Positions 1 through 64,000 of a DNA stretch of 64,000 nt are shown one piece after another. The position numbers were made by a program, and so were the translations under genes. The notes below the pieces were generated by a model. That model was not told where the DNA came from. It saw nothing but the letters and a program-made list of their open reading frames with translations, and searched no databases. The DNA is from Rhizobium favelukesii (GTDB taxonomy: Bacteria; Pseudomonadota; Alphaproteobacteria; Rhizobiales; Rhizobiaceae), in assembly GCF_000577275.2 (NCBI RefSeq), contig NZ_HG916852.1:313001-377000 (forward strand). The letters are read 5' to 3'. Position 1 is the stretch's first letter. Every line of letters starts with the position of its first letter.

Positions 1-849
<849 letters not shown>

Positions 850-951
850 GCGAAGGCTCCCTTGTCGAGCGAAGTTCAAACCGCGGTCGATACCGGCGGT
901 ACCGAAGTAACGTAGCGCCCGATCAATCATCAAAAAATACGTGCAATATAT

Positions 952-971
952 AACAGGCTGTTCTAACTGTT
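952..971. promoter_or_regulatory. Candidate LysR-type operator
   Basis: The divergent gap between the reductase and the LysR gene holds AACAG-N10-CTGTT, an inverted repeat directly upstream of the regulator's ATG. The spacing suits a LysR-type T-N11-A site. The assignment is inferred from position and symmetry only. Confidence 0.4.
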
Positions 972-977
972 GGATCA

Positions 978-1868
978 ATGAACCGGACACAGCTTGCCCA
1001 ACTCGCCGTTCTTGCCGCCGTTTCCGAACGGCGAAGCTTTCGCGCAGCCGCCAAGGAATTGCAGATCGCGCCTTCTGCTGTCAGCCATGCGATCTCAAGC
1101 CTTGAAGAAAGCCTCGGCGTCCGGCTGCTGGCGCGAACGACACGCAGCGTGGCGCCGACCGAGGAGGGACGCCTTCTGCTGCAGCGCCTGAAGCCGGCGC
1201 TGGACGAGATCGGGATCGCGCTGGAAGCCGTCACCGAGGCCGGCGGAAGACCGGCCGGCAATCTCCGCATCACCGCCCCGCGCTTTGCCTCGGACATCCT
1301 TCTTGCGCCGCGGCTCGGCGAGTTCCTGAACCGCTATCCCGACATCACCCTGGAGATCGCCAATGAGGATGGCTTCACCGATATTGTCAGGGAAGGTTTC
1401 GATGCCGGGATCCGGCTGGAGGAGAGCCTTGAGGCGGATATGATCGCAGTGCGGGCCTCGCCCAGCCTGACGACGGTGATTGCGGGTTCTCCCGAGTATT
1501 TCGGGCGACACCCCAAGCCTCTGCATCCTTCCGATCTCGTCCATCATCGCTGCATCAAGCGGCGCTTCACCAATGGCACGATCTATCGCTGGGAGTTCGA
1601 GAAGGATGGGCAGGAACTCGTCGTTGCAGTCGACGGGCCGTTGATCGTCGCCGAGGACAGGCTCGCGTTGATGGCAGCACTGAACGGCGCCGGGCTCGCT
1701 TATCTCTTCGATCTGCGTGTCGAGAACGAACTGGCAAGCGGCAAGCTCGTCCGCGTGCTCGAAGACTGGTGTTCACCCTATCCCGGGCCGTTCATCTACT
1801 ATCCCAGCCGACGCCAGATGCGGCCCGCTCTGCGCGCCTTCATCGACTTCTTCCGGTATATTGGCTGA
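978..1868 (+). CDS. LysR-family transcriptional regulator
   Basis: This 296-aa protein has the standard LysR layout. The N-terminal winged HTH (about residues 1-62) includes [18 protein letters not shown] as recognition region. A periplasmic-binding-like effector domain follows, from about residue 90, with GNLRITAP at its start. It belongs to the group of LysR proteins that sit next to oxidoreductases and carry an [10 protein letters not shown] wing. It is divergent from the aldo/keto reductase starting at 849 and probably controls it. The effector is unknown. Confidence 0.92.
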
Positions 1869-1871
1869 CGC

Positions 1872-1899
1872 GGGAGTGACGCCACGGGCATTCACTCCC
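1872..1899. terminator. Hairpin between convergent genes
   Basis: GGGAGTG and CACTCCC form a 7-bp stem with a 14-nt loop just after the LysR stop, in the 44-bp gap to the convergent DUF892 gene. There is no clear T-run, so termination function is only inferred. Confidence 0.35.
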
Positions 1900-1912
1900 A
1901 CCTGATCGACAA

Positions 1913-2365
1913 TCAGGCGGCGACCTTCTGGTTTGCGGCTGTTGTTGCAAGCTGCGACAGCGTCTTGTTCGTTGCCGTTTCTTCCTGCAGCGTCTTGTCG
2001 AGCAGGGCGACGACATCCTTCTTGCCGAGCGTCTGCGCCCAGGTCTTCAGCGTGCCGTAGCGGGCGATGTCGTATTGCTCCACCGCCTGCGCCGAGGAAA
2101 TGAGACCTGCATCGATAGCCGCCGACCCTTTGAATTCTTCGATGATCTCTTCGCCTTCGGCAATGATGCCTTGGATAGCCTCGCAGGTCTTGCCCTGAGC
2201 GCGCCTGCCGACCAGTTCGAAAACCTCCTGCAGGCGCTCGACATGTCCCTCGGTCTGCTCCCGATGCTTTTCGAAGCCGGCCTTCGGCTCCTTCGATTGG
2301 GCCGCACGGGCCATTTTCGGCAACGCGCGCAGAATCTGCCGTTCGGCAAAGTAGATATCTTTCAA
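1913..2365 (-). CDS. DUF892/YciF-like ferritin-like protein, start codon lost
   Basis: The protein is a YciE/YciF-type (DUF892) four-helix ferritin-like stress protein, with KDIYFAERQILRALPKMA at the front and a helix-rich, Glu/His-rich body. The only usable start is TTG at 2365, which lacks a good ribosome site. Family homology clearly continues upstream in frame (EKTLDDLFYAT), where the usual family start would lie. There the frame reads TGA-TCG-GCA-CCA-CCC with no ATG. A single inserted C in what would have been ATGGCACC would explain this. The gene may therefore be a recent pseudogene, or this may be a sequence error. Confidence 0.75.
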   Translation of the reverse strand: MKDIYFAERQILRALPKMARAAQSKEPKAGFEKHREQTEGHVERLQEVFELVGRRAQGKTCEAIQGIIAEGEEIIEEFKGSAAIDAGLISSAQAVEQYDIARYGTLKTWAQTLGKKDVVALLDKTLQEETATNKTLSQLATTAANQKVAA

Positions 2366-2458
2366 GGTAGCGTAGAATAGATCGTCGAGGGTCTTTTCGG
2401 GTGGTGCCGATCACCAATTAAGGCAGACTGAGGCGCGTTCAACCAACGGGAGCTGTTC

Positions 2459-3076
2459 GTGAAGAAACCAGGATCGCTGAAGGGCTTGGAAGAGCTGGGA
2501 CGCGCGCGCCTTTCGAAGAATTTCTTCATGCGCGACTTCCTGCATTCGGAAATTGCTGATTTCTATCGCATTCCAAACATCCCGGATAATCCGGAGCTGG
2601 CGATCGAAGCCGGAAGGCGGCTTTGCGAGGAACTGCTGGAACCGCTGCAGGCGACCTTCGGCCGGTTGCATATCCGCTCCGGCTATCGCTCCGCTGAGGT
2701 CAACCAGTTCGGCAATCGCAATAATCTCAACTGCTCGTCAAACGCGGCGACGACCGCTGACCATATCTGGGATGTTCGCGACTTCGATGGCTGCATGGGC
2801 GCCACCGCCTGCGTCGTCGTACCGTGGATGGTCGACAACTACAGGAATGAAGAGGACTGGCAGCGGCTCGCCTGGTGGATTCACGACCATCTGCCCTATG
2901 CATCGCTCTGTTTCTTTCCGAAGCTCTGGGCTTTCAATATCCAGTGGCACGAGCGGCCACGGCGCGTGATCCAAAGCTATGTCAGACCGCGCGGCATCCT
3001 GACCAAGCCCGGCATGGAGAATTGGGAGGGCAGCCACGCGCACTACTATGAGGGCTTTGCACCGCTCAGAAATTGA
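2459..3076 (+). CDS. Peptidase M15-like protein
   Basis: This 205-aa protein starts at GTG, preceded by GGGAG eight bases upstream. The middle resembles M15A-type D-Ala-D-Ala carboxypeptidase folds: GRLHIRSGYRSAEVNQ near residues 68-83, then ADHIWDVRDFDG in the place of the usual zinc-binding HxxGxAxD segment. Later come a WHERP motif and a C-terminal SHAHYY. No signal peptide or membrane segment is visible, which is odd for a cell-wall enzyme. The zinc ligands are not fully canonical, so activity is uncertain. Its end overlaps the convergent GNAT gene by 11 bp. Confidence 0.6.
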   Translation: MKKPGSLKGLEELGRARLSKNFFMRDFLHSEIADFYRIPNIPDNPELAIEAGRRLCEELLEPLQATFGRLHIRSGYRSAEVNQFGNRNNLNCSSNAATTADHIWDVRDFDGCMGATACVVVPWMVDNYRNEEDWQRLAWWIHDHLPYASLCFFPKLWAFNIQWHERPRRVIQSYVRPRGILTKPGMENWEGSHAHYYEGFAPLRN

Positions 3077-3509
3077 TGCGGTAGCGAATGTGCCCGTCGC
3101 TCTCGACGTAGCTGTCGTAAAGCGCCCGCGCTGTCTTGTTCTGCTCGCTCGTGTGCCAGTAGAGGCGCGACCAGCCGTTTTTCCTGCAGAGCGAAACGAG
3201 ATCGTCCATCAATGCCCGGCCCACGCCCATGCCGCGGGCGTTAGGATCGACAAACAGGTCCTCGAGGTAGCAATCCTTGCCGCGGATCCAGGTGCCTTCG
3301 TGCGTCAGGCAGAGCGTGAAGCCCATGACCCGGCCGTCCACGTCAGCTACGCGCATGAAGATCGCGGACGCCGGATCGAAGACCCGGCGCCACGTCGCAT
3401 CGGTGATGTCGGCATCGACCGTGACTTCATAGAAGGCGAGGTAGCCGGCCCAAAGCTCGCGCCAGCGCGCCTCGTCCTCGGGTCTCGCGTCGCGGATCGT
3501 CACGGTCAT
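3066..3509 (-). CDS. GNAT family N-acetyltransferase
   Basis: This is a 147-aa single-domain GNAT protein. The acetyl-CoA pyrophosphate loop appears as ARGMGVGRALMDDL (about residues 91-104), preceded by the beta4 strand CYLEDLFVDP. The C-terminal NKTARALYDSY is the usual alpha4 region. It probably acetylates a small molecule or amine; the substrate is unknown. It lies 11 bp downstream of the aldo/keto reductase at 4468-3521 on the same strand, so the two may be co-transcribed. Confidence 0.88.
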   Translation of the reverse strand: MTVTIRDARPEDEARWRELWAGYLAFYEVTVDADITDATWRRVFDPASAIFMRVADVDGRVMGFTLCLTHEGTWIRGKDCYLEDLFVDPNARGMGVGRALMDDLVSLCRKNGWSRLYWHTSEQNKTARALYDSYVESDGHIRYRINF

Positions 3510-3520
3510 CGTCCCTCCCG

Positions 3521-4468
3521 TCAGGCGCCGGCCTTGTCGAGCAGCGCCATGGCGTCGCCAGACAGCGCAAGCGTCGCCGACCGGGTCAGGCTCTCAAGCT
3601 GGGACAGGCTGGTAGCACTGGCGATCGGCGCCGTCACGCCCTTCTTTCTGAGCAGCCAGGCAAGCGCAATCTCGGCCGGCTTGGCGCCCGTCTCCACAGC
3701 CACCTTGTCGAGCGCTGCGAGGATCCGCAAGCCCTTGTCGTCGAGGTATTGAGCGACGCGGCCTTCGCGGGCACGGCCTTCCGTGTCGGCCTTCGTGCGG
3801 TACTTTCCGGAGAGGAAGCCAGCGGCCAGGCTGAAATAGGTGATGACGCCGATGTCTTCCTTGACGCAGAGATCGGCCAGCGGCCCCTCGAAGCTTGCGC
3901 GTTCATAGAGATTGTATTCCGGCTGGATGACGTCATAGCGCGGCGCGCCGGACGTCTCGGCCGCATCGAAGGAGGCCCGGAGCTGCGCAGCGTCCAGGTT
4001 AGAGCAGCCGATCGCGCGGATCTTGCCCTGCTGCTTCAGCTTGGCGAACGCGCCGAGCGTTTCCTCGTAGGGCGTGTTCTCGTCCGGCCAGTGCGAGAGG
4101 TATAGGTCGATATAGTCCGTCCGCAGCCGGCGCAATGAATCCTCGACTGCTTTCAGGATGTAGCTCTCCTTCAGCGTCTTGCCCTGTCCCATGTCGGAGC
4201 CGACCTTGGTGATGATGACGGCCTTGTCGCGGGAAACCTTGCCGCGCTTCAGCCACTTGCCGATGATCTCCTCGGAATCGCCGCCCTTGTTGCCGGGCAC
4301 CCAGGCCGAATAGACATCAGCCGTGTCGATTGTGTTGAGGCCAGCGTCGAAGAAGGCGTCGAGAATGTCAAAGGAGGTCTTCTCATCGGCGGTCCACCCG
4401 AAGACGTTGCCGCCGAAGACGATCGGGGCGATCGAAAGGCCAGTTTTTCCAAGACGGCGCATATCCAT
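3521..4468 (-). CDS. Aldo/keto reductase
   Basis: This 315-aa NADPH-dependent aldo/keto reductase is full length for the family. Catalytic residues are Asp49 and Tyr53 (NTIDTADVYS), Lys88 (VIITKVG) and His126 (LYLSHWP). IGCSNL marks the cofactor side of the barrel. A second ATG two codons in is an alternative start. It is a different subfamily from the reductase at 849, with a longer loop after Tyr53 (AWVPGNKGGDSEE). It heads a short minus-strand unit with the GNAT gene. Confidence 0.92.
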   Translation of the reverse strand: MDMRRLGKTGLSIAPIVFGGNVFGWTADEKTSFDILDAFFDAGLNTIDTADVYSAWVPGNKGGDSEEIIGKWLKRGKVSRDKAVIITKVGSDMGQGKTLKESYILKAVEDSLRRLRTDYIDLYLSHWPDENTPYEETLGAFAKLKQQGKIRAIGCSNLDAAQLRASFDAAETSGAPRYDVIQPEYNLYERASFEGPLADLCVKEDIGVITYFSLAAGFLSGKYRTKADTEGRAREGRVAQYLDDKGLRILAALDKVAVETGAKPAEIALAWLLRKKGVTAPIASATSLSQLESLTRSATLALSGDAMALLDKAGA

Positions 4469-4649
4469 GGCGCTCTCCTAAAGTGCTGAATTGATTGAAA
4501 TCGCTGCCGCGGCAGAACACCGCCGGGGATTAACCTAGCGCGGCGAGGGCCAGATGGAAACCAACTCCGCGAATTGTGATCGCGCCATTGCGCCGCAGTC
4601 GTCGCCTCACTAAGGTGCCCGAAAATCGAACCAGGAGAGGACCCAGGCT

Positions 4650-5636
4650 ATGCTGCGTTTTGGTATTCTTTCGACCGCGAAGATCGGCCGCGAACTCGTC
4701 GTCCCGGCTATCCAGGATGCGGAAAACTGCGTCGTGACGGCTGTTGCCAGCCGCGATCTGGCGAGAGCGCGCGAGATGGCGGATCGTTTCTCCGTTCCCC
4801 ACGCCTTCGGCTCCTACGAGGAAATGCTGGCCTCCGACAAGATCGACGCCGTCTATATCCCGCTGCCGACGTCGCAGCACGTCGAGTGGACGATCAAGGC
4901 CGCCGATGCCGGCAAGCATGTGCTCTGCGAAAAGCCGATCGCGCTCAAGGCCGATGAGATCGACAGCCTGATCGCCGCCCGCGATCGCAACAAGGTCCTG
5001 ATCACCGAAGCCTACATGGTCACCTATGCGCCGGTCTGGCGGAAGGTGCGCTCGCTGATCGCAGACGGTGCGATCGGCACGCTTCAGCATGTCCAGGGTG
5101 CCTTCACCTATTTCAATCGCGACCCCGGCAACATGCGCAACATTCCGGAGCTCGGCGGCGGCGCGCTTCCCGATATTGGCGTCTACCCGACGATCAGCAC
5201 GCGCTTCTCGACAGGCAAGGAGCCGCTGCGCGTACAGGCGGTCACCCGACGCGACCCGGAGTTCGGTACAGACATCTATTCCAGCGTCAAGGCCGACTTC
5301 GGTGACTTCGAACTGAGCTTCTATATCGCCACCCAGCTTGCCAACCGCCAGGTCATGGTGTTCCACGGCACGGATGGCTTTATCGAGGTCAAGTCGCCGT
5401 TCAACGCCGACCGCTGGGGCGCCGAGGAGATCGAGCTCACCAACCGCAGCCACAATGAATCAACGATCTTCCGCTTCCCGGATAGCCGGCAATACAAACG
5501 CGAAGCCGAAGCGTTTGCGCGTGCAGCCAAGGGCGAGAAGGAAGAGGTCGTGACGCTGGAGAGCTCGAAGCTCAGCCAAAAATTCATCGACGCGATCTAC
5601 CGCGCCAGCGAGAAGGACGGCTGGGAGATTGTCTGA
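4650..5636 (+). CDS. Gfo/Idh/MocA family oxidoreductase
   Basis: This is a 328-aa NAD(P)-dependent sugar or cyclitol dehydrogenase-like protein. The N-terminal Rossmann fold has [11 protein letters not shown] at residues 4-14. The family lysine lies in EKP (94-96), and the catalytic region LPDIGVYP at 173-180 supplies Asp175 and Tyr179. The C-terminal domain is the usual open beta-sheet. A good ribosome site (CAGGAGAGG) precedes the ATG. It stands alone between convergent units. Substrate specificity cannot be read from sequence. Confidence 0.92.
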
Positions 5637-5639
5637 GGT

Positions 5640-6026
5640 TTATTCGCGGCGGAGCACAAATCGCAGGTAGCCGACGCAGCTAAAGCCTAGCGAGGTGACC
5701 GAGGCAAATGTCATTGCCGCGAGTGGCTGCAGCAATGGCGAAATCGCGATCAGCGCGGCGAACAGACCGTAGTTCAAGAGGACGGCGATCGTCAGGATGG
5801 ACGCGACACCAGCGTCACTGACGGCCAATCTGCCGCCAGTGGTCACGTTGCTCCAACGCAAGAGAGTGCGCATTACGATGAGCGCAGCGAGCAGGCTGAG
5901 AGCACGCGCGATGAAAGGGCTTAGTGCGGCATGCAGCAAGAGGTAGAGTAGAACGTCGGCTGCCGCGCCGACGATCGACAGTGCAAGGAAGCGCCAAAAC
6001 AACGCACTGCGCGCGCGCTCAGCCAT
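5640..6026 (-). CDS. GtrA-like membrane protein
   Basis: This 128-aa integral membrane protein has four predicted hydrophobic segments, typical of the GtrA family thought to move polyprenyl-phosphate-linked sugars across the inner membrane. The ATG at 6026 overlaps the upstream gene by eight bases, so translation is probably coupled. Longer frames from 6062 are less likely. It is the last gene of a minus-strand set with the SMR-like protein, the methyltransferase and the GT2 enzyme, which fits a lipid-linked sugar modification role. Confidence 0.85.
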   Translation of the reverse strand: MAERARSALFWRFLALSIVGAAADVLLYLLLHAALSPFIARALSLLAALIVMRTLLRWSNVTTGGRLAVSDAGVASILTIAVLLNYGLFAALIAISPLLQPLAAMTFASVTSLGFSCVGYLRFVLRRE

Positions 6027-6396
6027 TGATCGCCAGCATACCCGCAATGATAAAGACTGCACCTATCGCGTAGCGTAGCGTCAGGGCTTCGCCGAGAAAA
6101 ACCTGCGCCAGCAAAGGCACGAAGCAGAACGTCAATCCCATGAAGGAATAGGCCATGGTCAACGGCACGGCCTTGAGGACATAGATCCAGATGATAGTGC
6201 CCAGACCGTAGAGGAGAAGCGCCGCGACCAGCACGGGGTTGAGAAACAGCGCGAGCAGATTGCGTACACTAAGTTCGCCGGCGGTCGCACTTGTCATTTT
6301 GAACAGGACCTGGCCGGAGGCGATGAGCAACGGCGTGCCGATAAGGCCGACCCAGTTGCTGATTGAAAGGTTGGAGAGCATGAGGCCGTCTTTCAA
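6019..6396 (-). CDS. SMR/EamA-like small membrane transporter
   Basis: This 125-aa protein has four hydrophobic helices and a PLTMAYSFMGLTFCFVPL segment typical of small multidrug-resistance/EamA half-transporters such as ArnE/ArnF. Met6 is an alternative start. It overlaps the methyltransferase upstream by four bases (ATGA) and GtrA downstream by eight, so the three genes are tightly coupled. In this context transport of a lipid-linked sugar is more likely than drug export. That is an inference. Confidence 0.82.
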   Translation of the reverse strand: MKDGLMLSNLSISNWVGLIGTPLLIASGQVLFKMTSATAGELSVRNLLALFLNPVLVAALLLYGLGTIIWIYVLKAVPLTMAYSFMGLTFCFVPLLAQVFLGEALTLRYAIGAVFIIAGMLAING

Positions 6397-7097
6397 TTCG
6401 TAGCTTGCCTGTCTTCCATATAGAAGATGTCACGCCCGATATCGTCGCAGACGAATGTCGGGGGGACCGGGTGAACGGCTCTCAGAAACGAGTGCGTATA
6501 CGGGAAGAAGTTGAAATGCGGGTTGAACGTGTAGCGATATTCGCGCTCCCGCGGCACGACGATGATGAGCTGTCGCTTGGCAATACGGCGCAGTTCGGCG
6601 ATGGCTTGCCGATAGTCGAGAATATGCTCGATGACGTGCGTGCAGATCACGGTATCGAATTCGCCATCGGCGAAAGGCAATCTCTCCACCTTGGCGGCCA
6701 CGTATTCGATGCCGGCAAGCGACGATGCATCATCGATCACGAAATCCACCCCGACGAGCCGGGTAAGGTTTGGATGTGCCGACTGGATGCGGCTCAGCAA
6801 GGCTCCGGTGCCGCAGCCGACGTCACATATGCTTCCGCCTTCGATCGATCCCACAATCCGGTCAATGCATGCTGCGGAATTGTCGGTCCCTTCGTGAACA
6901 CGCGGATGATTGCGGTAGAGTTCGGCATATTCCTCCGCGGAAAGGAATGGCGCCCGTTCGCGAAATCTCGCAAGGTGACTGATATGATCACCCCAGACAC
7001 GCTTCGCCGCCCAGCGAAAGACGCCGGAGTCCCGCAAAAATGGCGGCAGAACGTCTTCAAGAACGAAGCGAATTCGGTTCGTGGTTTCTCTGTTCAT
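6393..7097 (-). CDS. Class I SAM-dependent methyltransferase
   Basis: This is a 234-aa methyltransferase with SAM-binding motif I as DVGCGTGALL (residues 92-101). Its acidic ribose-binding region follows (VGVDFVIDD), then ICTHVIEHILDY, the usual post-I/motif IV segment of Methyltransf_11/25 proteins. It sits inside the glycosylation cassette between the GT2 gene and the membrane transporters, so a glycan or lipid carrier is the likely substrate. No membrane segments are visible. Confidence 0.88.
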   Translation of the reverse strand: MNRETTNRIRFVLEDVLPPFLRDSGVFRWAAKRVWGDHISHLARFRERAPFLSAEEYAELYRNHPRVHEGTDNSAACIDRIVGSIEGGSICDVGCGTGALLSRIQSAHPNLTRLVGVDFVIDDASSLAGIEYVAAKVERLPFADGEFDTVICTHVIEHILDYRQAIAELRRIAKRQLIIVVPREREYRYTFNPHFNFFPYTHSFLRAVHPVPPTFVCDDIGRDIFYMEDRQATN

Positions 7098-7125
7098 GAA
7101 AATTATACCATGTCACGCTGAGCAA

Positions 7126-8124
7126 TCATGCGATGCGAGCCGTCTTTTTGTGTGGGGTAGTCGTACGCTCGGACGTCGTCGATCCGTTGCTTCTGGCCGC
7201 GACGTTCAAATAGAAAATGCGCAGCTGTTCTGAACGCGAGCGCGCGACGGAATCGAGAATGAGACCTGCGGTGAAGACCATGAATGAGATCATCATCAGT
7301 GCCATGGACAAGACCCAGGTCGGCATCCGATTGACGAGGCCGGTTTGAAAATACTCCATCAGCACGGGTGCCATGAAAGCCATGCTTGCCAGCATGAAAA
7401 AACCGCTGATGATGCCAAAGAAGGCGAAGGGACGTGTCTCCTTCATCAGCATCGCGAACATCCAGAGGATCTTGGCGCCGTCCTTGAACGTGGAAAGCTT
7501 CGAATGAGAGCCTTCAGGCCGGCGGCCGTAATCCAGCTCCAGTTCGCTGACAGGCAGCTTCAGCCGTGATGCATGAACCGACATTTCCGTCTCGATCTCG
7601 AAGCCTGCCGAGACGGCAGGGAAGCTTTTGACAAAACGACGCGAAAAGACGCGATAGCCCGAGAAGATGTCGGTAAAATCCGTGCCGAAGATTGTTCGGT
7701 ACAGCATGTTGAAGATCTTGTTGCCGAAGGCATGTCCCTGTCTGCCAGCGTCGGCGTGGACGCCGCGTCGCGTGCCCACCACCATGTCGGCGCGCTCGGT
7801 CAGCAGCGTCCGGATGAGCTCCTCGGCGTCCTCGGGTGAGTACGTCCCGTCGCCATCCGCCATGATGTAGATGTCGGCGTCGATGTCGGCGAACATGCGC
7901 CGGACAACGTGACCTTTGCCCTGCCGCCGTTCGCGCACGACGTGGGCGCCCGCGAGCATCGCGCGGAGCGCGGTACCATCCGTCGAGTTGTTGTCGTAGA
8001 CATGAACGGGGGCGCCCGGTAGCGCGGACTTGAAGCCCCGGACAACGGCGCCGATGGTGGCGGCCTCGTTATAGCAGGGTAAGAGCACGGCAATATTCAG
8101 ATTGTCGATACGCGATCCAGTCAT
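7126..8124 (-). CDS. GT2 glycosyltransferase, dolichol/undecaprenyl-phosphate sugar synthase type
   Basis: With the ATG at 8124 the protein has 332 aa. A GT-A domain starts at IAVLLPCYNEAATIG (residues 11-25), followed by DNNSTDGT (44-51) and the metal-binding ADGDG (Asp90, Asp92). GYRVFSRRFVKSFP is typical of DPM1/GtrB-like enzymes. Two hydrophobic helices near the C-terminus anchor it. It probably makes polyprenyl-phosphate-sugar donors on the cytoplasmic face. A TTG at 8262 would add 46 residues, but that extension does not match the family. The gene leads the minus-strand glycan unit. Confidence 0.9.
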   Translation of the reverse strand: MTGSRIDNLNIAVLLPCYNEAATIGAVVRGFKSALPGAPVHVYDNNSTDGTALRAMLAGAHVVRERRQGKGHVVRRMFADIDADIYIMADGDGTYSPEDAEELIRTLLTERADMVVGTRRGVHADAGRQGHAFGNKIFNMLYRTIFGTDFTDIFSGYRVFSRRFVKSFPAVSAGFEIETEMSVHASRLKLPVSELELDYGRRPEGSHSKLSTFKDGAKILWMFAMLMKETRPFAFFGIISGFFMLASMAFMAPVLMEYFQTGLVNRMPTWVLSMALMMISFMVFTAGLILDSVARSRSEQLRIFYLNVAARSNGSTTSERTTTPHKKTARIA

Positions 8125-8280
8125 GATCACACCCGTGGCGAAGAAATCCGCACAAGAATAGATGCCGGCCGTTAACAAGTAGCTATGAAGCCCGCGAAAG
8201 CCGCCTGTCAGCAAGACTTTTACGGTTTCTTGATAGGAGAGCAGTAGGATCTTGCTACTCAAAACGGTGAGATCCGCTTC

Positions 8281-10122
8281 ATGACGAATGTTGCCCAGAT
8301 GGTCGATGTTTCCACCTCTCCATCGTCGATCGCAAAGCTGCGCGCCTTGATGTCCGGGCTATGGCCGTCGGTGCTTCTTTACAGCGCCCTCCTTGTTGCC
8401 GCGATCCTTGCCCTGAAGCTGCCCGGCGCGACCGATTATGTCGGCGCGGACAATGATGACGGCATGCGGCTCGTTGAAGTGCGCGATTTCCTCAACGGGC
8501 AGGGCTGGTTCGACCTGATGCAATACCGTATGGGGCTGGGCGACGGCACCCTGATGCACTGGTCCCGCCTGATTGACCTTCCAATCGCGACCCTGATCAG
8601 ATTTTTCGACTTCTTTCTGCCGCAGGGGCGGGCAGAGGCGCTTGCGCTGGCCGTCTGGCCGCTTTCACTGACCGTCCCCAGCCTGTGGGCCATGGGGCTT
8701 GCCGGCCGCCGCGTCGGCGGCGCGTTCGGAATGCACGTCGCGCTGGGACTGACGGCATTTCTGCTGATCCCCAGCAACCGCTTCCTGCCTGGCGCCATCG
8801 ACCACCACAATGTCCAGTTCGCACTTGTCGCAATTATGACCGCGATGCTACTCGACGAAGACCATCGACCGCTCAGCCATGCGGCCGCCGGATTGGCGGC
8901 GGCCACTGCAATTGCGATCGGGGTTGAGACGACGCCCTTCGTGGCGGCAGTGTGTATCGTCGTCGCTGTCTCATGGGCGTGGGAAGGTGAGCCGTTTGCG
9001 CACGCGGCCAAGGCTTTCGGGCTTGCATTGGCTCTATCCATCAGCCTGTTTTTCTTTGGCACCGTCCCGCCGCGCCTCTATTCGGCGGTCACCTGCGATA
9101 ACCTGTCGCTCGGCTATTACAGCCTCGCGGCGATCGGTGGCGGGCTGTTGCTCTTTGCCGCCACTTTCGCAAGCAGAGGAAGGCGGTTGCTGCGTTTTGT
9201 CGCTTTGGGCGGGATCGGCGCGCTCGTCCTCGTCTCCGCCATCACGATCGCTCCGCAATGCCTCCATAATCCGCTCGCTGACCTCGATCCCCTTCTTGTC
9301 AAGCTCTGGCTGGACGGCGTTGAGGAGGCGCAGTCGATCCTTGCCCTCAATCGGCAGGACCCGTTTACGCTAGGCTTCTACTATGCGACCGGCGTCTTCG
9401 CACTTGCCACCTGCGTGTTCCGCCTCGTTTACGGCGACCGGGTGCGGGTCCATCTGGTCCTGCTTTTCCTCCTCACCGTGAGTTGGGCAATCGCCGCTTT
9501 TCAGGTGCGCGGGACTATGTTTGCCAATCTTCTCGCAATTCTGCCGCTGACGTCGCTGATTATCGACATGCGCCGGATATCGGCCAGCGACAGCGACGAT
9601 GTCGCGGCCGCCTTCTGCTACCTTTCCACCGTTCTCATGAGCGTGGCGACGGTTTGGGGGCTCGCAGGAGGGCTGATCGGTATGCAGGTGGAGAACGGCG
9701 AAAGCATTCTGAAGGCGGCGCCCGCAAAGCCGTCCTGCTCATCGAAGTCGTCCCTGGCGCCATTGACCGATGTGCCGGTGGGGCTGGTGGTCGCGCCGTC
9801 CGACGTGGGTGTCTCGGTTCTCCGCTTTACGGAAAACCGGATCCTGGCAGCGCCGTACCATCGAAACCAGGGTGGCATGCTCACGGAAATGCACATCGGC
9901 CTGGCAGAGCCACAGGAAGCCGAGGCTTTCCTGAAGGGAGCTGGCGTCACGGTTCTCGCCTTCTGCGCCGACAATCCGCAGACCAGGGAACTTGCGAAAA
10001 TGCAGCCGGATGGTCTCTACGCGCAACTCGCGAAAGGCGTCGTTCCGGCTTACCTGAAGCCCATGCCGACGCCCGAGGGCGCGCCTGTTCGGTTCTTTCG
10101 CTACGTGCCCATCGGTTCGTAA
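8281..10122 (+). CDS. GT-C fold membrane glycosyltransferase/STT3-like protein
   Basis: This 613-aa multispanning protein has about 11-12 hydrophobic helices and a soluble C-terminal domain from roughly residue 470. Motifs typical of GT-C/STT3-like enzymes are visible. An acidic loop GADNDDGMRL (55-64) follows the first helix, then HWSRLIDLP (93-101) and GAIDHHNVQ (171-179). Such enzymes use polyprenyl-linked sugars on the periplasmic side. It is divergent from the GT2 gene (157-bp gap), and together they resemble a gtr-type donor-synthase, flippase and transferase set. The acceptor is unknown. Confidence 0.78.
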   Translation: MTNVAQMVDVSTSPSSIAKLRALMSGLWPSVLLYSALLVAAILALKLPGATDYVGADNDDGMRLVEVRDFLNGQGWFDLMQYRMGLGDGTLMHWSRLIDLPIATLIRFFDFFLPQGRAEALALAVWPLSLTVPSLWAMGLAGRRVGGAFGMHVALGLTAFLLIPSNRFLPGAIDHHNVQFALVAIMTAMLLDEDHRPLSHAAAGLAAATAIAIGVETTPFVAAVCIVVAVSWAWEGEPFAHAAKAFGLALALSISLFFFGTVPPRLYSAVTCDNLSLGYYSLAAIGGGLLLFAATFASRGRRLLRFVALGGIGALVLVSAITIAPQCLHNPLADLDPLLVKLWLDGVEEAQSILALNRQDPFTLGFYYATGVFALATCVFRLVYGDRVRVHLVLLFLLTVSWAIAAFQVRGTMFANLLAILPLTSLIIDMRRISASDSDDVAAAFCYLSTVLMSVATVWGLAGGLIGMQVENGESILKAAPAKPSCSSKSSLAPLTDVPVGLVVAPSDVGVSVLRFTENRILAAPYHRNQGGMLTEMHIGLAEPQEAEAFLKGAGVTVLAFCADNPQTRELAKMQPDGLYAQLAKGVVPAYLKPMPTPEGAPVRFFRYVPIGS

Positions 10123-10125
10123 GAT

Positions 10126-10380
10126 TTACACGAAACGTCGACGATCGCGGATACGATCGAAAGCGTAGAGGCCGAGAAGGCAGATCAGAAGGCCGGCGTC
10201 ATAGCAGACGATGGCGGCGGCTAGGTCGAGAAAGGATGTCGACGAGACCCCAGCTGCGCCGGCATAGGCGACGCAGACGAGGCAGCCGACCAGCACCATC
10301 GAAAAGATCGAGCGCATCGGCGCGGTAACGAAACCCAATGTTGTGGCCGTCAGAGCGATCATCAGCATCTCCTGATTCAC
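10126..10380 (-). CDS. Small hypothetical membrane protein
   Basis: This 84-aa protein has two to three hydrophobic segments (about residues 5-18, 25-45 and 52-72) and a basic C-terminal tail (RIRDRRR). I do not recognise the family. It is convergent with the GT-C gene, with only three bases between stop codons. It is probably real because the hydrophobicity pattern is orderly and the frame is complete, but it could be non-functional. Confidence 0.55.
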   Translation of the reverse strand: MNQEMLMIALTATTLGFVTAPMRSIFSMVLVGCLVCVAYAGAAGVSSTSFLDLAAAIVCYDAGLLICLLGLYAFDRIRDRRRFV

Positions 10381-10478
10381 TTCAGTATAGCGTGTCTATC
10401 TTGTCGAACAATTAATCGAGCGGTTTCTTACCGTTTTCCCCATGTTCGCAATCGGCACAGTTGGGTCCAACGGGCAAT

Positions 10479-10700
10479 CTAAGTCAGCCCGAGAGTGCTG
10501 TCGGCGGTGGTGCCGGTGGCATGGACCCGGGAAATCCGCAGCGGCAACAGCGATCCGTCGCGGACGGAGGCAAAGGAAAGAGCCTGCCCCGACGCCATGG
10601 TCACGACCAGGTCTCCGCCGATGCCGATTGTGGTCTCCCCGGGGAAAATGGAGAGGTGATCGATTGTCGGCTTTGCTGCTCTGTCAACCTTTGATGTTGA
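10479..10700 (-). pseudogene. Fragment of phage/GTA spike-base protein
   Basis: The last 50 or so codons of a minus-strand frame end at 10479 and read as a recognisable C-terminus: GGDLVVTMASGQALSF, then DGSLLPLRISRVHATGTTA. This matches the pattern of the small spike-base protein family of gene transfer agents and phages (RcGTA Rcc01079 type: xVTLxxGxxVxF...GxxLPVRxxRVxATGTTA). No good start codon or ribosome site precedes it, and the N-terminal half does not look like the family. The frame simply runs on antisense through xseA. I read it as a decayed fragment, with no other tail genes nearby. Confidence 0.5.
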
Positions 10701-10802
10701 ATGAAAAATAGCTTGACCGCCGATTTTCGTTACGGGAAAGCACAAAAAATCGTGCCCCCTTTGGAGGCTGCTCTTTGCTGCCTCATCGGGTAGAACAGGA
10801 TT

Positions 10803-12392
10803 ATGAGCAACGTCTTTGAGAATGATTCGCCGAGCAATCTTACCGAGTACTCGGTTTCGGAACTTTCCGGCTCGATCAAGCGCACCGTCGAGACTGCCTT
10901 CGACCAGGTACGCGTGCGCGGCGAGATTTCCGGATACAGAGGTCCGCACTCTTCCGGGCACGCCTATTTTGCCTTGAAGGATGATCGTGCCCGCATTGAC
11001 GCCGTCGTCTGGAAGGGCACCTTTTCCAGGCTGAAATTCCGCCCCGAAGAGGGGATGGAGGTGATCGCCACCGGCAAGGTGACGACCTTTCCGGGCTCGT
11101 CGAAGTATCAGATTGTCATCGAGACGCTGGAGCCGGCCGGCGCCGGCGCGCTGATGGCGCTGATCGAAGAGCGCAAGCGCAGGCTTGGCGCCGAAGGCCT
11201 CTTCGATCAGTCCCGCAAGCGGCGACTGCCGTTCATGCCCAGGGTGATCGGCGTCGTGACCTCGCCGACGGGCGCCGTCATTCGCGACATTCTCCACCGC
11301 ATATCCGATCGCTTCCCGGTTCATGTCATCGTCTGGCCGGTAAAGGTGCAGGGTGAGGGCTCCGGCGAGGAAGTCGCCAACGCCATCAGAGGCTTCAACA
11401 GTTTCGAGCCACGCGGGGAAATGCCGCGTCCGGACGTCCTGATCGTCGCGCGCGGGGGTGGTAGCCTCGAGGATCTCTGGAGCTTCAACGACGAAATCGT
11501 GGTGCGCGCCGCCGCCGAGAGTCAGATTCCGGTGATCTCGGCCGTCGGTCACGAAACCGACTGGACGTTGATCGACTATGCCGCCGACGTGCGCGCGCCG
11601 ACGCCGACCGGTGCGGCCGAGATGGCGGTTCCCGTAAAGGTCGAATTGGAGGCCCAGACGGCGGGGCTCGCGGCGCGCCTGCAGGGTTGCATGAGCCGCC
11701 GCATGGATCATCATCGCCAGTCCCTACGGGCCTTGATCCGCGCTCTGCCCTCGCTGGATCAGCTGTTGGCCCTGCCACGTCGCCGGTTTGATGAGGCCGC
11801 CGCCGGTCTCGGCCGCGGCCTCGAACTCAACACGATCAACAAGCGCGGCAGCTTGGAGCGGACGGCCGCACATCTGCGGCCCGATGTTCTATCGAACCGC
11901 ATTGCAGAGCGTCGCCAGTACCTGAACGAACGAATGACGCGTGCCGAGCGGACGATCGAGCGCCTCATCGATCGCTCGAAATCGCGGGTTGGCCGTGCCG
12001 ATGCAATCTTCACCACGCTGCCGACGCGCCTGAAGACGCAGACCGCTCGCTTGCGCGATCACCTCACCAATCTGTCGCGTCACGCCGACACAGCGGTGAG
12101 GCACCAGCTAACGCGGGCACGCGGCGAGCTCACGGCCCAGGACCGCATGCTGCAGTCGTTGTCTTACAAGAACGTGCTGAAGCGTGGTTACGCCGTTATC
12201 AGGGACGACGAGAACAGGCCCGTGTCGCAGGCTGCAACGCTCTCATCCGGCATGAGTATTTCGATCGAGTTTGCGGATGGTCACGTTGGCGCGGTGACCA
12301 CCGAAGGAGGCCCGTCCTCTTCCACGCAGAGGAAGCGGACGGCGAAGCCGCAAGAGGAGCGCGCGCCGCCGAAACAGGGCAGTCTCTTTTAG
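10803..12392 (+). CDS. xseA: Exodeoxyribonuclease VII large subunit
   Basis: This 529-aa catalytic subunit of exonuclease VII degrades single-stranded DNA in repair. The OB-fold occupies about residues 15-115 ([19 protein letters not shown]). The Exonuc_VII_L core follows, with [14 protein letters not shown] and [16 protein letters not shown], then [18 protein letters not shown] long alpha-helical arm and a C-terminal [10 protein letters not shown] segment complete it. The length is usual for alphaproteobacteria. The C-terminal tail is basic and low in complexity. The small subunit gene is not in the window. Confidence 0.97.
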
Positions 12393-12480
12393 GTAGCCGC
12401 TGGCGTTTCGATTCGGGCGATGACATCATTGAAATGCAACATATGCGTGTTATTCTACCGGTAAATGGGAGGGAGTGACA

Positions 12481-13549
12481 TGAGGCTTGCATCGTTCATG
12501 TCGAAAGCCTGTTCGCCGCGCAAAGGCAATCAATCTGGAAACCTGGGCGGAGGGTCGGGCTTGCTCGAGCGCTGTGCCGGACTGGAGAAATTGCTGCGTC
12601 AGGTGACCTATAGCGAAGCCGACAAGGCGCGCATGGCGATGCTGATCATCGACCAGGCGTGGAGAAGAGCGATACGGGCCCTTTCGTCATTCTTCGCCGC
12701 AACCGGGGCAATCTTCTGAAACGGCCGGGGACCGGCGGTGCGGTCCTGACTGCGAACGGTCGCATCGATTGGGTGGGATCGCTGGAATTGCGTGACGAGC
12801 CGATCAACAAAATCGCCATGCAAAACACGGCGCGGGTGATGACCGATGTCGGGGCCGATATCTTGGGCGTCGTGGAGGTCGAAAGCCGGCCTGTCCTTTC
12901 CGCTTTCAACAGGCAGGTGTTGCCAGCCGTGGGCGGTACTCCTTCGACCAAGTCATGGTCATCGACGGCAATGATGAGCGTGGGATCGATGTCGGGGTGA
13001 TGACCCGAAAGAGCTTCCTGCTCGATATCATGCGCAGCCACGTCGATGATCGGGATGCGGCCCGCGATCCGATTTTCTGACGCGATTGCCCTGAATACTA
13101 CGTGACGACCTCAGCCGGAGCGACGCTGCTCGTCATGGTCAACCATTTTAAGAGCAAAGGCTTCGGCAGCGCCCAGTCCTCGGATGCGCGAGACATCGCC
13201 GACAAGCGCATCGCCGAAGGGCTGGAGTATATCGCGCTGATCGGCGACTTGAACGACACGCCCGACAGCGCGCCTCTGGCGCCGCTGAAGGGGAGCACGC
13301 TTCGGGATGCTTTTGCTCATCCGGATTTCGACGACGGTGGCTTTCCCGGCACCTTCGGTCTCGGCAATGCTGGAAACAGGGATAGACGACCTGTTTCTGT
13401 CGCTGAAGCTTTTGCAGAAAATCGAGCGTGGCGGTGTTTTCGGCAGGGGAGCCTGGCCCGGGAGCCGTCCGAAGCGCTGGGACACCTATCCGCAGCTGAA
13501 ACACGCGGCATCGGACCATGCTGCAATCTGGGTCGACCTGGACATCTAA
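12481..13549 (+). pseudogene. Endonuclease/exonuclease/phosphatase family pseudogene
   Basis: The remains of one protein are spread over all three plus frames in the right order. An intact ribosome site (GGGAGG) and MRLASF open it. Then come VESLF, LLERCAGLEKLLRQVTYSE, GVEKSDTGPFVILRRN, ADILGVVEVESRPVL, VMVIDGNDERGIDVGVMTRK, NHFKSKGFGS and ALIGDLNDTPDS, and finally KHAASDHAAIWVDLDI. These are EEP-fold motifs (GVVEVE, NHFKSKG, GDLNDTP, SDHAAI). Frame changes occur near 12498, 12655, 12945, about 13200 and 13375, and TGA interrupts at about 13078. The gene is dead. Confidence 0.85.
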
Positions 13550-13606
13550 CGAGGCGTCGCGCAGCCCGAACCATCGGCCGGCGTGCGCGTGGGACATATT
13601 CTTCAG

Positions 13607-14089
13607 CTATTCGAAGGTCGCTAGAAACTTGCGCAGCAGCGCGTCGAGTTCGGCTTTTTCCTCGGCGCTGAAGGCCTGCATCAAACGTTGCTGATTGGCC
13701 ACGTGGGCGCCGGCGGCGCCCTCCACCGCAACAAGCCCGACCTCGGTCAGGGCGATGAGCACACTTCGCCGATCGTCAGGATTGAGGACGCGTTCGACCA
13801 GGCCCGCCTTCTCCAACTGGTCGATCCGGTTCGTCATCGTACCGGAACTGACCATCGTCATCGACAGCAGATCGCCGGGCGAGAGCCGATAGGGCACGCC
13901 CGAGCGTCTGAGGGTCGCAAGCACGTCGAAGGCGGAGGAGGAAAGCCCGTGCCGCTGCAACACCTGCTCGACCTCGCGGGCGAGATGCGTCGTCAGCCGT
14001 TTCAACCGGCCCATGATGCCCATCGCCTCTGTGTCGAGGTCGGGACGCTCCTTGCGCCATTGCGCAAGTATCTTGTCGACGCGATCCAT
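13607..14089 (-). CDS. MarR-family transcriptional regulator
   Basis: This 160-aa winged-helix protein has dimerisation helices at both ends. Its HTH spans about residues 60-105, with SSSAFDVLATLRRSG and MTNRIDQLEKAGLVERVLN, and the beta-wing is DDRRSVLIALTEVG. It is divergent from the EamA exporter at 14189. An 18-bp perfect palindrome lies between them, so it most likely represses itself and the exporter. The ligand is unknown. Confidence 0.93.
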   Translation of the reverse strand: MDRVDKILAQWRKERPDLDTEAMGIMGRLKRLTTHLAREVEQVLQRHGLSSSAFDVLATLRRSGVPYRLSPGDLLSMTMVSSGTMTNRIDQLEKAGLVERVLNPDDRRSVLIALTEVGLVAVEGAAGAHVANQQRLMQAFSAEEKAELDALLRKFLATFE

Positions 14090-14127
14090 CCGGCAGCTCG
14101 TTCTCCTGAGGAACTGTTATCATCGTG

Positions 14128-14145
14128 TATCTTGACGTCAAGATA
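14128..14145. promoter_or_regulatory. Perfect 18-bp palindrome, probable MarR operator
   Basis: TATCTTGACGTCAAGATA is a perfect palindrome in the divergent gap between the MarR gene and the EamA exporter. A related half-site, TATCTTGATATAGA, follows about 20 bp later (from 14165) and overlaps the leader of the exporter. TTGACGTCAA resembles known rhizobial MarR sites. The assignment to this MarR protein is inferred from position. Confidence 0.75.
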
Positions 14146-14188
14146 AATGATGATAAGCTCTATTTATCTTGATATAGAGATTCTTGAG

Positions 14189-15097
14189 ATGCAGAAATAT
14201 CCTGCGCCTCTGTCCGATGTGCTGATCACTGCGTTGGCTCCGACTATCTGGGGCAGCACATATTTCGTGACCACATCCTTTCTTCCGCACGGATATCCGC
14301 TGACGGTGGCTTTCCTGCGTGCTTTCCCGGCCGGGCTGCTGCTACTTGCGATCGTGCGGAAACTGCCGCAGGGCGTCTGGTGGTTCCGCGCCTTCGTGCT
14401 TGGCGGCCTCAATTTCTCGTTCTTCTGGGCGATGTTGTTTGTGTCGGCCTATCGGTTGCCGGGCGGTGTCGCCGCGACCGTTGGCGCCATTCAGCCGCTT
14501 GTCGTCATCCTGCTGTCGCGCCTCTTCCTCGCCAGGCCGATCCAGGCTCTTGCCGTTAGTGCTGGGCTCTTTGGGATGATGGGTGTCGCGCTATTGGTCC
14601 TCACGCCGAATGCGGCGCTGGATCCGATTGGCGTTGCTGCCGGTCTCGCCGGCGCGGTCTCGATGGCCTTCGGCACGGTGCTGACGAGGCGTTGGGTGAC
14701 GCCCGTTTCGAACCTTGCTTTTACTGCATGGCAGCTGACGGCCGGCGGTATCCTGCTCGCGCCCGTCGCATTTCTCTTCGAACCCGCGTTCCCGGCGCCA
14801 ACTGCGGCCAATATCCTCGGCATAGCCTATCTCGGCCTGATCGGCGCGGCGTTTACCTATCTGCTGTGGTTCCGGGGGCTCGCGCGCATTGAGCCCTCCG
14901 CTGCGGCCCCACTGGGTTTCCTAAGCCCGGTCACCGCCACCCTTCTCGGTTGGCTGGGTCTCGGACAAAGCCTGACGCCCGCGCAGCTTTTCGGCTTTGC
15001 AATGGTGCTCGCAAGCGTCTGGCTCAGTCAGCGTACGATGTCCGTCAGGCCCATTCGCCCTGACGCATCACCGGAGCGCGCGAGCCGTCCGGCTTAA
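14189..15097 (+). CDS. EamA/DMT-family exporter
   Basis: With ATG at 14189 the protein has 302 aa and ten hydrophobic helices in two EamA repeats (about residues 10-135 and 145-285). It has the family's APTIWGSTY start and a conserved AFTYLLWFRGLARI at the second repeat. An upstream ATG at 14147 lies inside the operator region and is less likely. Such proteins export amino acids or small metabolites. Divergence from a MarR regulator suggests induction by its own substrate or a toxic compound. The last 53 bp overlap the convergent aminopeptidase gene. Confidence 0.9.
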   Translation: MQKYPAPLSDVLITALAPTIWGSTYFVTTSFLPHGYPLTVAFLRAFPAGLLLLAIVRKLPQGVWWFRAFVLGGLNFSFFWAMLFVSAYRLPGGVAATVGAIQPLVVILLSRLFLARPIQALAVSAGLFGMMGVALLVLTPNAALDPIGVAAGLAGAVSMAFGTVLTRRWVTPVSNLAFTAWQLTAGGILLAPVAFLFEPAFPAPTAANILGIAYLGLIGAAFTYLLWFRGLARIEPSAAAPLGFLSPVTATLLGWLGLGQSLTPAQLFGFAMVLASVWLSQRTMSVRPIRPDASPERASRPA

Positions 15098-16298
15098 TGC
15101 CGTCGATATCGACTTGGCCCGAGCCGATCATCCAGTCGATGTGGATCAGGCTCGAGTTGCCTCCTTGAGCCTTAATCTGTTCCTGTGTCAGGCTGGCGCC
15201 ATCGATGAAGCACTTCGAGTAGCACTGGCCGAGCGCGATGTGGCACGAGGCGTTTTCGTCGAACAGCGTGTTGTAGAAGAGAATGCCGCTGGCCGAGATC
15301 GGCGACGAATGCGGCACCAGTGCCACCTCGCCGAGCCGGCGCGCACCCTCGTCGGTGTCCAGCACCTTGTTCAGCACTTCCTCGCCGCGCGAGGCCTTCG
15401 CCTCGACGATTCGGCCGCCTTCAAAGCGGACCTGGATATTGTCGATCAGCGTGCCCTGATGCGACAACGGCTTGGTGCTCGAGACGTGGCCCTCGACGCG
15501 CAGCGCATGCGGCGTCGTGAAGACTTCCTCGGTCGGGATATTCGGATTGCAGGTAATGCCGTTCTTGGCAACAGACGAGCCGCCATGCCACTCGTGACCG
15601 TCAGCGAGGCCGACCGTCAAATCGGTGCCGGGACCTGTGAAATGCAGCGAGGCGAAGCGTGCACCATTCAGCCAGCTTGAGCGTTTGGCAAGGTTGGCGT
15701 TGTGCTCGGCCCACGCGGCGATCGGGTCTTCGACGTCGACGCGCGATGCGGCGAAGATCGCCTTGGCGAGCTTGGCGACCGCAATCGCCTCCGGATCGTC
15801 GGGAAAGACGAGCGCTGCCCAGGACGGGTTGGGATAGGATACGATGTTCCAGTTGATGTCGAAATTCGAGATCTTTTCCAGCGCGGGCTTGTAGGCGGCA
15901 GAGTTCGCCCGGTTGGCACGGCCCACCTTGGCGGGATCCTGCTCAGACAGCAGCATCGGGTTGTCGCCGGAAACGGCAAGGCGGGCGGCACCCTTGGCAT
16001 AGGCCTTCGCCATACCATCGTAAAGCCAGTCGGAGGCGCGGTCGAAGCTCTGGTCGTTGCCGTACCGATAGCGTGCGAGTGTCACTTCCTCGTCGGAATA
16101 GAATACCGTCACCAGGCCAGCGCCCGCCATATAGGCATGCTTCGTGATCAGACGGACAAGGGGGAGGGCGACCACAGGAGCTGTGATTACCAGATCCTGA
16201 CCCGTCTGCAGCTGCAGGCCGACCTTGATGGCCACTTCCGCAAGCTTCTCAAGCTTTGCCGGATCCACGGAGGTCTGGCTTTGGGGCATAAAATTCAT
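15045..16298 (-). CDS. M29-family aminopeptidase
   Basis: This 417-aa protein is a clan MQ metallo-aminopeptidase (AmpS / thermophilic aminopeptidase T type). The characteristic segments are PNIPTEEVFTTPH, which carries a metal-binding glutamate pair, and HIALGQ and IDWMIGSGQ towards the C-terminus. The length is right for the family (about 410 aa). Met4 is an alternative start. It is probably cytoplasmic, since no signal peptide is visible, and releases N-terminal residues from peptides. Its 3' end overlaps the exporter on the other strand. Confidence 0.92.
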   Translation of the reverse strand: MNFMPQSQTSVDPAKLEKLAEVAIKVGLQLQTGQDLVITAPVVALPLVRLITKHAYMAGAGLVTVFYSDEEVTLARYRYGNDQSFDRASDWLYDGMAKAYAKGAARLAVSGDNPMLLSEQDPAKVGRANRANSAAYKPALEKISNFDINWNIVSYPNPSWAALVFPDDPEAIAVAKLAKAIFAASRVDVEDPIAAWAEHNANLAKRSSWLNGARFASLHFTGPGTDLTVGLADGHEWHGGSSVAKNGITCNPNIPTEEVFTTPHALRVEGHVSSTKPLSHQGTLIDNIQVRFEGGRIVEAKASRGEEVLNKVLDTDEGARRLGEVALVPHSSPISASGILFYNTLFDENASCHIALGQCYSKCFIDGASLTQEQIKAQGGNSSLIHIDWMIGSGQVDIDGIKPDGSRAPVMRQGEWA

Positions 16299-16415
16299 GA
16301 TCGGTCACTCCTCGAACGAAACGGACTGACCGGTAGACTTAGACCCCTTTGCGGCGAAATTGAAGCTCCCTTGTCAGCCGATGGTTGCTCGTTGCCGCCA
16401 TCGGTTTTGTTGGGA

Positions 16416-17132
16416 CTAGGCCGCCGACCCGGATGGTTGCTGCAGCAGGGCCGCGTCGTGACGTTTCAGAAAGGCCATCAGCCGGTCAGCGTAGTCAGGC
16501 GCAACCGCGACCTTGACGCTCGGCCGGTCGGAGAGTGCTGCTCGCCAGGCCTGTACGCGTGATAGGCCGGCGAAAATACCGCTGTCACCGATTGTGTCGA
16601 ACACGTCGAAGTAGCGGAAAATCGGCGCAAATACGGCATCGACCAGACTGAAGCTGGCGCCCGCGAAATAGGGGCCGCTGTTCAGTTCCGCTTCAATGGT
16701 CGCGAATTTCGACGCGACGACTTTCCGTTTGGCCTCGAGCTGCGCTCGATCCTGTGTCGTCTCATAGACCCAGAGATCGGACAGGATCGAAGAGCCGAAC
16801 TCCATCCAGCCGCGGTGGCGGGCGCGAGTGATGGCATCCGCCAGGTGAAGGCGAGGCCCGTCTTGGGTCTCTTCCAGATATTCGCAAATCACGCTGCTCT
16901 CGAAGAGTATCTCTTGGCTGCCGTCGCTGTTGCGAACGCAAAGCAGAGGCACCTTGCCGAGCGGCGAAATCTCGAGAAACCAGTCGGGCTTGTCTGCGAG
17001 ATCGATGTTGATCCGCTCGAAGGGGACTCCCTTCTCCGCAAGCGCGATCGCGGCGCGCTGTACGTAAGGGCAGAGATGATGGCTGACAAGCAAAAGAACG
17101 GAACCGGACGGTTCGGTGCGCAAAGGATCCAT
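16416..17132 (-). CDS. Glutathione S-transferase family protein
   Basis: This 238-aa protein has an N-terminal thioredoxin-like domain starting LLVSHHLCPYVQRAAIAL, with the CPYVQR motif typical of Omega-like GSTs (catalytic Cys instead of Ser or Tyr). PLGKVPLL and ESSVICEYL bind glutathione. A helical C-terminal domain follows. ATG at 17132 has GGAG upstream; longer frames run into the regulatory region. It is divergent from a MarR gene, and one copy of a repeated motif lies directly upstream of its ribosome site, so regulation by that MarR is likely. Confidence 0.92.
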   Translation of the reverse strand: MDPLRTEPSGSVLLLVSHHLCPYVQRAAIALAEKGVPFERINIDLADKPDWFLEISPLGKVPLLCVRNSDGSQEILFESSVICEYLEETQDGPRLHLADAITRARHRGWMEFGSSILSDLWVYETTQDRAQLEAKRKVVASKFATIEAELNSGPYFAGASFSLVDAVFAPIFRYFDVFDTIGDSGIFAGLSRVQAWRAALSDRPSVKVAVAPDYADRLMAFLKRHDAALLQQPSGSAA

Positions 17133-17151
17133 GGCGCAGTCTCCATTGTAG

Positions 17152-17209
17152 ATGTAAGTGCATGTAATGTTTCTTGCGTCGCAGTTCAAGATAAATGTAA
17201 ATGCATCTA
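17152..17209. promoter_or_regulatory. Two copies of a 15-bp operator-like motif
   Basis: ATGTAAGTGCATGTA (17152-17166) and ATGTAAATGCATCTA (17195-17209) match at 13 of 15 bases and lie in direct orientation 43 bp apart. They occupy the GST/MarR divergent promoter region, one near each gene start. This is the expected layout for a MarR autorepressor that also controls the GST gene. Binding has been inferred, not shown. Confidence 0.6.
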
Positions 17210-17658
17210 TGCATGAAGAACGAGATAAAGTGAGTCCGTCGGACGCCGCGATCAATGCCTGGATCAGGCTTATGCGTGCGCAGCAACGGCTGCTCGGCCG
17301 GATCGAAGCGGATCTCAAGTCGGCCGGATTGCCCTCGCTTGGTTGGTACGATGTGCTCTGGGAATTGGTGCGGTCGCCGCAAGGCAGATTGCGACCGTTC
17401 GAGATCGAAGAGCGCACGCTGCTTGCCCAGTACAATCTCTCGCGCCTGATCGATCGCCTTGAGAAAGAAGGCCTGGTCCAGCGCGAAACCTTCGATCAGG
17501 ATGGGCGCGGGCGGTGGGTGGTTGTCACCGAAAGCGGCCGCGCGCTGCAGAAGCGCATGTGGCAGGTCTATGCCAAGGCCATCGAAGACAATCTCGGTTC
17601 GAAGTTGAGCGAGGCCGATGCCGTCGCGCTTGCGTCTCTGCTGGCACGCTTCAGCTGA
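17209..17658 (+). CDS. MarR-family transcriptional regulator
   Basis: From ATG at 17209 this is a 149-aa winged-helix protein. The HTH core is PSLGWYDVLWELVRS, then LLAQYNLSRLIDRLEKEGLVQRE, and the wing contains DQDGRGRWVVVTESG. A start at 17158 would place both operator copies in coding sequence and is disfavoured. It is divergent from a GST, a common pairing for detoxification control. The stop lies two bases before the stop of the convergent ybaK gene. Confidence 0.9.
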   Translation: MHEERDKVSPSDAAINAWIRLMRAQQRLLGRIEADLKSAGLPSLGWYDVLWELVRSPQGRLRPFEIEERTLLAQYNLSRLIDRLEKEGLVQRETFDQDGRGRWVVVTESGRALQKRMWQVYAKAIEDNLGSKLSEADAVALASLLARFS

Positions 17659-17660
17659 GT

Positions 17661-18134
17661 TCAGGCGATGAGAGGTGCGGCCGAGGCCTTCAGCGTCCTC
17701 AACGCGTCCTTCGGATCGAGCCGAACCTGCAGCCCGCGCTGTCCGCCATTGATGTAGACCTGCGTTTCGACAAGTGCCGCCTCTTCGATCGCGGTCGGGA
17801 CGAACTTCCGCTGCCCGAAAGGGCTGATGCCGCCGACGTGGTAGCCTGTCAGGCGCTCGGCATCGGCGGGCTTCATCATGTTGGCGGACTTGCCGCCGAA
17901 GACGTTTGCCACCTTCTTCATACTGACCTCGCGATTGGAGGGAACGACAACGCAGACTGCCTTGCCGTCGACCTCCGCCATTAGCGTCTTCAACACGCGA
18001 TGCGGCTCCTCGCCAAGCGCCTCGGCAGCCTGCAGGCCGACACGCTCTGCATTCGGGTCGTAGTCATAGGTGTGAACCGTAAAGGTAACCCCTGCCTTGC
18101 TGAGGACTTGTGTGGCGCGCGTCGTTTTGGACAT
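17661..18134 (-). CDS. ybaK: Cys-tRNA(Pro) deacylase, YbaK/EbsC family
   Basis: This 157-aa single-domain protein hydrolyses mischarged Cys-tRNA(Pro), a trans-editing role in translation. Family marks are the catalytic lysine region PHRVLKTLM, then VVVPSNREVSMKKVA and the YHVGGISPFG motif. GGQRGLQVRLDPKDA closes the fold. The length matches E. coli YbaK. It lies three bases downstream of the ArsC-like gene, so it is the last gene of a three-gene minus-strand unit. Confidence 0.93.
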   Translation of the reverse strand: MSKTTRATQVLSKAGVTFTVHTYDYDPNAERVGLQAAEALGEEPHRVLKTLMAEVDGKAVCVVVPSNREVSMKKVANVFGGKSANMMKPADAERLTGYHVGGISPFGQRKFVPTAIEEAALVETQVYINGGQRGLQVRLDPKDALRTLKASAAPLIA

Positions 18135-18137
18135 CGA

Positions 18138-18488
18138 TCACGCCTCGAAGAAGCTGCCGTAGATCTCGGGCTTGAAGCCGATCAGCAGCCTGCCGTGCGC
18201 CTCGATAACGGGACGCTTGATCATTGACGGCTGCGCCAGCATCAACGCGATCGCCTTGCCCTCGTCGAGATTGTCGCGGTCGGCCTCCGGCAGCTTGCGA
18301 AAGGTCGTGCCTGCGCGGTTGAGCACGGTCTCCCAGCCTGCGTCCTTCGTCCATGCTTGCAGATGCGCGCGATCGATTCCGACTGCCTTGTAGTCGTGAA
18401 ACTGGTAGGCGATATCGTGCTCCTCCAGCCAGTTGCGCGCCTTCTTCATCGTGTCGCAGTTCTTGATGCCGTAGATCGTGACGGTCAC
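18138..18488 (-). CDS. ArsC/Spx-family protein, YffB type
   Basis: This 116-aa thioredoxin-fold protein has a single-Cys motif GIKNCDTMKKA (Cys11) in place of the redox CxxC. It also has the FRKLP and SMIKRPVI segments typical of YffB/Spx-like ArsC proteins. It is not expected to be a true arsenate reductase because these lack the ars context. The start is GTG at 18488, directly after the TAA of the upstream gene, so translation is probably coupled to it. Confidence 0.88.
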   Translation of the reverse strand: MTVTIYGIKNCDTMKKARNWLEEHDIAYQFHDYKAVGIDRAHLQAWTKDAGWETVLNRAGTTFRKLPEADRDNLDEGKAIALMLAQPSMIKRPVIEAHGRLLIGFKPEIYGSFFEA

Positions 18489-19544
18489 TTAGTCCTCCAG
18501 CGTTCCGGGTTTGCGCATCGCCTTGCTGGCGGTCTTGCAAGCAATCTTCATCAGGTCGGCGCGGCGGCGAACGAGCCGTTCGGAACTGCGCGTAACGATC
18601 AGCCCGGCCTGCGGCGCCCGAATCTCGATGCTGCCATCAGCCATACCGGGCCGGGTGATCAACGTGGCAAGAATGTCGCCTTCGACAACCTGCTCGCCGA
18701 TGTTGCGGTGGAACAGAACCGTACCGGCCTCCGGCGCACGGACCATCTCGATATTGTCGAGCGGTACCGCTGGTCCTTCGAAGGCGGGCAGTGAAACAGC
18801 GGCGTCGATGGCGCCGCGGCTTGCCAGAAACGTCCAAAGCCCCTCGGCATCCTTCATCGCCATCCCGGGATAGACATCGCGGCGGCCGCGAAGCTCGACG
18901 GTCACAGACAGCTTGCCGGGCAGGCGCGATCGCTTCTCCGGCGTCTCGTACTTCCAGGCAAAACCGACGGCTTCTTCAAACGCCGAACTCTCGCCATCCG
19001 ATAGAAGAACCGCCTCCATCTCCATCGCCGATGCGAGATCGGCCGCCTCCGGCCAGAAAGCCTCATCGATATAAGCATATTGCAGCGACTCATCATCGCA
19101 ATGCAGATCGATCACCAGATCGCATCCAAGCGCCATGTGCAGCAACTGGCGTTTCAGTTTGTCGACTGCCGCAAGACGCTCGAGCTTCTCAAGAAGCCCG
19201 TCGCGATCCTTCACCGAAATCAGCGGAAATTCCCGATTGAAGTTGGTGCGCGATCCAAGATCGAAGCGGCCCTGAAGTTCGCCGAAATGAGACTGGGCCG
19301 CACCGATCGGGTTGGCATGCGGGACGACGATAATGTCGCTCTTGATCTGGCCGGCACTTTCGGACTGGCGCAAACTTTCGCACAGATAATGCACCAAAGC
19401 GGTGCCAGGCAGTTCGTCGGCGTGCAGGGCTGCCTGAATATAAACCTTCGGCGCCGCGGGATCGCTGCCCTTGAAGCGAAGAACGGGAAGCCGCCATTCG
19501 ATACCCGCCGTGTCGCCCGCAATGATGATTTCGGACGTATTCAT
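18489..19544 (-). CDS. Succinylglutamate desuccinylase/aspartoacylase family hydrolase
   Basis: This 351-aa zinc hydrolase has HADELPG, giving ligands His41 and Glu44, and a third ligand His148 in VIDLHCDDE. NFNREFP supplies the substrate-binding arginine region. The C-terminal 90 residues form a barrel-like domain with APEAGTVLFHRNIGEQVVEGDILA, as in the AstE/AspA group with a biotinyl-like tail. It probably cleaves an N-acyl amino acid. It heads the unit with the ArsC-like gene and ybaK. Confidence 0.9.
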   Translation of the reverse strand: MNTSEIIIAGDTAGIEWRLPVLRFKGSDPAAPKVYIQAALHADELPGTALVHYLCESLRQSESAGQIKSDIIVVPHANPIGAAQSHFGELQGRFDLGSRTNFNREFPLISVKDRDGLLEKLERLAAVDKLKRQLLHMALGCDLVIDLHCDDESLQYAYIDEAFWPEAADLASAMEMEAVLLSDGESSAFEEAVGFAWKYETPEKRSRLPGKLSVTVELRGRRDVYPGMAMKDAEGLWTFLASRGAIDAAVSLPAFEGPAVPLDNIEMVRAPEAGTVLFHRNIGEQVVEGDILATLITRPGMADGSIEIRAPQAGLIVTRSSERLVRRRADLMKIACKTASKAMRKPGTLED

Positions 19545-19610
19545 ATCGCTCTCCCCGTCATGCCGTCGTCGCAGGAGCTTTAAGCGACTCTCATAGCCCT
19601 CGGCAAGTCG

Positions 19611-20148
19611 TTATCCTCGCACCTGCAGCGGCCAACGATCGACATACTCGTAGCCACGTTCGCGCGGACGATTGCGGAGCAGTACGAATTCGCGCGGCGA
19701 CGACCACGGGTCTCAGCAGAGCGACGCGCGGCATCTCGTCGCTGTCGTAGAGTAGTGTGGCATGAGGATGAAGGTTGCGAGTTATTCTGGCGTCTTCGCC
19801 GAGATTGTGCATCTCGATGCCGATCTGCACATGCAGTTACCGCAGCAGCTCGCGGTCACCGTTGCCGCTGGGGACGATGGCGTTTCGTGGAGACGTCCTG
19901 AAGGTCGCGACATGATCAAATGACAGTTCGAACTGGCAGGCGTCGATGGCACTGGCGGCCCGACGGCTGCGAAGATCACCGCATCTGAAATCCGCGTGCT
20001 CTAGTCCACGTTAGCGAGACATGCAGAAGCTCGGTTGGATGCGGTGATGCGAAGGGAAGGTGAGCCAGCTGGAGCCGCCTTTGGGCCTCCAGGGATTCAC
20101 TGAGCGATTGCCCGTCCGGCAAAATCGCAAAGAAACGTTTCTCATTGT
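19611..20148 (-). pseudogene. LigT-type 2'-5' RNA ligase family pseudogene
   Basis: Pieces of a 2'-5' RNA ligase/phosphodiesterase occur in order over several minus frames. They are KRFFAILPDGQSL (N-terminus), TELLHVSLTWT (first HxS motif), CQFELSFDHVATF, LHPHATLLYD (second HxT motif) and REFVLLRNRPRERGYEYVDRW (C-terminus, stop at 19611). The frame is interrupted by TGA near 20000, TAA near 19842 and a frameshift near 19680, and no start codon is left. Order and motif spacing are as in intact LigT-family proteins, so this is a clear dead gene. Confidence 0.8.
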
Positions 20149-20400
20149 CGAAGCGTGATGCGCGCGGGCTGATTTTCGGGGAAGTCGAAGGATGCCTGTC
20201 GGCTCTGTTCGTGCATGACCAGCTACCGGGGCATCTGCCCGCCTTTCGTTCTCCAGGGAATGCAGGGATCGTAATACCTGATCTTGAAATGAAGAAAAGA
20301 AAAAGAGCATTGAATCATGATTCGCGGCATGGCGTTTGGTGCCGCGCAAGAAACGGGTTGAATTCAGCGCTCGGCTACACGATTTTCAGGGTGATCCAGC

Positions 20401-20979
20401 ATGGAGGCAGTGACCATGAAACAGGCAACGCACCACTATCTGATCTTCGAAACCGCCGCCGGCTTTTGCGGTCTTGCCTGGAGCGATGTCGGCGTCACGC
20501 GTTTCCAATTGCCGACGTCGAGCGCCGAGGCGACGGAGCGCCTTCTCCTGCGTCGCATCCCAGGCGCCGAACCCACAGCGCCACCTCCTGCAGTCACCGA
20601 GGCGGTGGCGGCGGTAAAGCGCTATTTCCACGGAGAGCCGACGGATTTCTCGGCCATCAAGCTTGACCTCACTGGCCAGGACGCCTTCTTCAAACAGATC
20701 TACGATGCCGCCCGGCAGGTCGGCTGGGGTCACACGACCACCTATGGCGCACTCGCAAAGCAACTCGGCGCGGGGCCGGAGGCGGCGCGCGATGTCGGCC
20801 AGGCGATGGCGAAAAATCCGGTGGCGTTGATCATCCCTTGCCATCGTGTTCTTGCGGCCGGAAACAAGATCGGCGGCTTTTCCGCACCGGGAGGTTCGTC
20901 GTCCAAGCAGAAGATGCTCGAACTCGAGGGCGTCAGCCTGGCGCCGCCGAAACCGGCGCAGCAATCCCTCGATTTATGA
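20401..20979 (+). CDS. ogt: Methylated-DNA-protein cysteine methyltransferase
   Basis: This 192-aa suicide enzyme removes alkyl groups from O6-alkylguanine in DNA. The active site IIPCHRVL places the acceptor Cys at residue 147, and GHTTTYGALAKQLG is the winged-helix DNA-binding part. IGGFSAPGGSSSKQKMLELEG closes the domain. Met6 (20416) is an alternative start with a comparable context. It has no Ada regulatory domain, so it is an Ogt/MGMT type. It stands as a single gene after the LigT remnant. Confidence 0.92.
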   Translation: MEAVTMKQATHHYLIFETAAGFCGLAWSDVGVTRFQLPTSSAEATERLLLRRIPGAEPTAPPPAVTEAVAAVKRYFHGEPTDFSAIKLDLTGQDAFFKQIYDAARQVGWGHTTTYGALAKQLGAGPEAARDVGQAMAKNPVALIIPCHRVLAAGNKIGGFSAPGGSSSKQKMLELEGVSLAPPKPAQQSLDL

Positions 20980-21626
20980 TAGGGTTTGGAGGTCGCATAA
21001 GGCGATTGCGACCGGTAATCGTTGCCACTCGATGGTTAAACGGCTTATAACCAATTGAAATTGCTTGCAAATATTTCGTGGCGTCGAGAAAGACCCGACA
21101 CCGAGGCCGTCAAAAAGTTAGGCTTATGATTTTAAAGGGAAAATGGCCGAAAAACTATTTTTGAGGTGTCGCCGACTATCAGAGCCTATTGACCCTTGGG
21201 ATAGAATTTTTGACCGGCCATCGCTTCGCCGTTGGCGATAAAAAGTACCGTCGCGTCACATAGCAGACCCGCTATGCCATCCATCGAGGAAAATCTTTCC
21301 GCTGACGACGAAGAACCGTATCCCGGATCCGTCAGAAATTCTGGCTCTTGAATTCAAAGGAGAATTTCGGCGATCCGCGATTTGCTCGGTTTCAAAGACG
21401 ATCGATATCGGTTGGTCTATTTTCCTCGGAGTTCTCCGCAGAAGCGGCGTCTCCAGCCTGCCAAAAAGACCGTCAGCGATGGTGAAGTCCGTCGCCGTCA
21501 GTAGTGTGGCTCTCGCGCCGGTTGCGATACGGCGCAATATTCGCAGATTGAACGACGCCGCTTCAAGCGATCGCAGCTCGGCTTCCGACCGGATCACGGC
21601 AAGCGTCGCCGGCGACCTGCCGGGCG
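20980..21626. other. Gap without a recognisable gene
   Basis: About 650 bp lie between ogt and the LysR stop. The first 270 bp are relatively AT-rich with no frame. The rest carries a continuous minus frame ending at 21256 that enters from inside the LysR gene. It has segments such as ATLLTATDFTIADGLFGRL and IRFFVVSGKIFLDGWHS that look protein-like, but no start codon or family could be assigned. A decayed gene is possible. Confidence 0.35.
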
Positions 21627-22523
21627 TCAGTCGCGCGATATGGACAGCCCCGCGAGAAGCGGACCGTACGCGGCGAGCCTGCGGGATACGAACTCCGTGA
21701 AGAGCCGCACGCGCTTCGTCTTGCGTGTCTCCCCCTGTGTGAGAAGCCAGAGCGTTCCGTACATGTGCAGGTCGGTGCCCGGCACCCTCACCAGTAGGGG
21801 GTCGGCATCTCCGAAGAAGCACGGCAGTGTCGTGATCCCGAGCCCTTGCCGTACAGCAACGATCTGCGCCTCGGCGTCCGTGGTCCTGAATGGAACCCCC
21901 GTGGTGCGAACGTCACCCTCGCTGGCCCAATCCGGAATTCCATGAATGCTTATGACGATCCACCGGATGGGATCAGGCGCGCCCACACGCCATGCGGCTA
22001 GTCGATCGCAGGACATGTAGACGCCGCCGAACAGCTCCGGTCCCTTCAGGCCGTGAAGATTGAGCGGCAGGGTTTTGCGGTCGTAGACGACGCGGATCGC
22101 CACGTCGGCCTCTCGGTTGGTCAGATTTGCCAGCTCGCCGGACGACAAGATTTCCATCTCGATGTCCGGATGCAGACGCGCGAAATCGGCGAAGTCCGGC
22201 ATGAGCAGGTGTGTCGCGAGGGGCGGAGCCAACGTCACCCGCAGAAGCCCGCGCACGCTCTGGTCGCGCCCGAAGACGCGCGTCTCCAGCTGGTGCGACG
22301 ACGCTTCCATCTGGTTCGCGAGCTCGAGGACCTCCTCGCCCGCAGCCGTCAGGCGGTACCCCGAAGGCAGCTTTTCGAACATCTGCGCCCCGAGGCGTTC
22401 CTCGAGCTGTGCGATGCGTCGCAGCACGGTCGAGTGATACACCCCGAGGCCCTCGGCGGCGGCTCGGACCGAGCCCCCGCGCGCGACGGCAAGAAAGTAG
22501 CGAACGTCATCCCAGTCGATCAT
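21627..22523 (-). CDS. LysR-family transcriptional regulator
   Basis: From the ATG at 22523 this is a 298-aa protein: MIDWDDVRYFLAVARGG, then the HTH with AAEGLGVYHSTVLRRIAQLE. The wing is EKLPSGYRLTAAGEEVLE. The effector domain starts at RGLLRVTLAPPLATHLLMP. This subtype, with an IDWDDVRYF start, is common beside oxidoreductase genes. It is divergent from the SDR at 22791 across a 267-bp gap, and that SDR is its likely target. A longer frame from 22601 lacks homology. Confidence 0.9.
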   Translation of the reverse strand: MIDWDDVRYFLAVARGGSVRAAAEGLGVYHSTVLRRIAQLEERLGAQMFEKLPSGYRLTAAGEEVLELANQMEASSHQLETRVFGRDQSVRGLLRVTLAPPLATHLLMPDFADFARLHPDIEMEILSSGELANLTNREADVAIRVVYDRKTLPLNLHGLKGPELFGGVYMSCDRLAAWRVGAPDPIRWIVISIHGIPDWASEGDVRTTGVPFRTTDAEAQIVAVRQGLGITTLPCFFGDADPLLVRVPGTDLHMYGTLWLLTQGETRKTKRVRLFTEFVSRRLAAYGPLLAGLSISRD

Positions 22524-22790
22524 GGTGCAATCCCGCACCGTGCGGTGCGCCTTCCAAAGCCCGTATCTAACACATCGAACAGCAGTACTGGCGGTCATCA
22601 TAGCCTATGTCGACGAGTGCTGCCCAATTCCGAACGGCGGACACCGATCGTCGCGGCTGGCGTCAGTCGTCCAGCCGGATCGATTTCGCACCACCGATGT
22701 GCGCGCTTCCGCACTCAACAACTGACGCCCGCGGACCCATTTCGAAGTTCTCGGAGGCAGACGCTGTCCGATACGACGAAAGGAGAAGTC

Positions 22791-23525
22791 ATGGGAAAGC
22801 TTGAGGGTAAGGTTGCTGTCATCACGGGTGGATCGAGCGGCATGGCGCTGGCGAGCGCCAAGCGGTTCGTTGAAGAAGGCGCCTATGTTTTCATCACGGG
22901 CCGGAGACAGGAGCCGCTCGATGAGGCCGTCAAGCTGATCGGCCGGAACGTGACCGGCGTGCGCGGCGACGCGTCCAATCTCGACGACCTCGACCGCCTG
23001 TTCGATACAGTCAACCGGGAAAAGGGCAAGATCGACATCCTGTACGCGAGCGCCGGCATGGGCGAAGCCGTCCCCCTGGGCGAGATTACCGAGCAGCACT
23101 TCGATGCGGCCTTCGGCCTGAATGCGCGCGGCACGCTGTTTACGGTTCAGAAGGCGTTGCCGCTGTTCAACGATGGTGGATCGATCTTCATGACCGGGTC
23201 AATTGCTTCGATCAAAGGGTTTCCTGGTTTCAGCGTGTATGCGGCGAGCAAGGCGACGTTGCTCGCATTCGCACGCGGGTGGCTCAACGAACTGAAGGGC
23301 AGGAAAATCCGGGTGAACGTGCTGAGCCCGGGGCAGATCGCCACACCCATTCAGGAGCAACTCTTCGACGAGGAGACGAAGCGGTATTTCGAATCCCTGG
23401 TCCCGCGGGGAAAGATGGGTGGTCCTGAGGAAATTGCGACGGTCGCGCTGTTTCTTGCTTCAGACGATTCGAGCTTCGTGAATGGGGTGGAATTGTATGT
23501 CGACGGCGGCACCTCGGCCATCTGA
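22791..23525 (+). CDS. Short-chain dehydrogenase/reductase
   Basis: This 244-aa SDR starts at ATG 22791 after an AGGAG ribosome site. The cofactor motif is TGGSSGMA (residues 12-19), with Met where the classical TGxxxGIG has Ile. NAG is replaced by YASAG, and the catalytic residues are Ser137, Tyr150 and Lys154 (SVYAASK). The C-terminal VELYVDGGTSAI is typical. RR at 38-39 after the second beta strand suggests NADPH. It is probably controlled by the divergent LysR regulator. Confidence 0.93.
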   Translation: MGKLEGKVAVITGGSSGMALASAKRFVEEGAYVFITGRRQEPLDEAVKLIGRNVTGVRGDASNLDDLDRLFDTVNREKGKIDILYASAGMGEAVPLGEITEQHFDAAFGLNARGTLFTVQKALPLFNDGGSIFMTGSIASIKGFPGFSVYAASKATLLAFARGWLNELKGRKIRVNVLSPGQIATPIQEQLFDEETKRYFESLVPRGKMGGPEEIATVALFLASDDSSFVNGVELYVDGGTSAI

Positions 23526-23740
23526 ATCGCGCCGGATCGCGGGAAGCGGCTGACCGTCCGGCCGCGCGGAAGTCGTTCACGGCAGGACGTCTACGCGTCA
23601 ATTCAGGAATTCGAACCGATGACGCGCATCGCTTGGGGTGGTGGTCCGAAGATCTCGCGAAGGTCGCCATGCAGCGAAACGGATAACCCAGCGCCGTTGA
23701 GGGCCGGGGAATCAATATCAACACGGATCGGAGAAGTATT

Positions 23741-24343
23741 ATGAGCTATGCGATTGTAGGATTCGGTGCGGTAGGCCAGGCTCTCGCCCACGCCTTCGCC
23801 CGTAAAAACATCGACGTGACCGTCGCGAGCCGCCGGCCGCCCGAGGCGTTGGCGCCGCAGGCTCGGGCGATTGGACCCAGGGTCGTCGCCAAGTCGCTGC
23901 GGGACGCAGTCGAGGCCGACACGATCATCTTGGCGGTCCCGTTCGGGGAGCATCGTGAGCTTGCGAAGGCCCTGCCGAGCTGGGAAGGCAAGACAGTCAT
24001 CGACGCGACGAACGCGTTTGGAGTTCTCCTTGAAGAGCTGGACGGCCTCCCGTCCTCCGCCTTCGTCGCGAAGGCGTTCACCGGCGCCAAGCTCGTGAAA
24101 GGTTTCAATCACCTGGTTGCGGCCAGCCTGGCTGCCGATCCGATCGTCGAGGGCGGGCACCGGGTCGTCTTTCTGTCGAGCGACGACGAGGACGCGATCG
24201 CTCCCGTGGCGGCCTTGGCCAAACAACTCGGGTTCGCACCCGTCAAGCTGGGAAAGCTCAACGAGGGTGGCGCGCTGGTGCACGCACGCGGCCGCACTTG
24301 GGGCCAGCTCATCTTCCAGGATTTGTTCAAGAAGGAGCAGTAG
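23741..24343 (+). CDS. F420-dependent NADP oxidoreductase-like protein
   Basis: This 200-aa Rossmann protein has VGFGAVGQALAHAF (residues 6-19), and NADP specificity is suggested by SRRPP after the second strand. ILAVPFGEH and DATNAF are typical of the family pfam03807 (NADPH-dependent F420 reductase-like). Most rhizobial members probably do not use F420; their substrate is unknown. It lies 215 bp after the SDR on the same strand. The ribosome site (GGAG) is six bases before the ATG. Confidence 0.88.
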   Translation: MSYAIVGFGAVGQALAHAFARKNIDVTVASRRPPEALAPQARAIGPRVVAKSLRDAVEADTIILAVPFGEHRELAKALPSWEGKTVIDATNAFGVLLEELDGLPSSAFVAKAFTGAKLVKGFNHLVAASLAADPIVEGGHRVVFLSSDDEDAIAPVAALAKQLGFAPVKLGKLNEGGALVHARGRTWGQLIFQDLFKKEQ

Positions 24344-24570
24344 TCGATCTACGACCGTGTGATCGACGCCAAGAACTGGTCACGCGCGCTAACTTCTTCG
24401 AGCAGCGCGCGACCGAATATTTGAAGGCCGCAAAGTCGCGAAGGTTGGGGTGGGCCTGACGGTCGAAGCTTCCTCCGGGAAATCCCGGACGATGTCTTCG
24501 GATCGCTCCGCGGCGATGACGATGGCTCGCTGCGAGAAGATTGATGGTCTCAATCTGTCGCCGATCAGGC

Positions 24571-25353
24571 TCAGACAGTCGGGACCGTTCCACCGTCAAC
24601 GACATATTCGGTGCCCGTTATTGAACCGGCGCGATCTGACACGAGGAACGCGATCAAATCCGCCACCTCTTTCGGCTTTGCCGGACGTCCAAGAGGGATG
24701 CCGCCAAGCGATTTCATGATGATCTGCTTGCCGCCTTCATAGTCCGTGCCCTCGTGCTCCGCGAGCCGTTTCGCCAAGTTCACCGCCGCCTCAGTCTCGA
24801 TCCAGCCCGGTGACACACGCACCACACGGATGCCCTTGGGCGTGACCTCTTTCGACAAACTCTTGCTGTAGGTCGAAAGCGCCGCCTTTGCGGCCGCATA
24901 GGCGGTCGTGGATTCCGGTAGCGGCAGTTCGCGCTGGATTGAGGTGACGTGAATAATAACGCCCGATCCCCGTTCGATCATCGATGGCAACAGCGCGCGA
25001 TCGATCCGAACGGCCGCCATCAGATTCTGATCCAACGCCTTTGACCATTGATAGTCATCGAGCGCAGCGAAACCGCCGCCTGGCGCGCTCGACCCGCCGA
25101 GCACGTTGACGATGATATCGATCCCGCCAAGTTGCTCCGTGACCGCCTTCGCAACAGCAGAGCATCCATCGGCCGTCGAAAGGTCAGCGGCCACGAAATG
25201 GACGCCATCGGACGAGGTTTCGGGGATCGAACGCGCGGTCGTCAGGACCCTGACACCAGCGTCGAGAAGCACCGACACCACCGCTTCGCCGAGGCCCTTT
25301 GTGCCGCCCGTTACCAGCGCCCGACGACCTTCAAGTTCTAGGCTGAAGCTCAT
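24571..25353 (-). CDS. Short-chain dehydrogenase/reductase
   Basis: This 260-aa SDR has [10 protein letters not shown] (residues 15-24), NVLGGSSAP replacing the NAG motif, and a catalytic triad of Ser138, Tyr152 and Lys156 (TAYAAAK). The C-terminal [14 protein letters not shown] is typical. Its ATG overlaps the stop of the SnoaL-like gene by four bases (ATGA), so the two form an operon. That operon is divergent from an HxlR regulator, which is common for quinone- or aldehyde-responsive genes. Confidence 0.92.
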
Positions 25354-25682
25354 GGGATGATCTCCAGCGATGCGATCTTGTCGCCGTCAAGCTCGAAAAA
25401 ATAGCGGAGATCAACTGGGCTTCCGGGGAAGTTTCCGACCAAGTGGCTGGCGATGACGGTCTTTCCATCCTTGTCTTCGGATGCGAACGGCTCGCTCGTA
25501 TATTGATACTTCGTCGTGGAATTCTCCTTCCACTGCTTGACGGTAACGCGGCCGATGTAGACCTGGCCTTCGTCTTTCACGACGGCATCTTCAGTGAAAC
25601 ACCGTGCGACGGCCTCACGATCAGCTTTGTCCGCGTCCGCGGTGAAATAGTCGGCGATCGGTTTTGCTAGGTCGATAGACAT
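25350..25682 (-). CDS. SnoaL-like/NTF2-fold protein
   Basis: This 110-aa protein has the cone-shaped NTF2/SnoaL pattern: [31 protein letters not shown] at the front, then alternating strands ending in [15 protein letters not shown]. Such domains bind small hydrophobic ligands or act as isomerase/cyclase partners. It overlaps the SDR by four bases and is the first gene of that operon. The HxlR regulator is divergent 82 bp away. Confidence 0.85.
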
Positions 25683-25745
25683 GATTGTTCTCCTTCTCGG
25701 AATGACCAGATCGCCCTGGGCGATGCGAATTGATCCCTCAGAAGA

Positions 25746-25764
25746 TTGGGTTTAAGCTTCCCAA
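25746..25764. promoter_or_regulatory. Inverted repeat abutting the HxlR start
   Basis: TTGGG and CCCAA flank TTTAAGCTT directly before the HxlR ATG, in the 82-bp divergent region. The symmetry and position suit an autoregulatory HxlR site. This is inferred only. Confidence 0.4.
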
Positions 25765-26172
25765 ATGACAAGAACGCACGAAAAAGTAGGGTACTTACCA
25801 GAAAGTAAGGGCGATGGCCTAACACCAACCTCGGCAGCCCATGGGGTCGAACAGGCGCTCAAGATTCTCGAAGGCCGCTGGAAGCTCGTGATCCTCTTCC
25901 ACTTGTTCGGCGGCAAGCTGCTGAGGTTTTCGGATCTGGAACGCGCCATTCCGGCCATCTCGCAGAAGATGCTGATCCAGCAGCTTCGACAGATGGAGAA
26001 GGACGGCATTGTTCGCCGTATCGTGCATCACCAGGTGCCGCCGAAGGTCGAATATGGTCTTACGGCCTGGGGACAGGCGCTGTGTCCGGCGCTCGACGCG
26101 CTGCTGACGTGGGCCGCCGAGCGCGAGTTCGCTGATGACACCAAAGATCTGGATGGCACTGCGTCTCGTTGA
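25765..26172 (+). CDS. HxlR-family transcriptional regulator
   Basis: This 135-aa winged-helix protein has the HxlR signature ILEGRWKLVILFHLFGGKLLRFSDLERAI, then ISQKMLIQQLRQMEKDGIVRR and a wing with VPPKVEYGLTAWG. No cysteine lies at the redox-sensor position near the N-terminus, so it is not obviously an HypR/QorR-type thiol sensor. It is divergent from the SnoaL-SDR operon and likely represses it. Its stop lies only 56 bp from the IS21 insertion. Confidence 0.92.
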   Translation: MTRTHEKVGYLPESKGDGLTPTSAAHGVEQALKILEGRWKLVILFHLFGGKLLRFSDLERAIPAISQKMLIQQLRQMEKDGIVRRIVHHQVPPKVEYGLTAWGQALCPALDALLTWAAEREFADDTKDLDGTASR

Positions 26173-26221
26173 GAGACTCGTGCAGGCATTCTATTGGATC
26201 GATGATGTTGTCCACTTATCG

Positions 26222-26228
26222 CCGATCA
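26222..26228. repeat. Target-site duplication, left copy
   Basis: CCGATCA directly precedes the IS21 left end TGCAGATTCCGA. An identical 7-mer follows the right end. Confidence 0.85.
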
Positions 26229-26330
26229 TGCAGATTCCGAGGCAATCCGCCCCCGCATTCCGAAATAATGCCGCCCCCCAATTCCGAGAATTAACCGCCC
26301 CCTTGTTCCGAGATGATGCCGCCCTCTGAT
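26229..26330. repeat. IS21 left terminal repeats
   Basis: Four related units of the form ATTCCG-N6-8-GCCCCC follow each other (GATTCCGAGG, CATTCCGAAATAATG, AATTCCGAGAATTA, TGTTCCGAGATGATG). The right end, read inward, has the same series. Such multiple short repeats are expected IstA binding sites. Confidence 0.75.
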
Positions 26331-26400
26331 TGGGGTGTTTGTCGGGGTGTTCTGCTGGTGAGACGTTCGTCCTTTCAGTTGCCTGAGAGGAAGGAACGCG

Positions 26401-27172
26401 ATGCCAGCGGAGAGACTGAAGATGCGGCGTGTCCGCGAGATACTGAGATACAGATTTGAGGAAGGCCTTGGCCACAAGTCGATTGCGGTGCGCGTTGGTG
26501 CGGCGCCGTCGACGGTGCGTGAGACGCTGCGCCGTGTGGACATTGCTGGGCTTTCCTGGCCGTTGGGCGAGGACGTCAGCGATGCGATGTTGGAAGCGGC
26601 TCTCTACAAGGCTGCCGGCACGAAGACCGGTCATCGCCGCAGCGCTGAGCCGGATTGGGCTCTTGTTCACCGGGAACTGAAGCGCAAGCATGTGACGCTG
26701 CAGATCCTCTGGGACGAGTATATCGGCCTTCATCCCGAGGGATATCGCTACAGCCGTTACTGTGATTTGTATCGCGGCTGGGCGCTGAAGCTGCCGGTGA
26801 CAACGCGCCAAAACCATGCGGCCGGCGAAAAGCTGTTCGTCGATTATGCCGGCGACACGGTCACGGTGGTCGTCGACAGATTGTCGGGAAAGACGCGGCA
26901 AGCCCACCTGTTCGTCGCAGTGCTCGGCGCATCGAGCCTTTCATTTGCACATGCTCGCTGGAGCGAAACGTTGCCCGACTGGATCGAATGTCACCTGCTT
27001 GCGCTTGAGGCGTTCGGTGGCGCACCGGCGTTGCTGGTTCCCGACAACGCCAAGGTCGCCGTCATCAAGGCCTGCCATTTTGATCCGCAGGTCAATCGCA
27101 CCTATGCCGGGATGGCGGCTCATTACGGAAGCGCTGTTCTTCCGGCACGACCGCGCCGCCCGCGCGACAAGG
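26401..27172 (+). pseudogene. istA: istA, 5' fragment (IS21 transposase)
   Basis: This is the first 257 codons of the IS21 transposase. An HTH region (RYRFEEGLGHKSIAVRVGAAPSTVRETLRR) opens it, then the RNase H-like catalytic core: EKLFVDYAGDTV gives the first Asp and ALLVPDNAKVAV the second. It breaks after PRRPRDK at the junction with the serine-recombinase cassette. The frame reads on for 218 meaningless codons to 27828. The missing remainder, including the catalytic Glu region AKVEAAV, restarts at 30491. Confidence 0.92.
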
Positions 27173-27180
27173 AGCGGACA

Positions 27181-29265
27181 TCACGATGCACCTTGTTGGA
27201 TTTGTTGAGCGCCAATCAACCGGGGTTGGCGGCTACCATAGCGACCGCCGACGCCTTTTGCGAGTCTGACGTTGCCTGGAGGCTCATACAGGTAACGATG
27301 GTTGGTAGCGTAGCGGTGGCGCTTGAGAACGCCATCGCGTCCGAGTTGGTGGACGGTTGTGGTGCTGACGCCAAGCTGGCGGGCGACTTCCTCGCCGGTA
27401 AGCATGCCGCTCTCGCGCAACCGTTCGAACCGGGTCTTCAGCCCATAGGCTCGACGAACGAGCATGACCTTCTTCAGCGTAAAAGGCTCACCGCGCCAGT
27501 TACGATGCCCGAGCGTATTGAGACGACTGGCAATCTGCTGGTCGTTGTCGGTCTCCAGCAGTTCGTTGATCAACGCTACGACCGCTTCCGGGGTCTTGCG
27601 GATCACTGCCATGGGCCGGGGACGAGCGACTGCCAGGCTTTGCGTGCGCCCTCCGCGCCAGCGTATGTGCATGTTGATCTGCTCGTCGACCAGCAGCGTC
27701 ACGTCTTCGATGAGGAGACCAAGCATGCGTTTGCGCTCGACAGCGCTTGTATGTTCGTGGTTCCAGATGCGAGGAAAATCGGCGGCCAGCGCCCGAATCC
27801 GTTCCTGCGTAGGGCCATTCAACAATAACTGGTCTGTCTCGTTTTGACGCTCATGTTCGCGCTGAAGCGCATCGAGGTCGCGTAGTTTGCCATTCCAGTC
27901 CGCTTCGAGTGCGTCGACAACCAAGCGGTTGTCGGGATCGACCTTCAGATAGCGGCGACGTGCGAGTTCAGCCTCATACCGGGCGCGCTGTAGCTGCTTG
28001 TCGCGCAGCGAGGCGGCTTGCTCGACACGTTGTGAGATCTCCTGCTGTACCGCCAGCGCGACTTCTATCGCCGTCGGTGCCATTGCTTCAAGCAGCAACG
28101 CGCTGACCGCTTCATCGATCGCAGGTCCTCTTGCCCATTGGCAGGTCTTTCCAGCGTGACGAACGACGGCCTCGTTGCAGACGTAATAGGGACGAAGCTT
28201 GTCCTCGAACTGTTCATAATGGACCCGCATGCGGGCGCCGCATCGACCGCACAAAACTCGACCTTGCAACAAGCCGCTGCCCTGGCGAGGCATACGACCC
28301 CGCAGGCCCGGAGAAAAACCGACTGCATTTTGTTCCAGGCTTGATTGATTACGCTCGAACTCATCCCATGAGATATAGCCTTCGTGGGCCTGAGGGATGA
28401 GCACCTGCCAGTCGGACCTCGGCATCTTCTGCTGTACGGACTTCAGCTTGGCATTGTAGACAGTGCGTGTGCGTCCGTACGCGAAAGCGCCAGCGTATCG
28501 GGGATTGTGCAAAATCTGAAGCAGACGGGAGTGGTCTATCTCGCTCCAAAGGACATCACCCTTGCCGAGACCGCGCCGAATGCGCCGAGGAAACAGGATC
28601 TTCTCGCTACGCAGGCGGCGCACGACCGCACAAGCTGAGCCCGCCTCCCGGAAGGTATCGAACAGCATGCGCACCGTGTCCTGGATCTGGCGATCCGGAT
28701 CGAGCACCACGCGCGTATCAGGCGTGTAAACGAATCCGATCGGCAACGGTAACTCGAGCTCCCCACGACGCGCCTTATTAAGAATGCCACCTTGCAGTCG
28801 AGACTTCAGGATGTGCAGTTCGGCCTCACTCATCGTGCCCTTCAATCCGAGCAACATACGATCGTTGAAGGACGCCGCGTCGTAGACGCCATCTTCATCC
28901 ATGATGAGCGTGCGCGACATGGCGGCCAACTCAAGAAGGCGATGCCAGTCAGCATTGTTGCGAGCCAGGCGAGATACTTCCAGTCCCAGCACGATCCCTG
29001 CGTGCCCCATCGCGACCTCGCTCACCAAGCGCTGAAATCCGTCGCGGTCCTGCGACTGTGCACCGGAAAGGCCGAGGTCGTTGTCGATGACGTGGACGCG
29101 CTCAATCGGCCAACCCAGCGCCACCGCCCTGTCCCGCAATGCATATTGTCGCTTCGTGCTCTCGGTGTTCTCGAACACCTGACGAAGGGAGGACTGGCGG
29201 ACGTAGAGAAATGCATCGCGCCGCAGGTGATCGGCACTAATCTTCATGGCGTTATCAGTAGACAT
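27181..29265 (-). CDS. Large serine recombinase
   Basis: This 694-aa site-specific recombinase has an N-terminal resolvase domain with YVRQSSLRQV (catalytic Ser at 25), GLEVSRLARN and the DRMLLGLKGTMSEAELH helix. The Recombinase domain follows (FDTFREAGSACAVVRRL, then ILHNPRYAGAFAYG). A zinc ribbon with CGRCG and a later YYVC lies at about 340-385, then a coiled coil rich in Arg and Glu. A C-terminal HTH (LTGEEVARQLGVSTTTVHQL) ends it. It should move the cassette by attL/attR-type strand exchange. Its ATG overlaps the 89-aa gene by 11 bases. Confidence 0.93.
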   Translation of the reverse strand: MSTDNAMKISADHLRRDAFLYVRQSSLRQVFENTESTKRQYALRDRAVALGWPIERVHVIDNDLGLSGAQSQDRDGFQRLVSEVAMGHAGIVLGLEVSRLARNNADWHRLLELAAMSRTLIMDEDGVYDAASFNDRMLLGLKGTMSEAELHILKSRLQGGILNKARRGELELPLPIGFVYTPDTRVVLDPDRQIQDTVRMLFDTFREAGSACAVVRRLRSEKILFPRRIRRGLGKGDVLWSEIDHSRLLQILHNPRYAGAFAYGRTRTVYNAKLKSVQQKMPRSDWQVLIPQAHEGYISWDEFERNQSSLEQNAVGFSPGLRGRMPRQGSGLLQGRVLCGRCGARMRVHYEQFEDKLRPYYVCNEAVVRHAGKTCQWARGPAIDEAVSALLLEAMAPTAIEVALAVQQEISQRVEQAASLRDKQLQRARYEAELARRRYLKVDPDNRLVVDALEADWNGKLRDLDALQREHERQNETDQLLLNGPTQERIRALAADFPRIWNHEHTSAVERKRMLGLLIEDVTLLVDEQINMHIRWRGGRTQSLAVARPRPMAVIRKTPEAVVALINELLETDNDQQIASRLNTLGHRNWRGEPFTLKKVMLVRRAYGLKTRFERLRESGMLTGEEVARQLGVSTTTVHQLGRDGVLKRHRYATNHRYLYEPPGNVRLAKGVGGRYGSRQPRLIGAQQIQQGAS

Positions 29266-29524
29266 GGCTTCCTCCTGTCTCTGCTGCCAGCACCATATTG
29301 GCGAGCATGTGCACGAGCTGGCGATCGTGCGCGACCACTGAAGTTGTCGTGGACCGAGGCGCCGACTGCTGTCGCGCTATCGTGGACTGCTCTGGCGTGA
29401 TCAGCACGGCCAGGCCGCGCCATAGTCCGTGAAAGACGATGGCGCCCATCCGCCTTGCGCAAGCCGTGCCGCAAACAACATCGGCGCGGAGCGCTTCGTA
29501 AATCTCCTTGCCGTTCGCCGGCAT
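29255..29524 (-). CDS. Hypothetical 89-aa protein of the recombinase cassette
   Basis: The frame from ATG at 29524 ends inside the start of the recombinase gene (11-bp overlap), which implies coupled translation. It has no recognised domain. Seen are an N-terminal KEIYEALRADVVCGTACARRMG helix-like part, a short hydrophobic GLAVLITPE, and a C-terminal helix HDRQLVHMLANMVLAAE. Alternatively it is the C-terminal part of the HTH protein: the same frame continues upstream into the nine-A run, and losing one A would fuse the two. Confidence 0.6.
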   Translation of the reverse strand: MPANGKEIYEALRADVVCGTACARRMGAIVFHGLWRGLAVLITPEQSTIARQQSAPRSTTTSVVAHDRQLVHMLANMVLAAETGGSHVY

Positions 29525-29546
29525 GGTGATTGCGTGCGTCCGCCCG

Positions 29547-29996
29547 TCATCGTTTTTTTTTACGCGCCACCGCGCGTTCGATACTGCGAGGATGGACGCT
29601 GATGCCCAGTCTCGAATGCACCAGTTCCGCCAGCGAACGGGCCTGCAGTTGGCCGTTCGCATCGAGATGCTCCTCGACGAGACGCATGACCTCGCCAGTA
29701 AGCTTGTGGGCTGACTTCGGCCCGCGGGTGCGCGGCAAGAGGCCGGCAATGCCATCGCGCTCGAACGCGGCCTCCGCTTGATAATAGGTCTGCCGGGACA
29801 GCCCGAAAAGCGCGGCCGCATCGGCTTTGTTAGTGCCGTCTTGGCGGGCGTGACGAAGCATCTCGTACTTCACTTGCACGAGATCGAGCGGATCAAAGAA
29901 ACCTGCTTCCCGGAACCAGGACGCGTGGACGCCCTCGGGTCTGGGGTTGAGAGCGCCCATCTGGCGCAGGCGATCGGGCTTGCTTTCTTTGGTCAT
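29547..29996 (-). CDS. Helix-turn-helix protein of the recombinase cassette
   Basis: ATG at 29996 has a perfect AGGAGG ribosome site, better than the ATG at 30011. The 149-aa product has an HTH of the type seen in IS630/Tc1-related and cassette regulators (KADAAALFGLSRQTYYQAEAAFERDGIAGLLP), then a winged part GEVMRLVEEHLDANG and SVHPRSIERAVARKKKR. It stops right after nine As. It may act as a recombinase accessory or repressor; repeated motifs lie over its promoter. Confidence 0.82.
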   Translation of the reverse strand: MTKESKPDRLRQMGALNPRPEGVHASWFREAGFFDPLDLVQVKYEMLRHARQDGTNKADAAALFGLSRQTYYQAEAAFERDGIAGLLPRTRGPKSAHKLTGEVMRLVEEHLDANGQLQARSLAELVHSRLGISVHPRSIERAVARKKKR

Positions 29997-30011
29997 AGGC
30001 GCCTCCTGCAT

Positions 30012-30172
30012 GTAACGTAAAATATGCCGCTGCCGACTTTAGTGTCAATTGAATTATATCGAGCTATTAGCCAAAGCGCTTGCATTATAATGATACTTCA
30101 CATAAGGAAGCCGTCGCAAACATCGTAGTCGCGGCATAATTACCTTGACATTTGCGGCGTAATTTACTTGAC
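30012..30172. promoter_or_regulatory. Cassette promoter with three 19-bp motif copies
   Basis: On the minus strand TTGACA (30043-30048) stands 17-18 bp from ATATTT/TATTTT (30019-30025), a good promoter for the HTH-recombinase operon. Two direct 19-bp copies lie at 30131-30149 and 30154-30172 (GCGGCATAATTACCTTGAC, GCGGCGTAATTTACTTGAC). A third, inverted and 15/19 matched, lies at 30012-30030 over the -10 region. They may be sites for the HTH protein or the recombinase. Confidence 0.65.
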
Positions 30173-30178
30173 GCATCT

Positions 30179-30442
30179 TCAATCTCCATGGTGGTCCTTG
30201 ATGTGAGCAATCAATGACGCCAGCGCCGACAGATCGTCTGGGCGCGAGAAGGACCGACCTGCGGCTATCTGGCGGAATGCGTCGATCTCATCGACATCCG
30301 TCCACGAGGCCGGCAGCGAACGCAGTCGTCCTTGAACGTCATAGAACATGACGCGGTCTTCGCCCCAATTCTGCTTGCGCGTCGCCAGAACGAAACGCTG
30401 GCCACGCCAGGGATGAAAGGGGTGCGTTACTTCAAACTCTAT
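30179..30442 (-). pseudogene. DUF5372-like protein, no usable start codon
   Basis: The minus frame ending at 30179 reads EFEVTHPFHPWRGQRFVLATR, then NWGEDRVMFYD, RLRSLPASWTDVDE and AAGRSFSRPDDLSALASLI, the full pattern of DUF5372 proteins that accompany serine recombinases. No ATG, GTG or TTG precedes the conserved part. The codon where a start would be expected is ATA at 30442, and the frame runs out of the cassette into istA. It is either start-mutated or uses a non-standard start. Function is unknown. Confidence 0.6.
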
Positions 30443-30490
30443 GCGCGCTTGGCTAGTTGCACGAGCTGCAGTCCTGGACTTGAAAGAAGG

Positions 30491-31269
30491 CGAAGGTCGA
30501 AGCCGCGGTTCGCATTGTCGAGCGCTGGCTGCTGGGTCGACTACGCCACCGCGTCTTTTACAGCCTTGCCGACGTGAATGCGGCGATTGCTGAATTGCTC
30601 GCTGATCTCAACGACAGGCGCGTCCTGCGTCGCGTCGGGCGCACGCGACGGCAATTGTTCGAAGAGCTGGATTATCCCGCCCTGCGTCCGCTGCCTGTGG
30701 AACGATACGTCTTTGCGGAATGGAAGATACGCAGGGCCGGTCTCGATTATCATGTCGATATCGACAAGCACTATTACTCGGTGCCCTACCGCTTTGCGCG
30801 TGAGCAGGTCGAGGCCCGCATCACCGCCAATACCATCGAGATCTTCCACAAAGGTGAGCGGATTGCCGCCCACAGGCGTTCGAGTGGCAATGGCAAGCAC
30901 ACGACAACGCCCGAGCACATGCCGTCATCGCATCGCCGCTTTGCCGACTGGACGATCGAACGTATCAGCCGCGAAGCCTCCGCGATCGGCTCAGACGTTG
31001 CATTGCTCTGCGAGCGTATTCTTGCCGATCGACCGCATCCCGAACAGGGCTACAGAGCCTGTCTGGGCATTATCCGCCTCGTCAAAGCGTTTGAGCGCGA
31101 GAGGGTCAATGCAGCCTGCGGCCGGGCATTGGAAATCGGCGCTCGAACCTATGGCTCGGTGCGTTCCATTCTCGACAATCACCTTGACCGACCGTCGGCG
31201 TCATCAGGCGCATCATCACCCGAGCCGATCAACCACTCCAACATCCGCGGTCCCCGCTATTACCACTGA
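30491..31269 (+). pseudogene. istA: istA, 3' fragment (IS21 transposase)
   Basis: This holds the last 260 or so codons of IstA, resuming exactly at [16 protein letters not shown], which contains the catalytic Glu of the DDE core. It continues through [16 protein letters not shown] (C-terminal beta-barrel) to the stop. It has no start of its own. Joining 27172 to 30491 restores one uninterrupted frame of normal IstA length (about 516 aa), which shows that the cassette is the only lesion. Confidence 0.9.
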
Positions 31270-31280
31270 GGAGACGACAT

Positions 31281-32018
31281 ATGCTTGCACATCCTACCCT
31301 TGATAAATTGAATGCCATGGGCCTGACTGGCATGGCCAAGGCGTTCAACGAACTGCTGACCAACGGTGAGAGCGAACAACTCTCCCATGCCGAATGGCTC
31401 GGGCTACTGCTGGAGCGAGAATGGAGTTCGCGCCACGATCGCAAGCTTGCCGCCCGGCTGCGGTTTGCCAAGCTTCGCCATCATGCTGTGCCTGAGGATG
31501 TCGATTACCGCAGCGACCGCGGTCTCGATCGTGCGCTGTTCATGAAGCTGATCGGCGGCGACTGGATTGATGCCCACGACAACCTCGCGATTTGCGGGCC
31601 ATCTGGCGTTGGCAAAAGCTGGTTAGCCTGTGCACTCGGGCACAAGGCCTGCCGCGACGATCGCTCAGTTCTTTATCAACGCGTGCCACGCTTGTTTGCC
31701 AATCTCGCTCTTGCCCACGGCGACGGCCGCTATGCAAGGCTGCAGCGAACCCTCGGCCACGTCCAGCTCTTGATCCTTGATGACTGGGGTCTGGAACCGC
31801 TCAATGAGCAGGCACGCCACGACCTCCTGGAGATCCTCGAAGATCGCTACGGACGCCGCTCGACGATTATCACCAGCCAGCTTCCGGTATCAGCCTGGCA
31901 CGAGATCATCGGCAACCCAACCTACGCCGATGCCATCCTCGATCGCCTCGTTCACAACGCCCACCGCATCGACCTATCCGGCGAAAGCTTGCGGCGAAAT
32001 CAGCGCCGGAAATCTTGA
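31281..32018 (+). CDS. istB: IS21 helper ATPase IstB
   Basis: This 245-aa AAA+ protein, related to DnaC, supports IstA by capturing target DNA. Walker A is GPSGVGKS (106-113), Walker B LLILDDWG (163-170), and sensor I lies in STIITSQLP. It starts 11 bp after the istA stop, as usual. The gene is intact although its partner is broken, so it could still serve a related IS21 copy elsewhere. Confidence 0.95.
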   Translation: MLAHPTLDKLNAMGLTGMAKAFNELLTNGESEQLSHAEWLGLLLEREWSSRHDRKLAARLRFAKLRHHAVPEDVDYRSDRGLDRALFMKLIGGDWIDAHDNLAICGPSGVGKSWLACALGHKACRDDRSVLYQRVPRLFANLALAHGDGRYARLQRTLGHVQLLILDDWGLEPLNEQARHDLLEILEDRYGRRSTIITSQLPVSAWHEIIGNPTYADAILDRLVHNAHRIDLSGESLRRNQRRKS

Positions 32019-32069
32019 CTCGTTACACGAATGAACTGACAACAATCACAGCCAGCAGGACCCCAGCCT

Positions 32070-32144
32070 CAAGGGGGCGAGATCATCCCGGAATCCGGGG
32101 GCGCAATCATCTCGGAACAAGGGGCGGCTTCATCGGAATCGGCA
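32070..32144. repeat. IS21 right terminal repeats
   Basis: Read inward from 32144, units GATTCCGATGAAGCCGCCCC, TGTTCCGAGATGATTGCGCCCCC and GATTCCGGGATGATCTCGCCCCC repeat the left-end pattern. Confidence 0.75.
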
Positions 32145-32151
32145 CCGATCA
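32145..32151. repeat. Target-site duplication, right copy
   Basis: CCGATCA, identical to 26222-26228, directly follows the IS21 right end. Confidence 0.85.
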
Positions 32152-32608
32152 AGTCGGAGCCGATTCCGCCGTTCTCCTGTATTTGCCCGCCAGGCTACTA
32201 TCTGGCGGCGCGCGGGACCCCCGCGTTCCCGCAGGATCTGCTCGCCCACGAGGCCATTCAGATGTCGAACGTGGCGGGAAGTGACACGCTCGCTTTGCAG
32301 GGGCCTGGCGATGAGCGCCATACGGTGCCCTTCGGAGGACGTTTTCGGGTCGACCATGGGATCGCCGCGCGCGAGGCCTCGTCGCCGGGCGCGGCATTGC
32401 ACCCGCCCATCGGTGGCTTGTCGACGATCTCTTGGTGGTTAGCCGACTCGAGGTGATCCTGCCGGATTATTCCCTGCCACCCGTCCCGCTGAGCATGCTG
32501 ATTGCCCCCGAGCGCGCGCAAATCGCTCGGGTCCGGCTGCTAGTCGACTTTCCTGCTGAGCAGATTGTCGCTATTCCGGGGATCGAGAAGCCAAAGCCAG
32601 ATCGCTAG
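32152..32608 (+). pseudogene. LysR regulator, C-terminal remnant
   Basis: Right at the IS21 boundary begins a LysR effector domain: GYYLAARGTPAFPQDLLAHE, then RFRVDHGIAAREA. After a one-base frame change near 32372 it continues GRGIAPAHRWLVDDLL, LEVILPDYSLPPVPL and ARVRLLVDFPAEQI. The stop is at 32606-32608. The DNA-binding half is not on the other side of the IS, where the HxlR gene ends instead. The truncation therefore involved more than simple insertion. Confidence 0.82.
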
Positions 32609-32724
32609 CCACCGAACCTCAGTTCCAAGTCGTTGCGTTGCATGCCCGCTCCTCAGTCGCACGTTCGAGGAGGCCCCAATCCGCTAAGCCGCGCGTCGCT
32701 TTCGTCATCGGCCAGGGCAGCCAT

Positions 32725-33627
32725 TTATGTGTGCGCCATCAGCGACGCAATAGCCTCCCGAATCCAGCGTTGGCCGCCGTGTCCGTGACTGCGCTCGTGC
32801 CACACCATTCCCACTGCGAAACCTTCGACGGGAAATGGGCAGTCTATTACCATGAGCTTGTCGGCACGGTCGCGTACGAGACGTTCTGGAACAAGGGCAA
32901 CGAAGTCCGAGTAAGACACGATCTCAGGAACGAACAAGAATGAGGCTGCCGATAACACCGCATTGCGTCTGTGTCCGAGGTCAGCCAAAGCGCTGTCCAC
33001 TGGCGTCACAAAGCCACCGCCGTCCAAGGAAACAATTACCTGGTCCATCTCAGCAAACTCCTCGACCGTGATTCCCTTTCGTAGTCTCGGATGTTTCCGT
33101 CGGCCAATGAGCACATAGCGCTCGTTAAACAGGTGTCGAGTACGAAGACTCGGCGAAGCGGCCTGCGGCGTCATGAGCGCCAGATCCACATCACCCCGCA
33201 CCATCTGCGCGTCCAACTGCGCCACGTCGAGATTGCGCAGCGCGACACGAACTCCGGGTGCCCGCATCCTGAGTTCCACGACGAGCGGCTTGACCACCGC
33301 CGCCTGCAGATAATCTGTACAGGCGATAGAGACGGTTAGCTTGGCTTCAGCCGGGTCGAAGTTCCTATGGGAAACAACCGTGGCTCGAACCTGGTCAAGG
33401 GCCTGGCGCAAAGGCTCGAGCAACTCCATTGCTTTAGCGGTCGGTGTCATTCCTCGCTGTGCAGGTATTAGCAGTGGGTCGTCGAACTCATGCCTGAGGC
33501 GGTTTAGCTGGGCACTGACCGCTGGTTGGCTCAGATTCAGGCGCGCGGCCGCCTTCGTCACGTTCTGCTCCACGAGCAACGTCTCGAGAGTGACCAGCAG
33601 ATTGAGATCCAGGCGCTTGGTATCCAT
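32725..33627 (-). CDS. LysR-family transcriptional regulator
   Basis: This 300-aa LysR protein is of the NodD/LinR-like subgroup: MDTKRLDLNLLVTLETLLVEQNVTKAAARLNLSQPAVSAQLNRL is the HTH region, and KLTVSIACTDYLQAAVV starts the effector domain. It is full length. It is divergent from the NmrA-family gene at 33807 (179-bp gap), which is a likely target. The inducer is unknown. Confidence 0.92.
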   Translation of the reverse strand: MDTKRLDLNLLVTLETLLVEQNVTKAAARLNLSQPAVSAQLNRLRHEFDDPLLIPAQRGMTPTAKAMELLEPLRQALDQVRATVVSHRNFDPAEAKLTVSIACTDYLQAAVVKPLVVELRMRAPGVRVALRNLDVAQLDAQMVRGDVDLALMTPQAASPSLRTRHLFNERYVLIGRRKHPRLRKGITVEEFAEMDQVIVSLDGGGFVTPVDSALADLGHRRNAVLSAASFLFVPEIVSYSDFVALVPERLVRDRADKLMVIDCPFPVEGFAVGMVWHERSHGHGGQRWIREAIASLMAHT

Positions 33628-33806
33628 TGAATGGATAGTAGCTGAACATTCCTATGATTTCAAACATAGCTCGAAACAGGCGAGACTTCCCGGCCTGAGG
33701 TCCGACCTTTCCCGCGGTCGCTGTTCACGAGCACCTGGTGGACAGCGACCGGGCGACTACGGTTCAAGACCTCAAGGTCAGGAATCTCAAGACTAGGAGA
33801 AGTTGC

Positions 33807-34799
33807 ATGATCCAAGCCGATACCTCCACACCTCTGATCACTGTTGTCGGTGCCTCGAGCAAGCAAGGCCGCAGTGTCGCCGAGGCCCTGCTCGACAGTG
33901 GGCGCTACCGGGTGCGTGCCCTGACGCGCCGCCGCGATAGCCAGCCCGCGCAAATCTTGGCGCAGAAGGGCGCCGAGGTCGTGGTGGCACCCCTTGAACT
34001 CGGCATGGAGGCCGAGCTAACCGCGGCCATGAGCGGCTCGTACGGAGCGTTCTTGATGACGCCGCCCATCGTCAAGGTGCCGCCGGAGGAACACGAGCTT
34101 ACCCTCGGCATGGAATTGGCTAACGCGGCGGTGGCCGCTGGCGTCGAACATGTGGTTTTCAGCGGGCTCGAAAATGTCGAAGCGCGTACCGGCGGCACTA
34201 AGTGGGCGCCGCACTTCACCGACAAGGCGAAGGTGGAGGACTACATTCGCAGCTTGCCCGTTCGCAGTTCGTTCGTGTACCTGGCGTTTTACTACACCAA
34301 TTTCCTAGAATACTATGTGCCGCAGCGCGGGGCGGACGGCATAACGTTCCCCATATACTTGCCGCCACATATTCCCATGCCGTTCTGTGATCCGCTCACT
34401 GCCGCCGGACCGGCGGTGCGCGAGATTTTCGATCACCCCACGCAATACGCCGGCAAAACCCTCCCAGTGATCGGCGAATTTCTCTCGGCGCAAGAAATGG
34501 TGGACACTTTTGTGCGGGTCACCGGACAGCGGGCGCACTACGCCTCCGCTTTCTCGCGCGAAGAATTGTTGCACCACTTTCCGAGTTTTGCCGCCGACGA
34601 GCATCTCGTGCGCGAATTGGTGGGCATGGTGGAATACGCCGTCGAGTATGGCTATTACGCCCCCGACCGCGACCTGACGTGGAGTCGGAAAATCGATCCG
34701 CATGCGTTGACTTGGGAGCAGTTCCTGAAACGCAGCAATTGGCAAGGCGACCTGCTGTCCTATGGCGCCACCTCAGAGGCCGACCTTTTGTCGACGTAA
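33807..34799 (+). CDS. NmrA/NAD(P)H-binding family protein
   Basis: From ATG 33807 (AGGAGA upstream) this is a 330-aa atypical SDR. The Rossmann motif is VVGASSKQGRSVAEAL (13-28) with ALTRR after the second strand, suggesting NADPH. FSGLENVEAR and FYYTNFLEYYVPQ are typical of NmrA/HSCARG-like proteins. The SDR catalytic Tyr-Lys pair is not obvious. It may sense redox state or act as a quinone-type reductase. It is paired with the divergent LysR regulator. Confidence 0.88.
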   Translation: MIQADTSTPLITVVGASSKQGRSVAEALLDSGRYRVRALTRRRDSQPAQILAQKGAEVVVAPLELGMEAELTAAMSGSYGAFLMTPPIVKVPPEEHELTLGMELANAAVAAGVEHVVFSGLENVEARTGGTKWAPHFTDKAKVEDYIRSLPVRSSFVYLAFYYTNFLEYYVPQRGADGITFPIYLPPHIPMPFCDPLTAAGPAVREIFDHPTQYAGKTLPVIGEFLSAQEMVDTFVRVTGQRAHYASAFSREELLHHFPSFAADEHLVRELVGMVEYAVEYGYYAPDRDLTWSRKIDPHALTWEQFLKRSNWQGDLLSYGATSEADLLST

Positions 34800-34951
34800 C
34801 AGAGGCGTCAGTCGGAACCGCCTTGCTCCGCTCACCGTCCAACTGGATCGACATGATGTTATTTCCTCGATTACGCCGCGCGGCGGCTCTGTTTCATGGC
34901 TTTTGAAATGGCCGCGTCGGTTTAGCCCAGGCAGCGGGATCGGGCCGGCGG

Positions 34952-35355
34952 TTAGGCCGGGAAACGGTTGCCGAACATAGGCAGACCGCTCTTGGATTCG
35001 GCTTGCGTTGCTTCGTCCTGCAGCACGTCCCAATGCTCGGCGAGTTGACCATCCTCGGACCTGACCACATCGGCCGCGACCCAGGCGGCCGGCCGGCCGT
35101 TGCCCGAGAAACGCCCGTGCACGATGACGAAATCGCTTTCGGCCAGGATCGGGCCGTGCTCGTAGCGGAGCGTGACGGGTGCACTGCGGATAAGGTTGAT
35201 AATCCGTCACGACCCGGCTCGATATGGGCGCTGTGCTGGATGTAGTGATCGGACCAGAACGCTTCGGCCGCTTCGTAGTCGCGCTTGCTGAAGAGCGTAT
35301 CGAATGCTTCCAGCACGAGCACCTTGTTCCGGTCGGGGGTTGTGTCAGTGATCGT
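34952..35355 (-). pseudogene. SnoaL-like polyketide-cyclase-family pseudogene
   Basis: After AGGAGG the frame starts with ACG (35355) where ATG is expected, then ITDTTPDRNKVLVLEAFDTLF and DYEAAEAFWSDHYIQHSAHI, a clear SnoaL-like front. A frameshift near 35195 moves the rest (APVTLRYEHGPILAESDFVIVHGRFSG, EHWDVLQDE, GLPMFGNRFPA) to another frame, ending TAA at 34952. Two lesions (start and frame) make it a pseudogene. It is convergent with the NmrA gene. Confidence 0.82.
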
Positions 35356-35469
35356 ATCCCTCCTTTCTTGGGGTAATGGCCGCTACCACATCGTGTCTTC
35401 CAGCCACGCGCTCATCAGCGCCGGGGCCTTGCGGACGAGGTCGGGTCGTGGTACCAGCCAAGCGCGGCC

Positions 35470-35965
35470 TTATGCGTCCAGGAACAGGATCGTGGGGTTA
35501 CGAACGTCTCGGGGTACTGGAACAGCGATCCGTGGCTGGCGTCCGGGTACAGGATCAGCGTCGCGTTCGGCAGGTTCTGCTGCAAGATGAACGAGTTCAC
35601 GGTGTAGATAATTACGTCGTACTGGCGTTCACGACCAGAGTCGGCTGCCTGATGTCCTTCAGATAAGCATAGGAGTCGGGCTTCGGCGCGCCGTAGATCG
35701 CCAGCGCCGCCACCTGCGCCGGAGCGACCTTCTCGCCGACAAGGGGATCGCGATCCTCGATGCGCCGATGCGTACGCTCAAGAAACGCGCGGCCAGCCGC
35801 TTGGCTTGCTTCACTCGGCGTGAAGTGTACCCGCAGCCAGAGTTGGTCGGCGCTGTCATATGTGGCGCCAAAGATCTCGTGCGCTTCGGGCGTCAGCGAC
35901 GCCATGCCCTCGCCCCCCTGGGACCGGAGCCGACCAGAACGACCTCGGCGTTCCCCACGATAAGT
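35470..35965 (-). pseudogene. Alpha/beta-hydrolase pseudogene, C-terminal part
   Basis: Fragments in order on the minus strand are AEVVLVGSGPRGG, then (frame change in a G/C run near 35910) MASLTPEAHEIFGATYDSADQLW, RAFLERTHRRI and DIRQPTLVVN. After another frame change come DVIIYTVNSFILQQNLPNA and LYPDASHGSLFQYPETFV, the catalytic-His region ASHGS, and a further shift precedes the stop at 35470. The nucleophile-elbow half is missing. It follows the alpha/beta-hydrolase pattern of peroxidase/lactonase-like rhizobial proteins. Confidence 0.8.
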
Positions 35966-35970
35966 CCCCG

Positions 35971-36200
35971 GCGCTCAGGGCGGTGACCGATGCCTACGGC
36001 GCGAAACTCGGCATCGATCTCACGCCCGACCATTATGTCGACAACCTGTCGATGGCGATGTCGCTGGTCGCGTCAACGGGCCGCTCGCCGGCGTGCCGCC
36101 GACGATCGACCTGTCGCTCGGATACAATGAAGCCAACACGTCCTCACTCCTCAAGGCCATCGTGTCGAGGATCGGCAATCTGAAATTCGCTAATTCGTGA
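35971..36200 (+). pseudogene. LysR regulator, C-terminal remnant
   Basis: The plus strand reads ALRAVTDAYGAKLGIDLTPDHY and DNLSMAMSLVAST. After a deletion and frame change near 36080 it reads GPLAGVPPTIDLSLGYNEANTS and LLKAIVSRI, with stop at 36198-36200. This is the end of a LysR effector domain (xSRPLxGxxPTIDLxxGYxxANxSxxLK). About 20 residues between the two parts are gone. It sits head-on against the hydrolase remnant. Confidence 0.72.
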
Positions 36201-36552
36201 TCTTCCGCGCCGGTAGAATAGTATTTTGGAGTTGCGCGCGCCCTCAATTGACGGAGCGCTCACTCCGACGAACGAGGCTCTCAAACGTGAACGCCGCATC
36301 GAGAATGATGATGGTGCGGGCAGTTTGAATCGAACCGCCACTCCTTTTGGAACCGGATGTAAATGCCGTCACATCTGAGGCTGCGCAGGCATCTACTGGA
36401 GTCGGGAGCTGAAGCAATCGTACTCTCCGCGATCCCACCTATGCGGCACCTAGCTGACGCAGAGTGTTATTATCCGATTTGCACGCCAGAGCCCACTCGC
36501 CCCCTCGAGCAGTGTGACGCCCGGAGCGGCGGATCTACGGGTTGCTTAGCAT
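36201..36552. other. Gap without a recognisable gene
   Basis: About 350 bp carry no complete frame. A minus-strand piece (SGGSIQTARTIIILDAAFTFESL, near 36270-36340) is loosely like a TetR N-terminus, but no start, HTH completion or downstream part supports a gene. Confidence 0.3.
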
Positions 36553-36924
36553 CTATCGACTATACGTCGCGGCGGCTCCCAGCTCTCGGCAACGACGATT
36601 CAGTTCAACGATCAGAGAAGACGCGATGCCTCGCCTCAACCAGCCGTCGCCGATAACGACTTCCAATGCGTACTTGCCGTACTGCATGCGACGAGCGAGA
36701 CCTAACCCTGCCGTGATCTCGCCAACCCGCGCTTTGATGAACACGAGTCGAGACGGTTCATTGCCAGATATCTCCAAATTGCTGGCAACTGTGCGTTCAA
36801 TGATCTCACGCTCCACCACTTCAGGCATCGCTGCTTGCACGTGCTCGCCGGAGAGGATTTCGACCAATCTAGCGCGGTCGACCGACGTCGCGTCGGCAAT
36901 GCTAATCGACCCGTCACCAAGCAT
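36553..36924 (-). CDS. GNAT-like acetyltransferase, short
   Basis: From ATG 36924 the protein is 123 aa. The acetyl-CoA site is recognisable as EVVIGDGWLRRGIASSLIVEL (about residues 92-112), preceded by strands RLVFIKARVGEITAGLGLA. It ends soon after the pyrophosphate loop (AATYSR), about 25 residues short of a normal GNAT, so it may be truncated. It overlaps the kinase-like gene by 11 bases, which implies coupled expression. Substrate is unknown. Confidence 0.65.
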   Translation of the reverse strand: MLGDGSISIADATSVDRARLVEILSGEHVQAAMPEVVEREIIERTVASNLEISGNEPSRLVFIKARVGEITAGLGLARRMQYGKYALEVVIGDGWLRRGIASSLIVELNRRCRELGAAATYSR

Positions 36925-37867
36925 GCACGATAGATCCGTCGCTTCCCACCGTACAATCGCGCCAAGTACGAACCCGATGTTGCGTACCATCTTTGATGCT
37001 CGCTTCAACTTCTGGGCTGAGAGCAATAAACGTATTGAGGAACAACAACGACCGCAGCTCAGAAAGATATACGTGGTACGGAAGGCATGAGAGATCCAAG
37101 TCTCTGGAATTCATCGAGCTCCGGTAGCCCTCGAGAAATGAATGCCACAACTCGGATTTGCGTTGCGGCGTCTGGTCAATTCCCGTCAACCACCACGCTA
37201 CATTGGCAATGTCCCTGGTCGGATCCCCGACGGAAGTATGTTCGAAATCGAACAACGTCGCACTAGATGATTGGAACCGTGCATTTCCCGGCCATGCGTC
37301 ACCATGCAGGATCGCTTTTGCCCCCGAATGTGTGGGTGTTTCGTCTGTAATCCATGCGTGAACCGATGTCCGAGCCGTCGAAACTGACTCTGCCAATGGT
37401 CCGGTTGCCGCCGCGTCAGATAGCGCTCCGGCGCCCGAGCTTTCCTGAACTTCCAATGCCTCAAGAACGGGAATTGAATGGAGTTTTGCCAGGACCGAGC
37501 CGAACAACGACATCTGCTTATTCGAGTTGTCGAACGGACTCCCCATCGCGACCGTTGTTGCAATGCCGTGGTACGTTTCGCCGCTCCATTTGAATGCTGC
37601 TCCCGCATGGGAATCCTCGAAGAACGGCCGCGTCGCGACGATGGCGTCATGACCAGCGATAAACGCCAGCGTGCGTGCCTCGGATTTCACCGCGTCAGCC
37701 GTATGAAGCTCTGCCGGCGAGAGCCGCAGATAAAAGTCGCCACGCTTACATTGCCCTGTGAGGGTCTTGTTGACCCCGTCGACGATGACCTCGAGCCGCA
37801 CATCAGTTAGCCCGGTAACGCCCGACAGGGTCCGCTCAGCGGCCTTCAGGTTCAGCGAGTGATCCAT
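36914..37867 (-). CDS. APH-family phosphotransferase
   Basis: From ATG 37867 (GGGAG upstream) this is a 317-aa protein kinase-like small-molecule phosphotransferase. Motifs are AILHGDAWPGNARF (catalytic HGDxxxxN) and TLFDFEHTSVGDPTRDIANVAWWL (metal-binding DFE and following helix). The N-lobe lysine region is less clear (FYLRLSP). Aminoglycoside, choline or other alcohol kinases share this fold. It lies between the asparagine-synthetase-like remnant (32-bp overlap) and the GNAT gene, a trio that suggests a tailoring or resistance set. Confidence 0.82.
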   Translation of the reverse strand: MDHSLNLKAAERTLSGVTGLTDVRLEVIVDGVNKTLTGQCKRGDFYLRLSPAELHTADAVKSEARTLAFIAGHDAIVATRPFFEDSHAGAAFKWSGETYHGIATTVAMGSPFDNSNKQMSLFGSVLAKLHSIPVLEALEVQESSGAGALSDAAATGPLAESVSTARTSVHAWITDETPTHSGAKAILHGDAWPGNARFQSSSATLFDFEHTSVGDPTRDIANVAWWLTGIDQTPQRKSELWHSFLEGYRSSMNSRDLDLSCLPYHVYLSELRSLLFLNTFIALSPEVEASIKDGTQHRVRTWRDCTVGSDGSIVHAW

Positions 37868-38600
37868 TCGCGCTCTCCCTGAGAAAGCCTTCGAGGTGTA
37901 GAATTGAGCAAATGTGATGGAGAAGCTCCAGCGACCTAGAGCCGTAGAAGGTTTCGACATCTGTGCGGAATCGTTCGGGCGAAACTATGTCTAGGTCGTA
38001 GGCGATCATCTCCTGCGTAAGAGACTTTATGCCGGCCTCGTCCCTCATTAAACCGACTATGTCGCCATCCGAGAAGTTCTCCTTCTCGTAATCGCTGAAC
38101 ATCGAGGCATCCGGCAGCGAATGCTCAATATGGGAAAGGAGCAGCGCCTTTTCGAAACGGAGGGCGAATGGCAAGGATCTGCAAAAACGTACGATCTCCG
38201 TGTTGCAGAGCGGGTAAACCGGCCAAAGTCCCTCTTGCAATACGAGTGGTGTGTGACGGGCCATCGCACCGAGTGCGGTTATCCTGCTCGGCGGCACGAC
38301 CGATGAACTCCAAAGCGGCGCCTCAGCCAGTTCTCTGGCAGAGGGTGTCAGGCACTTCAGAAATTGAGGCGGTCATCCTGCACAGTTTCGTCGAGAAAGG
38401 TAGGAAACAATTCGTCTCCACCATGACCCACTGAGAATAGTGTTCGCACCGACCTTCACTGCCTCTCTCCAAAGCGCATGAAACGCCGAATAATAGGACT
38501 CGCTTTGATAGTAGAGGCTCTGGAATCGGTTGAGGCTGGTATAGGATGGCAGATGAGCTGCCATCGACATGGATCGGCCGCGAGCTCCACACTCCGAAAC
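37836..38600 (-). pseudogene. Asparagine-synthetase-like protein, C-terminal remnant with frameshifts
   Basis: The minus strand reads SMAAHLPSYTSLNRFQSLYYQSE, then FHALWREAVKVGANTILSG. It shifts frame into HGGDELFPTFLDETVQDDRL, shifts again into LKCLTPSARELAEAPLWSSS, and joins VYPLCNTEIVRFCRSLP and KENFSDGDIVGL. ILSGxGGDELF and PLxxxExVRFxxSLP are hallmarks of the asparagine synthetase C-terminal domain. The N-terminal part with the PP-loop SGGxDS is absent. An extra G near 38425 and a change near 38360 break it. Confidence 0.75.
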
Positions 38601-38646
38601 AGCCGCCGCGTCGAAAAGTCTTTTTATTTCAACGCATTACCGAGAA

Positions 38647-38686
38647 AAAGTACCGTCACGAGTCTCATTCCTCGTGACGGTACTTT
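38647..38686. repeat. Perfect 16-bp inverted repeat
   Basis: AAAGTACCGTCACGAG (38647-38662) and CTCGTGACGGTACTTT (38671-38686) are exact complements around an 8-nt loop. The arms start in As and end in Ts, so RNA from either strand would fold into a terminator-like hairpin. It lies just beyond the truncated asparagine-synthetase-like gene and 165 bp past the guaA stop, at the edge of the decayed region. Confidence 0.8.
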
Positions 38687-38850
38687 CAAAAATCGGGTCA
38701 GACAATATGGGGAAGGTCCGTCCGAGGTACCGCTAGGTCCAATCTCTACGCAGCGAAGGCTACCGATAGATGCTGAGATAATTTTTATTTGATATCAGCA
38801 GCTTATGTCGAATCCCGGCGCACTTTTGGATACGTTCGGATGGACCTGAA

Positions 38851-40413
38851 TCATTCCCACTCGATCGTGCCGGGCGGCTTCGAGGTGACGTCGTAGACGA
38901 CACGATTGATGCCGCGCACCTCGTTGATGATGCGGGTCGCGGCGCGGCCCAGGAATTCCATGTCGTAGTGATAGAAATCCGCGGTCATGCCGTCGACGGA
39001 GGTCACGGCACGCAGCGCGCAGACGAATTCGTAGGTGCGCCCGTCGCCCATGACGCCGACGGTCTGCACCGGCAGCAGCACGGCAAACGCCTGCCAGATC
39101 GCGTCATAGAGACCGGCCTTACGGATCTCATCGAGATAGATCGCGTCAGCCTCGCGCAGGATCTCCAGCTTCTCGCGGGTAATGCCGCCCGGGCAGCGGA
39201 TCGCGAGGCCGGGACCCGGGAAGGGGTGGCGGCCAATGAAGCTGTCGGGCAGGCCGAGCTCCTTGCCGAGCACGCGCACCTCGTCCTTGAAGAGTTCGCG
39301 CAGCGGCTCGACGAGCTGCATGTTCATGCGCTCGGGAAGACCGCCGACATTGTGGTGCGACTTGATCGTCACCGATGGACCGCCCGTGAAGGAAACGCTT
39401 TCGATCACGTCGGGGTAGAGCGTGCCCTGGCCGAGGAATTCGGCGCCGCCGAGCTTCTTGGCCTCTTCCTCGAAGGTCTCGATGAACAGCCGGCCGATGA
39501 TCTTGCGCTTGGTCTCGGGATCGCTGACGCCTTCAAGTTCGCCGATGAACTTGTCGACGGCATCGACGTGGATCAGGTGCAGATTGTAGTGTTCGCGGAA
39601 CATGGCGACGACGTTGGCCGCCTCGTCCTTGCGCATCAAGCCGTGATCGACGAGCACGCAGGTGAGCTGCTCGCCGACGGCTTCGTGGATCAGGAGCGCC
39701 GCAACCGAGCTGTCGACGCCGCCCGAAAGGGCGCAGATGACGCGCTTGTCGCCCACCTCTTCGCGAATCTGCTCGACCGCCTTCTGGCGATAGGCCGACA
39801 TCGACCAGTCGCCCTTGATGCCGGCGATGTTGTGAATGAAGTTGCCGATCAGCTTGGCGCCGTCGGGCGTGTGCACGACCTCCGGGTGGAACTGCACGCC
39901 GTAATACTTGCGCTTCTCGTCGGCAATGAAGGCGTAAGGCGCGTTCGGTGAGGTCGCCACGACCTCGAAGCCTTCAGGCAGCGCCGTGACGCGGTCGCCG
40001 TGGCTCATCCAGACCTGATGGCGCGAGCCCTTCGACCACAGGCCCTCGAACAACTGGCTGTCTTCATCGACTTCGAGAAAGGCGCGGCCGAATTCGCGGT
40101 GATGGCCGCTCTCGACCTTGCCGCCGAGCTGCATGCACATTGTCTGCTGTCCATAGCAGATGCCGAAGACGGGCAGGCCGCTGTCGAAGATGATCTGCGG
40201 TGCGCGGGGCGAGCCTTCGTCGACTGTCGAGGCCGGGCTGCCGGATAGGATCACGGCCTTCGGCTGCAGGCGCTTGAAGCCGTCTTCGGCGGACTGGAAG
40301 GGAACGATCTCGCAGTAGACACCCGTTTCGCGCACACGACGTGCGATCAGCTGGGTTACCTGGCTGCCGAAATCGACGATGAGAACGCTATCTGGATGTG
40401 CTGTCTGGGTCAT
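38851..40413 (-). CDS. guaA: GMP synthase (glutamine-hydrolysing)
   Basis: This 520-aa enzyme makes GMP from XMP. The class I amidotransferase domain has Cys86 (GICYGQQ), His176 and Glu178 (QFHPEV). The ATP pyrophosphatase loop is SGGVDSS (230-236), and the C-terminal GMP synthase dimerisation domain ends [16 protein letters not shown] ([13 protein letters not shown]). It is full length with no anomalies. It marks the return to core chromosome after the decayed region. Confidence 0.98.
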
Positions 40414-40506
40414 GGCGAGCCTTTAATGAAAAGCACCCGGTCTTGCAATGCGCGAAATCCTTCGCTGGAGGATTTTATTGTCCTGATTGTCCCTGTTTTG
40501 CAGGGG

Positions 40507-41145
40507 CTAGAACCAGAATACGCCATCCTCCAGCGCCGTAAACAGGCTGTCGACGGCATAAGACAGCTTGCGGTCGACGACATGAAGGTATTCCGTCCAG
40601 CCGGAAATGTGCTGCAGATCCTCCACGCCGTCGGAAATCCCGCGCAGACCGATCAGCGGCAGCTTGTAGGCCTGGCAGGCACGCAATATCGCGAAGGTCT
40701 CCATATCGACCATGTCAGCGGCAATTCCGTTGTAGGCCTGCCCGGATACAACGTTGCCACCGGTCGACAGGCTCGCCTCCGGAATACCAGGGATCCTGAG
40801 CGGCAGATCGACGATGGCGGGCAAGTCGAGGAACGGCGTGCGCCCCTTCTCGAAGCCGAGCGGCGATGCGTCCATGTCGCGATACGACACGGAGGTGGCC
40901 TGATAGACCTCGGTCTGTTCGAGCTTTGCCGATCCGGCCGAGCCGAGCGAGACGACCAACTGCGGCAACTCGTCGGCCTGTTCCAATTGCGCCAGCGCCC
41001 GGGTGAGCACGATGGCTGCCTCAACCGGACCGACGCCCGTCATCAGCGGCTCGAAGCGAGAGCGCAGGAACGGGCCGTACTCGGCCTCCGCCGCCATCAC
41101 GAAGAGAATGGACTTGCCGGCGACCGATTTCGGCTCAAACTTCAT
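40507..41145 (-). CDS. 5'-methylthioadenosine/S-adenosylhomocysteine nucleosidase
   Basis: This 212-aa nucleoside phosphorylase-fold protein cleaves MTA/SAH in methionine salvage. Seen are AAEAEYGPFL (N-terminal acid residue region), MTGVGPVEAAI, VVSLGSAGSA and AADMVDMETFAILRACQ (the ME(T) substrate motif). The catalytic region GLRGISDGVEDL contains Asp. It is slightly shorter than E. coli MtnN (232 aa), as in many rhizobia. It overlaps the thioesterase gene by four bases. Confidence 0.88.
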   Translation of the reverse strand: MKFEPKSVAGKSILFVMAAEAEYGPFLRSRFEPLMTGVGPVEAAIVLTRALAQLEQADELPQLVVSLGSAGSAKLEQTEVYQATSVSYRDMDASPLGFEKGRTPFLDLPAIVDLPLRIPGIPEASLSTGGNVVSGQAYNGIAADMVDMETFAILRACQAYKLPLIGLRGISDGVEDLQHISGWTEYLHVVDRKLSYAVDSLFTALEDGVFWF

Positions 41146-41591
41146 CCCGAAATGCCCTCTCTGCCACGGATGATCATCATGGTGCTTGTCATGGAAGCGA
41201 TGAGCTTTGCCGGTCCGTCGCCGATCGCGTAGCCGCGCCCGTCCGCAACGATGATGTTCGATCCCGGCTTGGTGATCTCGCCCCGAAACAGGAAGCGATC
41301 GCCACGCCCCGGCGACAGCAGATTGACCTTGAATTCGATCGTCAGAATGGATGCCTCGGCGTCGATGACGCTGTAGGCAGCAAAACCGCAGGCGGAATCG
41401 AGAGCAGCGGAGATCACGCCGGCATGCAGGATCCCGTGCTGCTGGGTGAGCTTGACGTCGAACGGCAGTTCGATCTCTACCATTGCCCGCTCGATACGGG
41501 TCAATTCGGCCCCGAGGCTATGCAGTGCCGCCTGGCGGGCAAAATTCTGGTGGATTCGCTCGTGGAAATCGCCGCTATCGTTGTCAGTCAT
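41142..41591 (-). CDS. PaaI-family hot-dog thioesterase
   Basis: This 149-aa protein has the hot-dog fold signature QHGILHAGVISAALDSACGFAAYS, then TIEFKVNLLSP and an ADGRGYAIGDG strand, as in PaaI/YigI acyl-CoA thioesterases. The HGGxxxxLxD motif appears here as HAGVISAALD, keeping the catalytic Asp. It shares an ATGA overlap with the nucleosidase gene downstream, so they are co-transcribed. Confidence 0.88.
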   Translation of the reverse strand: MTDNDSGDFHERIHQNFARQAALHSLGAELTRIERAMVEIELPFDVKLTQQHGILHAGVISAALDSACGFAAYSVIDAEASILTIEFKVNLLSPGRGDRFLFRGEITKPGSNIIVADGRGYAIGDGPAKLIASMTSTMMIIRGREGISG

Positions 41592-41839
41592 CGGTTCGCC
41601 TTTCTTACGAGCGCGAAAGTGGCATGGTGCGCCGCATCAGACAAGCGGTTCCCGGAAATCAGTTGGCGGAATGCTCCCGCGCGATTTGCTGCCGCCCATC
41701 GTTTGACAGCGCGTGCCAGCGCCGGGCGTAAAGATTGGATTCAGTCTTTTTTGGTAAATCTCTGTTAGCCATTGCTTTTCAATGGGTCTTTGGTGGCAGC
41801 GACCCTGCCGTCGACAGTTGTTTTGCGTGCGGGTTCTTA

Positions 41840-42883
41840 ATGCGTCTATCGGCTGCGTCAGTTTTCTTCCTTGCCTGCCTTGCTTTGTCAGGCTGCACAT
41901 CCAGTTTGGGACCGGACAGCCTCGCCGCAGGAGTGCCGTCGCGCGAGACGACAAGCTCGGTCACGCGCCCAAGCGCCCCCGTGCCAGAAACGGCTGTGCC
42001 GTCTGCCGATGTGGGTGAGGCCCTGCCGGTCGCGCCGAGACAGGAGGAATTGGCCTGGGCAGGTCCGGTTCCTCAGCCGCAAGCCTTCACGCCGCAGGCA
42101 AGCGTGGCCGCAGCCCCGTCACCATCGGAAAGGCCGGTTGCAGCACCAGCGCCGATGGCCCCGGAAATCGATCCGGCGCCGCGCACACGCTCCCAGATCT
42201 ACGGTCATCGTTTCCGTGACGTCAAACCCATCAACTTCGGATCGTCTTCGCCGCGAAAGCTCGCCGTTCATGGCGTCGACGTTTCGCGCTGGCAGGGTGC
42301 CATCGACTGGCAGAAGCTGAGGACGCAGGGCGCGAACTTCGTCTACATCAAGGCAACCGATGGCGGCGATCATCTCGATCCGATGTTCCGAAAGAACTGG
42401 CGGGATGCCAAGCAGGCCGGAATAAAGCGCGGCGCCTATCACTTCTTCTATTGGTGCCGCACGGCCGGCGAACAGGCGGACTGGTTCATCCGCAACGTTC
42501 CCAGGGAAGCCGGCGCTCTGCCGCCGGTCATCGACGTCGAGTGGAACGGCGAGTCCAGCTGCAAGCGACGGATCTCTCCCGAGAGGGTTCGCGAGAAGAT
42601 GCAGGTCTTCATGGACAAGCTGGAGAAGCACTACGGGCAGCGGCCGATTATTTACACCGCACCGGACTTCTACCGTGATAACCTCAAGGGCGCGTTCCTG
42701 AATTATCCCTTCTGGCTGCGTTCGGTTGCAGCACATCCCTCGAAAGTTTATCCCGGACGCCGGTGGGTATTCTGGCAGTATTCGGGCTCCGGCATCTCGC
42801 ATGGCGTCGATGGCCGGATCGACCTGAATGTCTTCCACGGCAGCGAGGATGACTGGCACGACTGGGTCAGCAGCGCCGGCTGA
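41840..42883 (+). CDS. GH25 lysozyme-like lipoprotein
   Basis: From ATG 41840 the 347-aa protein begins with a lipoprotein signal (FFLACLALSGC, Cys19). A 120-residue Pro/Ala/Ser-rich linker follows, then a GH25 muramidase domain: VHGVDVSRWQGAIDWQ, ANFVYIKATDGGDHLD, GAYHFFYW and the catalytic Asp-x-Glu in PVIDVEWNG. C-terminal WVFWQYSGSG completes the barrel. It is probably anchored in the outer membrane or periplasm and acts on peptidoglycan. Upstream frames from 41735 lack a signal and are rejected. Confidence 0.92.
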   Translation: MRLSAASVFFLACLALSGCTSSLGPDSLAAGVPSRETTSSVTRPSAPVPETAVPSADVGEALPVAPRQEELAWAGPVPQPQAFTPQASVAAAPSPSERPVAAPAPMAPEIDPAPRTRSQIYGHRFRDVKPINFGSSSPRKLAVHGVDVSRWQGAIDWQKLRTQGANFVYIKATDGGDHLDPMFRKNWRDAKQAGIKRGAYHFFYWCRTAGEQADWFIRNVPREAGALPPVIDVEWNGESSCKRRISPERVREKMQVFMDKLEKHYGQRPIIYTAPDFYRDNLKGAFLNYPFWLRSVAAHPSKVYPGRRWVFWQYSGSGISHGVDGRIDLNVFHGSEDDWHDWVSSAG

Positions 42884-42932
42884 GACGCTGCCGGTGCGGC
42901 TTGCTTGAAACAATCGGGAGGCTAGCTTAGCT

Positions 42933-43508
42933 ATGGCGGAAGTCGTGCTTTTTCATCATGCACAGGGTTTGACGCAAGGTGTCGTTGCCCTTGCCGCAGA
43001 CCTGCGAGCCTGCGGACACGTCGTTCATACGCCCGACCTTTTTGCCGGTCGGACGTTCGACACCTTGGAGCAGGGTGTGCAGCATGCTCAGGAGATCGGC
43101 TTCGGGGAAATTGTCCAACGCGGAGCGCGCGCAGTGGATGGGCTTATGACCGAGCTCGTCTATGTCGGTTTTTCCCTGGGGGTGCTGCCCGCGCGGTATC
43201 TGGCCCAAACGCGTTCCGGCGCGCGGGGCGCGATTTTTCTTCACGCCTGCTTGCCGCGTTCGGAATTCGGTTCGGCCTGGCCGGAGGGGCTGCCGGCGCA
43301 GATCCATGCGATGGATGCCGACCCATTCTTCGTCGCAGACGGTGATATCGAGTCAGCTCAGGCGCTCGTTGACGAATCGGCTGACGTCAGGCTTTTCCTC
43401 TACCCGGGCGACTCGCATATCTTTTCTGACCGGTCGCTCGCGGCCTACGATCCAGCCGCCGCCGCCGTTTTCGAACGACGGTTGCTCGACTTTCTCGCCG
43501 ATCGATAG
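42933..43508 (+). CDS. Dienelactone-hydrolase family protein
   Basis: This 191-aa alpha/beta-hydrolase has VVLFHHAQGLTQGV at the front and GDSHIFSDRSL with the catalytic His near the C-terminus. The nucleophile elbow is VGFSLGVLPA, with Ser instead of the Cys of true dienelactone hydrolases. It is shorter than the family average (about 230 aa). It follows the lysozyme gene by 49 bp on the same strand. Substrate is unknown. Confidence 0.85.
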   Translation: MAEVVLFHHAQGLTQGVVALAADLRACGHVVHTPDLFAGRTFDTLEQGVQHAQEIGFGEIVQRGARAVDGLMTELVYVGFSLGVLPARYLAQTRSGARGAIFLHACLPRSEFGSAWPEGLPAQIHAMDADPFFVADGDIESAQALVDESADVRLFLYPGDSHIFSDRSLAAYDPAAAAVFERRLLDFLADR

Positions 43509-43542
43509 CGGTTCAACCGGGTCGCGCTGGCAGGCTATGCCC

Positions 43543-43995
43543 TCAGTTCAGATAGACGATCGAGGCGTTGAGCAGCGTCGCGAAACCGACCCAGACGGCA
43601 TAGGGAACGAAGAGCAGCGCGGAAATGCGGTCCGAGTTCCAGCGGTTTACGGCAAAGGCAAGGATCAGCCCCAGCAACAGGACGATGACGACCAGAGACG
43701 CCGACAGCATCCGCAAGCCGAAGAAGAACGGCGACCACAGAAAATTGAGCACCATCTGCCAGGCCCAGATGAGCATGCCGATGGAAAGATGCCCGCGCAG
43801 CCACGTCCGCGCCCCGGCAATACCGATCAGGACGTAGAGAGCGAACCAGACGGGCCCGAAGATCCAGTCAGGTGGATTGAATGCCGGTTTTGCAAGAGAT
43901 TGATACCATTCCCCAGGCAGATTATTGACGCCGATAGCCAGACCCCCGCCCAGCGCGATGGCGACGAAGACGACGTAGGTCAGGGCTTTGCTCAT
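43543..43995 (-). CDS. tspO: TspO/MBR family tryptophan-rich sensory protein
   Basis: This 150-aa membrane protein has five hydrophobic helices and the family motifs WYQSLAKPAFNPPDWIFGPVW and WAWQMVLNFLWSPFFFGL. TspO binds porphyrins and in Sinorhizobium affects stress-linked gene expression. The fold and length match well. It is convergent with the dienelactone-hydrolase-like gene and 61 bp downstream of the DUF1513 gene in the same direction. Confidence 0.94.
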   Translation of the reverse strand: MSKALTYVVFVAIALGGGLAIGVNNLPGEWYQSLAKPAFNPPDWIFGPVWFALYVLIGIAGARTWLRGHLSIGMLIWAWQMVLNFLWSPFFFGLRMLSASLVVIVLLLGLILAFAVNRWNSDRISALLFVPYAVWVGFATLLNASIVYLN

Positions 43996-44056
43996 GCGGC
44001 GGAGATAGTGCAGCCATACCCTCCAACCAGATCGCTAGCGATCTTTTGCGCACAAT

Positions 44057-45145
44057 TCAGACGGCCGCAACGCGCACGATATGCTGGTCCCAGGCAACAT
44101 CGCTCTGCGTTGATAAAAATCCGCCTTCATAGGACGACACGGCGAAGCCGTCCTTGGCCGCTGCAATCCCTGCCGCATCAGGCACGACGTCCTCACGAAG
44201 CACCCGGCCGCTCTTCGCATCGATCGTCACGGAGGCTCCGCGCTTGGGTGAGGTGACGCCGACCAGCCCTCCTGCTCGATTGATTGCGATCGCACCGACA
44301 TAGTTGGCAAGCCGGCGTGTCGTCTCTTCCGGCAGTTCGACGAAGCGCAGGTCTTCTCCTTTCGCAAAGGAGCCGACGAGCGGCGGCAGGTCGTTGCGGT
44401 GTCCTTCATATTGGCAGGCAAACCAGATGCGGCCGTTCGCATCGACATCGACGTGTCGGGTAGAGAGTTGCGCCCACTGCGATGGCAGGGAGTGTTTCTC
44501 GATCAGTATCCCCGTTGCTGCATCGATCAGCGTTAGAGACGGCTGCATGCTGGAGAGATTGAGCTTCGTGCGGCCGAAATCCGGATGCGTTTCGATCCCG
44601 CCATTGGCAACGATCAGCATTCGCCCGTCGTCGGATACCGTCATGTCATGCGGACCGACGCCGTAGGTCTCGAACTCGCCGATGCGCTCAAAACGGCTGG
44701 TCGCATCGTAAAGGCCGATCACGCCGCGGTTGGTGTCGAAGGCGTTCTCGCTGGCATAGAGCAGCCGGCCGTCAGGCGAGAAGGCGCCATGGCCATAGAA
44801 GTGACGACCTTCGGCGGCCGTGACGATGATCGGTTCCTTTTTGCCGCGAGGGTTGAAGATCATCGCATAGGTGCCGGGACGACGGGCAAACGCGACGGTC
44901 TTTCCCGTCACTTGGCTGCAGGCCATGCCATGGGCGCGCGCCGGAAGCGTGACTTGGTCAACAATTTCACCGCGCTCAGAGACCGTGGCAACGGCGTACG
45001 ATCCGTTTGCCGTCCGCATGCCCGATGCATAGACCGCGTCCGCGCGGTCCAGTGCCATGAGCGCTCGCGGCTGGAGCGGGGCCAGGAATGTCAGTCCGGC
45101 AGCCTTGACGAAACTGCGCCGGTCGATCGCCGAACTATTCCACAT
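44057..45145 (-). CDS. DUF1513 beta-propeller-like protein, exported
   Basis: From ATG 45145 the 362-aa protein starts with a Tat-like signal (DRRSFVKAAGLTFLAP). A repeated-blade protein follows with HGMACSQVTG, HFYGHGAFSPDGRLLYASEN, HDMTVSDDGRMLIVANGG and RHVDVDANGRIWFACQ, typical of DUF1513. The family is nearly always linked to imelysin and dihaem-protein genes, as here, and is thought to serve periplasmic iron handling. It is the last gene of the four-gene unit; its ATG lies four bases after the imelysin stop. Confidence 0.88.
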   Translation of the reverse strand: MWNSSAIDRRSFVKAAGLTFLAPLQPRALMALDRADAVYASGMRTANGSYAVATVSERGEIVDQVTLPARAHGMACSQVTGKTVAFARRPGTYAMIFNPRGKKEPIIVTAAEGRHFYGHGAFSPDGRLLYASENAFDTNRGVIGLYDATSRFERIGEFETYGVGPHDMTVSDDGRMLIVANGGIETHPDFGRTKLNLSSMQPSLTLIDAATGILIEKHSLPSQWAQLSTRHVDVDANGRIWFACQYEGHRNDLPPLVGSFAKGEDLRFVELPEETTRRLANYVGAIAINRAGGLVGVTSPKRGASVTIDAKSGRVLREDVVPDAAGIAAAKDGFAVSSYEGGFLSTQSDVAWDQHIVRVAAV

Positions 45146-45149
45146 GGCT

Positions 45150-46247
45150 TCAATCGCCGTCCGAGAAGGAGAAGCCAGCCGACAGGCCGATCGCGGCGCC
45201 GTAGTCATCGCTGATCTTGGTGATCAGTTCGCGCGTGCTGACGAGAAGGGCATCGAGCTTTGCCCTTTCCGCGGTGCTTGTCGCAACCTCGATATCGGGG
45301 TTGAGTTTCGGCACGGTGTCGAGCAGCGACTTGAAGCTGGCATCGATCGCGTCGGCGATCGGCTTTTTGTCCGCAGGTAGCAACGCGGCCATGCCGGCCT
45401 TTTGCCAGAGCGTCCGCAGTCCCTCTAGGTTGGCCGTCATCGACTTCCAAGTGTTGTTGGAGCGCCAGTAGATCGCCATGCGTGGACGCGGCGTGGTGTC
45501 CTTGCCCTTATAGAACTGCTCGAGCCGCTGATCGCGGACGGTTTCCGCGCCGTGAACAAGAATACCAAGCAGGGCGGTCACGGCCTCCTTGTTATCCATG
45601 AAGTCTTCGCTTTGCGGGCCGGGATGCTTCCAGCTTGCCTGCACGCCGTCGGGCTTTTCCCAAGCCGCGATGACTTCGCCGGCCTCGCGCTGGATGTTGC
45701 CGGCAACCGCCGCGCCATAGAGGCATCGGAAGCTGTTCTTCTGCTTCGTCAGGTCTTCGGAGCCGGTGCCGTGGAGTACGTATTCAAGCGCAGTCAGCCC
45801 CTGTAGCGCCACGCTTTTGCCGGCGATCGCGTCGACCGTTGCGTCCTTCGGATCGGCTTTGGCGATCAGAGCCTGAACCTGCTTCAGGCCGACGCCCTTG
45901 CGATCAGGATAGAACAGGATGTGCTCGAAGAGATTGTCTTGGATAACTGGTCCGGTCTGAACGATCTCAATGACCGACCAATATCGGATCGTATCGTCGA
46001 AGGCCGACTTCGCCTTGTCCAGCGTCTGCTGCGTAGCGTCATCGCAGAGGTCCTTCATCGCCGTCGTCAGGCGCGCTGCCGATTGCTGGGCGTTGCGGTA
46101 GCCGGGGCGGATCACCTCATCGACTGCCCGCTGCATGACTGCGGATACCGCTTCCTCGTTCAGGCCGGCCTGCGGTGCAGAGGTCTGGGCGGCAGCGGAA
46201 GAAACAAGGGCAAGGGAGAGGAGAAGAGGTTGCCAAAGGCGCATCAA
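45150..46247 (-). CDS. Imelysin-family protein (paralogue lacking GxHxxE)
   Basis: This 365-aa protein has a signal peptide ending around SSAAAQ. The helical imelysin (M75) fold includes ARLTTAMKDLCDD, YWSVIEIVQTGP and a C-terminal LYGAAVAGNIQREA half. The family GxHxxE motif is replaced by GLTALE (Thr for His), so metal binding must differ from the partner at 49111. It overlaps the dihaem protein gene upstream by four bases (ATGA). It probably acts in the periplasm with the other three genes. Confidence 0.88.
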   Translation of the reverse strand: MMRLWQPLLLSLALVSSAAAQTSAPQAGLNEEAVSAVMQRAVDEVIRPGYRNAQQSAARLTTAMKDLCDDATQQTLDKAKSAFDDTIRYWSVIEIVQTGPVIQDNLFEHILFYPDRKGVGLKQVQALIAKADPKDATVDAIAGKSVALQGLTALEYVLHGTGSEDLTKQKNSFRCLYGAAVAGNIQREAGEVIAAWEKPDGVQASWKHPGPQSEDFMDNKEAVTALLGILVHGAETVRDQRLEQFYKGKDTTPRPRMAIYWRSNNTWKSMTANLEGLRTLWQKAGMAALLPADKKPIADAIDASFKSLLDTVPKLNPDIEVATSTAERAKLDALLVSTRELITKISDDYGAAIGLSAGFSFSDGD

Positions 46248-47782
46248 AGGGACTCCAGGAATGTAATCAATGCCTGCCGGTCATCCTTGGGCAGGGATGT
46301 AAACGCGTCACGCGCCTTTTGCGCCTCGCCGCCATGCCAGAGAATCGCTTCGGTGAGATTTCTGGCGCGGCCGTCATGGAGGAAAAAGCTGTGCCGGCTG
46401 ACAGTCTGGGTGAGACCTATACCCCATAGCGGTGGCGTGCGCCATTCACGTCCGCTCGCGCTCCCGACTTGTTGTCCGTCCGCAAGACCCTCGCCCATGT
46501 CATGCAGCAGGAAGTCGGAATAGGGCCAGATCAGTTGGAATGATTGGGCCTTGTCGAGGCTGTCGCGGCGCGTGACGAACTTCGGCACGTGGCAGGAAAT
46601 GCAGCCGCTTTCGTAAAAGATCTTCTTGCCCAGCAGGGTTACCGGAAAGCTCGCCTCACGCCGTGCGGGGACCGCAAGGTTTGCCGAATAGAAAGTGACA
46701 AGATCGAGGATCGGACCGGGAGCCTCCTCCCTGCCTAGGCGCTTCTGGACGCCCGTCGGCATCTCCTGGCACTTGGCTTCGGCTTTTGTGCAATCGCCGT
46801 GCGGGTCAGGCCGGTCGGGGTTCGAAATGCCAATATCGTTGGAAAAAGCATCGGCGCTCTGATCGCGCACGCTTGCATTCTGGGCCTTCCAGCCGAAGCG
46901 CCCGAGCGCAACCTTGCCCGTACGGTGGTCGCGCACGATCGCCGCTTTGCCATGGACGCCGTCGCCGTTCGCATCGTCCGGATCGGCATGCGCGAGGATA
47001 TCCGCCTCGGGAATAGCCTCGATCAGGCCCAGCCCGATCATTGCCGGCGCAACGCGTGGCGAGAGCGTCGTGGCGGGGTCAAGCGGCCCGTAACCAAGGT
47101 CGGTCACCTCGTAGGTCGGCCGACGCAGCAAGACCGTCTCGCCGTCGCCAAGCGCAACAGGTTCCTCGGTGTAACGGATCGCCATCTTCCCTTCGGAGGG
47201 AAGGCCGGGCACCGCGAGATCCTGCAGCTGGTGGCCATAGATGAGATCGGGGAAGTTGACGATCTGGGCCTCGGTAATCCCGCGCTGCTCCTCGGGCGTT
47301 GCCGCCGGGCGCGATAGGCGCAGGACCATCGAGGTGGCGCTGACGCCGCCCTCCGGCGGCTTTCCGCGACCGTCGTTCAGGTGACAGCTCATGCAGGAGC
47401 GGGCATTGAAGAGCGGCCCTAGGCCATCCGAAGCCTGCGTCGAGGACGGCGCGGAGACCCAGAGCTTCTTGAAGAGCGCGTTCCCGAGCCGGAACGGCTG
47501 CTCTTCCTCGAAGGGGATCGTCGCAGAGATATGCGAGAAGGAATCCTGGGTGATCGGATCGATCGATGTGGCACCGCCTGCCTGCATCGCTTCGTATTGT
47601 TCGGCCTTGGAAAAATCGTTGGTCGGTGGCGTCACATCGGCGACGCGTTTCATATCTGCGTCGGAAAGGTCAGCTCGCTTTGGCGGGAAATCGAAACCAG
47701 ACGCCAGGGCGACGGAAAATCCGGCGATCGCAGCGCAAAATGCTGCGCTACCGAGAAGACGACGAGCCGGTATGGGAGGCAT
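46244..47782 (-). CDS. Dihaem cytochrome c-like thiol oxidoreductase
   Basis: With ATG 47782 this is a 512-aa exported protein (hydrophobic signal RLLGSAAFCAAIAGFSVALASG). Two haem-binding CxxCH motifs are seen, CMSCH in the N-terminal third and CISCH in the C-terminal third. The segments RLGNALFKKLWV, GLGPLFNARSCMSCHLNDGRG and FLHDGRARNLTEAILWHGGEA belong to the dihaem oxidoreductase family found with imelysins. ATG 47830 is an alternative start. It probably moves electrons for periplasmic iron oxidation. Confidence 0.9.
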   Translation of the reverse strand: MPPIPARRLLGSAAFCAAIAGFSVALASGFDFPPKRADLSDADMKRVADVTPPTNDFSKAEQYEAMQAGGATSIDPITQDSFSHISATIPFEEEQPFRLGNALFKKLWVSAPSSTQASDGLGPLFNARSCMSCHLNDGRGKPPEGGVSATSMVLRLSRPAATPEEQRGITEAQIVNFPDLIYGHQLQDLAVPGLPSEGKMAIRYTEEPVALGDGETVLLRRPTYEVTDLGYGPLDPATTLSPRVAPAMIGLGLIEAIPEADILAHADPDDANGDGVHGKAAIVRDHRTGKVALGRFGWKAQNASVRDQSADAFSNDIGISNPDRPDPHGDCTKAEAKCQEMPTGVQKRLGREEAPGPILDLVTFYSANLAVPARREASFPVTLLGKKIFYESGCISCHVPKFVTRRDSLDKAQSFQLIWPYSDFLLHDMGEGLADGQQVGSASGREWRTPPLWGIGLTQTVSRHSFFLHDGRARNLTEAILWHGGEAQKARDAFTSLPKDDRQALITFLESL

Positions 47783-47830
47783 TTTCGGAGTTCGGGCCGC
47801 TCCGCCAGACGAAGCGGCCCGCCTTTTCAC

Positions 47831-49111
47831 TTATTGGAAGACCGCGCCAGGATTATCCAAGCTGTCGGAACCTTCAAGCTTCACCGTGCCGAGATCGAGT
47901 GCGGCAATAACGCGCTGCACCGACTTTGTCTGGTCGACGAGGCCATCGATAGCTGCCTGAACGACAGCGTTGCCCTTCTTGTTGCCTTCGCCAATCATCT
48001 GGTCGTACTTCTCGACGTTCTGACCACGCTTGGCCATGACCTGCATTGCGTCGAGCGTCTTCTTCAGCTTGGCCTGCATTTCCTTGTCGACCTTCTTGTC
48101 CTTGGCTGCGACAAGATCATGCAGCGACGGACCGGCCATCTTCGTGCCGTCAACGCGGGTGTAATCGCCCGTGTAAGCGGCGGCGATGCCGATCGCGTCG
48201 TTGAGGTGCGAGTTGTAGGTGTTGTCGGAGAAGCAATCGTGCTCTTCTTCCGGATCATGCAGCAGCAGGCCGAGCTTCATGCGCTCACCGGCCAGCTCGC
48301 CGTAGGAGAGCGAACCCATGCCGGTCAGGATCGCAACGAGGCCAGCCTTCGGATCGACTTCCACATGCTTGGTGGCTTCGCCGTCCGGAGCCCAATTGTT
48401 GGTCATTTCCTGAAGGTCGGAAACGAGCAGCGTCGAGGCGGACTTCAGATATTCGGCGCGGCGATCGCAATTGCCGTGCGTGCAATTCTTGAGGTCGTAG
48501 TCGGTGGCAGGGCGGTTGCCGGCACCGGGGCCGGTTCCGGTCAGATCCTGGCCCCAGAGAAGGAACTCGATGGCGTGGTAGCCCGTTGCGACGTTGGCTT
48601 CGACGCCGCCGGCTTCTGCCAGCGTGCCGGACAGGAACTCAGGCGTCAGCTTGGACGCGTCGACATCCTTGCCGTCGATTTTGATGGTCTTGTTGGCAAT
48701 GACATTGGCGACGTAGAGCGAGTTTTCGTCGCTCTCGGTGCCGTAGGAGGCGTCGACATAATCGATCAGGCCTTCATCGAGTGGCCAGGCGTTAACCTTG
48801 CCTTCCCAGTCGTCAACGATCGGGTTGCCGAAACGATAGACTTCCGTCTGCTGATAGGGCACGCGGGCCTTGATCCAGGCGGCGCGAGCGGCCTTCAGCG
48901 TTTCGTCTGTCGGATTCTTGAGCATGGCGTCGATTGCAGCGTCGATGGCCTTGGCCGTCGCCAGCGAGTCTTCGTACTTCGCATGCGCAACTTCGGCGTA
49001 ATGCTTGACGACTGCAGCAGCATCCGGTGCCGCATAGGCGGGAATGGCGAGCAGGGCGGTTGGGGCTACGGCCAGCGCCACGGCTGCGCAGAAATTCTTG
49101 TTGAGTTTCAT
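47831..49111 (-). CDS. Imelysin-family iron-regulated protein (IrpA-like)
   Basis: From ATG 49111 this is a 426-aa protein with a clear signal peptide (PTALLAIPAYAAPDA). It has the imelysin motif GxHxxE as GYHAIEFLLWG, and QQTEVYRFGNPIVDDWEG and SLYVANVIANKTI typical of IrpA. It is the first gene of a four-gene unit (imelysin, dihaem protein, imelysin paralogue, DUF1513). An iron-control-type palindrome lies 84 bp upstream, so expression is probably iron-dependent via Irr. Confidence 0.92.
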   Translation of the reverse strand: MKLNKNFCAAVALAVAPTALLAIPAYAAPDAAAVVKHYAEVAHAKYEDSLATAKAIDAAIDAMLKNPTDETLKAARAAWIKARVPYQQTEVYRFGNPIVDDWEGKVNAWPLDEGLIDYVDASYGTESDENSLYVANVIANKTIKIDGKDVDASKLTPEFLSGTLAEAGGVEANVATGYHAIEFLLWGQDLTGTGPGAGNRPATDYDLKNCTHGNCDRRAEYLKSASTLLVSDLQEMTNNWAPDGEATKHVEVDPKAGLVAILTGMGSLSYGELAGERMKLGLLLHDPEEEHDCFSDNTYNSHLNDAIGIAAAYTGDYTRVDGTKMAGPSLHDLVAAKDKKVDKEMQAKLKKTLDAMQVMAKRGQNVEKYDQMIGEGNKKGNAVVQAAIDGLVDQTKSVQRVIAALDLGTVKLEGSDSLDNPGAVFQ

Positions 49112-49194
49112 GATCCTCTCCTGTGCGGACATTCCGTCTGAGGTCCGACGAAAAATCTCTTCGCCCAAAAGCAAACTGGTGTCAAACACTCTAG

Positions 49195-49211
49195 TTTGGA
49201 ATGATTTTAAG
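49195..49211. promoter_or_regulatory. Candidate Irr iron-control element (ICE)
   Basis: On the minus strand CTTAAAATCATTCCAAA matches the rhizobial ICE consensus TTTAGAAtnaTTCTAAA at about 14 of 17 positions. It lies upstream of the IrpA-like operon. Binding by Irr is inferred from the match and the iron-related genes. Confidence 0.55.
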
Positions 49212-49249
49212 TATATTTCGCCACCATCGCCGACCGGCTGAAGTGAGGG

Positions 49250-50539
49250 TCAGCCCTTACGCTGCATGCGGCAGAAAAAGAAACCGTCCGTATCCGTGGA
49301 GGCGGGCGTGAGGGTGATGGTCTTGTCGTCGGACGAGCGGGGACGCGGTCTGTCCTTTCCGAACAAGCCGTCCCACGCCGGCAGGGCGCTGACGATGTCG
49401 TAGTCGCCATTTTCGGCAGTGAACCGCCGAACCTGGTCCTCGTTCTCCTGCGGCAGCACCGAGCAGGTCACATAGATCAGCTCGCCGCCCGGGCGGACAA
49501 AGGCGCTGGCCTGTTTGAGAGCGTCTTGCTGTTGGGCAGTGCGCTCGTCGAGATTCTTGGCGGTCAGACGCCATTTGGTATCGGGTCGCCGCCGCCATGT
49601 GCCGGTTCCGGTGCAAGGCGCGTCGACAAGCACCTTGTCGCAGCGCTCGCTGAGGCCCTTCAGCGCCTTGGCGTCGTCATGCACTTGGACATTCCGCGTT
49701 CCCGCGCGCCTCAGCCGTTCGATGATCGGGGCAAGCCGCTTGCGATCCGCATCATAGGCGTGGACCTGGCCCTTGTTGTGCATGGCCGCCGACATGGCGA
49801 GTGTCTTGCCGCCGCCGCCCGCGCAATAGTCGAGAACCTGTTCGCCATCTTTGGGAAGCACGAGATCGGCAACGATCTGCGATCCCTCGTCCTGCACTTC
49901 GAACCAGCCTTTTTGGAACGAAAGCTCGGCCGTCACGTTTGGAAGCCGGGAGGCGCCTTCGCCGGCGGGAATCCGGATGCCGTACCGGGCGATCGTCGCC
50001 TCCTGTGCCCCGGCTCTTTCGAGCGCCTTGACCGTCTTGTCGCGGGTGGCTTTCAGGATGTTGGCGCGCAAGTCGAGCGTGGGACGCCCGGCAAGCGCCT
50101 GCGCCTCGGCAAGCCAGTGATCGCCGAAGGCGCTTTCAAAGGAGGACTGGACCCATTCGGGAATATCGCCCTGAACATGAGCGGGGGCATCGGCCAGCAT
50201 GCGGTTGTTGAAGGCGGATAGCGCCGCTTCCGAAAGCGGGCTGGGTGCGAACTTGTCGTCCATAAGTTCCGCGGCAAGGGTTTCCGGCGTGAAGCTCCAC
50301 TGCCGGAACATCACCGCATAGGCGATCGCGGATGCACGGTCATCGTCCATCAGCCAGGCGTGGGAGAGGCGCATACGAAGCGCATCATAGACAATATTGC
50401 CGATCGCCGCGCGATCCCCGGATCCGGCAAACCGATGGGCGAGGCCCCAGTCCTTCAATGCATCGGCGACAGGCCGTCTGCGGGCATCGATATCTGCAAG
50501 AACCGAAATCGCCCCTTCGAGCCGTCCGCCCAAACGCAT
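49250..50539 (-). CDS. RsmB/NOP-family RNA m5C methyltransferase
   Basis: This 429-aa protein carries an N-terminal helical NusB-like region (about 1-150) and a C-terminal SAM-dependent RNA cytosine-C5 methyltransferase domain: DYCAGGGGKTLAMSA (motif I), VLVDAPCTGTGTWRRRPDTKW (motif IV with Cys) and IYVTCSVLPQENEDQV (motif VI, catalytic Cys). It probably methylates 16S rRNA or tRNA. It stands alone between the iron operon and the RlpA-like gene. Confidence 0.93.
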   Translation of the reverse strand: MRLGGRLEGAISVLADIDARRRPVADALKDWGLAHRFAGSGDRAAIGNIVYDALRMRLSHAWLMDDDRASAIAYAVMFRQWSFTPETLAAELMDDKFAPSPLSEAALSAFNNRMLADAPAHVQGDIPEWVQSSFESAFGDHWLAEAQALAGRPTLDLRANILKATRDKTVKALERAGAQEATIARYGIRIPAGEGASRLPNVTAELSFQKGWFEVQDEGSQIVADLVLPKDGEQVLDYCAGGGGKTLAMSAAMHNKGQVHAYDADRKRLAPIIERLRRAGTRNVQVHDDAKALKGLSERCDKVLVDAPCTGTGTWRRRPDTKWRLTAKNLDERTAQQQDALKQASAFVRPGGELIYVTCSVLPQENEDQVRRFTAENGDYDIVSALPAWDGLFGKDRPRPRSSDDKTITLTPASTDTDGFFFCRMQRKG

Positions 50540-50695
50540 TCACACAGCTCCTAGTGGCCTCGGGTCAAAACTCCAGGCTTGTGAACAATCTGCAGGAAGC
50601 GCGACAGACGCAGCAGATTGTACACAAGTCTTCAATCGCGTCGTACTCGCGATTGGCGGCAAGAGCAAGCGGACGGCGTCGGGCCGACCGATGTT

Positions 50696-51058
50696 TTAGC
50701 CTATGACCTCGTAGCAGACCTTCGCAGTGCCGCTGCTGACCATACCAATGTTCTGGGCGGCGGCACGGGAGAGATCGAGGACGCGGCCACGAATGAATGG
50801 GCCACGATCGTTGACGCGGACGACGACACTGCGTCCGTTTCTGCGGTTGGTAACTTTCAGCTTCGTGCCAAATGCCAGTGAACGATGTGCTGCAGTATTG
50901 ATGGTCGGGTTCATACGTTCCCCGGAAGCGGTTTTGGAGCGAAGTGCGTACCATGATGCGCCACCGCAACCATTTGCAGCAAATCCTTCAACGGGAAGGA
51001 TGGTAGAACAGGCTGCAATCGTTGCTGCTGCGATAACAGAACGGCAAATTTTCTTCAA
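50696..51058 (-). CDS. RlpA-like (DPBB) exported protein
   Basis: A TTG start at 51058 with GAGGGGA upstream gives a 120-aa protein: a signal peptide (ICRSVIAAATIAACSTIL) and then the double-psi beta-barrel with GASWYALRSKTASGERM, AHRSLAFGTKLKVTN and VRVNDRGPFIRGRVLDLSRAAA. The catalytic Asp of lytic RlpA domains is present in DRGPF. No SPOR domain follows, unlike classical RlpA. A longer frame from 51154 adds a non-homologous stretch. Confidence 0.85.
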   Translation of the reverse strand: MKKICRSVIAAATIAACSTILPVEGFAANGCGGASWYALRSKTASGERMNPTINTAAHRSLAFGTKLKVTNRRNGRSVVVRVNDRGPFIRGRVLDLSRAAAQNIGMVSSGTAKVCYEVIG

Positions 51059-51663
51059 AACGGATTGTCCCCTCAACTGTTGAACTCGCGCCTTGTGGGC
51101 GGTGGGAGGGTTGAATCCGGCCAAGTGTGGCGAAAAAGTGCCTCCATATATCACGGAATATTACAAAGTGTAATATTTGTGATGACTGAATGCGCGACAT
51201 GGAGCCGCAGAAAATCAAGAACATGGGAAAAAAGATAATGAAATCAAGTAAAATTAGAACGATTCTTGCCAGACGAAATCCACGCAACCCATGATCACAA
51301 AATTAACGAAAATAATTTTGCGCGATTGCCATAATTAATGCCTCATTTGAGCAAATTCAGGGGCCGTTAACCATAAGCCAGTGCAGGATTATGTGCGCCG
51401 AGCAAGCGAGGTAGGAATTTTCTACCCTTCACAGATCCGTTCGTGGCCGCAGGTTAACAACCATAGGAAGTAAATTCTGCCGCCTGCTCTCCCTGGCAGG
51501 CAGGGTCGTGATGCGTAGACCGACGCTGACCGCTGCAGCATCATCTAAAATGCGATGGGCGTTGTCGAAAACACGGATAATCAAACGTCTTTACCTTGCA
51601 AGCGCGCAAAGCGGTAGCTGTGGGCGCGGCTCGTTCGATTTGGGAAGGGGAGGCTGCGAAGTC
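51059..51663. other. AT-rich intergenic region with candidate control sites
   Basis: About 600 bp separate the RlpA-like and MFS genes, both reading outwards. It holds an inverted repeat AATATTAC-N5-GTAATATT (51157-51177), a TTAACCAT at 51367-51374 that equals a CtrA half-site, and a GTTAACAACCAT near 51452. A plus frame from 51508 into the MFS gene has no homology before 51664. No RNA gene was recognised. Confidence 0.4.
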
Positions 51664-52878
51664 ATGAGCATATCCTATCGTTGGATTATTGTTGCTGCGG
51701 GGGCATTGATGACCTGCGTTGCGCTTGGCGCGATGTTCTCACTGGCGATCTTCCAGGAGCCCATCGCAATCGAGACCGGATGGTCACACGCGGGCATCGC
51801 GACTGCGATGACGCTCAATTTCATTGTTATGGGGATTGGCGGCTTTCTCTGGGGCACCGCAAGCGATCGCTTTGGTCCGCGCGTTGTCGTTCTGATCGGC
51901 GCCGGAGGCCTCGGGCTGGCGCTTGTGTTGGCGAGCCGCGCCGAAACCCTTCTGCAATTTCAGCTGACCTACGGCATTCTGGTGGGGTTTGCCGCCAGCA
52001 CGTTCTTTGCACCGATGATTGCGACCACGACAGGTTGGTTCGAGGAGAACCGCAGCCTTGCCGTCTCATTGGTTTCTGCCGGCATGGGTGTCGCGCCGAT
52101 GACGATCTCGCCCTTCGCGCGCTGGCTCATTTCCGCCTACGATTGGCGAACCGCGATGCTGCTGATCGGTATCGCTGCCTGGGTCCTGTTGATACCGGCA
52201 GCCCTGCTCGTTCGGCGTCCGCCGGCGGAAGCCGGCGACGGCGCAGCCACCGCTACCGCCAGCGGCGAGCAACCTTCACTCTCGCGGGTGTTCCGGTCGC
52301 CGCAATTCATGGTCCTCGGCCTGACGTTCTTCGCCTGCTGCGCGGCGCATTCCGGCCCGATCTTCCACATGGTCAGCTATGCCACGATCTGCGGCATAGC
52401 GCCGATGGCCGCCGTCAGTATCTACAGCGTCGAGGGGCTTGCGGGGCTCGGCGGCCGACTTCTCTATGGTGGGCTTGCCGACAGGATCGGGGTGAAGCCC
52501 GTCCTCGTCGCCGGCCTGTTCGTCCAGGCGATCGCGCTGGCAACCTATCTCTTCGTCAGCCGGCTCGGCGAATTCTACGTTCTCGCGATTATCTTCGGCA
52601 GTGCCTATGGCGGCGTGATGCCGCTTTATGCCGTGCTTGCTCGGGAATATTTCGGGCCGCGCATCATCGGTACTGTGTTTGGCGCAGCGACGATGCTCTC
52701 CAGCCTCGGCATGGCCTTTGGCCCTCTGATCGGTGGCTGGATCTTCGACACGTTCGCCAACTACTCTTGGCTTTTCATCGGATCCGCGCTGGTCGGGCTG
52801 GGGGCAGCGGCGATAGCACTGGCATTCCCGCCGCTCGCCCAGGCAAAGGCCGAGCCGGCCCTTGGCATATCCGCATGA
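51664..52878 (+). CDS. Major facilitator superfamily transporter
   Basis: From ATG 51664 (GGGGAGG upstream) this is a 404-aa protein with 12 hydrophobic helices. GTASDRFGPRVVVLIG is the MFS loop 2-3 motif and GGLADRIGVKPVLVAG its repeat in the second half. It resembles the monocarboxylate/oxalate-formate antiporter-like group (MFS_1, YbfB/MCT type). The substrate is unknown. It is convergent with the NAD(P)-binding protein gene, eight bases apart. Confidence 0.9.
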   Translation: MSISYRWIIVAAGALMTCVALGAMFSLAIFQEPIAIETGWSHAGIATAMTLNFIVMGIGGFLWGTASDRFGPRVVVLIGAGGLGLALVLASRAETLLQFQLTYGILVGFAASTFFAPMIATTTGWFEENRSLAVSLVSAGMGVAPMTISPFARWLISAYDWRTAMLLIGIAAWVLLIPAALLVRRPPAEAGDGAATATASGEQPSLSRVFRSPQFMVLGLTFFACCAAHSGPIFHMVSYATICGIAPMAAVSIYSVEGLAGLGGRLLYGGLADRIGVKPVLVAGLFVQAIALATYLFVSRLGEFYVLAIIFGSAYGGVMPLYAVLAREYFGPRIIGTVFGAATMLSSLGMAFGPLIGGWIFDTFANYSWLFIGSALVGLGAAAIALAFPPLAQAKAEPALGISA

Positions 52879-52886
52879 AGCGTCAG

Positions 52887-53759
52887 CTAGCCGCGCCAGC
52901 TGTTGCTCTGCATCAGCTGCGCGAGCGAGGCGGGATAGATCGGGAAGGAGAACGTAAAGCCCGCTGCCTTCAGCTTTGCGTTCGAGACCCGTTTGTTCTC
53001 GCCGTAGAAGGACCGCGCCATCGACGTCAGTTCAGCCGTCTCGAAGGGCTGCTCCGGCGGCGGCGCGACGCCCATCAGGCGTGCGGCCTCGACAATGACG
53101 TCCTGAGGCGGGCCGGGCAGGTCGTCCGTCACATTATATATGCCGCCGAGCCCGCGCTCGGCGAGGAACCGCGTGGCCGCCCCGATATCCTCCACCCGGA
53201 TCCGGTTGAAGACCTGATCCTTCTTGATCAGCCGTCGGGCCGTGCCGCGTTTCAGATTGCAAAAGGCATTGCGGCCCGGGCCATAGATGCCGGATAGGCG
53301 CAGAACTGCCGCCGGGACATGGGCCTCAGCGCCGATCGCCATCCAGCTGTCTTCCGCTTCCAGTCGCTCCTTCGACCGTCCGGAAACTGGCGTGCACGAC
53401 GTTTCTTCGGTTACCCAACCGCCCTTGTGATCTCCGTAGACGCCCACCGTCGAGAGGTAGCCGATCCACTGAAGCTTAGGCATCATCTCCCGCAAGCGAT
53501 CGCTCGCCAGCCTGATCAGCGGATCGCCATTCTCCCGCGGCGCAATGGATTGGACGAGGTGGGTCGCGTCCTGCATTGCCTCGCTCAATTCCTTGTCGAG
53601 CACCTCGCCGTCGAAAACGAAAGCGTCGATCCCCTGCCCACGCAGGGCAGCTGCCTTGTCGTTCGAGCGTGTCGTACCGGAGACGCGCACGCCGTCAGCC
53701 ATGAAAGCCTTTGCGATTGCCGTGCCCGAATAGCCGCAGCCGAAAATCATCACATGCAT
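52887..53759 (-). CDS. NAD(P)-binding atypical SDR
   Basis: The start at 53759 gives a 290-aa protein: [19 protein letters not shown] is an NADP-type Rossmann motif, then VSGTTRSNDK, YLSTVGVYGD (atypical SDR a5/YeeZ-like) and LRLSGIYGPGRNAF. It overlaps queG by one base (TGATG), so it is co-translated with it. YeeZ-type proteins may act on nucleotide sugars or quinones; the role here is unknown. It is the third gene of the GST-queG unit. Confidence 0.88.
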   Translation of the reverse strand: MHVMIFGCGYSGTAIAKAFMADGVRVSGTTRSNDKAAALRGQGIDAFVFDGEVLDKELSEAMQDATHLVQSIAPRENGDPLIRLASDRLREMMPKLQWIGYLSTVGVYGDHKGGWVTEETSCTPVSGRSKERLEAEDSWMAIGAEAHVPAAVLRLSGIYGPGRNAFCNLKRGTARRLIKKDQVFNRIRVEDIGAATRFLAERGLGGIYNVTDDLPGPPQDVIVEAARLMGVAPPPEQPFETAELTSMARSFYGENKRVSNAKLKAAGFTFSFPIYPASLAQLMQSNSWRG

Positions 53760-54907
53760 CAAACTGCTCCCGCCAAGCGCCACTCGTCCAGGACATCGCT
53801 GTCCGACTCATCCGGCTTTTGTGCCGCAAAGGCAGAAAATTCTCCAGCCTCGAGAAGGCGCGAGAGCGCCCAAACCGCCATGCCACGCACGACGGGCGAG
53901 GCATCCCGCGACAATGCCCGACATCGGTCGACAAATCGGCGATCGCCCGAATTGCCGGCGGCGATGAGCACATTCCGGATGAACCGATCGCGGCCAATGC
54001 GCTTGACCGGCGAGCCGCTGAAGAAGGCGCGGAAGCTGGCGTCGTCGAGGCTCAGCAGGTCCTCGATTGATGGTTCCTTCAAGTCCTCTCGGGCCTGCAG
54101 CTTCATTTCGGAAGCCTCATGGGCAAATTTGTTCCATGGGCACGCGGCAAGGCAATCGTCGCAACCATAGATTCGATTGCCAATCAGTGGCCGCAACGCC
54201 GGATCGATCGGTCCCTTGTGTTCTATAGTGAGGTAGGAGATGCAGCGCCGCGCGTCGATCTGGTAGGGACCGGGAAAGGCATTGGTCGGACAGATATCGA
54301 GACAGGCGCGGCAGGAGCCGCAGTGATCTATCTCTGGCGCGTCCGTGTTCAGGTCCGCGGTCGTGAACATAGAACCGAGGAAAAGCCAGGAGCCGTGCTC
54401 GCGGCTGACGAGGTTCGTGTGCTTGCCCTGCCAGCCGAGGCCGGCCGCGGCCGCTAAGGGCTTCTCCATCACCGGGGCTGTGTCGACAAAGACCTTCACG
54501 TCTGCGCCGGCGCGCGCGACAAAGCGCGTCGCAATCTCCTTCAATCGCCCCTTGATGACATCGTGATAGTCGCGATTGCGCGCGTAGACCGAGATCGCAG
54601 CCTTGTCGGACTTTGCCAGAATCTCGCGGGGATCGTCCTCTGGCCCATAATTGAGGCCGAAGACGACGATCGAGCGGACATCGTTCCAGAGAGTGCGCGG
54701 ATCGCCTCGCCTGTCGCGGGTCTGCGCCATCCACTCCATCGTTCCATGCCGCCCGGCGTCGATGAACTCGCCAAGCCGCTCCTTGGCCTCCGGGATAGCG
54801 TCCGGTCGCGTGACGCGACAGAGGTCGAAACCCAACGCCTTTGCCTCCGCCCGAACGAAGGCAGTGAGGGTATCGCGGCGTCTCTGTTCCTTGTTTTCTG
54901 TGGCCAT
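53759..54907 (-). CDS. queG: Epoxyqueuosine reductase
   Basis: This 382-aa cobalamin-dependent enzyme carries out the last step of queuosine tRNA modification. The N-terminal catalytic domain has [15 protein letters not shown] and [26 protein letters not shown]. Two [4Fe-4S] clusters come from [16 protein letters not shown] and [17 protein letters not shown]-like C-terminal tail follows. The length and motif order are standard. It lies between a GST gene (12 bp upstream) and the SDR-like gene (1-bp overlap). Confidence 0.96.
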
Positions 54908-54919
54908 CGAAGGCCCTCG

Positions 54920-55612
54920 TCAGAAATCCAGATCGGCGTAGTGCGAAACCGGTGTCAGACCCCGCACGCGCTCGGTAAGCAGCGGTCGGAAGGATGGACG
55001 CGACTTCAGGCGCTGATACCAATCCTTGACAACAGGAGCTTCCGACCAGTCGATTTCGCCGAGATAATCGAGAATGGAAACTGCTGAGGCAGCAGCCAGG
55101 TCGGCATAGCTCATTCGGTCACCCGCCAGCCACTGGCGTGAGCCTGCGAGCCATGTCAGGTATTTCATGTGCTGGCGGATATTCGCCCGTGCCGTGCGAA
55201 GGATCTTAGAATCCGGCGCACCACCACCCTGATCCGCCGTCATCTGCAGTTTATAAACGCGCTCGCGGGCAAGCGGCTTGGTCACGTCGGTTTCCATCTT
55301 CTGCATGAACCACTCTGTCAGCCGACGAATTTCGGCGCGCTGGAATGGATCTTCGGCCAGCAGCCGGCGATCGCGCTTCAGGACGCCGTGCGTCTCGTCG
55401 AGATACTCGGAGATCACAGCGGCGCCACACAGTGCCCGCATGCTGTCATCGACGTAGACCGGCAATGTTCCGGCTGGGTTCAGCGCGAGGAAATCCCGGC
55501 GCTTCTCCCATGTCTGCTCCTCGATCAGGTCCGTCTGATAGCCGTATTCCGTCAGGATCAACCGAACGAAGCGTGATGCGGATGACATGGGGTGATGGTA
55601 GAGCGTGGGCAT
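54920..55612 (-). CDS. Glutathione S-transferase family protein
   Basis: This 230-aa protein has an N-terminal thioredoxin-like domain (LYHHPMSSASRFVRLILTEYG, Ser at the active position) with NPAGTLPVYVDD and AAVISEYLDET for glutathione. The helical C-terminal domain contains SYADLAAASAVSILDYLGEIDW. It belongs to the bacterial GST group found beside queG in rhizobia. Probably co-transcribed with queG and the SDR-like gene. Confidence 0.92.
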   Translation of the reverse strand: MPTLYHHPMSSASRFVRLILTEYGYQTDLIEEQTWEKRRDFLALNPAGTLPVYVDDSMRALCGAAVISEYLDETHGVLKRDRRLLAEDPFQRAEIRRLTEWFMQKMETDVTKPLARERVYKLQMTADQGGGAPDSKILRTARANIRQHMKYLTWLAGSRQWLAGDRMSYADLAAASAVSILDYLGEIDWSEAPVVKDWYQRLKSRPSFRPLLTERVRGLTPVSHYADLDF

Positions 55613-55860
55613 CGATTCTCGGATTTTTTGATGGGTGTGGTGCGTTGCGGAAGCGCGATAATCATAGCGCCCTAGTCATGACTCATTCGTTGAAGCTATA
55701 GGAGCTTGGACCTTCCAATACAAGCGAGTCGGATTGCGGACCGCCTGACAAAGGACGTGGACGTGCCCGAAAAACTGATTTTTGCTTCTCGCCCTGTCTT
55801 CGTCACTTCCAGACGCCATAACCCCAACGAAAGCCCGACCAAACTCCACGGAGAGAATTC

Positions 55861-56658
55861 ATGGATCATGTAAACTCTATAATTCTAGGCATAATAGAGG
55901 GAATTACCGAGTTTCTGCCGATTTCGAGCACCGGCCACCTCATCATTGCGGAGCAATGGCTCGGCCACCGGTCGGATATGTTCAATATCGTTATTCAGGC
56001 AGGCGCCATCCTCGCCGTCACGATCATTTACTGGCGTCGGCTATTGGACCTGGTGCTCGGATGGCGGGATCCGCGGAACCGCACCTACGCCGCCAAGCTG
56101 ATCGTCGCGTTTCTCATCACGGCGATCCTCGGACTTGTCGTCAAGAAGCTCGGCTTTCAGCTGCCTGAGACTGCGACGCCGATCGCCTGGGCGCTGATCA
56201 TCGGCGGTGTCTGGATGATGTTTGCCGAATGGGCAGCTGCCCGCCGGCCGCCCCACAAGGAGATAACCTGGCTCGTTGCCATCTTGGTCGGCATTGCCCA
56301 GGTGGTTGCCGGCGTCTTCCCGGGAACCTCACGCTCCGGCGCCACGATTTTCGTCGCCATGCTGGCAGGCACGGGCAATCGGGCCGCGGCGACAGAATTC
56401 GCTTTTCTCGTCGGTATCCCGACCATGTATGCCGCGAGTGCCTTTGAATTGCTGAAGACGTTCAAGGATGGTGGAGCAGCAAACGAGGATTGGACCGGCC
56501 TCGGGATCGCCTTCGTCGTTTCCACGGTGGTCGCGTTCATCGCCGTGAAATGGCTGCTATCCTATATCCGGAGCAACCGGTTTACAGTGTTTGCGATCTA
56601 CCGCATCATTCTCGGAGTTATTCTGCTCGGCATGGCAGCGTCCGGCATGATTGCCTGA
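55861..56658 (+). CDS. uppP: Undecaprenyl-diphosphatase
   Basis: This 265-aa BacA/UppP protein recycles undecaprenyl pyrophosphate for peptidoglycan and confers bacitracin resistance. The catalytic motif is EGITEFLPISSTGHL (13-27) and the second is PGTSRSGATI near 150. About eight hydrophobic helices are present. GGAGAG precedes the ATG. A strong hairpin follows the stop. It may also feed the polyprenyl-linked glycan cassette at 5.6-10.1 kb. Confidence 0.96.
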   Translation: MDHVNSIILGIIEGITEFLPISSTGHLIIAEQWLGHRSDMFNIVIQAGAILAVTIIYWRRLLDLVLGWRDPRNRTYAAKLIVAFLITAILGLVVKKLGFQLPETATPIAWALIIGGVWMMFAEWAAARRPPHKEITWLVAILVGIAQVVAGVFPGTSRSGATIFVAMLAGTGNRAAATEFAFLVGIPTMYAASAFELLKTFKDGGAANEDWTGLGIAFVVSTVVAFIAVKWLLSYIRSNRFTVFAIYRIILGVILLGMAASGMIA

Positions 56659-56666
56659 TACGATTG

Positions 56667-56698
56667 CCGCATTCGCGCAATCCATGGCGCGAATGCGG
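56667..56698 (+). terminator. uppP terminator hairpin
   Basis: CCGCATTCGCGC and GCGCGAATGCGG form a perfect 12-bp stem with an 8-nt loop, nine bases after the uppP stop and followed by ATTTAAT. Confidence 0.8.
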
Positions 56699-56785
56699 AT
56701 TTAATCCGCCATCGTTTCCCGCAAGCCGGAAACAGCGAACTCACAGCTTAAAGCGCTATGCTTCAGGCGTTCTGTTCGGGTAATG

Positions 56786-56803
56786 CCGGCGCCGAGGCGC
56801 CGG
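56786..56803. terminator. Small GC hairpin, possibly bidirectional
   Basis: CCGGCGCC and GGCGCCGG pair around GA, followed on the plus strand by TCTTTC. It also lies just beyond the stop of the minus-strand small gene at 56811. Confidence 0.5.
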
Positions 56804-56810
56804 TCTTTCG

Positions 56811-56963
56811 TCACCGACTGATGGAGCCGGTCTCGCAGGGATCAACGCCGTAGGCTGGCGAGCACTCGCCCTTCACCGCTGCAACCGAACCGGGTGCGAT
56901 GAAGGAGCCTGCCAGAATTACCAGCGCCGCACACGCAAACAGGAGCGCGATTGACCTACCCAT
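56811..56963 (-). CDS. Tiny exported protein, 50 aa
   Basis: ATG at 56963 opens a frame with a classical signal peptide (GRSIALLFACAALVILAGSFIA), then a short mature part with two cysteines (KGECSPAYGVDPCETGSISR). AAAGG lies about ten bases upstream. The mature peptide would have about 25 residues and one possible disulphide. The family is not recognised; short secreted proteins of this kind are common in rhizobia. It is flanked by two hairpins. Confidence 0.6.
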   Translation of the reverse strand: MGRSIALLFACAALVILAGSFIAPGSVAAVKGECSPAYGVDPCETGSISR

Positions 56964-57188
56964 CGAAGAAAGCCTTTCAAAAGTCGTTGGCGCGCCGTCA
57001 AAGGCGCTGAGTCCATTGGGAGACGCGCGGGGTGTGTAGTCAGTGGAGTGACAAATAGCAATAAATGTTCCTGCTAAATTTGGTGTTAATTCCGCTAATT
57101 TTTACGTGCGGCTTTTATGCAACTTATGCCCGTTCGGCGCCGGGAAAAAGCGTGCACAACTTGCGCGATTCTGAAAAAACTTTCCACG

Positions 57189-57221
57189 AAAAACGCCGCC
57201 CGCGAAGATCGCGTGCGGCGT
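57189..57221 (-). terminator. Rho-independent terminator of the NDUFA9-like gene
   Basis: On the minus strand ACGCCGC-CGCGA and its complement form a 12-bp stem with one mismatch and a short loop, followed directly by TTTTT, 25 bp after the stop at 57246. Confidence 0.85.
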
Positions 57222-57245
57222 GGTATGTTGGGGAGTAGGATGCCC

Positions 57246-58226
57246 TCAGGCGGCCTTGCCTGATCCGGTATACTGACCGTGCGGACGATACTGCACGAGG
57301 TACGAACCAATGACCGAACTCACCAGGGTTGGTGTGACGCCGATGCCCTTCAAGGTACGGTCTTCGGCTTCCGCGTCCTTCGAAACAATATTGTCCTTCT
57401 TCAGCAGGCGCACCTGGTCGGCCGTGATCGGCGGTGTGATGAACGGAACGAGCGAGGCGATGCTGCCGATGAGCGACGCGATGCCGAAGGGGATCGAAAC
57501 CAAACGATTCTTGCGCCAGGTTGCCTTGAGCATGATCTCGAGACATTCACGGAACGTCAGCACTTCAGGTCCGCCAAGCTCATAGACTTCGCCCACGGCG
57601 ACCTTGCCCTCCACAGCCTTGGCAACGGCTTCGGCAACGTCCACGACGTAGACCGGCTGGAATTTCGTTTTGCCGCCGCCGATCAGTGGCAGAACGGGTG
57701 CGATGCGCGCCATGTCGGCAAACTTGTTGAAGAAGCTGTCCTCGGGACCGAAGACGACTGATGGACGGTAGATGATGGCATCCGGCTTGATCGCGTGGAT
57801 CGCTGCTTCGGCGCGACCCTTGGTGCGGGCGTATCCGGAGTCGGAATGCGCGTGCGCGCCGATCGCCGAGATGTGGATCAGCTTGGCGCCGACGGCGCGG
57901 GCCGCTTCAGCGACGGCACGCGCGCCGAATTCCTGAACCGCCTCGAACGAGTTGCGGCCCGCTTCGTGCAGGATGCCGACGCAGTTGACGACGTAGTCGG
58001 CGCCTTCGACGGCGCGATCGACGGAGTTGCGGTAGCGCAGGTTCGCCTGGACGAAGGATATCTGCCCGACATTGCCGAGCGGCTGCAGGAAGCCGGCGAG
58101 ATCCGGGCGGCGAACGGCAACGCGGATGCGGTAGCCGCGCTTTGCGAGCGTGCGCACGATATGCCTGCCGATGAAGCCGGACCCTCCGAACACGGTGACG
58201 AGTGGCGGCAGGTTGGCAAGGGTCAT
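57246..58226 (-). CDS. Complex I NDUFA9-like NAD(P)H-binding protein
   Basis: This 326-aa atypical SDR has VTVFGGSGFIGRHIVRTLAKRG (N-terminal Rossmann motif, NADP-like) and VRRPDLAGFLQ. YVVNCVGILHEAGRNSF and QFGARAVAEAARAVGAKLIHISAIGA are typical of the NDUFA9/39-kDa complex I subunit family. Alphaproteobacteria carry this close relative of the mitochondrial accessory subunit outside the nuo operon. It may bind quinone or assist respiratory chain function. It ends in a clear terminator. Confidence 0.9.
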   Translation of the reverse strand: MTLANLPPLVTVFGGSGFIGRHIVRTLAKRGYRIRVAVRRPDLAGFLQPLGNVGQISFVQANLRYRNSVDRAVEGADYVVNCVGILHEAGRNSFEAVQEFGARAVAEAARAVGAKLIHISAIGAHAHSDSGYARTKGRAEAAIHAIKPDAIIYRPSVVFGPEDSFFNKFADMARIAPVLPLIGGGKTKFQPVYVVDVAEAVAKAVEGKVAVGEVYELGGPEVLTFRECLEIMLKATWRKNRLVSIPFGIASLIGSIASLVPFITPPITADQVRLLKKDNIVSKDAEAEDRTLKGIGVTPTLVSSVIGSYLVQYRPHGQYTGSGKAA

Positions 58227-58338
58227 GACAGGCTCCTCGAAAGGCTCAGTTGTGTGATCGATCTGGTTTCGTCTTAGACCAATCGCGGCGCGACGAAAAG
58301 GGCCATCACGCCGCAGTTCTCAGGGCCGAAAATTTGCC

Positions 58339-58626
58339 TCAGATGCCTTCGACGACGACCATCTCGGCATCGGCGATTTCCTGGCGGATTTTGGCGGCGA
58401 TCTGGTATTCGGGCGAATTGTAGCAATCGACGGCGTGCTGCATGGAGGGGAACTCGATTACGACGTTGCGCGCCCGCGCCTTGCCCTCGAGCTCGGTGAT
58501 CGCGCCGCCGCGGGCGAGAAAGTTGGCGCCATACTTCTCGAAGGCCGGCTTGGCGGCCGCAACATAGTCCTTGTAGCGCTCGGTCTCGCGAACGTCGACG
58601 CGTGCGATCCAGTATCCTTTTGCCAT
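58339..58626 (-). CDS. DUF1330 protein
   Basis: This 95-aa dimeric alpha+beta barrel protein starts GYWIARVDVRETERYKDYV and has FLARGGAITELEG and ARNVVIEFPSMQHAVDCYNSPEY, the DUF1330 pattern. The function is unknown. It lies 24 bp downstream of pyrF and is the last gene of a compact minus-strand group (pmtA, histidine phosphatase, pyrF, DUF1330). This group composition is common in Rhizobiaceae. Confidence 0.92.
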   Translation of the reverse strand: MAKGYWIARVDVRETERYKDYVAAAKPAFEKYGANFLARGGAITELEGKARARNVVIEFPSMQHAVDCYNSPEYQIAAKIRQEIADAEMVVVEGI

Positions 58627-58650
58627 CTCAACGCTCCCTGGCTTGGTTGA

Positions 58651-59346
58651 TTATTGAAGGGCCGCCGACATTTCGGCGAGGATTGCCCGAGCCGCTTCCT
58701 TGGGATCAGCAGCCTTGACGATCGGGCGGGCGACGACGAGATGGGTGGAGCCGGCCTTCACTGCCGCGGCCGGCGTCATCACGCGTTTCTGGTCGCCCTT
58801 GTCGCTGCCGGCCGGGCGAATGCCCGGTGTGACGAGCGCCATATCGGGGCCGATGATCTTGCGGACGGCGGACGCTTCCTCGGCGGAGCAGACGATGCCG
58901 CCCATGCCGGCAAGGTGCGCTTGTTCGGCGCGGCGCAGTACGAGGGTATGGGGATCATACTCGTAACCAGCCGCGATCAGGTCCTGCTCATCCATCGACG
59001 TCAGCACGGTCACGCCGAGCAAGCAGAGGTCGGATCCCTTCGCGGCCTCGACCGCAGCTTTCATCGCCTTCGGATAGGCGTGCAGCGTCAGCATCGACAT
59101 CCCCATCTTGACGATGTTCTCGACGCCTGAGGCGACTGTGTTGTCGATGTCGAGCAGCTTCATGTCGAGGAAGATCTTCTTGCCGCTCTTGGCAAGGTCG
59201 CGCGCAAATTCCAGGCCGCCGGCAAAGGCAAGCTGATAGCCGATCTTGTAGAAAACGACGTCGTCGCCAAGCATAGTGACGATCTTCTCAGCCTCGCCAA
59301 GCGTTGGAACATCCAGCCCGACGATCAGCCGCTCGCGTGCATCCAT
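58651..59346 (-). CDS. pyrF: Orotidine-5'-phosphate decarboxylase
   Basis: This 231-aa TIM-barrel enzyme makes UMP in pyrimidine synthesis. ATG 59346 is chosen; the longer frame from 59409 is not conserved. Seen are [10 protein letters not shown] (Asp12), FYKIGYQL (Lys34), the catalytic [11 protein letters not shown] (Asp61, Lys63, Asp66 region) and [18 protein letters not shown] with the phosphate-binding arginine. The length is standard for group I enzymes. It follows the histidine phosphatase by one base. Confidence 0.96.
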
Positions 59347-59347
59347 G

Positions 59348-59935
59348 TCACATCCATCCCTGCCACTCTTCGATAGGCGTCCAGTCGCACGATGGGCGCC
59401 GATCCGCAAGGCTGAAACAGTAGAGATTGCCGCCGCCTCCCGGCTGGTCGCCGTCGCGCCGGATCGGCCGGCCCTGCAAATGGCACTTCAGCAAGGTTCC
59501 CACGCCTCCGTGGCCCACGAATGCAATGGGCAAGGCGGGATCATGCGAAGCGAGGACATCGGTGACGGCCGAAACGATCCGCCGTTGCGCATCGATCGCC
59601 CGTTCCCAACCTCTGAAGCTCTCTTCGGGATGCGCAAAGAACCAGTCGGCCGCCTTCTCGAATTCCGGCGGCGGCAGGAAACCGGTGGCCGAGCGGTCGT
59701 TCTCGTGCATGCCGTGGACGATCTCGACGGGCACCCCTGCAGCGGCGGCAAGGATCTCCGCGGTCTCGATCGCTTTCGTCTCGTGGCTGGAAACGATGCG
59801 CCGCAGCTGCCGCACCCAACTGCTTTCGGCTGCCTTGCGGGTGCGCGCGGCACCCGTCTCCGACAATCCCCATTTGGGCACGGGAACGGCTGGATCGATC
59901 TTCACTTGCGGATGGGTGATGTAGAGGCCAAACAC
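59348..59935 (-). CDS. Histidine-phosphatase superfamily protein with variant RHG motif
   Basis: This 195-aa protein has the phosphoglycerate-mutase-like fold: [11 protein letters not shown] (middle acidic motif) and [11 protein letters not shown] (second His). The usual N-terminal RHG is replaced by YITHPQV, keeping His but not Arg or Gly. [11 protein letters not shown] and [14 protein letters not shown] match the fold. Such THPQ variants are frequent in rhizobia and may be active on other phosphoesters. It is co-transcribed with pyrF. Confidence 0.85.
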
Positions 59936-59940
59936 CGGGT

Positions 59941-60534
59941 TCAGCTGCGCCGGTAGATCCAGAGCTGCGCCGGCGGGATGTTGCGAACGATGAAGTCGAA
60001 GTGCTGGATGTGATAGCGATCCGGCCGGGCAATGATTGGCGACACCGGGCCGTAGGAAATCTGCACGACGGGCCGGCCTGCCGGCAGGCGGTCGAGCAGG
60101 CTTTCCAAAAGCGCGATGCGCGCCTGCATCGGGAAGTTCAGGAGCGGAACGGCGGAAACGACGGAATCGAAAGTCTGACCCTTCAGGTCACCGAGCGTCT
60201 TGTCGAGGTTGAACGCATCGCCATTGATGAAGTTCACGCCCGGATAGAGCCGGACCAGGTGCTCGTAGAAATCCGTCGAATACTCGACGGCGACCAGATT
60301 TTCCGGCTTTACCCCGCGCCCGAGGATTGCCTTGGTGATCGCCCCGGTGCCCGGTCCAAGCTCGAGAACCGGCAAGCCGGAGTGCAGGTTGACGACGCTC
60401 GCCATCTTGCGCGCGGTGATGGAGGACGTGGGAACGATCGAACCGACGGTCTTCGGCCCCTGCATCATTCCCTTGAAGAAGCGGATCTCCTCATCGAACT
60501 TCTTGCCCAGCCGTTCCTTCAGGCGCAACGCCAT
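59941..60534 (-). CDS. pmtA: Phospholipid N-methyltransferase
   Basis: This 197-aa SAM methyltransferase of the Sinorhizobium PmtA type converts phosphatidylethanolamine to phosphatidylcholine. The start LKERLGKKFDEEIRFFKGMMQGPKTVGSIVPTSS is near-diagnostic. SAM motif I is LELGPGTG (57-64), and YSTDFYEHLVRLYP and VSAVPLLNFP follow. It acts at the inner membrane surface. It lies five bases upstream of the histidine phosphatase gene and 116 bp after dnaN. Confidence 0.92.
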   Translation of the reverse strand: MALRLKERLGKKFDEEIRFFKGMMQGPKTVGSIVPTSSITARKMASVVNLHSGLPVLELGPGTGAITKAILGRGVKPENLVAVEYSTDFYEHLVRLYPGVNFINGDAFNLDKTLGDLKGQTFDSVVSAVPLLNFPMQARIALLESLLDRLPAGRPVVQISYGPVSPIIARPDRYHIQHFDFIVRNIPPAQLWIYRRS

Positions 60535-60649
60535 GCCGTCCTCCTAGATATGCAACCAGCAGCCCGGTCCCTAATTGCGGCCAGTCGGCACGAAAAACAA
60601 GACCCGACGTCGCAATTGACAAAATTTGCGTAGTAAATGCGACGCGCGC

Positions 60650-61768
60650 CTAGACGCGCATCGGCATCAGCACATAGAGAGCGTCGTCACCGGCCGTGTC
60701 GCGAATGAGCGTTGGCGAGCCGGCATCGGCGAGCAGGAAGATCGCTTCGTCGCCCGAAAGCTGCGCCGTGATGTCGAGCAGGTACTTCGCGTTGAAGCCG
60801 ATTTCCATGGCATCTGTATCGTAGCCGACCGCGACTTCTTCGGTTGCACTGCCGGAATCCGGGTTGTTGACGGTGAGTAGTAGCTGGCCGTCGGAGAGGG
60901 CGAGCTTGACCGCGCGGCCACGCTCGGAGGAGATCGTCGAGACGCGGTCGACGGCCTGCGCGAAGGTCGTGCAGTCGACCCGCATTTCCTTGTCATTGTT
61001 GGTCGGGATGACGCGTTGGTAGTCCGGGAACGTGCCGTCGATCAGCTTCGAGGTGATGACGATCGAGCCGATGCTGAGACGGATTTTGGCGTCGGAAACT
61101 TCGACGGTCACAATCGCGTCGGGTACATCGACAAGCTTCTGCAACTCGCCCACGGTCTTGCGCGGGATGATGATGCCGGGCATGCCTTCCGAGCCTGAGG
61201 GCGCATCCACGTCGGCCCGGGCGAGGCGGTGGCCGTCGGTTGCAACGGCGCGCAACTTCAGGTCGCCCTTGCTTTCGATGGTGTGGAAGAAAATGCCGTT
61301 CAGATAGTAGCGGGTTTCCTCGGTCGAGATCGCGAACTGCGTGCGATCGATCAGCATCTTGAGGTCGGTCGCCTTCAGCTTGAAGGTATGGCTGAAGGTG
61401 CCGGCGGTGAGATCGGGGAAGTCGGATTCCGGCAGGCACTGCAGCGAGAACTTGGAGCGGCCTGACTGAACCGACATCGAGCCGCCGTCGGTGCTGGTCG
61501 CAAGCAGCACTTCAGAACCGTCCGGCAGCTTACGCACGATGTCGTAAAGAAGATGTGCGGGAACGGTCGTTGCGCCCGCCTGTTCGACGTTGGCAGGCGT
61601 CGCCTCGGTCACCTCGAGGTCTAGGTCGGTTGCCTTCATGTCCAGGTTCTGGCCGTCGGCACGCAGCAGGATGTTTGACAGGATCGGGATTGTGTTCCGG
61701 CGTTCGACCACGCGATGCACGTGGTTCAGCGACTTCAAAAGGTTGGACCGCTCAATTGTAATACGCAT
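60650..61768 (-). CDS. dnaN: DNA polymerase III beta sliding clamp
   Basis: This 372-aa protein forms the ring-shaped clamp that holds polymerases on DNA. Three similar domains are visible: MRITIERSNLLKSLNHVHRVVERRNTIPILSN, then a middle domain with TETRYYLNGIFFH (STEETRYYLNGIF), and a C-terminal domain that ends ALYVLMPMRV, the clamp's binding pocket tail. It is complete and unremarkable. It is divergent from rsmI with a 252-bp gap. Confidence 0.98.
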   Translation of the reverse strand: MRITIERSNLLKSLNHVHRVVERRNTIPILSNILLRADGQNLDMKATDLDLEVTEATPANVEQAGATTVPAHLLYDIVRKLPDGSEVLLATSTDGGSMSVQSGRSKFSLQCLPESDFPDLTAGTFSHTFKLKATDLKMLIDRTQFAISTEETRYYLNGIFFHTIESKGDLKLRAVATDGHRLARADVDAPSGSEGMPGIIIPRKTVGELQKLVDVPDAIVTVEVSDAKIRLSIGSIVITSKLIDGTFPDYQRVIPTNNDKEMRVDCTTFAQAVDRVSTISSERGRAVKLALSDGQLLLTVNNPDSGSATEEVAVGYDTDAMEIGFNAKYLLDITAQLSGDEAIFLLADAGSPTLIRDTAGDDALYVLMPMRV

Positions 61769-62020
61769 GGGATGCTACCGCTTTCGACCGTTACTGCTTG
61801 GGCGCGCATGTCGCGCGCCGCAAGGAATGCTTTTGCCCAAAAGGGACCGGAGAGTGGACAGGCAAAATGGCAGAATTTTGCGACGGATTGCAAGAGGCGC
61901 AAACGGAAGCGTCGATGCAATTGCCGTTTTCCCGCGCAATGCTCACAGAAATTGCAGCGGCCTTGCCGAACTGCAAGGTCTCGCCCATAAAGGCGCGAAG
62001 CCAAAGAAAGCAGAAGTACC

Positions 62021-62941
62021 TTGAGCAACGACGATGTGATGGCCGAAGGCGGCAGGCAACGCAGCTTCCGCCTGCACAATATGTCCATTCCGGCACGGCC
62101 ATTGGAGTCGGCGCTGTATCTCGTCGCAACGCCGATCGGCAATCTCGGCGACATCACCCTGCGCGCACTGGAAACGCTCGCCGGTGCCGATGTGCTGGCC
62201 TGCGAGGACACGCGCGTCACCCGCGTGCTGCTGGACCGCTACGGCATTCAGAACCGCCCCTACGCCTATCACGAGCACAATGCCGAGGAGGCTGGCCCGC
62301 GACTGATGCAGGCGCTGGAGGCCGGCAAATCCGTCGCTCTTGTATCTGATGCCGGGACGCCCCTGGTCTCAGACCCCGGCTATCGTCTCGCACAGAGCGC
62401 CATCGAGGCAGGTTATCGCGTCGTGCCCATTCCCGGTGCGTCCGCCCCGCTTGCCGCTCTGGTTGGCTCCGGCCTGCCCAACGCTGCCTTTCTCTTCGCC
62501 GGTTTTCTGCCGACCAAGGACAAGGCGCGTCGCGATCGTCTGGCTGAGTTCGTAGCCGTTTCCGCAACACTGATGTTCTTTGAATCGCCGCATCGCATAG
62601 CGGCAACGCTGGCCGCTGCCGCCGATGTGCTCGGCGGTGATCGCGTGGCCTCCGTCTGTCGCGAATTGACCAAGACGTACGAGGAGTTTCGCCGCGGTAC
62701 GCTGGCGGAGCTTGCTGCACATTATGCCGATGTCGACAGCGTCAAAGGCGAGATCGTGCTTGTCATTGGTCCGCCGCCGGAGCGCCCGGTCGAAGCCGCG
62801 GATGTCGATGCGATCCTGACCGACCTAGCCAGGATCCTTCCGACCTCCAAGGCCGCCGCGGAAGCGTCGCGGCTGACGGGTCTTTCCAAGAAGGGACTCT
62901 ACCAACGGCTTCTCGACATGAAGGGCGGCGATGGGCGATAG
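62021..62941 (+). CDS. rsmI: 16S rRNA 2'-O-ribose C1402 methyltransferase
   Basis: This 306-aa tetrapyrrole-methylase-fold enzyme methylates C1402 of 16S rRNA. Characteristic are LYLVATPIGNLGDITLRAL, CEDTRVTRVLLDRYGI, ALVSDAGTPLVSDPGYRL and VPIPGASAPLAALVGSGLP. A TTG at 62021 with AGAAG upstream is the probable start; ATG at 62039 (codon 7) is possible. It overlaps yraN by 11 bases. Confidence 0.95.
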   Translation: MSNDDVMAEGGRQRSFRLHNMSIPARPLESALYLVATPIGNLGDITLRALETLAGADVLACEDTRVTRVLLDRYGIQNRPYAYHEHNAEEAGPRLMQALEAGKSVALVSDAGTPLVSDPGYRLAQSAIEAGYRVVPIPGASAPLAALVGSGLPNAAFLFAGFLPTKDKARRDRLAEFVAVSATLMFFESPHRIAATLAAAADVLGGDRVASVCRELTKTYEEFRRGTLAELAAHYADVDSVKGEIVLVIGPPPERPVEAADVDAILTDLARILPTSKAAAEASRLTGLSKKGLYQRLLDMKGGDGR

Positions 62942-63299
62942 GGCTGCCGCGACCGACCGCCGTAAGGCGCTTGGCGGGTGCCATGTCTCCGAGTATTTGG
63001 CTGCTCTCCATCTCATGCTGAAGGGTTGTCGCATCGTCGCCCTGCGCTATCGCACCAAGCTTGGTGAGATCGACATTGTTGCACGCAAGCGCAATCTGGC
63101 GATATTCGTGGAAGTGAAGGCGGGTCGCGAGGAGATGAGCGCCATCGACGCCGTGCCGCCCACGGCACAAAATCGGATCAGAGCGGCCAGCGATCTGTGG
63201 TTGGCGCGCCAACGCGATTATGCTGTGCTTTCGAAGCGTTACGATATCGTGGCCATCCTGCCGGGCCGCTTGCCTCGCCATCTTCCGAACGCCTTCTGA
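62931..63299 (+). CDS. yraN: YraN/UPF0102 nuclease-like protein
   Basis: This 122-aa protein has the restriction-endonuclease-like core: GCRIVALRYRTKLGEIDIVARKRNLAIFVEVKAG, the (G)EID-(V)EVK motif. YraN proteins are resolvase-like with unknown physiological substrate. It overlaps the rsmI end and is therefore coupled to it, the usual order in proteobacteria. In many rhizobia gshB follows next; here ugpB does. Confidence 0.92.
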   Translation: MGDRAAATDRRKALGGCHVSEYLAALHLMLKGCRIVALRYRTKLGEIDIVARKRNLAIFVEVKAGREEMSAIDAVPPTAQNRIRAASDLWLARQRDYAVLSKRYDIVAILPGRLPRHLPNAF

Positions 63300-63331
63300 T
63301 GTCGATTGCAATCGTGTGCAAAAAGCTATCG

Positions 63332-63349
63332 ATGTAACACTCCTGTCAT
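63332..63349. promoter_or_regulatory. Possible PHO box upstream of ugpB
   Basis: CTGTCAT (63343-63349) equals one half of the PhoB consensus. The expected partner 11 bp before is degenerate (ATGTAAC). ugp operons are usually under PhoB control, so it is plausible but weak. Confidence 0.35.
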
Positions 63350-63424
63350 CAAACCATTAAGGAGGCGTCATGGAAGGCCTCTATTGCACTCCTCACCCCA
63401 ATAACTGGTGGAGAGGGATTAGCC

Positions 63425-64000
63425 ATGTTCAAGAAAATTTCGATGGCGGCCATGGCCGTAAGCTTTTCGGCATCGTCGTCCTTTGCTGCGACCAACATCA
63501 CGTGGTGGCACGGCATGGGCGGCCGCAACGGCGAAGTCATCAATGAGGTTGCACAGAAGTTCAACGCTTCGCAGTCTGCCTGCGCCATGACCCCGGTCAG
63601 CAAGGGCACCTACGAAGAAGCTCTTGCAGCTGGCATCGCCGCATTCCGCTCCGGCGAGCAGCCGAACATTCTGCAGGTCTTCGACGCAGGTGCTGCCACC
63701 ATCATCAACGCCAAGGGCGCGGTCGTTCCGGCCGAAGATCTGATCAAGAACGCCGGCTACAAGTTCGACCGCAATGCCTTCATTCCGGGTGTTCGCTATT
63801 TCTACGCTGCTGCTGACGGCAAATTCGTCGGCATGCCCTTCAACTCTTCCGCTCCGATCATGTACACCAACCCGGAAGCGCTGAAAAAGGCAGGCGTCGA
63901 AGCCCCGAAGACCTGGGAAGAGTTCGAGGCGATCGCGCCGAAGCTCAAGGCCGCCGGCTACATCCCGCTCGTCCAGTCGCAGCTGACCTGGGAGTTCACC
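63425..64000 (+). CDS. ugpB: sn-Glycerol-3-phosphate ABC transporter substrate-binding protein, 3' end cut by window edge
   Basis: The 192 visible codons open with a signal peptide (KKISMAAMAVSFSASSSFAA) and continue TNITWWHGMGGRNGEVINEV, then KGTYEEALAAGIAAFRSGEQPNILQVFDAGAAT, which is characteristic of UgpB. YTNPEALKKAGVEAPKTWEE belongs to the second lobe. It binds glycerol-3-phosphate or glycerophosphodiesters in the periplasm. The rest of the ugp operon should lie beyond the window. Confidence 0.93.
   Translation, partial: MFKKISMAAMAVSFSASSSFAATNITWWHGMGGRNGEVINEVAQKFNASQSACAMTPVSKGTYEEALAAGIAAFRSGEQPNILQVFDAGAATIINAKGAVVPAEDLIKNAGYKFDRNAFIPGVRYFYAAADGKFVGMPFNSSAPIMYTNPEALKKAGVEAPKTWEEFEAIAPKLKAAGYIPLVQSQLTWEFT

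Follow-up and report, generated by a model that had tools for sequence, protein, structure and literature searches.

A serine-recombinase mobile element that appears to break into several unlike mobile elements at active-site-glutamate codons of their transposases

In a 64,000-nucleotide stretch of Rhizobium favelukesii DNA (contig NZ_HG916852.1, positions 313,001 to 377,000; hereafter the window), an istA gene is split by a 3.3-kb cassette that encodes a large serine recombinase. This locus raises the question of whether the cassette is cargo of its IS21 host or a mobile element in its own right and, if so, what leads it to this position. A preliminary description of the window had proposed a minimal self-moving unit of four genes with a defined boundary.

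Ends, crossover core and host element

The cassette is a mobile element of the large-serine-recombinase type, 3,318 bp long when one AA is counted (Table 1). Microvirga sp. VF16 contains one occupied and one empty IS3 site in the same strain, in which attB reads GC-AA-CGG, the left joint GC-AA-GG, and the right joint AG-AA-CGG. This pair fixes the joint to two bases, so the core is AA, without a longer target duplication. The boundaries first given for the cassette, 27173..30486, are correct to within this core. The AAGG that had been noted at both ends is not the shared sequence, as comparison of the edges with the empty Microvirga IS3 site gives AA instead, and AAGG is ruled out as a core because target sites with AAC and AAA retain AA only. 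The GG after the left AA is part of the element and is constant in 27/27 junction pairs; the GG after the right AA in the window is target DNA. A search for a terminal inverted repeat found none, in agreement with the preliminary description, the best 15-mer match between the ends being 9/15, a value also reached in 194 of 200 shuffles.

The insertion into istA is clean, as had been claimed: when the cassette is removed, the joined flanks form one IstA frame that scores as an IS21 transposase, and the joined site is matched at 99.2% by an intact annotated istA in Rhizobium sp. T1473. Within this frame, the AA core supplies the first bases of the K codon in K-A-K-V-E. The host IS21 element is bounded by a 7-bp flanking duplication, CCGATCA, at 26222-26228 and 32145-32151.

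Table 1. Features of the element and its IS21 host (window coordinates)
Feature	Position	Strand	Basis or remark
IS21-family host element	26229..32144	+	begins TGCAGATTCCGA, ends TCGGAATCGGCA
istA 5' part, to end of AA core	26401..27170	+	NCBIfam IS21 on joined frame
Crossover core AA, left copy	27169..27170	.	Microvirga empty and occupied IS3 sites
Mobile-element body	27171..30486	-	3,316 bp; 5 own-genome copies, 27 distinct junction pairs
Large serine recombinase, 694 aa	27181..29265	-	Pfam, PHROGs, NCBIfam
'89-aa' frame	29255..29524	-	overlaps recombinase start; probably C-terminal part of slippage gene
HTH protein (HTH_28)	29547..30011	-	Pfam; AF2 model
A9 run (T9 on +), putative slippage site	29553..29561	-	between HTH and '89-aa' frames
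DUF5372 (PF17342) frame	30179..30445	-	Pfam; AF2 model
Crossover core AA, right copy	30487..30488	.	Microvirga empty and occupied IS3 sites
istA 3' part (K-A-K-V-E-A-A-V...)	30487..31269	+	joined istA frame
istB, intact	31281..32018	+	Pfam IstB_IS21

Genes between the ends

The recombinase contains Resolvase (residues 18-169), Recombinase, and zinc ribbon domains in that order, all over the curated Pfam cut-off, and its MerR/excisionase-like HTH matches at about residues 620-661 (Pfam, PHROGs, and NCBIfam) are weak and below cut-off. Its frame is broken in some copies, including one in the same genome (L003). A defence role for the element was rejected because PADLOC gave just one match, a weak one, in this C-terminal HTH region. 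The DUF5372 frame in the window copy has no ATG, GTG, or TTG start within the element; its AF2 model (mean pLDDT 86.2) comprises five strands with a helix at the C terminus. DUF5372 gave 11 matches in 5 of 289 genomes, every one beside a serine-recombinase frame (two judged by eye), and the open literature searched describes no function for PF17342 and does not contain the term. The HTH protein is similar to the N-terminal region of IS630/IS481 transposases (NCBIfam, below cut-off), and its AF2 model is confident from about residue 11 to residue 150. DUF5372 and the HTH slippage gene described below are most likely DNA-binding or directionality factors.

The count of four genes in the preliminary description was weakened by the A9 run at which the HTH and '89-aa' frames meet. 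These two frames are probably one gene joined by putative slippage at this conserved run, which would leave three genes. The run is the sole A/T run of 7 or more in the window copy, and three copies that naturally carry A8 (L002, L134, and L115, also listed as L125) have a single frame of 254-260 codons. It is doubtful, although not far-fetched, that the frames are instead two genes with separate starts and that the run is incidental: the second frame of the window has an ATG just upstream of its conserved part, and the annotators of an S. meliloti copy start an 89-aa protein there. Against this, the run is A9 in most of the copies compared (20 of 27 distinct alpha elements; 11 of 12 relatives of the 65% type), despite a codon usage of 19 AAG to 3 AAA in the window recombinase. 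In the second frames read from relatives of that type, the stretch from the run to the conserved part contains no ATG (frames read for ATG only), and sister groups carry A7-A9 runs at the equivalent place.

Copies, target sites, and relatives

The R. favelukesii genome contains five copies of the element that are 98-100% identical, of which three interrupt istA, the fourth a transposase gene of ISNCY type, and the fifth a short-chain dehydrogenase (SDR) gene; a further copy lies on pSymA of S. meliloti 1021. Across genomes, 27/27 distinct junction pairs have the same two ends, and the length from end to end is 3,298-3,322 bp in 25 of them; the other two (4,629 and 5,737 bp) are longer because of later insertions, ISRm3 in L117 and a stretch of ~2.4 kb in L166. 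The gene set, which had been described as known only as loosely linked families, is in fact a tight, many-copy unit, as at least 80% of the element is found in one place in 61 of the 75 plasmid records that match it. A phage or an integrative and conjugative element (ICE) was rejected, as the preliminary description had argued from size, because no structural or conjugation genes lie between these ends. Comparison of homologous cassettes found neither differing boundaries nor a gene set held only within larger elements. These results support the proposed self-moving unit, with movement deduced from the copy number and variety of sites of its sequenced copies. A joined attP, the mark of a circular form, was not found in the collections searched, as 0 of 70 matching plasmid records cover 80% of it and no viral contig was recovered.

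The sequence that follows the core encodes the (K/N)-x-x-x-E of an IS21, IS3, or ISNCY transposase in all but one of the 27 distinct junction pairs (26 of 27), the exception lying in the host SDR gene, and Glu is the fifth residue from the core in 37 of 38 distinct left flanks, SDR flank included; these pairs and flanks are distinct but not all independent, many being kin copies of one IS. The flank count takes only left ends of the forms in the search pattern (L019, L020, and truncated ends excluded), and its 38th member (L113) is one codon off as parsed but agrees with the rule once the altered end of this copy is taken into account. Among the target frames, NCBIfam placed five in IS21 (four over cut-off), one in ISNCY (over), and one in an IS3/IS2 type (under). 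When the sites were grouped at 80% into 12 clusters and aligned on AA, GA at +12/+13 and C at -8 were present in 12/12, G at +9 in 11/12, and C at -9 and G at +3 in 10/12 each (L175 was omitted from the motif model, its two flanks coming from different genes). These data indicate that one serine-recombinase element lives by breaking into several unlike mobile elements at the active-site-glutamate codons of their transposases. Among the papers listed from the literature searched, outside which lie most subscription papers and all preprints, none described the element or its target class.

It is highly improbable that the element is a passenger, inserted a single time in one istA and spread thereafter by that IS alone. 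Such a history would fit the window IS21 block being 99.95% identical over 5,917 aligned bases to another block elsewhere in the genome, both having flanking duplications of their own, and the three close copies of the host IS21 in this genome (100, 100, and 89%) all being occupied; however, separate insertion or gene conversion could also yield two like blocks. The gene set is not confined to IS21: the same element with the same ends is found in IS3-type, ISNCY, and several unlike IS21 types and in the SDR gene, and istA and IS3 copies without it exist. This range of host genes rejects the cassette as normal IS21 cargo and refutes IS21 passage as the sole route, and riding on IS21 may be a second route of spread.

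The transposase bias could also arise by survivorship, if a recombinase with a loose DNA preference left insertions that were lost from host genes and kept in IS genes, a reading we regard as unlikely. The SDR insertion (1 of 27 pairs; site score 4.1, a poor one) indicates that host genes can be hit, two distant relatives (L038 and L227) adjoin genes that look host-like by eye, and the window contains unoccupied sites of moderate score in ordinary-looking genes (15.0 at 34224; 8.0 at 57821). Survivorship may therefore contribute to the bias. By itself, however, the loss of harmful insertions would not place the joint at the identical codon and phase in unlike transposases. Leave-one-out scores were 19.3-41.2 in 9 of 12 clusters, above the background best of 19.2 (5,308 AA positions in 58,150 bases of the window), whereas the sites in ISNCY (7.3) and in one IS21 (11.6) fall within the background range. 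The 12 clusters include eight of IS21 types, and the high scores of these eight are due in part to common descent. The IS3 sites lie outside the IS21 kin and score 20.2 and 23.2, above the same background best.

Related elements have other targets. A sister group inserts in IS66 TnpB at 9 of 10 parsed sites (17 loci fetched, L199-L215; contig-end cuts and unclear ends omitted, L205 misparsed), and the TnpB label in the tree covers all sister-group rows except L213, including rows without a parsed site (L207, L214, and L205). Of the loci of more distant relatives, 18 of 31 (by Pfam) fall in genes for IS66 TnpC, IstB, or tyrosine recombinases, at positions that recur. The pattern of sites indicates a family whose targets are conserved codons in the recombination genes of other elements. 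It is somewhat probable that a DUF5372-marked serine-recombinase superfamily parasitises mobile elements at clade-specific conserved codon stretches and acts as natural transposase silencers, its targets being the DDE glutamate segment (IS21, IS3, and ISNCY), K-x-L-E of IS66 TnpB, IS66 TnpC after V-E-R-x-I-R-P, the nucleotide-binding loop of IstB, and the L-G-H box of tyrosine recombinases.

Proposed mechanism and comparison with known systems

From the observed ends, core, target rule, target range, and empty sites, we propose, at a probability of about 0.9, an autonomous mobile element run by its large serine recombinase (LSR) that targets AA-core sites in the P-x-x-(K/N)-G-x-x-E codons of transposases. 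The recombinase would recognise an AA-core site with CC at -9/-8, G at +3 and +9, and GA at +12/+13, bases that belong to the codons for P-x-x-(K/N)-G-x-x-E, the segment containing the third catalytic residue of rve/DDE transposases. The element would be excised as a circle joined at AA, with the predicted joint ...GCTCC-TT-CTTTCAAG..., and a two-base crossover would place this circle into a new site of the same kind; it would also ride on its host IS. As transposases can hardly change these codons, the element would have plentiful and expendable sites in several IS families.

The element provides a clear case of a DNA target that is a protein active-site motif common to several mobile-element families, so that the site can hardly change without inactivating the transposase of the host. 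It would add a layer to mobile-element ecology, that of hyperparasites silencing IS elements, and would explain why rhizobial IS copies break at one spot. Related recombinases with well-separated, readable target sites would be useful for learning how LSR specificity changes.

The element resembles the LSR transposases TnpX and TndX in LSR domain order and in having several target genes. TnpX also makes a two-base crossover without inverted repeats. In contrast to these, the window element has an AA core, is 3.3 kb long without cargo, and has transposase active-site codons as nearly all its targets. Other mobile elements also serve as an abundant, dispensable home for IS1111 members, which live in transposon ends, and for group II introns such as RmInt1, which live in IS elements of S. 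meliloti, but those use other enzyme chemistry and are not aimed at catalytic-motif codons common to several IS families. For the TnpX/TndX kind, the multi-targeting LSR clade, DUF4368 is present in the recombinase of 63%, and the available portion of that account reports no transposase-active-site target class (PMC10083194); DUF4368 had no match in the window recombinase in a Pfam search to E=1, whose filters drop most matches above about 0.1. IS607 elements are likewise small, move by a serine recombinase, and lack inverted repeats, and the available portions of their descriptions give their enzymes an inverted domain order and minimal target specificity (PMC4058570, PMC6188088), whereas the window recombinase has its catalytic domain first and its HTH-like region near the C terminus, and its site is long.

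Ends and target sites of the insert

A 3,318-bp insert, its length including one copy of an AA core, interrupts the istA gene of the window IS21 element. The genes of this insert are on the minus strand: a DUF5372-domain frame, an HTH protein gene followed by a second frame (89 aa), and the gene of a 694-aa large serine recombinase (LSR). Among the copies retrieved, which come from Rhizobium, Sinorhizobium, Ensifer, and Microvirga, 27 distinct junction pairs were identified. When read in the orientation of the recombinase, each of these elements starts with CTTTCAAG after TT and finishes with GCTCC before TT (27/27), and the target-side base adjoining the left TT differs among the pairs. Altered ends were found in some one-sided junctions (L113, L053, and L025), and no terminal inverted repeat was found between the ends of the window element.

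In Microvirga sp. VF16, pMVF16-2 bears an occupied IS3 copy and pMVF16-5 an empty copy, and the joined flanks of the former match the latter at 399 of 400 bases. The joints in this strain read GC-AA-CGG (attB, the empty target), GC-AA-GG (left), and AG-AA-CGG (right), with only AA common to all three. The AA joint also agrees with two sequences that lack the insert: the intact istA of Rhizobium sp. T1473 (99.2%) and an uninterrupted relative of a host dehydrogenase (SDR) gene in Rhizobium sp. 11515TR (77.9%).

The DNA that follows the core encodes (K/N)-x-x-x-E of a transposase in 26 of the 27 pairs; the remaining pair is in the SDR gene. In two of these 26 (L125 and L160), the longest open frame across the joint differs, and the common phase reads K-G-K-L-E and K-G-K-D-E. 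The two flanks of one pair (L175) are mismatched and do not come from one site. When one-sided junctions and the 65%-type relatives (mostly beta-proteobacterial) were included, Glu was the fifth residue from the core in 37 of 38 distinct left flanks, that of SDR among them, and it is also fifth in the other (L113) after allowing for that copy's altered end. It is established for rve/DDE enzymes that this Glu is the third catalytic residue. Among eight target frames compared with NCBIfam, five were assigned to IS21 (four above the curated cut-off, the fifth at 154.1 versus 160), one to ISNCY (above cut-off), one to an IS3/IS2 type (below, 140.7 versus 160), and one to SDR.

Clustering of full sites at 80% and alignment on AA gave 12 sites: eight of IS21 types (five of them family-tested by NCBIfam), two of IS3, one of ISNCY, and SDR. 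C at -8 and GA at +12/+13 are present in all 12, and G at +9 in 11. The SDR site carries CC and GA though it is in an unrelated protein, which means that recognition is of DNA. Leave-one-out scores were 19.3-41.2 for nine sites and low for SDR (4.1), ISNCY (7.3), and one IS21 site (11.6), with a background maximum of 19.2 (5,308 AA positions in 58,150 background bases). Kinship among IS21 elements accounts for part of the high IS21 scores; the two IS3 sites (20.2 and 23.2) resemble each other.

Proposed movement and copy number

The best reading of these data is that this is an LSR element that would exit host DNA as a circle and enter sites built of transposase active-site codons. Survivorship may add to the transposase bias. 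The insert may also travel with its host IS: two insert-bearing IS21 blocks are 99.95% identical, each with a separate flanking duplication, but gene conversion or separate insertion would give the same pattern. All three close copies of the window IS21 in the same genome are occupied. The joined ends of a circle (attP) were not found in the plasmid records or viral contigs searched.

The genome contains five copies of the insert (98-100% identity), one with a broken recombinase frame (L003). DNA-level matches were found in 75 plasmid records, 61 of which contain 80% or more of the insert at a single location, and the recombinase had 436 plasmid matches at E < 1e-60. A scan of one genome per species found 45 loci, close and distant relatives together. 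In draft Paraburkholderia and Caballeronia genomes, three elements (L015, L017, and L029) are each a contig of their own (~3.3 kb), which would be expected of either a collapsed repeat or a circle. A copy in S. meliloti GR4 (L167) is split by a block with an IS21 istB and a second copy, so that one element is nested inside an IS that is itself inside another element. Rhizobium sp. T136 and the window genome share one insertion locus (L002 versus L124), with flanks alike for 1,500 bases on each side. The two element copies at this locus are only 98.7% alike, whereas L002 and the window copy, which sits elsewhere in the genome, are 99.97% alike; this points to gene conversion or replacement.

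Relatives and their targets

A sister group (~47% amino acid identity, ~3.39 kb) is present in Rhizobium and in the window genome. From 17 loci fetched, 10 joints were parsed; nine are in IS66 TnpB, at the K residue that begins K-x-L-x-x-x-x-F-x-W-P, and the tenth (L205) was misparsed. The Pfam check of this target covered one frame.

Among 31 distant loci, 20 of which had one flanking frame compared with Pfam, a break at a mobile-element gene is supported for 18 (see table), including an IS110 match below the Pfam cut-off (L221). L233 (below cut-off) and L231 (transposase frame 373 bp off) were left out of the 18. By eye, L039 and L048 are IS66-like, and L038 and L227 adjoin genes resembling host genes. 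In a quick tree of 45 recombinases, targets cluster by clade, with some target labels presumed; several branches are long, so the deep order is unsure. An additional DUF5372-HTH-recombinase set with a T9/A9 run (L238) adjoins an IS3-like frame, D-N-G-Y-N-E-S-F-N-G (by eye), perhaps the DDE glutamate segment once more.

Positions in the window and features at individual loci
Position or locus	Feature	Detail
26229-32144	IS21-family host element	7-bp duplication CCGATCA
30179-30486	DUF5372 frame	open to element's end and across joint
34224; 57821	background sites	ordinary-looking genes without insert
L167, W02:176529-185755	split element copy	pRmeGR4b
L222, G000:C62:464725-466590	decayed distant relative, window genome	recombinase with 4 stops; at end of IS66 transposase gene
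L036, L037, L041, L042, L052, L232	IS66 transposase	match ends at 265-270 of 284 profile positions
L220, L222	IS66 transposase	stops at profile end (283)
L035	IS66 transposase	C-terminal element after insert
L044, L045, L047	tyrosine recombinase	match ends at 153-154 of 172
L219; L040	IstB	stops at 101; 104 of 238
L226	IstB	stops at 207
L230	TnpB	stops at 95 of 101
L224	IS630-type frame	adjoins insert

DUF5372, HTH, and the A run

DUF5372 had 11 matches in 5 of 289 genomes, each with an adjoining serine-recombinase frame (two judged by eye), and zero matches in 14 control genomes. No ATG, GTG, or TTG start is present for this frame inside the window copy. Its structure model (pLDDT 86.2, pTM 0.57) consists of five strands with a helix at the C-terminus. 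The HTH model is confident for approximately residues 11-150, with a poorly predicted extension.

The HTH frame stops just past an A9 run that the 89-aa frame spans. Of the 27 distinct alpha elements (the close copies), 20 have A9, three A8, three A7, and one A10. The 65%-type relatives examined comprise 10 loci from Paraburkholderia or Caballeronia and two from metagenome-assembled genomes; 11 of these 12 have A9 and the other (L031) has A8. A9 is also present in two distant relatives, and in the sister group the corresponding run is A8, except in L215 (A7). In contrast to this kept run, 19 of 22 lysines in the window recombinase are encoded by AAG. Natural A8 copies have a single open frame through the run. 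In the second frames read for 65%-type relatives, the stretch from the run to the conserved part contains no ATG, the one start codon looked for. As we read the sequences, the second frame is offset by +1 in alpha elements, and the offset is -1 in those elements of the 65% type and the sister group that were worked out. These opposite offsets suggest that polymerase slippage suits the joining of the frames better than a one-direction ribosomal shift. Slippage is known in IS elements (PMC5009743). The HTH part has matches below cut-offs to IS630 and IS481 transposases, whose N-terminal parts it resembles.
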